Positions 1-24,349 of a stretch of 24,349 nt of DNA are shown piece after piece; position 1 is the first letter of the stretch, and each line of letters starts with the position of its first letter. Position numbers and translations under genes: made by a program. Under the pieces are notes generated by a model. The model was not told the origin of the DNA. It did not search any database and saw nothing but the letters and a program-made list of their open reading frames with translations. The stretch comes from a virus, in the IMG/VR virus record IMGVR_UViG_3300028388_000929, positions 1 to 24,349 of that record; one strand, given 5' to 3'.

Positions 1-203
1 GTCAGATTGATTTCAAACTCCCGCCGCAAGTTGGCCGGGAATTGCGCCGCCCGTAGGTCAATCTCGGGCTGCGTGTAGCGAAACCGCTCTGTCACCACGT
101 CGCAGAACAGGGGATCGTCAATCGGGGGCGGGACTGTCGCCTGTTCCGAGCAGCCAGCCGCGAGGAATATCGAAGTTAAGCAGATCGTCAGGGATGGTCG
201 CAT
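1..203 (-). CDS. Outer-membrane spanin (Rz1-like lipoprotein), partial
   Basis: This frame is open from an ATG at 203 to the left edge, giving 67 complete codons and no stop. It begins with a short basic N-terminus and a hydrophobic stretch ending in LAAGC (residues 14-18), a near-consensus lipobox that would lipidate Cys18. A Pro-rich stretch follows at about residues 25-28. A strong Shine-Dalgarno GGAGG sits 6 nt before the ATG, inside the preceding gene. Its first 86 nt overlap the end of the inner-membrane spanin gene in another frame, the classic Rz/Rz1 arrangement. By family knowledge, o-spanins are outer-membrane lipoproteins that pair with an i-spanin to fuse inner and outer membranes in the last step of lysis. 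The mature part already exceeds the shortest Rz1 proteins. The function call rests on lipobox plus context. Confidence 0.72.
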   Translation of the reverse strand, partial: MRPSLTICLTSIFLAAGCSEQATVPPPIDDPLFCDVVTERFRYTQPEIDLRAAQFPANLRREFEINL

Positions 204-393
204 TGCGGGCCTCCGCTTCCATAATGTTTTCCAGCCTGGCAGAACAGTTGCGCAACGCGCCCTGTGCTGCGGCGCGCTGAACCACCTGCGCCTCGATCTG
301 TGCGCGGGCGGTGTTTAGCTGGTAGGCCTGCACGCCAATCACGGTTGCGGCGGCAATCGCGCCTGCCGCCATGGCGTATTTAATCGGTCCCAT
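118..393 (-). CDS. Inner-membrane spanin (Rz-like)
   Basis: The ATG at 393 overlaps the stop of the preceding holin gene (TAATG). This is preferred over an in-frame GTG at 405, although neither has a strong Shine-Dalgarno. The 91-aa product has one N-terminal membrane segment rich in Ala, Ile and Val (about residues 6-24). A probably helical, charged stretch with Arg, Gln and Glu follows to about residue 65, then a Pro- and Gly-containing tail. One transmembrane helix plus a periplasmic helical stretch is the i-spanin plan. It sits directly after endolysin and holin and contains the start of a lipoprotein gene in another frame. The i-spanin would span the periplasm and join the o-spanin to disrupt the outer membrane. 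No residue-level family motif is visible; the call depends on topology and position. Confidence 0.68.
   Translation of the reverse strand: MGPIKYAMAAGAIAAATVIGVQAYQLNTARAQIEAQVVQRAAAQGALRNCSARLENIMEAEARNATIPDDLLNFDIPRGWLLGTGDSPAPD
204..214 (-). promoter_or_regulatory. Internal ribosome binding site for the embedded o-spanin
   Basis: GGAGG at 214-210 with a 6-nt spacer precedes the ATG at 203 and lies inside the coding region of the i-spanin. It supports real translation of the overlapping second frame. Confidence 0.65.
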
Positions 394-569
394 TACGTCG
401 CCCACCCACGCCGCTTAGCCTCACGATAGGCCCACTCCGTCACCAGCCCGACGCCAGCCGCGACAACTAAAACCACGTCAGGGTTGCCCGCCAGCGCCTC
501 TGCGGCCTGCGTGCCGATCACTGCGCCCACGCCATAGCGCAGGATGATCCTTGCAATTGCGCCGTTCAT
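393..569 (-). CDS. Small phage holin (Pam3-gp28-like)
   Basis: The frame is open further upstream, but the ATG at 569 forms an ATGA overlap with the endolysin stop. The extra N-terminal residues upstream are Arg-rich and look non-coding. The 58-aa product has a hydrophobic first half (residues 4-28), a short polar turn around NPD (29-31), a second hydrophobic helix (32-45) and a basic tail (AKRRGW). Two short membrane helices, tiny size and a place between endolysin and spanin fit a holin, which collects in the inner membrane and opens pores that release the endolysin. The composition resembles the small Pam3-gp28 type of putative holin seen in Rhodobacterales phages, recalled from memory and not searched. 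An antiholin role cannot be excluded. Confidence 0.62.
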   Translation of the reverse strand: MNGAIARIILRYGVGAVIGTQAAEALAGNPDVVLVVAAGVGLVTEWAYREAKRRGWAT

Positions 570-1066
570 GCCTTGCCCCCAAAGATGCGCGCCAGCACGG
601 CCACCAGCGCGCCCCACAGCCCGCCGGGTTGTTCCTGCGGGTCGGGATGCGCGGGCGCGGCAATCGAAACGTGCGGGGCTTTCCAATCGTAGTGGTCGCG
701 GTGCAATTCAAAGTGCGGGCCATCGCGCCAGGTGGGCCAATCGCCGCCCCACTGGATCGGCACGCCTTCCTCTGCTGCGATGTGCAAGATCATTTCCGCG
801 TTCTTATCGTAGATCGGCCATGCCCAGACAATATCGCCCCGCGCGTCATAATATGCCACGTCCACAGCGTAGCCCGTCAAGTGCGCGCTGTTCATGGTGC
901 TGGATGCGCCGTTATCGACCAACTCGCGCTGCTCTGCGATGCTGCGAACGCCGCTTGTAACCACAAAGTCATTGGGCGTCTCTTGCAACGCGCGGTCGAA
1001 CACGCGGCGCAAATCAGGGTGCACACCTTCCAAGTTGTGCAAGCTGCGTTCACTCCATCGCCGCAT
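566..1066 (-). CDS. Endolysin, M15 family peptidase (VanY/CwlK-like)
   Basis: The 166-aa product carries the M15 zinc peptidase pattern. There is an SGVR motif at about residues 38-41, SAHLTGYAVD at 60-69 with zinc ligands His62 and Asp69, and DGPHFE at 115-120 with Asp115 as likely catalytic acid/base and His118 as third zinc ligand. L-alanyl-D-glutamate endopeptidases and D,D-carboxypeptidases of this family cleave the peptide stems of peptidoglycan. The ATG has AGGAGG 5 nt upstream. No signal peptide is seen, so export would depend on the holin encoded next, with an ATGA overlap. Unusually, after a His/Pro-containing linker the protein ends in a hydrophobic helix rich in Leu, Val, Ala and Trp (about 148-166), possibly a membrane-binding tail. 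Confidence in the fold is high; the exact bond cleaved is not visible. Confidence 0.9.
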   Translation of the reverse strand: MRRWSERSLHNLEGVHPDLRRVFDRALQETPNDFVVTSGVRSIAEQRELVDNGASSTMNSAHLTGYAVDVAYYDARGDIVWAWPIYDKNAEMILHIAAEEGVPIQWGGDWPTWRDGPHFELHRDHYDWKAPHVSIAAPAHPDPQEQPGGLWGALVAVLARIFGGKA

Positions 1067-1277
1067 CCGGCCCTCCTGTCACAAGCCCGCACCGTCGCGC
1101 GCTGGCTTGACAATGGTTAGGCTCATACCACGAAAGCGCGCGATCCGTAAACCTAACGTAGACCCGCCATCCGGGCCGGTGTCTTTGCGTCCATGCGTAG
1201 GCGCACACGCTGCATTCCGCGCCGATCCAGCGGCGACAGGCGGCAACGCTGCACCGCTCAATCGCCGGGACGATCAC
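1050..1277 (-). CDS. Small Cys-rich hypothetical protein in the lysis cassette
   Basis: A GTG start at 1277 overlaps the stop of the preceding gene (GTGA), with a GAGGG-type Shine-Dalgarno about 6 nt upstream. The 75-aa product ends 17 nt inside the endolysin gene. It has Cys at residues 9, 14, 22, 25, 56 and 63, with a CSVC pair at 22-25, and several Trp and Arg residues. There is no clear membrane segment. I do not recognise a family. Without this gene a gap of about 207 nt would be left in an otherwise tightly packed operon, which supports it. A competing frame (1079-1261) lacks the stop-start overlap. Confidence 0.5.
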   Translation of the reverse strand: MIVPAIERCSVAACRRWIGAECSVCAYAWTQRHRPGWRVYVRFTDRALSWYEPNHCQASARRCGLVTGGPDAAME

Positions 1278-1558
1278 CGCCCGCCCTCAATCTCGATGCG
1301 CTCCAGTCTGGCGTCAATCCGGCTCAAGAGTGTCAGGATGCTGGATAGCCTTTCGTCGCCCCGGGCGATTTCAGTCTCAGCAACGCGCAACCGGCTTTCG
1401 TGTTCATCAGCCTGGATTTCGAGCGCGCTGACTGCTGCGGCGTTCCTGCTGGCCAAGCCTTGCACCTGAGCAAAGGCTAGCAAACCCGCGCCCAATAGGC
1501 CCACAAGCGTCAGCACATTGCCAAGGCTTATCTGCGAGTTGAATGTTGGTTTTGTCAT
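1274..1558 (-). CDS. Single-pass membrane protein with coiled coil
   Basis: The ATG at 1558 overlaps the spike stop (TGATG) and has a GGTGA ribosome site. An upstream in-frame start would run into the spike gene and is not favoured. The 94-aa product has a short polar N-terminus, one transmembrane helix (about residues 13-33, rich in Leu, Gly, Val and Ala), then a charged heptad-like helix to residue 90 in which Leu and Ile repeat among Glu and Arg. Small proteins of this plan are common at the start of phage lysis modules and may act as holin, antiholin or accessory lysis factors. The sequence itself shows only membrane anchoring and likely oligomerisation. The stop overlaps the next start. 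Confidence 0.65.
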   Translation of the reverse strand: MTKPTFNSQISLGNVLTLVGLLGAGLLAFAQVQGLASRNAAAVSALEIQADEHESRLRVAETEIARGDERLSSILTLLSRIDARLERIEIEGGR

Positions 1559-2703
1559 CACGTCACCGAAAAGAAGTCTACTTGGTGCCAATTGCCATCA
1601 GCATATTTTCGCAGCACTAGCGTATCACCGGCCTCGTTTAGCGACCGATCCGCCCCCAGCGTCAGATTGCCCGTGCCGTTTTTGGCAACCACCGTCACAC
1701 CCACCGCTGCGCTAATGGTCAATACGTCGCCAAACGCGCCGCCGTTGATCGTATCCAGATCATCGCTCGCCGCGCCGCCTTCGGTGTCAATCTTGTGCGC
1801 TTGGTGCGTTGCCGTCACGACCCCGCTGGCAATGGTCAATTCGGCACCTGCCCCGCGTTTCTGCGGGATCACGGCACCGGCCAAAACATTTGGCCCGTCA
1901 TTGCCTGCGCGCCCCTCAATCGCATCGGCCCCGCCCGGCACCAGAATGACCGTTTCGACCTCGCCCACATCAGGCTCCCCCGGAGCCGACAGGATCGCCC
2001 CGACGCTAGACAGCACCAGAGGGCTATCCGCCCCCAGAGTAACGTGGTTCACGGTCGCGTTTGCGTTAATGTCCACCAGTTGGTCAAACCCGCGATACCG
2101 CCCGCTGATGGACAGGCGGTCAAGTGTCTGGTTCGGCACCCGGATCATCGCCACGTTTGACGTGGACCCGGCATACGTCGCGTCCAGATCAATGCGGATG
2201 TTGGACGCGTCGCTAGTCATGGCGATCATCGGTATGTCCGACGGCCCGGCCAATTTCGTTGCGTAGCCGCTGATCGATACGTCGATCATAAGCGCGGTGT
2301 TGTTGGCCCCCCGCGTATCCCAGGCCAGTTTGTCGAAAGTGCAAACCTCCGACGCCTCCTGCGGGAAAACGGCGTTGTCGTCCAGATCGAGTAGAGACAC
2401 GCCCGAGTGAACGCTTGTCCCGTTGTTCACCCAATTGCCCGCGTAGGTCGTGGTTGAGGCGTCGTCCACCAGCGCATAGACAATATCGCCGGTCGTGAAC
2501 GTCTCGCCGTCCACCGTGCCGCCGGTCGTGACCTCGTAGTAATTCTGCGCGGTGGACCCGGACGGGAAGCTGCCCGTGCTGGCATCCCAATCGGCAATCT
2601 TGTAGCCCCAGATCGACCGCAACTTTTCGTTGCTGGACACGATCCGGCCCACACCTTTGACGCTGTGTGCTTTTGCCGTGCGCCCCCCAATAGGTGTTGC
2701 CAT
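1558..2703 (-). CDS. Tail spike/fibre, C-terminal part (frameshifted)
   Basis: This frame, from about 2684 to its stop at 1558, holds about 374 codons that continue the beta-rich protein begun at 4210. The first Met in the frame after the break region is at 2703 and lacks a good ribosome site, so independent translation is doubtful. The product is rich in Thr, Ser, Gly, Asp and Val, with repeated short strand-turn patterns typical of a beta-helix or trimeric fibre. The last 60 residues form a compact segment (alternating hydrophobics, RKYADGNWHQVDFF) like the C-terminal domains of phage tail spikes. It would form the distal receptor-binding part of the spike. The N-terminal half is in another frame; joining needs loss of one G from the run at 2683-2688. 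Confidence 0.7.
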   Translation of the reverse strand: MATPIGGRTAKAHSVKGVGRIVSSNEKLRSIWGYKIADWDASTGSFPSGSTAQNYYEVTTGGTVDGETFTTGDIVYALVDDASTTTYAGNWVNNGTSVHSGVSLLDLDDNAVFPQEASEVCTFDKLAWDTRGANNTALMIDVSISGYATKLAGPSDIPMIAMTSDASNIRIDLDATYAGSTSNVAMIRVPNQTLDRLSISGRYRGFDQLVDINANATVNHVTLGADSPLVLSSVGAILSAPGEPDVGEVETVILVPGGADAIEGRAGNDGPNVLAGAVIPQKRGAGAELTIASGVVTATHQAHKIDTEGGAASDDLDTINGGAFGDVLTISAAVGVTVVAKNGTGNLTLGADRSLNEAGDTLVLRKYADGNWHQVDFFSVT

Positions 2704-4210
2704 CGCATACGTTCGCCTGCACCCCCAGCCGTTCGTCATAAGCAAAGCCAAGGTTTGCATCGACCCACGACAACGTCCAGACAATCCCGCAGCCGATGAA
2801 ATGGTTGTCCCGGATCACAATTGCTTGGTAATATCGCTCGCGCTCGTTCTCAGAATTAGCAGCGTCGTAACTCTGCTTAATATCCAAGGCTGTGATAGAG
2901 CATTCAAAGATGTTCTTTTCAAACACCCATCCACGCAAGCCACCTGTTCCGTCCACGCCGTCGCGAACTGGATTTACCATGTGATTGCCGATCACCTGGC
3001 AGTATTTGGGGCCGTCAATCGTGCCCCTGTTCGTTTTGATCCAGTCGCCAAATTTCTGCGTGTTGGACCCGCTCGCGCGCAGGGTTTCTAGGCCGATGGT
3101 GCCCCGGTTATTGGTGAACACGCCGTAGTCGCATCCCGTATCAACCGACACGCCTGTGCGGGCCGTGTCAAAATGCACGTTTGTCATCTGCCAGTAAGGG
3201 CCGCTGTTGACGTCTAAGCAAATCCCACCCTCTTGGACAAACGCGCATTTATCCACGCGAACGGACGATGCATCGGTGGCCGTAGACAGAACAATGAACG
3301 ACCCCCCGTTGCGCATTTCCAGCGGGGCGACGGGCTGCGAATGGTCGAACCGGATACCGCCAATCAGGCAGTCGGACGGGACGGTAAACACCGCGTCGGC
3401 CTCGGTCGGGATGCCCTCTTCCGCCGCAACCACCGCCTCGCGGTCGCGCATGGCTAACGTCGTGCTGGCAGCCTCGCCGTGCGACAGCCCGTCATAGTCT
3501 GCCGCGATGTAACCCCGCAGCGTGGTGGGCAGCGTCACGGTCGCGCCGGAAAATTCCAGATCGGTGTCCTGAGTGATATAGTCGATGCCGGTCTGGCGTG
3601 CCGCCACGAACGCCCGCAGCGTATCCCCCGCGTCGTCCCCGTCCGATAGCCCGATTTGCGAGGTGTAAACCGCGCCGTCTGCATCCGGCAGGGCATACAG
3701 CTTTACACCGCCCGCTGTCGCAAGGTGATGGTCCGCCGCGCCCGATGCTGCAACCTCATAGGCGAAAGCCTCGCTCGTCGTGCTGAAGGTCACGCCCGCC
3801 GTCACGGTGCCGTTTTGCCCTGCTGTGTAGGTGAGGCCCGTATCAGCCGCCACCGCCGCCGCGTTTGCAAACACGCGCGTCGCTGCGGATGCATCCGCGT
3901 CCTGCAATGCCTCTACGTCGGTTTCAATTGCTGCTACGTCAGCAGCGGCAACAAGGTCCTCTGTCCATGTAGTCGTCCCGCCCCCAAACGTCGCAGCAAT
4001 GGTGTATTGGCCAGTCGCAACGAAGAATTGCGCAAAGCCGTCAGTCCCGACGTTGAACGGATTGGATAGCGCCGTGTTGCCTTCTTCGTCGTCAAAGATA
4101 GACGCAAGCGGCGTTCCGGTCGCGGTTGATCGAACCTCGACCGACCCACCGGAAATAACGTCGCCGGTGTCGCTTTGTAGCGTTGCCTGCCAGCCTGCCA
4201 GATTGGTCAT
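2213..4210 (-). CDS. Tail spike/fibre, N-terminal part (frameshifted)
   Basis: ATG at 4210, ATGA overlap with the preceding gene, GAGGA 9 nt upstream. Residues 1-90 form a Gly/Thr-rich domain with a conserved look (sequence around FNVGTDGFAQFFVATGQYTI), typical of virion-attachment domains of phage spikes. Residues about 95-120 could form a short helical neck. From about 200 to 507 it looks like a right-handed parallel beta-helix of the pectate-lyase or Pfam Beta_helix type, with repeated strands around NVHFDTARTGVSV, FTNNRGTIG, FEKNIFECSITALDI and IVIRDNHFIGCGI. Such spikes bind or cleave host surface polysaccharide. After residue 509 the frame becomes Arg-, Gln- and His-rich with no pattern, meaning translation has left the true frame. 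The intended protein is about 883 aa, continuing in the frame that ends at 1558. Confidence 0.78.
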   Translation of the reverse strand: MTNLAGWQATLQSDTGDVISGGSVEVRSTATGTPLASIFDDEEGNTALSNPFNVGTDGFAQFFVATGQYTIAATFGGGTTTWTEDLVAAADVAAIETDVEALQDADASAATRVFANAAAVAADTGLTYTAGQNGTVTAGVTFSTTSEAFAYEVAASGAADHHLATAGGVKLYALPDADGAVYTSQIGLSDGDDAGDTLRAFVAARQTGIDYITQDTDLEFSGATVTLPTTLRGYIAADYDGLSHGEAASTTLAMRDREAVVAAEEGIPTEADAVFTVPSDCLIGGIRFDHSQPVAPLEMRNGGSFIVLSTATDASSVRVDKCAFVQEGGICLDVNSGPYWQMTNVHFDTARTGVSVDTGCDYGVFTNNRGTIGLETLRASGSNTQKFGDWIKTNRGTIDGPKYCQVIGNHMVNPVRDGVDGTGGLRGWVFEKNIFECSITALDIKQSYDAANSENERERYYQAIVIRDNHFIGCGIVWTLSWVDANLGFAYDERLGVQANVCDGNTYWGAHGKSTQRQRCGPDRVQQRKVAVDLGLQDCRLGCQHGQLPVRVHRAELLRGHDRRHGGRRDVHDRRYCLCAGGRRLNHDLRGQLGEQRDKRSLGRVSTRSGRQRRFPAGGVGGLHFRQTGLGYAGGQQHRAYDRRIDQRLRNEIGRAVGHTDDRHD
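2683..2688 (-). other. G6 homopolymer at the spike frame break
   Basis: On the minus strand the spike reads TAT TGG GGG GCG. With one G fewer it reads TAT TGG GGG CGC and passes directly into the long downstream frame. This is the only place where the two frames join without losing recognisable sequence. It may be a sequencing or assembly error, a real inactivating mutation, or slippage in a variable tract. Confidence 0.7.
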
Positions 4211-4554
4211 ATGCGCACGTCCTCTACCAGCATGTTGCCCACAAGCACGGTGTATTCCTTGCTGTTGCTGGCGGTCACTTTGATATCGTAGTAATTGTTG
4301 CCGACGGGCAGATCGTCGCTTTCCGTGTCGGTCACGTCTACCTGAATGGTGTTATTGTCGGCCAGAACAACGCCAGCCCCGAGCGTTTTGGTAATACTGG
4401 CCGTAGCACCTACAGAGCGGGCAATCGCGAACCGGATTTCCGTTGCTCCCGAAAGGTCAAACAGATTGCCGTCAGCATCTCGCACCGTAAAGAGAAAGCG
4501 CCTGTCGTTGCCGCGCGGTATGGAAAGGTCTGCGGTTGCTACGCGGGCACTCAT
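4207..4554 (-). CDS. Beta-sandwich tail fibre attachment protein (BppU/LtfC-like)
   Basis: ATG at 4554 overlaps the preceding stop (ATGA). The 115-aa product is all-beta in appearance. It has the pattern IPRGNDRRFLFTVRDADGN near residues 12-30, then an LSGATEIRFAIA segment, and YDIKVTASNSKEYTVLVGN near the end. This is the recurring layout of small N-terminal baseplate-upper or LtfC-type domains that sit directly before receptor-binding proteins in many phages. It ends with an ATGA overlap into the spike gene, so it is probably co-translated with it and helps anchor it to the tail tip. The family assignment is by pattern memory, not a search. Confidence 0.6.
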   Translation of the reverse strand: MSARVATADLSIPRGNDRRFLFTVRDADGNLFDLSGATEIRFAIARSVGATASITKTLGAGVVLADNNTIQVDVTDTESDDLPVGNNYYDIKVTASNSKEYTVLVGNMLVEDVRI

Positions 4555-4739
4555 GGCGTCGTATCCACTCGGGTCAGTGTGATCGTTTCAGATTGCGTTT
4601 CTCGCAAAACAGCGTCCGCACTTTCGTCTGATGTTAACGTAGCGTCGCCCGTAACGCTAGGCCGCAATACCGCCGCATCCACCGCGCAGATAACGCGGCT
4701 GAAGGCGTTGAGAATGACAAAGCCCTTGGAGAGTATCAT
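4551..4739 (-). CDS. Small hypothetical tail-region protein
   Basis: An ATG at 4739 forms an ATGA overlap with the stop of the tail assembly protein gene and has GGAGGTG 5 nt upstream, so the shorter start is chosen over the open frame upstream. The 62-aa product has a hydrophobic N-terminal third (residues 1-26) followed by an acidic Thr- and Ser-rich part with alternating hydrophobics (ETITLTRVDT). I do not recognise a family. Position suggests a tail-tip accessory protein. Confidence 0.6.
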   Translation of the reverse strand: MILSKGFVILNAFSRVICAVDAAVLRPSVTGDATLTSDESADAVLRETQSETITLTRVDTTP

Positions 4740-4927
4740 GCGGGCACCTCCGGCCATACGACGGCGCTTGGGAAACCTTCTTGCGAAGGCACGTCCCGCA
4801 GGGCTTGGCGATAGGCCGCCCATGCCTCTGCGTTTGTGGGCGCATCCTGTAGCTGCGTCCAGTCGCTATCCCGCAGAAGCTGGTTGCGGGTTGCCCGGAC
4901 AAATTGCGCGCTAGGAACGGGCTTCAC
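4736..4927 (-). CDS. Phage tail assembly chaperone (Phage_tail_APC-like)
   Basis: GTG start at 4927 in a GTGA overlap with the preceding stop. The 63-aa product matches the well-known short tail assembly protein pattern: RNQLLRDSDWTQL at residues 14-26, then AWAAYRQALRDVP, then GFPSAVVWPEVP at the C-terminus. Members of this family (Pfam Phage_tail_APC) sit near tail fibre genes of many phages. They are thought to assist tail or fibre assembly rather than being stable virion parts. The length is near the core domain size, so it is a minimal member. Confidence 0.82.
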   Translation of the reverse strand: MKPVPSAQFVRATRNQLLRDSDWTQLQDAPTNAEAWAAYRQALRDVPSQEGFPSAVVWPEVPA

Positions 4928-5541
4928 GGCTGCGTCCTTTTTATGCCGTAGAGGCGGAATGTCGGATCGCCTTCGGAAACATCAAATTGCGCTGTATTAT
5001 TCACGACGCGGATGCCAGTTGCAGACCCGGCGTCCTGCCACACCGCCGCCACCGGGGCCACAACGGACATGATGCGGTCTGCATCCCAATTCCCGGCAGG
5101 GGTCTCAACAAAGGAAACGCTGCCGGTCAAAAGCCGTTGACCGCTGCTGTCGTTGTTGTCAATATTGTCTACATGGACATCGACCATTACGCCCCATTGA
5201 GCGCTGCTGCCGGGGCTTTCAGATACAAGCGTTCGCCATCCACCGCCGATATTGACCTCGACGGTAATGTCTGGGTCCGCGTCGGCTACGCCCGTGGCCT
5301 TAGCCCCGCCGATCAACCTAACAGCGCGATACGCTGAAATATCGGTGGTGAGCGTGATTGTCGTCGTGTCCACGCTAGGCGTGAGCACCTCCAATTCATG
5401 CCACGCCACCTCGCATGTTGGTGCACCGGATGCGCCCTCAAATGCAGCCACCGGGTTCGCCAAAGCCGCCGTGCCGAAGTCGGACGTTACAGGATCATCC
5501 GGGCTTGTCGGGATTGTTGCCGGGTCTGTCCAGCTTGCCAT
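4924..5541 (-). CDS. Tail-tip protein, unknown function
   Basis: ATG at 5541 with GGAGG 7 nt upstream, 11 nt after the hub gene. The 205-aa product is mostly short beta strands and turns (for example TTTITLTTDISAYRAVRLIGGA, cut here to the visible pattern of Thr and Ile alternation) with Asp/Asn-rich loops, ending in a basic tail. This looks like a jelly-roll or carbohydrate-binding-like fold, as found in minor tail proteins. No catalytic motif is visible. It lies between the hub and the fibre attachment genes, so a role at the tail tip is likely, but this is inference from order. Confidence 0.65.
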   Translation of the reverse strand: MASWTDPATIPTSPDDPVTSDFGTAALANPVAAFEGASGAPTCEVAWHELEVLTPSVDTTTITLTTDISAYRAVRLIGGAKATGVADADPDITVEVNIGGGWRTLVSESPGSSAQWGVMVDVHVDNIDNNDSSGQRLLTGSVSFVETPAGNWDADRIMSVVAPVAAVWQDAGSATGIRVVNNTAQFDVSEGDPTFRLYGIKRTQP

Positions 5542-5552
5542 CTATCCGCCTC

Positions 5553-7298
5553 CTAGAAAAACACATGCGCGGGCTTGCCGTCGCTAAAATCGGCCCCCGC
5601 GTTGGAAAAGTAAGCCCCGGTTTCCTTCTCGGCCTCGGTGGCGCTACCGTAAACCGGCGCGGCATTCTCAGTGAAGAACCGATACGGCTTGTCGAACTGA
5701 TACGTTTCCGCCACCACGCGCACCGCATGACCGGGATCAAACTCGTCAACCGATATAACTTGCGCCTGCAATTCGGCAATCGCTCCGAACTCGTCCACAA
5801 ACAGGCGACTGTTGATCTTGACCAAATCCCCAGGCTCAACGCTGGCCCGGTCCTTGGCGTCCAGAACAAACGTCATCCGCACCGGCGTGTTCAGATACCG
5901 ATTGACCAGCCGCCGCGCGATGATGTTCGTCGTCGTTTCCGCACCGGCTTGACCAAGCCACGGCTGGTAGATCGTAAAGTTGCGGATGCCGTCATTGCTG
6001 GCTTGGCTTTCCGCCGTCGCGTCCACCTCAAGCGATAGGACAGAGTAATTCTCGCTGTCGTCTGTATCCTCGGTGTAATCGTTCACGCCAGACCAGTAGC
6101 TAACGCGGGTCAGGCGCAGCTTTTCGCGGTTCTCGCGGCTTGTCTCGCCCTCGATCAATTCCGCGCCCTCGGTCAGCGTGGCGAAACTCTCGCCCACGTC
6201 AGGCGGGCGGTTTGCGCGCAGCTTGTATTCCTGCCCGACCTTATCCCACCAGATTGACAGGCCAAGGTCGCAAATCTCGCCAACGGCACGAATGACCGGG
6301 ATCGGCTTGGGGATGGTTCGCGTAAGCCTGATGGTGCTTAACCACCGCTGGCACTCGCTTGTCCAATCGGCAATCGGAATGCGGCTGGAAGGCGTGGCGG
6401 CATAGGTCTGCATCAGGTCTTCCACAACGTCCTGTATCTCGCCGTCCTCGACGCGATAGCAAAGCTGCGCCGTATCATCTGCTTCGTGCGATGCCGCCTC
6501 GGACCCATCAACGCCGCGCTCCGTGATGGTCAGCACGTCACCGCTGCGCGTGTAGGTTATGACCTCGCGGCCAATAGAAACCCGACCGGATGCGTCGTAT
6601 TCGCTGCCGACACCCGATGGCGAAAGCGTCACGTCGCCGGTAAAGCCCGCGCTGATAGCCGCCCCAAGACGACCGTTAGACGGCTTGGGAACCTGCGCAA
6701 ACTCCTCGTCAAATAGCTTGGTCGGGTCTTGCACGGTCAATTCAACCTCGCCCGCGCCGTTTGGCCCGCGCACCTCTGTTGCAACGTAGGTAAAGGTTCG
6801 CATCGACGCGATGCTATCGCCGACGTAGCCGTTCTTTACCTCGACCTCAATGCCGAACAGGCTGCCGCTTCGGGCAAGCTGACGCGGCCAGAACGTCGCC
6901 CGCCCCTCGGCAAGCGGGTCATACAACCGCTCGTCAATGTAGGGGTCGGTTACTCGGTCGCTGTCTTTACCGTCGCCAAAGCGGATCACGACGCGCTCGC
7001 GCTTGCCAAGCGGCCCTTGGTCGCCGTCCACGCCGCTAAGCGATATGCGCGTGGGCGACGTGCTGACGCTCTTGAGAAACGGAAAGATGGTCTGCCCGAC
7101 AATGCCGGTGCGCTGGTTCTTGCTGAAATACAGGTCCAGCGTCGTCGGCGTGTAGTTGTCCGGGTCTTGGCACGTGGGAAACGTTTTAAAGCATTTCAGC
7201 CCCGTCCCTGCGGTGGCCGTGCAAGGTGCCGTGCCGAACGTGTTCGCACACGCCCGCAGCTTCAGCACAACGATCTGTAGCGGCTCACGGCTTGTCAT
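5553..7298 (-). CDS. Tail hub / baseplate protein with Cys-rich N-terminus
   Basis: ATG at 7298 with GGAGG 7 nt upstream. The 581-aa product begins with a Cys-rich segment, Cys17, Cys26, Cys36 and Cys43, in the pattern LRACANTFGTAPC then KCFKTFPTCQD. Similar four-Cys segments occur in tail-tip proteins of siphophages and gene transfer agents, where related proteins (lambda gpL, RcGTA hub) hold an iron-sulfur cluster; here a cluster is inference. The remainder shows beta-rich hub features: a glycine-rich region, an LTVQDPTKLFDEEF segment near 190-205, YTRSGDVLTITERGVDGS near 265-282, and a region around VEPGDLVKINSR late in the protein that is typical of baseplate hub domains. It would form the ring at the tail end through which the tape measure and DNA leave. 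Overlaps the preceding gene by 14 nt. Confidence 0.75.
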   Translation of the reverse strand: MTSREPLQIVVLKLRACANTFGTAPCTATAGTGLKCFKTFPTCQDPDNYTPTTLDLYFSKNQRTGIVGQTIFPFLKSVSTSPTRISLSGVDGDQGPLGKRERVVIRFGDGKDSDRVTDPYIDERLYDPLAEGRATFWPRQLARSGSLFGIEVEVKNGYVGDSIASMRTFTYVATEVRGPNGAGEVELTVQDPTKLFDEEFAQVPKPSNGRLGAAISAGFTGDVTLSPSGVGSEYDASGRVSIGREVITYTRSGDVLTITERGVDGSEAASHEADDTAQLCYRVEDGEIQDVVEDLMQTYAATPSSRIPIADWTSECQRWLSTIRLTRTIPKPIPVIRAVGEICDLGLSIWWDKVGQEYKLRANRPPDVGESFATLTEGAELIEGETSRENREKLRLTRVSYWSGVNDYTEDTDDSENYSVLSLEVDATAESQASNDGIRNFTIYQPWLGQAGAETTTNIIARRLVNRYLNTPVRMTFVLDAKDRASVEPGDLVKINSRLFVDEFGAIAELQAQVISVDEFDPGHAVRVVAETYQFDKPYRFFTENAAPVYGSATEAEKETGAYFSNAGADFSDGKPAHVFF

Positions 7299-8115
7299 AT
7301 GCGCGCGCCTCCACTGTAAACGCCATATAATCCTTCGGCCCTGCGTTGTTCGGCCTCATAGCCGCTCCGCGCCGCCACGAATACAGAAGGTCGCCGTATT
7401 TGGTCGGTCGCCATGCCCAAAACGCCGGTTCGCCCTTGTTCCACCGCCGCTGGAACCCCGACCACGTTGCCCCGCGCAAGAATGTGGGCGTGATCTCGGT
7501 TAGCTGCGCGGTCCACGTGCTGCCCCGCTCAACCGATGCCGATGCCACGTAATTCTGGCCCTCGGTAATGTTTGTGCGCAGGTCAACCTCCGTGGGCGTG
7601 ATCGGCGGGGAGTAGCCCTGATACAGCCCTTGCGGCAGGATGATTTCCGTCCCGAAATACGCCACGGCAATGGCCACATCATCCGTCGCGCCCGTGACCA
7701 GCACGCGCCAATCCGCCGCGCTGGTAGCAACGAACCGCCAGCCGATTGCCTGATTGTCCGAAGGCGTCACAGTCCCGGCCCCGCTGTCCGTCCAGCTTGT
7801 CCCGCCGTCCGTGCTGTATTGCACGCTGACCGTGCCGCTCACGTCCGCGATGTTGTGCGCAACGATAGCCGCAAAGGTAGGCTCCACAGCGGCCCCGTAT
7901 TGCACCGCCAGCGCCGCTTCGCTCGATCCGTCAGGCGTTGCCGTCCATGCGTCGTAGGTCGATGCCGTGGCCGCATTGGCCGCTGCCAAAACCTGCGTGC
8001 CTATGTCCGTGGAAAAGGTGCCGCCAGTGAACGCCTCGTCCGAAAAGAACGGGCGGTTAGACTGGCCCGCGCCGGATAGAGCCGTGGCCCGCGCTGATGA
8101 TACTGCAATCGTCAT
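7285..8115 (-). CDS. Distal tail protein, probable
   Basis: ATG at 8115 in an ATGA overlap with the tape measure stop; AGGTGA lies 7 nt upstream. The 276-aa product is beta-rich. It has a discoidin- or galactose-binding-like middle (VSVQYSTDGGTSWTDSG near 95-112, WRVLVTGATD near 136-145). Its C-terminal part, with WSGFQRRWNKGEPAFWAW near 218-236, is rich in Trp and Arg. It stands directly between tape measure and hub, the usual place of the distal tail protein that joins tube to tip. I do not recognise a named family; the assignment is from order and fold impression. Confidence 0.6.
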   Translation of the reverse strand: MTIAVSSARATALSGAGQSNRPFFSDEAFTGGTFSTDIGTQVLAAANAATASTYDAWTATPDGSSEAALAVQYGAAVEPTFAAIVAHNIADVSGTVSVQYSTDGGTSWTDSGAGTVTPSDNQAIGWRFVATSAADWRVLVTGATDDVAIAVAYFGTEIILPQGLYQGYSPPITPTEVDLRTNITEGQNYVASASVERGSTWTAQLTEITPTFLRGATWSGFQRRWNKGEPAFWAWRPTKYGDLLYSWRRGAAMRPNNAGPKDYMAFTVEARAYDKP

Positions 8116-9917
8116 CCTCGGATCACCTGTAGCCCGCCCCTGTCGCGCAGGTTGTCTAGGATTTGCGTCGTAATGCTGTCGATCACCGCCGGGCTTCCTG
8201 CAAGGTCGCCGCGCCCGCTAACGCCAATGTTAATGTCCAGCCTGTCCGTGGTGCCCTGCGGTGCGGTTTCTGCGGATGAAGCCCCGCCTGCGCCACCGGG
8301 CGCGCTGCCGGATCGAATGGCATTCACGAACCCCATACCCGCAGCCGCAACGGATGCCGCTGCCGCGAACTTGGCGATGAAGGGAAGCTCTGGATCGGCC
8401 AAGACCTGCGCCGCCGCCCGCGATGCATTGATAAGCGCCTCTGCCGCCGCAAGCGACCTTTGCAGGCGCAGAACCTTTTCGTTGTTCGATCCGGTCATTG
8501 CGATCAGGTTGGAAAAATACCCGGCATATGCAGAGGACCGTTGCGCAAGCGACCCTTTGGTAAGGTCATCAATGCGCTGCAGGTGCGCATCCACGGCCCG
8601 CTCCTGCGCGGTCAGGGGATCTTCAACACCGCCGCCGGTTTCGCCCCCGTCGCCGGTGCCGGAACGGCTCTCAAGCGCCGCTGCCTGCCGTGCCCGCCTG
8701 CGCACAAGTTCCATAGCCCTCTCACGCGCTCGATCCGCGTCCGTCTCGGGAATGTCGCCTGCCGCCTGCGGGGGTAAAGCACCGGACGCAATGCCCGCCC
8801 GCATCTGTCTAGCCTGAAACTCGTCGGAAAGCTGCGCGGCGTTGAGCAATTCATCTGCAAGGCGTGTCGCTTGATCGGCGGCGTTGCTGGCTGCTGTGCC
8901 GATGTCCTCTGTTGCCAGCGCGCCAATAGCCGCCGCGCGCTGAACCTCAACAAGCTGCGCGACGATATTGGCAACCTCGGGCGGGATTTGCTCCCCCTCA
9001 AACCGCATATCCCCAATAACGTCCAGCGCCGCCGATGCAGCATCGGCCACGCCGCCAAGGCCCTCTGCGCTGCCCACGGATGAAAGCGCGCGGTTTAGTT
9101 GAACAGCTTGAGCCGCAGTTAGGCCCATGCCTTCCGCCGTATCTTCTAGGTCACGCTTAATGCGATCAAAGTCTACTTGCAGAAATCCGATGCGGTTTTC
9201 GGAAACGCCCTGCTGTTGCGCACGGTCAATGCGTGTCTGCAATTCTACTAACTGGTCAAATTGGTCAGCGGCCTCGCCCAAGCTGTCGCGGATACCATCC
9301 GTTGCCCCCTCAAGCCCGCCCAGCGCCGTGGAAAGCGCCGCCTGCGCCGCGACTTGCGCCCCCCGCTGGATTTCATCGGCAAAGTCGCCAAACTCCTCCC
9401 GAAGCTGCGCAAGCGGCGTTTGCGCCAACGTCGCGGCTGACCGAAGCTGTTTGATCGCCTCGGAAAAGCCCTCCATCTTTTCTTCCGCGTCAACGGCATC
9501 CTCACCGGCACGGAACAGCGCGCCGCCTAGGGGCACCAGCACGGCCACAGCCGCGCCCGCAGCCGCGCCCAAGATGCCCATGCCGCCAAGCAACTGCGGA
9601 AGCTGCTGGCCCAGCGCCACGGTGGCAGACGTGCCCGCACCTACCTGCGTGGCAAAGTCGGCGATTTGAAAGCTGGCGTTTTGAATGCCCGGCCCCATGC
9701 GCGACATGGCCCCGCCGGTGCGCTGGATAGGCACCGCCGCGCGCTGGGATTTTCGCCCCGCACGATCCACCTCATCGCCGAACCGTTTAACCGGCCCGTC
9801 CGCACGATCCGCAGCCCGGCCAACGTCCCCAATGCCGTCCTCGGCGCGCTCAAATCCGGCCTCTGCCTGCGTGGTATCCGCGTCGATCTGAACGTTGATT
9901 TCGGGGATATCAACCAT
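8112..9917 (-). CDS. Tail tape measure protein
   Basis: The frame is open to 9962, but the ATG at 9917 has an AAAGG site 6 nt upstream and overlaps the chaperone stop by only 8 nt, giving 601 aa. The product is highly helical, rich in Ala, Gln, Asp and Arg. An N-terminal segment starts VDIPEINVQIDADT (residues 2-15). A hydrophobic Gly/Ala-rich segment lies near 105-140, long coiled-coil stretches follow, a second Ala-rich segment is near 500-535, and the C-terminus is Gly-rich. This is typical of tape measure proteins, which set tail length and pass through the tail during DNA ejection. By the rule of thumb of about 0.15 nm per residue, the tail would be near 90 nm. Preceded by the tail chaperones, as in most siphophages. 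Confidence 0.88.
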   Translation of the reverse strand: MVDIPEINVQIDADTTQAEAGFERAEDGIGDVGRAADRADGPVKRFGDEVDRAGRKSQRAAVPIQRTGGAMSRMGPGIQNASFQIADFATQVGAGTSATVALGQQLPQLLGGMGILGAAAGAAVAVLVPLGGALFRAGEDAVDAEEKMEGFSEAIKQLRSAATLAQTPLAQLREEFGDFADEIQRGAQVAAQAALSTALGGLEGATDGIRDSLGEAADQFDQLVELQTRIDRAQQQGVSENRIGFLQVDFDRIKRDLEDTAEGMGLTAAQAVQLNRALSSVGSAEGLGGVADAASAALDVIGDMRFEGEQIPPEVANIVAQLVEVQRAAAIGALATEDIGTAASNAADQATRLADELLNAAQLSDEFQARQMRAGIASGALPPQAAGDIPETDADRARERAMELVRRRARQAAALESRSGTGDGGETGGGVEDPLTAQERAVDAHLQRIDDLTKGSLAQRSSAYAGYFSNLIAMTGSNNEKVLRLQRSLAAAEALINASRAAAQVLADPELPFIAKFAAAASVAAAGMGFVNAIRSGSAPGGAGGASSAETAPQGTTDRLDINIGVSGRGDLAGSPAVIDSITTQILDNLRDRGGLQVIRG

Positions 9918-10107
9918 TCTGCGCCTTTCGCTTTGCGCGGACCGTATCGGCCCATTTGGCAATCTCGGCCTGCCGGTCTTCGGTTATGCCCGTGCCCGCC
10001 ACGCCCTGCTGTCCAGCGTAGTGGTCGGCCAACTCATACCATTCCGCCACGGTCATGTCCCAGAAGTCGGACGGCGATATGCCCCAGACGTGCGCGGCCC
10101 GGAACAT
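9910..10107 (-). CDS. Tail assembly chaperone, second reading frame (GpGT-like extension)
   Basis: The frame from the first ATG (10107) gives 65 aa, with the pattern WGISPSDFWDMTVAEWYEL at about residues 8-26. This resembles the short phage and GTA tail chaperones of the Phage_TAC_6 type (LGLxPxxFWxMTPxE). The ATG has no clear ribosome site. The same frame is open upstream, encoding an acidic linker and DWSA before that Met, and reaches back into the end of the preceding chaperone gene in the -1 frame. It is therefore probably made mainly as a frameshift extension of that gene, like gpGT of lambda, with a joint product near 201 aa. Such proteins hold the tape measure during tail assembly and leave before completion. 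Confidence 0.75.
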   Translation of the reverse strand: MFRAAHVWGISPSDFWDMTVAEWYELADHYAGQQGVAGTGITEDRQAEIAKWADTVRAKRKAQNG

Positions 10108-10151
10108 AGCCGACCAGTCTATCGGTGCACTATCGCCGCCCCCGTCATCCT

Positions 10152-10514
10152 CTACTCCGGATCGGCGAAAGCGGCGGTAAACTTTTCCCGCGTGCCCTCC
10201 GCAGGCGAAACGACAAGAATGACGGTCTGCGCAAGGCGAGTGAACCCCTCGCCGTTGTTCGACACGAAGTCCTGCTGAATTGCGCCGTAGATATCATCCT
10301 CGGACACATCATCAGCGCCAGCAGCGCGCAGAAACTCGGCCACCACAAAGGCAACCTCGCTAACCGGCGTCTTTCCGTTCCGCATTCGGTTGATGATATC
10401 CACGAAGGACGAAGGCGCAAGCTGGCCCTCAATCCGGCGCAATAGGCGATTGGATGGGGTGAACGTGTAACGTTTCCCCATCCAGCTAATCTCGTGGTCC
10501 CTGAATACCGACAT
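10152..10514 (-). CDS. Tail assembly chaperone (GpG-like)
   Basis: ATG at 10514 with AGAGG 4 nt upstream. The 120-aa product is helical and acidic, with a conserved-looking segment FTPSNRLLRRIEGQLAPSS near residues 18-36 and VAEFLRAAGADDVSEDDIY near 58-76. This is similar in layout to GTA gp10-type tail chaperones (Pfam Phage_TAC family). It lies between the tail tube and tape measure genes, the standard place. Near its end CGG GAA AAG carries a possible slippery site, and the -1 frame continues open into the next chaperone frame. The short form would be the common product and the extended form the rarer one. Confidence 0.72.
   Translation of the reverse strand: MSVFRDHEISWMGKRYTFTPSNRLLRRIEGQLAPSSFVDIINRMRNGKTPVSEVAFVVAEFLRAAGADDVSEDDIYGAIQQDFVSNNGEGFTRLAQTVILVVSPAEGTREKFTAAFADPE
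10182..10188 (-). other. Possible -1 ribosomal frameshift site in the tail chaperone gene
   Basis: The minus strand reads G GAA AAG in the zero frame, close to the lambda G GGA AAG heptamer. After slipping back one base, the frame reads without a stop through the chaperone stop at 10152 and into the downstream frame ending at 9910. The match to the canonical X XXY YYZ rule is imperfect at the second codon position, where a G-U pair would be needed. Confidence 0.5.
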
Positions 10515-10522
10515 GCTGCCTC

Positions 10523-10933
10523 TTACGGTGTTGCGGTGTAGGTGACGGCACCGGACGACATCAATTCGCCACGGATGCCAATGCTTTCCGCCCCATCATT
10601 GCCGGTGACTGCGCCATTGCCAATGAAGAAGTTACCCCCAACAGTGCCGATACCGCCAATCGTCACAGTGCCCGCGTAAAGCGCGGACGGCGCGGGATCA
10701 AGCAATTGCTCCAAAAACGCGTCATTTTCCAATACCGCCTCGAAGCTGATATTGACGCCAAAAACGCCAACATCGGGCAGCATTGTCTGCACCCCATCGT
10801 CGCTCTTGGTCGTGACAATGATGCCTTCACGGCTCACGCTGATTTCGGCGGTTGTCTGTCCTGCAATCTCAACCTCGGACCCGGTGCCGGTATCAAGGTC
10901 GATCAGGAGCGCGCGCCCTGCTTGTGCTGCCAT
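10523..10933 (-). CDS. Major tail tube protein (TP901-1/GTA type)
   Basis: ATG at 10933 with AGGAGG 7 nt upstream. The 136-aa product starts AAQAGRALLIDLDTGTGSEV and continues with an ISVSREGIIVTTKSDDG segment near residues 31-47, then VNISFEAVLENDAFLEQLL near 60-78. This is the standard arrangement of phage major tail proteins of the TP901-1 and GTA gp9 type, which build stacked rings of the tail tube. The alternating beta strands and the position just before the tail chaperones agree. Slight length shortfall against larger relatives suggests it has no extra surface domain. Confidence 0.86.
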   Translation of the reverse strand: MAAQAGRALLIDLDTGTGSEVEIAGQTTAEISVSREGIIVTTKSDDGVQTMLPDVGVFGVNISFEAVLENDAFLEQLLDPAPSALYAGTVTIGGIGTVGGNFFIGNGAVTGNDGAESIGIRGELMSSGAVTYTATP

Positions 10934-10944
10934 TTTGTGGCCTC

Positions 10945-11334
10945 CTAGTGGTCTTCGGTGCCCGTGCGGATCACCATCTCGAAAAGAGCGCGACCGTTCT
11001 GCAAAAACGACGGCCCGGTGAAGCTCCCAAGCGGGAACATATTGAACGCGCCCGTTACGGTCGGGTTAGCGCGAAGGTATCGCAAAACGGCCAGCATGTC
11101 AGCATCCGCCTGCGTAACGTCTGCCGGATCAGCCAATAGCCGCAATGATACATCAAGGAATTGAACGTGCCGGTTAATAGTCCCGGTCGGACCCGACATG
11201 CGGAAAAGAGCAACCCCGCCCGAACCGTCTAGGTCCGTGTCCGTCCAGCGGTAATAGCGCAAAGCATATGCAGAAAGCAGACCGCCATCGTCAATGATGT
11301 GCCCCTTTACGCGCTGCAATAGAACGTCGCTCAT
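10945..11334 (-). CDS. Tail terminator protein, probable
   Basis: The ATG at 11334 overlaps the preceding stop (ATGA). The 129-aa product starts with a helical segment and has RVKGHIIDDGGLLSAYALRYYRW near residues 8-30. A second helix lies near 72-88 (TQADADMLAVLRYLRANP). A beta strand at the C-terminus (ALFEMVIRT) follows. The alpha-beta pattern with a beta strand at the end, and its place between the gp10-like protein and the tail tube gene, fit the tail terminator group (lambda gpU-like, also DUF3168-type in GTA). These cap the finished tail and join it to the head. Family named from position and pattern. Confidence 0.6.
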   Translation of the reverse strand: MSDVLLQRVKGHIIDDGGLLSAYALRYYRWTDTDLDGSGGVALFRMSGPTGTINRHVQFLDVSLRLLADPADVTQADADMLAVLRYLRANPTVTGAFNMFPLGSFTGPSFLQNGRALFEMVIRTGTEDH

Positions 11335-11735
11335 AGCTTAAACGCCCTCACGATATCGTCCAGATCGTCGCGCAGAAAGTCATCCACGCCCTTCGCCAGA
11401 AAGCGATTGGACGCGCCCGGCTTTTGCCAATTCTTCTGCGGCCCCTCGTGCACGTAGATAGCATACTCTTGCACTGGCGTTCCGCTTGCCCCGGATGCCC
11501 CGGGCGCACCGTAAGCGATATACGCCAGAAACCCGGTGGAGGTTTTCAGCACCGCCCTCACGTCGCTGTTGATAAGGGCGGACGTGTCAACCGGCACATA
11601 AGGCACCGTGTTCGCATTGATTGCTTGTAGCGATACGGTCAGCATTTCCTCGGTTGCGTTTTCGACACGCTGGAAGGCACGCCGAAGCGCAGCCTGTGCC
11701 GACCGAATGCCCCTTGCTCTGACACGCACGCCCAT
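11331..11735 (-). CDS. Head-tail joining protein, HK97 gp10-like
   Basis: ATG at 11735 overlaps the preceding stop (TGATG). The 134-aa product has a helical basic N-terminus, then VPVDTSALINSDVRAVL near 47-63, AYIAYGAP near 70-77, YAIYVHEGPQKNW near 91-103, and FLAKGVDDFLRDDLDDIVR at the C-terminus. This is the familiar order of HK97-gp10-like and minor capsid or tail-completion proteins: PVDTGxL, then YAxxVHxG, then FLxxA. Such proteins work at the head-tail junction. The call is good at family level, less so for the exact role. Confidence 0.75.
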   Translation of the reverse strand: MGVRVRARGIRSAQAALRRAFQRVENATEEMLTVSLQAINANTVPYVPVDTSALINSDVRAVLKTSTGFLAYIAYGAPGASGASGTPVQEYAIYVHEGPQKNWQKPGASNRFLAKGVDDFLRDDLDDIVRAFKL

Positions 11736-12079
11736 CAGGTCATCACCACGAAATCGGGCAGACCTTCGCCAAACGTTGACGGGTCATGTTGCATTACGGC
11801 CCGCACGGTCTGCGCATCGCTTGGCGGGCTTGCATCCGTCACGTTGCCGATCTTGACCTTCCATCCCTCTTTGGGTGCGCTCGCAACCGACGCCTCTAGG
11901 TAGATGGTTTGGTTCGGCACGAACTCTTCACCCGTGCTGGAAACGCCTTGCCTGCCGCCTGCCTTGAACGAACACGCGAAGGTGCTGCGCGCCCATGCTG
12001 ACGGCTGGCTGTAGGCGTCCAGCGTCGGTGCCCAAAACGTTGCCGTTGCGGTGTATGACCATGCGCTAAAGGTTGTCAT
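11735..12079 (-). CDS. Head closure-like protein
   Basis: ATG at 12079 with only a weak upstream Shine-Dalgarno, 9 nt after the previous stop. The 114-aa product is beta-rich, with a strand segment QTIYLEASVASAPKEGWKVKIGN near residues 57-79 and an LPDFVVM end. The size, small beta-barrel look and the place between connector and gp10-like genes fit a head closure or head-tail joining protein, which seals the portal after packaging. No specific family motif is recognised. Confidence 0.5.
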   Translation of the reverse strand: MTTFSAWSYTATATFWAPTLDAYSQPSAWARSTFACSFKAGGRQGVSSTGEEFVPNQTIYLEASVASAPKEGWKVKIGNVTDASPPSDAQTVRAVMQHDPSTFGEGLPDFVVMT

Positions 12080-12088
12080 TCTCGGCTG

Positions 12089-12382
12089 TTACCCGTGAGA
12101 GCGCCAAATGACGCCCGCTTTGCCCGGTGAGTAGGCCCAAAGGTAGGCTGCGCTGCCCACGCCTGAGAAAAGCGCAGTCGCATCAATGCCCGTCTGCAGT
12201 TGCAAAGGCGCGTATCGCGGCCATTCGTCAGGCTCGCCTGTCGGCGCGCTGTCAGCGCTTGTCGCTGCGACAAACACCGCGCGCGACCCTTTGTTTTGCC
12301 AGCTTGCTGCCGTCAGCCCGCTGTCCGCGATCTGCGTCCATGTGTTTGCCGGAAGCGCGACGTTGCCGTTTGCTGCTGCCAT
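12089..12382 (-). CDS. Small beta-sandwich virion protein
   Basis: ATG at 12382 with AAGGAG 8 nt upstream. The 97-aa product has alternating beta-strand segments: NVALPANTWTQIAD near 7-20, SRAVFVAAT near 33-41, and a C-terminal AYLWAYSPGKAGVIW near 79-93. Small proteins of this pattern, with a tryptophan near the start and a LWA..SG.AGV end, occur in many phage head-gene regions and are usually annotated as virion or head decoration proteins. No enzymatic motif. The role is inferred from pattern and context. Confidence 0.55.
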   Translation of the reverse strand: MAAANGNVALPANTWTQIADSGLTAASWQNKGSRAVFVAATSADSAPTGEPDEWPRYAPLQLQTGIDATALFSGVGSAAYLWAYSPGKAGVIWRSHG

Positions 12383-12394
12383 GGTCCTGTCTCC

Positions 12395-12772
12395 TTACGT
12401 CAGCGACGCGCGGCCAACAGACCGCAGTTGAATAAAGCCATTGCGGCTGATGACGTTCAGAACGCAGCCGTATTGGTCGATGGTCCGCAGCGTTTGCAGG
12501 TAGGACGTTTCGCCCGCCGCCCGCTCTGCGTATTTGCGCGATGCGCCCGATACCGCCCGTTCTTCCAAAACCGCCCCGCGATCCGCAGCGTTCTGAACCA
12601 AGTGGCGCACGCCCAGCACCTTTAACTGCCGCTGGATCGCATCCGGCACGTTGTTCGCGTCAAGGCAAGCGTCGGCCTGATCCACAACGGCGATAAAGCC
12701 TACGATATCGGCCTCACTGGCTTGCGTCGTGAAGCCGTCCTGAACGTCGGCAAGTCTGATTGAAGCGGCCAT
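12395..12772 (-). CDS. Head-tail connector (gp6/adaptor-like)
   Basis: ATG at 12772, 3 nt after the previous stop, with a GGGG site 5 nt upstream. The 125-aa product is mainly helical, with DQADACLDANNVPDAIQRQLKVLGVRHLVQ near residues 30-60 (described here in two parts), then a segment GAVLEERAVSGASRKYA near 66-82. It ends with a beta strand pair. Proteins with this helix set and an R..SRKYA-like loop are typical of head-tail adaptor (gp6-like) proteins that sit below the portal. It follows the capsid genes in the right order. Moderate confidence. Confidence 0.6.
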   Translation of the reverse strand: MAASIRLADVQDGFTTQASEADIVGFIAVVDQADACLDANNVPDAIQRQLKVLGVRHLVQNAADRGAVLEERAVSGASRKYAERAAGETSYLQTLRTIDQYGCVLNVISRNGFIQLRSVGRASLT

Positions 12773-12774
12773 AC

Positions 12775-12972
12775 CTACCCCTCGTCCGGTGTGATTTGTC
12801 TTTCGGGCGGCTGGCCCTCAGCCAGCGCAATATCAAAGTCGATTGAAACCGTCGCTGTGCCGCTGCCCCCATCGACATACGCCGACAGCGGCGTCGAGGT
12901 GGGGAAACCCGTCGCCGTGTTCAAATCAAGCCATTGCCCGGTTAGGGGCGCAGGTCCGATGGGGGCAGACAC
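12775..12972 (-). CDS. Small hypothetical protein
   Basis: A GTG start at 12972, 3 nt after the preceding TAA, with only a GAGG directly before it, so translation probably depends on reinitiation. The 65-aa product is Thr-, Pro- and Gly-rich with a beta-like middle (TATVSIDFDIAL near 39-50) and an acidic end. I do not recognise it. Position suggests a head-tail region accessory or decoration protein. Confidence 0.5.
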   Translation of the reverse strand: MSAPIGPAPLTGQWLDLNTATGFPTSTPLSAYVDGGSGTATVSIDFDIALAEGQPPERQITPDEG

Positions 12973-12975
12973 CTC

Positions 12976-13197
12976 TTACGCCCGCGCCTTGGCCGCTTCT
13001 GCGGTCTTGGAGCCAGCGGGATTGGTCACGGCAGAACGGGCCTTGCCGTCGTCCTCTACCGTCACAAGCCCTGCCCACTTGGCAGGGACGGAAGCTGCGC
13101 CGATGGTGAACGTGTCGCCGGGGCGAACCCGCACCGGCTTGCCTTCGCCGTCGAAGGTCACGAAATTCAGCTTGGGGCTGATGCATTTCAGTTTCAT
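12976..13197 (-). CDS. Small beta-rich head-region protein
   Basis: The open frame is longer, but the ATG at 13197 has GAGGA 7 nt upstream and follows a terminator hairpin; the 73-aa form is chosen. The product starts MKLKCISPKLNFVTFDG and has a short beta pattern (VRVRPGDTFTI near 23-33, WAGLVTVEDDGK near 42-53) and an Ala/Lys-rich tail. Short proteins of this type between capsid and connector genes are common in siphophages but poorly studied. They may be decoration or assembly aids. Confidence 0.7.
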   Translation of the reverse strand: MKLKCISPKLNFVTFDGEGKPVRVRPGDTFTIGAASVPAKWAGLVTVEDDGKARSAVTNPAGSKTAEAAKARA

Positions 13198-13223
13198 GGA
13201 TGTATCCTCGGAATGTGCAAAGA

Positions 13224-13249
13224 GGCGCGGCCCGGTGAAAGGCCGCGCC
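13224..13249 (-). terminator. Rho-independent-like terminator after the major capsid gene
   Basis: On the minus strand a perfect 9-bp GC stem (GGCGCGGCC with GGCCGCGCC) encloses an 8-nt loop and is followed by TCTTTG. The T tract is weak, so read-through is likely. It sits in the 59-nt gap after the capsid stop and before the next ribosome site, a usual place to lower expression after the most abundant protein. Confidence 0.7.
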
Positions 13250-13256
13250 CAAATGG

Positions 13257-14318
13257 TTAGGCGATCTCGCGCGCGTAAAGCACGCCCGACCGGCTGTCGT
13301 AGTCGGTCTTGATCTCCAGACCCACGTTGGACCACGTAAGGAAGTTGTAGTTGTCCATCGGGTTCTGGCGCACCAGCGGCACAGTCGTGACAGCCATGCC
13401 GACCAGCGGGCGGATGAACTGCGCATCCAGAACGACACCGATCAGCTCGTTGCCGGACAGTTGCGCGTCTTCCTTGATGTCAGCCACGCCGTTGAGGTTC
13501 AGCAACGATTGCAGGATCGTGCCAAAGCCAACGTCAGACGTGCTGAAATACCGCTGGAAGTTGGACATGATTTCCCGCGACACATACCACGTGATGTCAT
13601 TGCTGACATTGTTGGTGATGCGCAGGCTGTCCACGAGGCTGATCCACGCCGAACGAATGTCGGTGGCCGTGGCCGAGGAGGACGTGAAGTCGATGTTGAG
13701 GCCGGAAGCGTCAAGGTCCACGTCAACGGTTTTGGCGCTGTTCTTGATACCCGCCGCAGCGGTGCCCTTGAACGTCACGTCAACGCCGTTGTAGATGTGC
13801 CCCGCAATGGTTTCCTGCATCAGACGCACCGAGTTTGCCTGATCGTCCACCAGACCGTCGAACCCTTCGGAACGCTGGCCCTCCATCTCCATCCACGACC
13901 GGCCAAAACCCGTCTTGTGGACGACCTTGATGGTGCTGTCGTAGGTGTAGTCGGCCTTGTCCATCTCGACGGGCGTGGTGCCCTCCAAGTCGGTCACGAC
14001 AACGCCACTGTCCGACGCCTGACGATAGATGTGTTCGACCTTGCCAACGGGCAGAGCCTTCGCCAGCGGCAGAAGATCGTTCAGCAGCGTCAGGTTCGGG
14101 GCGCGCAGAAGCTGCTTGGTCTGGCTTTCAAACTCCCGATACACGTCCTGCGGGATGATCGCGGCGGCGTTGCCGTGATACATGCCGTTCGCGGGCAAGT
14201 GCTGCGCATTGTGCGCCGCGAAATGTTCCCGCTGGCGCGTGACGTGCTGCTTTTGCAGCTTGTGATGGTGAGCCGACCGCGACGCATTGGCGGCAAACTC
14301 TTTGTCAAAGTAGAGCAT
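13257..14318 (-). CDS. Major capsid protein (HK97 fold, DUF6260-like)
   Basis: ATG at 14318 with AAGGAGG 6 nt upstream, the strong signal expected for an abundant protein. The 353-aa product has a His/Gln/Arg-rich N-terminal arm (residues about 12-42). An IIPQDVYREFESQTKQLL segment (54-71) follows, then an E-loop-like charged region. The central part has SWMEMEGQRSEGFDGL, and the C-terminal domain ends with NFLTWSNVGLEIKTDYDSRSGVLYAREIA, with typical beta strands. The plan and the place after cement and protease genes fit an HK97-fold capsid protein, apparently of the DUF6260 group. The N-terminal arm is short for a full delta domain, which agrees with a separate scaffold encoded in the protease gene. 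Confidence 0.85.
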   Translation of the reverse strand: MLYFDKEFAANASRSAHHHKLQKQHVTRQREHFAAHNAQHLPANGMYHGNAAAIIPQDVYREFESQTKQLLRAPNLTLLNDLLPLAKALPVGKVEHIYRQASDSGVVVTDLEGTTPVEMDKADYTYDSTIKVVHKTGFGRSWMEMEGQRSEGFDGLVDDQANSVRLMQETIAGHIYNGVDVTFKGTAAAGIKNSAKTVDVDLDASGLNIDFTSSSATATDIRSAWISLVDSLRITNNVSNDITWYVSREIMSNFQRYFSTSDVGFGTILQSLLNLNGVADIKEDAQLSGNELIGVVLDAQFIRPLVGMAVTTVPLVRQNPMDNYNFLTWSNVGLEIKTDYDSRSGVLYAREIA

Positions 14319-14329
14319 CAGGGGCCTCC

Positions 14330-14806
14330 TTACGATGCGTGCTTGATCGACACGCCGACATAGCGTGCACGAATGCGACCGTTGGCCCCGGAAGGCGCAA
14401 GGGCCTCTTCCGCGACAAACATGACGGTATCGGGCGTTGCGCCCGTCAGCGTTGCGCCGACCACCAAGCCAGACGAAGCCTCCGAAGTCAGAGGATCGCC
14501 AACGGCCACGTCCTCACCATCCTTCAGGATGATGTTGTAGGTGCAGCCCACCTCGGGGACGAAGGCCGAAGCCGTGTCGCCGATGGTCAGCGCCTCGGTC
14601 ACAGCCTTCTGCTCGATGGTGTTCATGTCAGCGATGTAGAAGTCGCTGGCACCGCCACCCGTGGTCAGCAGTTCCCATTCGCCGTCCGCGTCCAGCGCGA
14701 CCAGCATCCCCGGAAGGATCGTGTTGCCCGCGTCGATGACGGCGGAACGCTTGATGGGCCGAATCTTGTCAGCCGGACCCGAAAAAACGACGTTTGCGGT
14801 GGTCAT
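14330..14806 (-). CDS. Capsid cement/decoration protein
   Basis: ATG at 14806 with GGAG 9 nt upstream. The 158-aa product is a beta-barrel-like protein: PIKRSAVIDAGNTILPGMLVALDADG near 17-42 (in outline), YIADMNTIEQKAV, FVPEVGCTYNIILKDGEDVAVGDPL near 82-106, then a Gly/Ala-rich region and FVAEEALAP near 130-138. This layout is shared by small capsid cement proteins (gp24- or DUF2190-like) that bind the outside of HK97-type capsids and always sit next to the capsid gene. Strong context on both sides. Confidence 0.72.
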   Translation of the reverse strand: MTTANVVFSGPADKIRPIKRSAVIDAGNTILPGMLVALDADGEWELLTTGGGASDFYIADMNTIEQKAVTEALTIGDTASAFVPEVGCTYNIILKDGEDVAVGDPLTSEASSGLVVGATLTGATPDTVMFVAEEALAPSGANGRIRARYVGVSIKHAS

Positions 14807-14809
14807 GGA

Positions 14810-15169
14810 TCACTGCTCCCAGTCTTCGGCCAGCGACACCTTGTCGCCGCCATGGTTGAACGCGCCATTGATGCCGGGCGCTGCTTTCGGCTTGTGGGCG
14901 TTCAGGATGGTTACCAGCGCCTTTTCGGGCGTTGCCTTGGCCTCTTCCTCGGTCAGCAATTCCGCCTTCACGACCTTTTCGACCAGCGCATTGCGCGCCG
15001 CGTCACGGTCAGCGTTCAGAGCGGCAAGCGTGTTGGCCATTTCTTCCTTGGCCTTGCCCATGTTCGTGATGGTTTCATCCATCTGGTTCATGCGCTCTTC
15101 CATCTTGTCCATCCGTTCGGACAGCTTCTGATAGTCGCCGTTCATCTTGTCGTCTTCTTTCTCAGCCAT
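14810..15169 (-). CDS. Possible nested scaffold protein (internal in-frame start)
   Basis: Inside the protease-scaffold gene, AAGGAGG (15184-15178) stands 8 nt before an ATG at 15169 in the same frame. Initiation there would give a 119-aa protein made of the charged coiled coil and the C-terminal tail only. Lambda C/Nu3 is the known precedent: a scaffold started inside a protease gene so that many scaffold copies are made per protease. The ribosome site is seen directly; use of the start is inference. Confidence 0.5.
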   Translation of the reverse strand: MAEKEDDKMNGDYQKLSERMDKMEERMNQMDETITNMGKAKEEMANTLAALNADRDAARNALVEKVVKAELLTEEEAKATPEKALVTILNAHKPKAAPGINGAFNHGGDKVSLAEDWEQ

Positions 15170-16249
15170 GTTCATCGCCTCCTTGCGCATTGTGGCCGTG
15201 TCATCGCGCATGAGGCCGATGGCCTCCATGATCGCGTCTTTGATGCGGCCCCAGCGGGAAACCGCGTCCTTCCTGTCCATTACGGACAGAAGTTCCATGC
15301 CGAGCATGTCGATCTGCTCGTCCATACGTTCTTCAAGGTCGCTGTTGACGACCTGTTGGCGCGTGCCGTCTGTGCTGTTGACCAGCATTCCCACGCCCTG
15401 CTCCGGGGTGGCTGCGCCCTCCTCGTCCAGCAGAATGGCGTCGTGGTCAAACTCCATGTCAAACCCCTCGTAATCGGCAAGGTCTGATTGCGTGCACTCG
15501 CGCAGGTTCATCGTCAGACCAGTGGACGTGTGAATGGGTTTGCCCTGTTCAAGCGCGGCCATTACCCGACGGCCCATCTTGCTTTCATTCGCACGCTCCA
15601 CGTCGATGACCTTTTCGATCATAACACGTCCGTCTTGTCGCTGCACGTTTGCATTCCACGCACCGAAATAGCCAAGGTTCAGGCCAAGCGGCGACCCGGC
15701 TGGAACGAACGTGTTGTTCACCATCGGATGCCCGAGCGGGGCGGGCGTGCCTTCCAGCGTCTTGTAGCTGCGTTCGATCTGGTCGGCGGGATACAGGATG
15801 CCGTTCATCACGATATCATCGGGCAGGGTCGCGCTCTTGACCACCACCACATCGCGCCCGTCGCGCTGTTCCCGCCGGATCATCTCGCTGTTAACGACCG
15901 TGCGAATGTTGGCCCGAATGCGCTGGTCAGTGTCTAGGCTCATGTTGCCCTCCAGTTTCTTTGCCGTCGAACGATACCAGTCCCGCCCTGCGGCACCGCC
16001 CCAAAGCATGGCCGATGCGTAAGCGGCGCTATCCTGCGGCTCATCTAGAAACCGCTCATTGCGCGCCCAGAAACGGTTAGCTTTGCCAACCCATTCCTCG
16101 GTCACGGCCTCACCCGCCACAATGTCCCGCGCCACCTTGATGGTGCCCGGCTCTATGCCGTCGCCGGTCTTGCCGTCCTCGTGCATCTTGAGGCCGCGCG
16201 CGTAGTTGTTGCGGACGGTCTGCGGGGGCTTTAGGCTGACGTTCGCCAT
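14810..16249 (-). CDS. Prohead protease-scaffold fusion (DUF2213-like)
   Basis: The frame allows a GTG at 16252; the ATG at 16249 is better spaced from AGGGG (7 nt) and shares one base with the preceding stop (TGATG). The 479-aa product has three parts. Residues 1-100 form a module starting with KPPQTVRNNYARGL, with WGG near 84 and DWYRS near 90; such modules precede phage proteases. Residues about 103-290 form the DUF2213 protease, with LGHPMVN at 172-178 (likely catalytic His174) and HTSTG at 240-244 (likely nucleophile Ser242). Residues about 345-425 form a highly charged coiled coil, the scaffold. The protease would cleave scaffold and itself during capsid maturation. Two internal Met codons have strong ribosome sites (15943 and 15169), so shorter products may be made from the same frame. 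Followed at once by the cement gene. Confidence 0.85.
   Translation of the reverse strand: MANVSLKPPQTVRNNYARGLKMHEDGKTGDGIEPGTIKVARDIVAGEAVTEEWVGKANRFWARNERFLDEPQDSAAYASAMLWGGAAGRDWYRSTAKKLEGNMSLDTDQRIRANIRTVVNSEMIRREQRDGRDVVVVKSATLPDDIVMNGILYPADQIERSYKTLEGTPAPLGHPMVNNTFVPAGSPLGLNLGYFGAWNANVQRQDGRVMIEKVIDVERANESKMGRRVMAALEQGKPIHTSTGLTMNLRECTQSDLADYEGFDMEFDHDAILLDEEGAATPEQGVGMLVNSTDGTRQQVVNSDLEERMDEQIDMLGMELLSVMDRKDAVSRWGRIKDAIMEAIGLMRDDTATMRKEAMNMAEKEDDKMNGDYQKLSERMDKMEERMNQMDETITNMGKAKEEMANTLAALNADRDAARNALVEKVVKAELLTEEEAKATPEKALVTILNAHKPKAAPGINGAFNHGGDKVSLAEDWEQ
15941..15953 (-). promoter_or_regulatory. Internal ribosome site before the protease domain
   Basis: GGAGG (15953-15949) stands 5 nt before an in-frame ATG at 15943, exactly between the N-terminal module and the DUF2213 domain. 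It could yield a 377-aa protease-scaffold without the first module. Confidence 0.45.
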
Positions 16250-17169
16250 CACAATTCCCCTGCATCTGGCGCGGACTTCATAAACGCCTCGCGCTGCTTT
16301 TCCAGCCGATCCAACAGCTTCTTGCCAAAGATCGGCTTGCCGTCCGCATCAACCGTGACCTCAGTGGCCGTGCACAAACAGTTGATTGAATTGGCGTCCT
16401 GCGAATACCACGCCGCCTGTTCCTCGACCGTCACGATCTTGCCGTGACGCCGGGCATGGCTGCGCCGCGTGCGACCCGCAATCAACGCCGAATAATGGAT
16501 CAGGCGCACCTGCATCCCTAGCTTTTCCTCGGCGTCCCGCGCTTCATCCCACCTGCCCCGGCGCAGCGCACCAGTTACCTCAGTGCGCGCGATACGCTCT
16601 GCCCGGCTCTTGCTGACGCTGAACCGCTGACGAATTGCCTTGGCCGTATCGCGGGGGTTCTCGCCGGTCTGCACCGCGTCAAACAGGATGCGGCTTAGGT
16701 CCGCTGCCGTTTCCCCGGCAAAGCCTTCCATCTGTTCAAACACGCGCGCACCAGCCAATGCCGCACGACGCTGCACAAGCGCATCCCCTAGGCGCTGAAA
16801 CACCGTGCGCGTGTAGTCGTCGCTCAGGCCCGCAAGGTTCTGCGCCGCCTTGGCAATGCCCTCACGATACGCCGCCTGTGCCGCCTCTGACGCGACCGTA
16901 GGGCCTTCGCCACCCGCAAGCGTGCGCTCAATCTCGGCAACCAGCGCCCGCAAGGCATCAAGCGATACCTTGAAATCGTAGAACGCATTGCCGTAGCGGT
17001 TCACGCGCTCAACCGGCCAGCTTTCCACTGCTGCGATGGTCAGCGCCTGTGCGCGGTCAATGTCCTTGAACGCAGCCCTACGTGCCTTGGCTATCCGGCG
17101 CGTTTGCCCGACCGGGTTAGACGGATGGCGAGGCAAAAGCGCCCCGCGTGCGTTGGCGAAGTCAAGCAT
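16249..17169 (-). CDS. Head morphogenesis protein, Mu F-like
   Basis: ATG at 17169 with GGAGGTGA 6 nt upstream; overlaps the portal stop by 8 nt. The 306-aa product is helical in its first 190 residues. It has the Mu F-type signature near 195-280: SRAERIARTEVTGALRRGRW, then HYSALIAGRTRRSHARRHGKI, and CLCTATEV near the end, with Cys residues in place of the usual C.C pattern. Proteins of this group (Pfam Phage_Mu_F) are minor head proteins, a few copies per particle, placed between portal and protease genes in many phages. The last 40 residues are basic and helical. No evidence of an extra toxin domain. Confidence 0.85.
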   Translation of the reverse strand: MLDFANARGALLPRHPSNPVGQTRRIAKARRAAFKDIDRAQALTIAAVESWPVERVNRYGNAFYDFKVSLDALRALVAEIERTLAGGEGPTVASEAAQAAYREGIAKAAQNLAGLSDDYTRTVFQRLGDALVQRRAALAGARVFEQMEGFAGETAADLSRILFDAVQTGENPRDTAKAIRQRFSVSKSRAERIARTEVTGALRRGRWDEARDAEEKLGMQVRLIHYSALIAGRTRRSHARRHGKIVTVEEQAAWYSQDANSINCLCTATEVTVDADGKPIFGKKLLDRLEKQREAFMKSAPDAGEL

Positions 17170-18532
17170 CGTCGATCACCTCCGACAACACCTCATCGGG
17201 GGCCGCTTCATACCCGGCCACACGCCGGATTTCCTCGTCCGTAAATACCGCCTCGCCGGTGGCAAACATGTGAGAGTTGATCTTTGCCATCTTTTCCCCG
17301 ATGGCCAGCTTTTCATCCAGCGTCGGCGCGGTCAGGTCGGCCCAATCCACAAACCAGTCGCGCTCCGGCAGAATGCCCCACTGTTCAAACCGGCGCACTA
17401 TATCAAGGATGTTCGGCACCACCATGCCACTGCGGCGGCTCATGTTTGTCTGCGCCCATTCGCGCGCGTCCTCGGTGCTGGCCCGCTCGCCGGTCTGCAT
17501 CCCCACAAGGATTTTCTGCGGGATTGGCCAGCTTGCCGCCACCTCTTGCAGCGCGACGTTGAAAAACTCTTCGGGTTGCGGCAGCGTTACGCCAAGCGTC
17601 TTTACGTCGATGCCCTGCGTGACCATGCTTTGGTCAAAGCCCTTGGACCAGCGCGCCACTACATCATCCAGCGCATCCGGCAGCCCGGCGATGTCAGTCC
17701 CAAGCATCGCCGCAAGCTGGTTAAAATCAATATCCTTTTCCGCCTGTAGGATCGGCTGCGACTTGGCGTTTTTCCAGAACCCTTCGCCGCCTGCCCCGCG
17801 CACCTTTTCCATGTCCAGAAGCGCGTTATAGCAAGCCTCTAGGCGGCTTTCGCCCCACGTTGTGCCGTCCTTTGACCACACCAGAACGCGATCCGGGTGC
17901 ACCGTGAATGACCGAACCTTGCCGGTCTCCGGGTCCACGCTGCTTTCGTTAAACCGGAACATCGACGGCTTGCCGTATGCGGGCGAGGCAGGGTCCAAGT
18001 CCCAGGATGACGGCTCTAGCTGGCCCTCCCAAGCGGGCAGGACGGATATGATACCATCAAGCCCACCGGGGACACGGTCAACCGGCTGATCGTATGCCTT
18101 GCCGTCCGCAAGCTGAAAGATCAGCCCAGCATACTTGCCGACCATCGACCGCGCGTCCGTTTCGCGCAGGGCCTGCCAGAACCGAATGTCGTCCAGCCGC
18201 TGCCGAACGTCCGCCTCTAGCTGCGTTTCATCTGCCGATAGGTCTGACGTTTCGCGCAGGCATGGCGCGTCCTGCCACGTCTTGCCAGCCGTCTTTTCCA
18301 CCAGCGCACGCGCGATGCCGTTGCGCCGGTAGGTATTGTAAAAATGGTAGAACGTCAGTTCGTCAAAACGCGGATACCCGAAGTCATAATACAGGTTGTG
18401 CTTTGCGTTCTCGCCTGACGAAAACGTGCCGCCCCACCACCGGCTAACGCCCGCACCGTCAAATGGATTGGAGCTGTTGGCCAGCAAGCGGCGGGCCGCT
18501 GCCATCTGCCGTGTGTTTAGCTGCAACGTCAC
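17162..18532 (-). CDS. Portal protein (DUF1073 family)
   Basis: GTG start at 18532 in a GTGA overlap with the large terminase stop; GGAGG about 9 nt upstream. The 456-aa product shows the DUF1073 portal layout. The N-terminal part has FYHFYNTYRRNGIARALVEK near 61-80 (wing region), then a conserved beta part with RVLVWSKDGTTWGESRLEACYNAL near 217-240. The clip and stem lie near 330-370 (VAASWPIPQKILVGMQTGERAST). A C-terminal helix is acidic. Portal rings of 12 copies form the DNA entry vertex and bind the terminase. DUF1073 relatives are sometimes given names linked to anti-CBASS Acb1; I see no Acb1 catalytic motif here. High confidence from sequence plus order. Confidence 0.87.
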   Translation of the reverse strand: MTLQLNTRQMAAARRLLANSSNPFDGAGVSRWWGGTFSSGENAKHNLYYDFGYPRFDELTFYHFYNTYRRNGIARALVEKTAGKTWQDAPCLRETSDLSADETQLEADVRQRLDDIRFWQALRETDARSMVGKYAGLIFQLADGKAYDQPVDRVPGGLDGIISVLPAWEGQLEPSSWDLDPASPAYGKPSMFRFNESSVDPETGKVRSFTVHPDRVLVWSKDGTTWGESRLEACYNALLDMEKVRGAGGEGFWKNAKSQPILQAEKDIDFNQLAAMLGTDIAGLPDALDDVVARWSKGFDQSMVTQGIDVKTLGVTLPQPEEFFNVALQEVAASWPIPQKILVGMQTGERASTEDAREWAQTNMSRRSGMVVPNILDIVRRFEQWGILPERDWFVDWADLTAPTLDEKLAIGEKMAKINSHMFATGEAVFTDEEIRRVAGYEAAPDEVLSEVIDDA

Positions 18533-19980
18533 GCTGCGCGGCCTCCCTTGCGGATCAATAGACCAACTTGCGACGGGGCAGGGTTGCTTGCCTCTGCAAT
18601 GGCATCGCAGGCCGGATCAACTTGGTCATCGTGTGCCCCGTTAGGAAACGCGCTAAACTCTGCGAGAAAGCCCGAAAGCCATTCCGCATCCCTTGGCAAT
18701 ATCACATTTCCGCTTTCGATGTAAGGCGCAGCGTCCATTGCTCTCGTTACCTTGTCCGTCTGGCGCTGGATTGGCAGTACCGGGATGCCCTCGCGCTTGA
18801 GCGTTTGAATTAGGCCGGTGCCGCTCACCTTATCCTCGACCTTCATTGACCGCACCTTGCCCATGCCTTTGACCGATGCGTGCTTGTGCCAGAATGCCCG
18901 CGCGTGCACCAGCAACTCCGGGGCCTCCCACTTGCCACGCGTCTGGTCAAGCAACACCGCCCGTTTGGTCGGCGTGTATCCCCAACATTGCAGCACGCTG
19001 TAGTCGCTGGTCTCCTTGGCCTTTTGCGCGGTGTCAGCAAAGATAATGCGGTAGTCAATTTGCGGCTCCGTGGTCCAGTATTGCCACCAATCGTCACGAA
19101 ATATTCCACCGCCAGCCGGTGATGGTCGCTGCTGCATTTGCCCGGCCCACGCGTAACTGCCCATATCGCGCTTGTCCCGGTCAATTACCTCACGCGGGAA
19201 GCGCACCGGGTCCAGCAATTCGCCATCCTCGGTGCGTGGGTCGGTCCAGCCTATCGAGGTGTAAACGCGCCGAGCGGGTTCAAACTCCATCGGAATTAGC
19301 AAGTGGTCATAGTCCAGATCGTTGGCCAGTATGTGCCCCGACGGGTCAGCCTCGTGCAGCCGCTGCATGATAACGATTATCGCTGACTTGGCCGGATCGT
19401 TCAGGCGCGTTGGCACCGTCTCGGACAGGATCCGAATGGCAGTTTGCCGGGCTGTTTCGGAATGCGCCTTTTCCGGCGATAGCGGATCGTCCCAAACGAT
19501 GCTGTGGCCCCTACGGCCCGTCATCGAAGCAACGGCGCACGCCTGCCGAAAGCCGCGCCGTTCGTTCTCGAAATACAGCTTTTCGTTCTGGTCGCCTTGC
19601 AGCTTGATCGGCCAAAGCCGCTGATACCATTCGCTCATGACCAACTCGCGCATCAGCCGGTTGTCACGGACGGCAAGTCCCTGCTCGTGCGCTGCGCCGA
19701 TGTAACGGTGGCCCGGTTGCTTGCCCGGCCCCCATAGCCAGGCGGGATACATGACGCCGGTGATCGTTGACTTGGATGTGCCGGGCGGAACGTTTATTAG
19801 CAGGCGTGTGATCTGACCCGATGCTACCGCCTCTAGGTGCTGCGCAATGGCGTCAATATGCCAATTCCAGACAAGAGGATCGGGGATGATATGCGGCCAC
19901 GCCCGCTTGATAAAGTAGGCAAAGGATCGTTCGCACAGGATGCGCTCTGCCGCGCGGGCATCGTCAATCGTCAGCTTGAC
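18529..19980 (-). CDS. Terminase large subunit
   Basis: The frame opens at 20013, but the ATG at 19980 has AAGG 6 nt upstream and overlaps the small subunit by 17 nt; 483 aa. ATPase motifs are visible: Walker A-like PPGTSKST at residues 66-73 and Walker B IVWDDP at 162-167. The C-terminal nuclease has an IIFADTAQK segment with acidic Asp, and HDDQVDP near 455-461. The packaging motor uses ATP to pump DNA through the portal and cuts the concatemer. Gene order with the small subunit and portal is standard. The type of ends (cos or headful) cannot be read from sequence here. Confidence 0.95.
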   Translation of the reverse strand, partial: VKLTIDDARAAERILCERSFAYFIKRAWPHIIPDPLVWNWHIDAIAQHLEAVASGQITRLLINVPPGTSKSTITGVMYPAWLWGPGKQPGHRYIGAAHEQGLAVRDNRLMRELVMSEWYQRLWPIKLQGDQNEKLYFENERRGFRQACAVASMTGRRGHSIVWDDPLSPEKAHSETARQTAIRILSETVPTRLNDPAKSAIIVIMQRLHEADPSGHILANDLDYDHLLIPMEFEPARRVYTSIGWTDPRTEDGELLDPVRFPREVIDRDKRDMGSYAWAGQMQQRPSPAGGGIFRDDWWQYWTTEPQIDYRIIFADTAQKAKETSDYSVLQCWGYTPTKRAVLLDQTRGKWEAPELLVHARAFWHKHASVKGMGKVRSMKVEDKVSGTGLIQTLKREGIPVLPIQRQTDKVTRAMDAAPYIESGNVILPRDAEWLSGFLAEFSAFPNGAHDDQVDPACDAIAEASNPAPSQVGLLIRKGGRAA

Positions 19981-20416
19981 CATCAGCGGCCTTAACGATT
20001 GCCTCCAGCGCATCGGACGGCAGGCCCGAAAGGTCTAGTGCGGGCTTGGGCGTCATGCTGCCGTCTGGCGATTGATGGTTGACCAGAGATTGCGGCATGT
20101 GGGTCTTAGGGGCCATGCGCTCTGCCGACCACTTGCGCCCATCCATCGCCACTCGTGCGGCGTTCGGTTCAATCTTTCCGGCCTGCACCAACTCGGCCAA
20201 TTCAGCGATGCTGTCAGCGTGCGCATACCCCGCAGCCTCACGCGCCCGCTTGTATTGTTCCGAAAAAGCATCGTGCGTGACGATCCATAGGCAGACGCTG
20301 GAAAGCGCAGGCTTGCCCCTCTGGCGGCAATAGGAGCGCAGGGATTTTCCCTCTGCAAGCCATGTGCATATTTCGGCGGCAATGTCTGCGTTGTATTTTG
20401 TGGGCCTGCCGGTCAC
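19964..20416 (-). CDS. Terminase small subunit
   Basis: The open frame extends to 20641, but its upstream part is Cys/Arg-rich and non-coding in look. A GTG at 20416, in a GTGA overlap with a 26-aa reading frame, is the likely start, giving 150 aa. Residues 2-45 form an HTH: TGRPTKYNADIAAEICTWL, then SLRSYCRQRG and a recognition helix ending SSVCLWI. A helical central oligomerisation part follows (AREAAGYAHADSIAELAELVQ near 70-90), then a Lys/Pro-rich end. This matches the Sf6-type small terminase family, which recognises the packaging site and feeds DNA to the large subunit. No strong ribosome site before the GTG, so translation is probably coupled to the small upstream frame. Confidence 0.85.
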   Translation of the reverse strand: MTGRPTKYNADIAAEICTWLAEGKSLRSYCRQRGKPALSSVCLWIVTHDAFSEQYKRAREAAGYAHADSIAELAELVQAGKIEPNAARVAMDGRKWSAERMAPKTHMPQSLVNHQSPDGSMTPKPALDLSGLPSDALEAIVKAADGQADD

Positions 20417-20493
20417 TTCATCACGCTCACGATAATTACGGGTGCTGCAAACTGCGTCAGGACGAGTATAGCGCCGATCTGGTCGATTGTCAT
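20413..20493 (-). CDS. 26-aa hydrophobic peptide upstream of small terminase
   Basis: A short frame starts with ATG at 20493 in an ATGA overlap with the preceding gene and has GGAGG 7 nt upstream, one of the best ribosome sites in the window. The 26-aa product starts MTIDQIGAILVL, has a hydrophobic body of about 17 residues with one Pro, and ends VMK. Its TGA overlaps the GTG of the small terminase (GTGA). It is either a tiny membrane peptide or a leader frame that couples translation to the terminase gene. No known family is recognised. Confidence 0.55.
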   Translation of the reverse strand: MTIDQIGAILVLTQFAAPVIIVSVMK

Positions 20494-20765
20494 GCTGTGT
20501 CCTCCGGTGGTGGTGGCAAGGGCATCCAGTGGGTTGGCATTTCGTCTTCATCCCACCCAAGCCAATAATCTTCAATGCCAACAGTGAACCCAATGCTATC
20601 GTGACCCCACCCCCACATGTAGTAACCATTTTCAACCCCATCTAAAACAGAGTTGCCCGGATATTCCATCCATTGTGCAATTGGAAACTCAGACCAGTTT
20701 GCACGAGCAAGCACTACAGGCGTCCCATCCTTCGGCGCGGTTTCAATCGGTTGCCATTGTGTCAT
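20490..20765 (-). CDS. DUF551-like phage protein
   Basis: ATG at 20765 in an ATGA overlap with the preceding stop. The 91-aa product begins TQWQPIETAPKDGTPVVLA and ends THWMPLPPPPE, the signature ends of the DUF551 group of small phage proteins (WxPIExAPKDG..THWMPLPxPP). The middle is rich in Trp, Gly and acidic residues. The function of this family is unknown. It lies just before the 26-aa frame and the terminase genes. Confidence 0.8.
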   Translation of the reverse strand: MTQWQPIETAPKDGTPVVLARANWSEFPIAQWMEYPGNSVLDGVENGYYMWGWGHDSIGFTVGIEDYWLGWDEDEMPTHWMPLPPPPEDTA

Positions 20766-21226
20766 GCTTTAACCCTTCCTTTGGCTTGTGTGTGGTGTGC
20801 GGGGTCACGCCTTGCGCGCATCCGGCAGGCGTTGCGCGGGACGGGCCATGCAACCCCGACCTCCTTTGCATGTTCTCGAGCTCGCGCCTCTGCCCCGCGC
20901 ACGTTCAAATGCAAGCCGATCTCGGCCCAAGTCATGAACGTTTCAACCCGGGCGCGGTAGCAATCGGCATTTTCCTTAAGGCGGCGTGATCTGTCTTTGC
21001 GTTTTTTCTCAGTCAATGCGCTCGCCAGAAAACCGTCGTGACCATGCAGCCGCATGTGGTCTGCGCCTTCAATCAAGACTAGGTTTTTCGGATCGTTGTT
21101 GCGTGGGTTCCCGTCAATGTGATGGACGTGAAAGCCATGCTCAATCATCAAGAACAGCCAATCTTGCGTCCTGTTCGGGTGCGCCTCAAGCCATGCTTGA
21201 TGGTGTTTCGGCATAGCTTTTGTCAC
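20762..21226 (-). CDS. HNH endonuclease
   Basis: A GTG at 21226 overlaps the preceding stop (GTGA) and has GGAG 8 nt upstream; a Met at residue 5 is the alternative. The 154-aa product carries a clear HNH fold: FHVHHIDGNPRNNDPKNLVLI at residues 32-52 with catalytic His36 (HH pair) and Asn48, then HMRLHGHDG with a metal His at 57 or 61. The C-terminal part (about 108-133) looks like a DNA-binding helix pair (TWAEIGLHLN). It could be a free-standing homing endonuclease, or a packaging-linked HNH protein, as these often sit beside terminase genes in cos-type phages. The sequence does not decide between them. Confidence 0.85.
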   Translation of the reverse strand: MTKAMPKHHQAWLEAHPNRTQDWLFLMIEHGFHVHHIDGNPRNNDPKNLVLIEGADHMRLHGHDGFLASALTEKKRKDRSRRLKENADCYRARVETFMTWAEIGLHLNVRGAEARAREHAKEVGVAWPVPRNACRMRARRDPAHHTQAKGRVKA

Positions 21227-21447
21227 TGGTAAGGCTCCAAGCGATGCAGCAGCGCCCGACACGCAAGCGCAGTGCGATCAGCCGCCGCGCCACGCACCCC
21301 TTCGCGTTTCATCGTGTATATACTGTTTTCCGACACGCCCAAAAGCCGGGCGCACTCTGCGGCAGAACGGGCGAGGCCCGCCGACTTCATGTCAGCGAGC
21401 CATGCGTTAAATGCTTTTGGCTCCATTCGTGATGCGGTGCGGGGCAT
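21223..21447 (-). CDS. Small HTH DNA-binding protein
   Basis: ATG at 21447 overlaps the preceding stop (TAATG). The 74-aa product has a helix-turn-helix near residues 28-50 (SAAECARLLGVSENSIYTMKREG, described by its pattern AxxxG VSxxxI). A Met at residue 8 is another possible start. Regulators of this size in phages (Cro-like) bind operators near early or late promoters. It lies in the same operon as a promoter with a nearby inverted repeat, so self-control is possible but not shown. Confidence 0.65.
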   Translation of the reverse strand: MPRTASRMEPKAFNAWLADMKSAGLARSAAECARLLGVSENSIYTMKREGVRGAAADRTALACRALLHRLEPYQ

Positions 21448-21650
21448 TAGTCTTCAGCCAGCGCGTCAATCATAAATGCCCGCCCGCCACGGTCACGGCC
21501 TGGTTGCCGAAGTCCGCGCAATGCAACAACTTCCCCGCCTTTAATGAATTTTACAGTGAGCGGCTCTGATGCATCAATTTCAAAACCCACCGCTTCCATC
21601 ATATCGTAAAGCGAAGTGACCGGCGCGCTTTCAAGTTCCTTGCGTGTCAT
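21447..21650 (-). CDS. Small hypothetical protein at operon start
   Basis: The open frame reaches 21890, but the upstream part crosses the terminator and promoter region. The ATG at 21650 is chosen, with AGGG 10 nt upstream, giving 67 aa. The product has a short helix (residues 3-20) and a beta-like part (LTVKFIKGGEVVALRGLR near 31-48), then a basic loop and an acidic end. I do not recognise it. It is the first gene after the promoter near 21713. Confidence 0.65.
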   Translation of the reverse strand: MTRKELESAPVTSLYDMMEAVGFEIDASEPLTVKFIKGGEVVALRGLRQPGRDRGGRAFMIDALAED

Positions 21651-21684
21651 CTGTCTGTTTCCCTTTCTGCGTTGCGATGGCCTA

Positions 21685-21713
21685 TAACTACCAACCCGCT
21701 TGGCATATGTCAA
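21685..21713 (-). promoter_or_regulatory. Sigma70-like promoter for the packaging operon
   Basis: On the minus strand a perfect TTGACA (21713-21708), a 17-nt spacer and TAGTTA (21690-21685), a weak -10 (AGTTAT at 18 nt is an alternative). Transcription would start near 21678, about 30 nt before the ATG at 21650. A short inverted repeat GCTTG-N11-CAAGC spans the -35 region and may be an operator. Confidence 0.55.
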
Positions 21714-21762
21714 CAAGCTAATTGTTGCCTGCCGCCGGGAAAAGACAAACTGCGCACAAAAT

Positions 21763-21802
21763 GCGGGGTCACGGGCGGAAAGGAATAAACGCCCGCCCCC
21801 GC
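21763..21802 (-). terminator. Terminator of the early operon
   Basis: A minus-strand hairpin in the 214-nt gap: an outer 6-bp stem (GCGGGG with CCCCGC) and an inner 7-bp stem (GCGGGCG with CGCCCGT, one G-T), separated by a 2-nt bulge, with a 12-nt loop. It is followed by ATTTTGT. It lies after the early operon and before the promoter at 21713. A weak T tract makes efficiency uncertain. Confidence 0.6.
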
Positions 21803-21864
21803 TGCCGTGGTTTGCGCTGGTAAAGGCGCGGCACTCACGGCTTACCGCCAGCTTGGCCCGCTGG

Positions 21865-22566
21865 TCAGGGCGTCTTGTTAATCGGCTCAATACGCGCCCA
21901 CTCGTCCGGCACGCCGTCGCGATAGGTGATGGTCAGGGTGTGGGTGTAGTTTGCTCTTTGCATTGTTGACCACAATCCCCCTCCATCTCCATAAATCACC
22001 TGCGTCGTCACCACAGGCTCACGCGGCTTCATGCGGATGCGGTGTTCGCTTTTCCAATACCCAGGGTGCATATGCCCCACCACCCACTCGCTTTGAAAAA
22101 ACCCCTCCAACTCCTCGCCCCGCTCATACGCCACAGCCAAAGCAGCAATTTCGTGCGGCTCCATTTCGCCAAGCGTGCGCGGCAGGTCGTCGGCGTCTTT
22201 TTCAGGCTCACGCCGCACGCGATAAGCCGTGTCACCATCCCAACGGGGAGTATCGGCAAAAAACCATTCATACCCATCGTGGCATTCAACACCAGACCCT
22301 TCATGCTGCGCCAGCAACAGCGCGCCTTTTTCTTCCGGGGTCATGTCGCGCCAAAGAATAGGGTGGTCGTCGGTTTCGGTCCACTCGGCTACGAGGTCGT
22401 CAGCCGACGTTTGCCCCGGCATGCCGCGATTAGTGCCGTCCCTTGACCACTCTGGGTCATCAAGGCGGTCGCGACCTTCTACCCAGAAAAATCCAAATTC
22501 TTCATCCATCGGCCCCACCTTGCGACCATCCCGCGTGCGGTAATACTTCCCGACTTCAATCTTCAT
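21865..22566 (-). CDS. Hypothetical protein with a tandem 50-aa repeat
   Basis: The open frame begins at 22653, but the ATG at 22566 has AGGAGG 7 nt upstream; 233 aa. Residues 1-65 begin KIEVGKYYRTRDGRKVGPM and are acidic with several Trp. Two similar segments follow. Residues 74-121 start DMTPEEKGALLLAQHEG and end AYRVRREP; residues 134-183 start EMEPHEIAALAVAYERG and end HRIRMKPREP. Each has a helix, a short link, a Trp pair and an ending basic strand. A beta-rich tail follows. I do not recognise the family. The place at the end of the early operon suggests a host-takeover or regulatory role, but nothing in the sequence states it. Confidence 0.7.
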   Translation of the reverse strand: MKIEVGKYYRTRDGRKVGPMDEEFGFFWVEGRDRLDDPEWSRDGTNRGMPGQTSADDLVAEWTETDDHPILWRDMTPEEKGALLLAQHEGSGVECHDGYEWFFADTPRWDGDTAYRVRREPEKDADDLPRTLGEMEPHEIAALAVAYERGEELEGFFQSEWVVGHMHPGYWKSEHRIRMKPREPVVTTQVIYGDGGGLWSTMQRANYTHTLTITYRDGVPDEWARIEPINKTP

Positions 22567-22789
22567 CGTCTTTCCTCCTTTGCGCGGCGTCCTGCCCCGC
22601 TTGTGTAAGCCGCCACCAGTTGCCATTCCCCGCCGCCAAGCCCTCACGCTCAAGCGCCTTGAGGTGGGCCAGCGTTTGGCCCAGCATCATGCCGGTTGCG
22701 CCGCCGATCTCTTGGTCGGTCGATGCTATGCCGGTGGGGTCCATTGCGGCAATGACGCGGGCGCGGTCGTCGGGGTTTAGTCCAGCCAT
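22556..22789 (-). CDS. Small winged-helix-like protein
   Basis: ATG at 22789; overlaps the preceding gene by 13 nt and has no clear ribosome site, so coupling is likely. The 77-aa product has a helical N-terminus, then TLAHLKALEREGLAAGNGNWWRLTQ near 39-63, a helix followed by a wing-like beta turn, as in winged-helix DNA-binding proteins (MarR/ArsR-like). It ends with a charged tail. No family name is secure. Confidence 0.6.
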   Translation of the reverse strand: MAGLNPDDRARVIAAMDPTGIASTDQEIGGATGMMLGQTLAHLKALEREGLAAGNGNWWRLTQAGQDAAQRRKDDED

Positions 22790-23004
22790 GACAAACGATC
22801 CATCAGGTCGGGGCGCAAAAGCCTGTTGGAAACGGCAACCCGAAACCGGCTACCCCATCCTTTGCGGCTCACAATGGTTTGCACGCGGCGGCGCGGCTCA
22901 CCAATGGCCTCTGCCGCCTCGCGGATCGTGCAGTTCCATCCGATGGGTTCGCAATGCGCCCACACGCGGTAGGCAATGGCTTCACTTCGTGGTGTCAGTT
23001 TCAT
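22777..23004 (-). CDS. Small HTH-like protein
   Basis: An ATG at 23004 overlaps the preceding stop (TGATG) and has AAGGA 6 nt upstream; the open frame upstream is not used. The 75-aa product has an HTH-like pattern near residues 25-48 (TIREAAEAIGEPRRRVQTIVSRKG) after a Trp/Cys segment, and a basic C-terminal half. It is a likely DNA-binding protein. Specific role unknown. Confidence 0.62.
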   Translation of the reverse strand: MKLTPRSEAIAYRVWAHCEPIGWNCTIREAAEAIGEPRRRVQTIVSRKGWGSRFRVAVSNRLLRPDLMDRLSWLD

Positions 23005-23255
23005 CACATTTCCTTTTCGATTTCGTCCAGCTTCGCGCGGGCCTGCTCGACAGTATAAGCCCGTGAGCCAAACATCGTTGCTCCTCCTGCCCCAGCAAAA
23101 ATCACCCAAAACAAGCCTGCAATCCATTGCAAGGCATCGCTGCCGACCCAAACGCCAACGCCCACACATGCCAAAAGCGAGCCGCACGAAAACAAGTCAC
23201 GCGCAATGCTAACCATTAGGCTTTCTTTGATAACGATAATTGTTTTGCTTTCCAT
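23004..23255 (-). CDS. Two-segment membrane protein
   Basis: An ATG at 23255 overlaps the preceding stop (TGATG) and has AGGG 6 nt upstream. This is preferred over the ATG at 23270. The 83-aa product has two hydrophobic segments: about residues 20-37 (rich in Leu, Val, Gly, Cys) and 41-63 (LQWIAGLFWVIFAGAGG), then a charged helix with EQARAKLDEIEKEM. It is an inner-membrane protein with its C-terminal helix probably in the cytoplasm. It follows a secreted protein gene directly. No family is recognised. Confidence 0.65.
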   Translation of the reverse strand: MESKTIIVIKESLMVSIARDLFSCGSLLACVGVGVWVGSDALQWIAGLFWVIFAGAGGATMFGSRAYTVEQARAKLDEIEKEM

Positions 23256-23632
23256 CACATACCCTGCCATTTGAAAATGTGGAGCGTTTCAGCCAGTCCT
23301 TCGCCCACTGTCAGGCTTTCGGGGATGGCAATGTATCCATCCGGCGGCGTGACCGTAACACGCTCCGAATGGCTGCCGTCTGCCTGCCAATCGAGTAGCA
23401 CGTCAACGCGGATGCCGCCCCATTCCAGCGTCATGCGCTGGTCCATGTGGTGCAGTGTTTCGTTTTGGAAAGTTACCGATGCCACGGCGTTAGGGTGGTG
23501 CGGCTCGTGGATTTGGACATAGGCGGGCTTTCCTGCTGTCAGGTCAGTTCCGGGCCATACGTGCCGGTCGGGCAGAGTTTCTGCGGCTACGGGTGCGGCC
23601 ATGATGGCGGCTAGTGCGACGGTGCGGATCAT
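23255..23632 (-). CDS. Secreted (periplasmic) protein
   Basis: ATG at 23632 in an ATGA overlap with the preceding stop. The 125-aa product begins with a Sec signal peptide (residues 1-17, MIRTVALAAIMAAPVAA, with an AxA-like cleavage site before Glu18). The mature part is beta-rich with His residues (QIHEPHHPNAV near 41-51, NETLHHMDQ near 57-65), and VDVLLDWQADGS and VTVTPPDGYIAIP. No lipobox. Secreted proteins in the early genes of a phage are uncommon; superinfection exclusion or envelope modification are possible but unproven. Confidence 0.65.
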   Translation of the reverse strand: MIRTVALAAIMAAPVAAETLPDRHVWPGTDLTAGKPAYVQIHEPHHPNAVASVTFQNETLHHMDQRMTLEWGGIRVDVLLDWQADGSHSERVTVTPPDGYIAIPESLTVGEGLAETLHIFKWQGM

Positions 23633-24000
23633 TTCGCCACCTCGTAGAAATACGGATCGCGCTGCAAGCGTCCGCGCGTGCGGGTCAGCTTGCCCTGCTC
23701 ATACAGTTCACGCAGCGACGTGTTGACGTTCTCGTGCCTGCGTCCAACTGCATCGGCCAGTTCCTTGGCGCAGACAGGACGGCCCGCCGCAATGACCTCT
23801 TGCAGCGTTTTTTCCAGAACGCCGATGCCGACCTTGGACGATGCGCTGCGGGTATTGTATGCGCCCACGTCGCCGTGCATTTTCATGCGCCGGTTTTCGC
23901 GCGGTGCCAATATTTGCAGGGCTTTGCGGTATCCGGCCTCGGACGGCACGAAAGCGTCGGGCCGGTCATGCTTGGTGAATACGGGGCGTGCTGCGTTCAT
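23629..24000 (-). CDS. Winged-helix DNA-binding protein
   Basis: ATG at 24000 in an ATGA overlap with the preceding stop. The 123-aa product has a basic N-terminus, then a winged-helix part from about residue 58 to 120. There is a first helix with EKTLQEVIAAGRP, a second and third helix (CAKELADAVGRRHENVNTSLRELYEQG), and a wing (KLTRTRGRLQRDPYFYEV). This is a typical small regulator. Target unknown. Confidence 0.68.
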   Translation of the reverse strand: MNAARPVFTKHDRPDAFVPSEAGYRKALQILAPRENRRMKMHGDVGAYNTRSASSKVGIGVLEKTLQEVIAAGRPVCAKELADAVGRRHENVNTSLRELYEQGKLTRTRGRLQRDPYFYEVAK

Positions 24001-24320
24001 TTTGTTTCTCTCGCATATGGTGGATTAACGTTCCCGCCAAAGCGATAATTTGCGTGGCGCTTCATATGGTATCGGATCAAATCTTCTCGCTGATTTGCGT
24101 TTAGCCGATGTGTGCCCGCCCTCTTTGCCACCTTGTCTTGTATATCTAGCAACCCAGAAAGCGCACCCTTAAAAAAGTCAGCCTCACGGGCAAATTTCTC
24201 GGCGACATAACAAAGGCGGTCATTTTCTGGCCTTTCAGTCGCCCACAGGAACACTTTCCGCTGATAATCGTTTTCCAAACCATCCATAATGTTGCGGTAA
24301 AGAACTGGCATATTATTCAT
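23997..24320 (-). CDS. Hypothetical early protein
   Basis: The open frame reaches the right edge region, but the ATG at 24320 has GAGGG 5 nt upstream; 107 aa. The product is helical with many Arg and Lys residues, for example DYQRKVFLWATERPENDRL near 17-35 and QREDLIRYHMKRHANYRFGG near 76-95. No known motif. It is the first whole gene of the early operon in this window. Confidence 0.6.
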   Translation of the reverse strand: MNNMPVLYRNIMDGLENDYQRKVFLWATERPENDRLCYVAEKFAREADFFKGALSGLLDIQDKVAKRAGTHRLNANQREDLIRYHMKRHANYRFGGNVNPPYARETK

Positions 24321-24349
24321 TTTGACCCTCTGCCAGTAGCGCGGCAAGG
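24313..24349 (-). CDS. End of an upstream gene, partial
   Basis: In one frame the right edge reads an Ala/Leu-rich tail (LAALLAEGQNE) to a TAA at 24313, overlapping the next start by 8 nt. This fits the usual gene spacing here, but only 11 codons are visible, so it may be chance. Confidence 0.35.
   Translation of the reverse strand, partial: LAALLAEGQNE

Follow-up and report, generated by a model that had tools for sequence, protein, structure and literature searches.

Bacterial surface genes are known to vary by slippage at G tracts (PMC10877375), and a search of the literature for homopolymer switching of phage tail spikes returned nothing. Among described phage proteins, the tail protein B621_gp20 of Marinomonas phage P12026 (YP_006560258.1) shares with the spike studied here an attachment module of the first ~70 aa (43.5% identity) and is also positioned after the tail fiber gene, but it comprises 494 aa, has an unrelated remainder annotated as a major tropism determinant domain and is unbroken. 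The spike gene presented here is located on the minus strand of an IMG/VR virus record of 24,349 bases, which was analysed at its full length (the window).

The minus strand of the window shows the standard head-tail gene order of tailed phages: small and large terminase, portal, a Mu F-like protein, a DUF6260 protein in the position of the major capsid gene, tail tube and tape measure, followed by tail tip, small tail-region proteins, spike and endolysin. The intact tail-tip or 'tail fiber' protein (5553..7298, minus strand, phrog_11439) shows that the spike gene occupies the place where receptor-binding proteins are usually encoded. A small tail-region protein of unknown function is found upstream of the spike (4207..4554, minus strand, phrog_1084) and the endolysin downstream of it (566..1066, minus strand, Peptidase_M15_4 / phrog_465). 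An alphaproteobacterial host is suggested by the large terminase, whose nearest match is that of Paracoccus phage vB_PkoS_Pkon1 (58.7% identity). In the region separating tail tube from tape measure we noted an ORF at 10514..10152 (minus strand) overlapping an ORF in the -1 frame (stop-to-stop 10293..9910), and the same overlapping layout is present at 5830-6177 and 6141-6425 of a related contig, IMG/VR 3300009472_000001 (L016). Tail assembly chaperone pairs are made by programmed frameshift in many phages, and the overlapping ORFs at 9910-10514 look like such a pair; no slippery site was pinned down within them.

The first ~82 residues of the spike form a module that is also found at ~20 loci. 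In these it mostly lies 0.5-1.3 kb past the tail-tip gene and is followed by different ORFs or continuations. Receptor-binding proteins are expected to show just this pattern of a tail-attachment module with differing continuations after the tail tip; with its place after the tail-tip gene, its shared N-terminal attachment module and its variable remainder the spike shows all of these traits, and we infer a receptor-binding role for it. In three loci of this tail cluster (L020, L030 and L035) the attachment module ends in a short ORF (207-244 codons), and a separate tail gene overlapping this ORF comes next; anchor and adhesin thus seem to be encoded by two genes there. As to the fold of the spike, the sequence pattern makes a right-handed beta-helix plausible, as does a match to Pfam Beta_helix that stays below the cutoff (E 0.071, 13.2 bits, cutoff 25.9). 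The structure models were of low confidence, with a mean pLDDT of 29.7 for the N-terminal part of the spike and 38.6 for the homologous protein of L016, probably because relatives are lacking.

Two minus-strand ORFs cover the spike gene, one of 665 aa (4210..2213) with a plausible ribosome-binding site at its start at 4210, and one of 408 aa in the +1-shifted frame (2784..1558). The coding signal lies in the first frame down to ~2690 and is then carried by the second, which runs on for 375 codons without a stop after the break. The true spike gene is 4210..1558 on the minus strand, encodes ~883 aa and ends at 1558, not at 2213. Its N-terminal part (2690..4210, minus strand) comprises 507 codons in the first frame, with the ~82-aa tail-attachment module, a linker and the probable beta-helix region, while its C-terminal part (1558..2685, minus strand) comprises 375 codons plus the stop in the shifted frame. 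The 665-aa ORF ends in ~155 residues (2213..2682, minus strand) that are read out of frame and do not belong to a real protein; no homologue was found for them and their codon phase is wrong. The original prediction had placed the spike at 2213-4210, with a loss of frame at 2683-2688 and a restored protein of about 883 aa. The loss of frame is borne out by third-position GC and codon-usage likelihood, and the length and the start at 4210 were correct; the end has to be moved to 1558, as 2213 is only the stop of the out-of-frame tail. Automatic gene calling would here split what is one spike in the relative into a spurious 665-aa protein and an equally spurious second gene.

The third-position GC signal changes frame at about 2770-2650, and the codon-usage likelihood, with the 17 other genes of the window as reference, places the switch at about 2653-2713 on the minus strand (~97% of the likelihood weight). 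Within this interval lies a CCCCCC run on the plus strand at 2683-2688, that is, a G6 run on the coding strand of the spike gene, as the most likely site of a one-base length change. It is one of ten 6-base runs in the window, the longest class of run in these 24 kb, and by simple arithmetic the chance of a 6-base run in a random 61-base interval is ~3%. G6 runs are not enriched in the window but rarer than expected (4 seen, 21.7 expected). An A4 run at 2671-2674 is also inside the interval and carries a similar likelihood weight; because it fits almost as well as the G6 run, codon usage does not fix the exact base of the indel. Of the G6 run as break site, the original choice, we can thus say that it lies in the switch interval and is the most run-prone candidate there; it is also the likeliest site of the length change, with the A4 run of similar weight as its competitor. 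In shuffled sequences the downstream frame of 375 codons was never left open (0/2000), and the out-of-frame tail of 155 codons in 4/2000.

The comparison with related phages that had been proposed was carried out by first collecting relatives of the tail tip and then searching these for the spike. This led to L016, where the spike homologue (11624-14752) is a single unbroken ORF of 1042 aa matching both pieces. Residues 146-879 of the window spike are matched at 34-38% identity, with 35% for residues 146-507 and 37% for the C-terminal part, which includes a conserved end (GNL.LGADR...DGNWHQV); right at the break the alignment is weak. When all related ORFs were searched by blastx with the full window as query, the L016 ORF was matched in two frames, one covering 3775-2648 and the other 2589-1573; for the remaining genes of the window no such double match to a related ORF was seen. 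Like the window spike, the L016 spike follows the tail-tip gene and has the same C-terminal end, but it differs in its N-terminal module, has one more WDAS..GTV module and lacks a G run at the position matching the break. The two copies of this module (WDAS.G.FP...GTV.G..F..G...LVD.ASTT) are located at 13450-13880 of L016, the window spike has one, and the module is also present in tail proteins of L015 and L018. L016 was the only full-length relative of the spike that we found. Among viral contigs, in a collection from which records nearly identical to the window may be missing, the protein search gave no further relative; the alignment search and one DNA-pattern search each returned only the L016 contig again, and another DNA-pattern search returned nothing and so no copy of the run with another length. 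No relatives were found among genome contigs, plasmids and PDB sequences, nor in 385 alphaproteobacterial genomes (searched without a positive control), and the matches among phages were to the end modules only.

Conservation of two separate proteins in relatives, which had been named as the case against a broken spike, is disfavoured because L016 carries both pieces in one ORF that is continuous across the break. This homologue supports one broken gene rather than two, and the spike has the usual position after the tail tip and an attachment module common to many phages. An anchor plus an independently started adhesin would have its parallel in L020, L030 and L035, where a short anchor ORF precedes an apparently independently started tail gene, but the split falls there after about 200-240 codons and here inside the region continuous in L016, and no clear ribosome-binding site precedes the start codons of the second frame; of all readings we consider this the least probable. 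Since codon bias is strong on both sides of the break and 375 codons without a stop follow it, the break appears to be recent and not old. We assign a probability of roughly 0.55 to the reading that the locus holds one modular receptor-binding spike gene of ~883 aa, whose frame is broken in the contig, at the G6 run or beside it, by a recent difference of one base in length, most likely through an error in the metagenomic contig consensus; the phage population would then carry the unbroken gene. This figure and our gradings of the alternatives express judgement and were not computed.

Miscounts of a six-base run are rare in short-read assemblies, so that a genuine mutation, with recent slippage breaking the spike in the genome of this phage or of a dominant variant, is a serious rival to the consensus error. 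It is consistent with run slippage being a common natural mutation, with a run of the longest class in the switch interval and with the lack of a second split gene in the rest of the window. Against it, spikes are normally under selection, and as the downstream frame shows no relaxed constraint, the mutation would have to be very recent; the phage would then be adsorption-defective or use another receptor-binding protein, or a non-infectious genome was sequenced by chance. We regard such a mutation as possible and a consensus error as more likely. Decay of a prophage, in which the spike would have been knocked out, was rejected: terminase, portal, capsid, tape measure, tail tip and endolysin are all open, and the intact state of these head and tail genes, together with the lack of a second gene matching a relative in two frames, gives no hint of decay. 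Of the causes originally offered, an assembly error thus still stands, now beside a one-off mutation, while prophage decay and phase variation found no support.

A true slip site at the G6 run, for DNA or ribosome, that gives truncated and full-length spike and varied adsorption, we consider unlikely overall. Reversible changes in run length that alternately allow and prevent a full-length spike within the phage population are quite unlikely: a G tract is indeed located in a receptor-binding gene, but phase-variable tracts are usually longer than 6, the tract is missing in L016, the sole relative, and is in this sense neither conserved nor recurrent, no copy of another length was found in the viral contigs searched, which may lack near-identical records, and G6 runs are fewer in the window than expected, not more. 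If the run length did vary in a clonal phage, this would be an example of phase variation in a phage receptor-binding gene; nothing here favours it. Slightly less probable again is a translational +1 frameshift on the G run, yielding both the 665-aa and the ~883-aa protein. The overlapping frames are open, and a glycine tRNA slipping +1 on the run would re-pair fully, but there is neither a stalling stop nor a rare codon (GCG comes next, the most frequent of the Ala codons), the local RNA shows no notable folding (z = -1.36), L016 has neither run nor shift, and the 155-aa tail has no homologue; the stalling codon or stimulatory structure and the conservation of programmed +1 frameshifting are thus absent at this site.

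Compared with bacterial surface genes showing homopolymer phase variation, such as the polyG genes of Campylobacter, the window spike has in common a G run in a surface-contact gene, but differs in its short tract, which is not conserved and shows no observed length polymorphism. The spike gene is best read as an ordinary modular phage receptor-binding gene.
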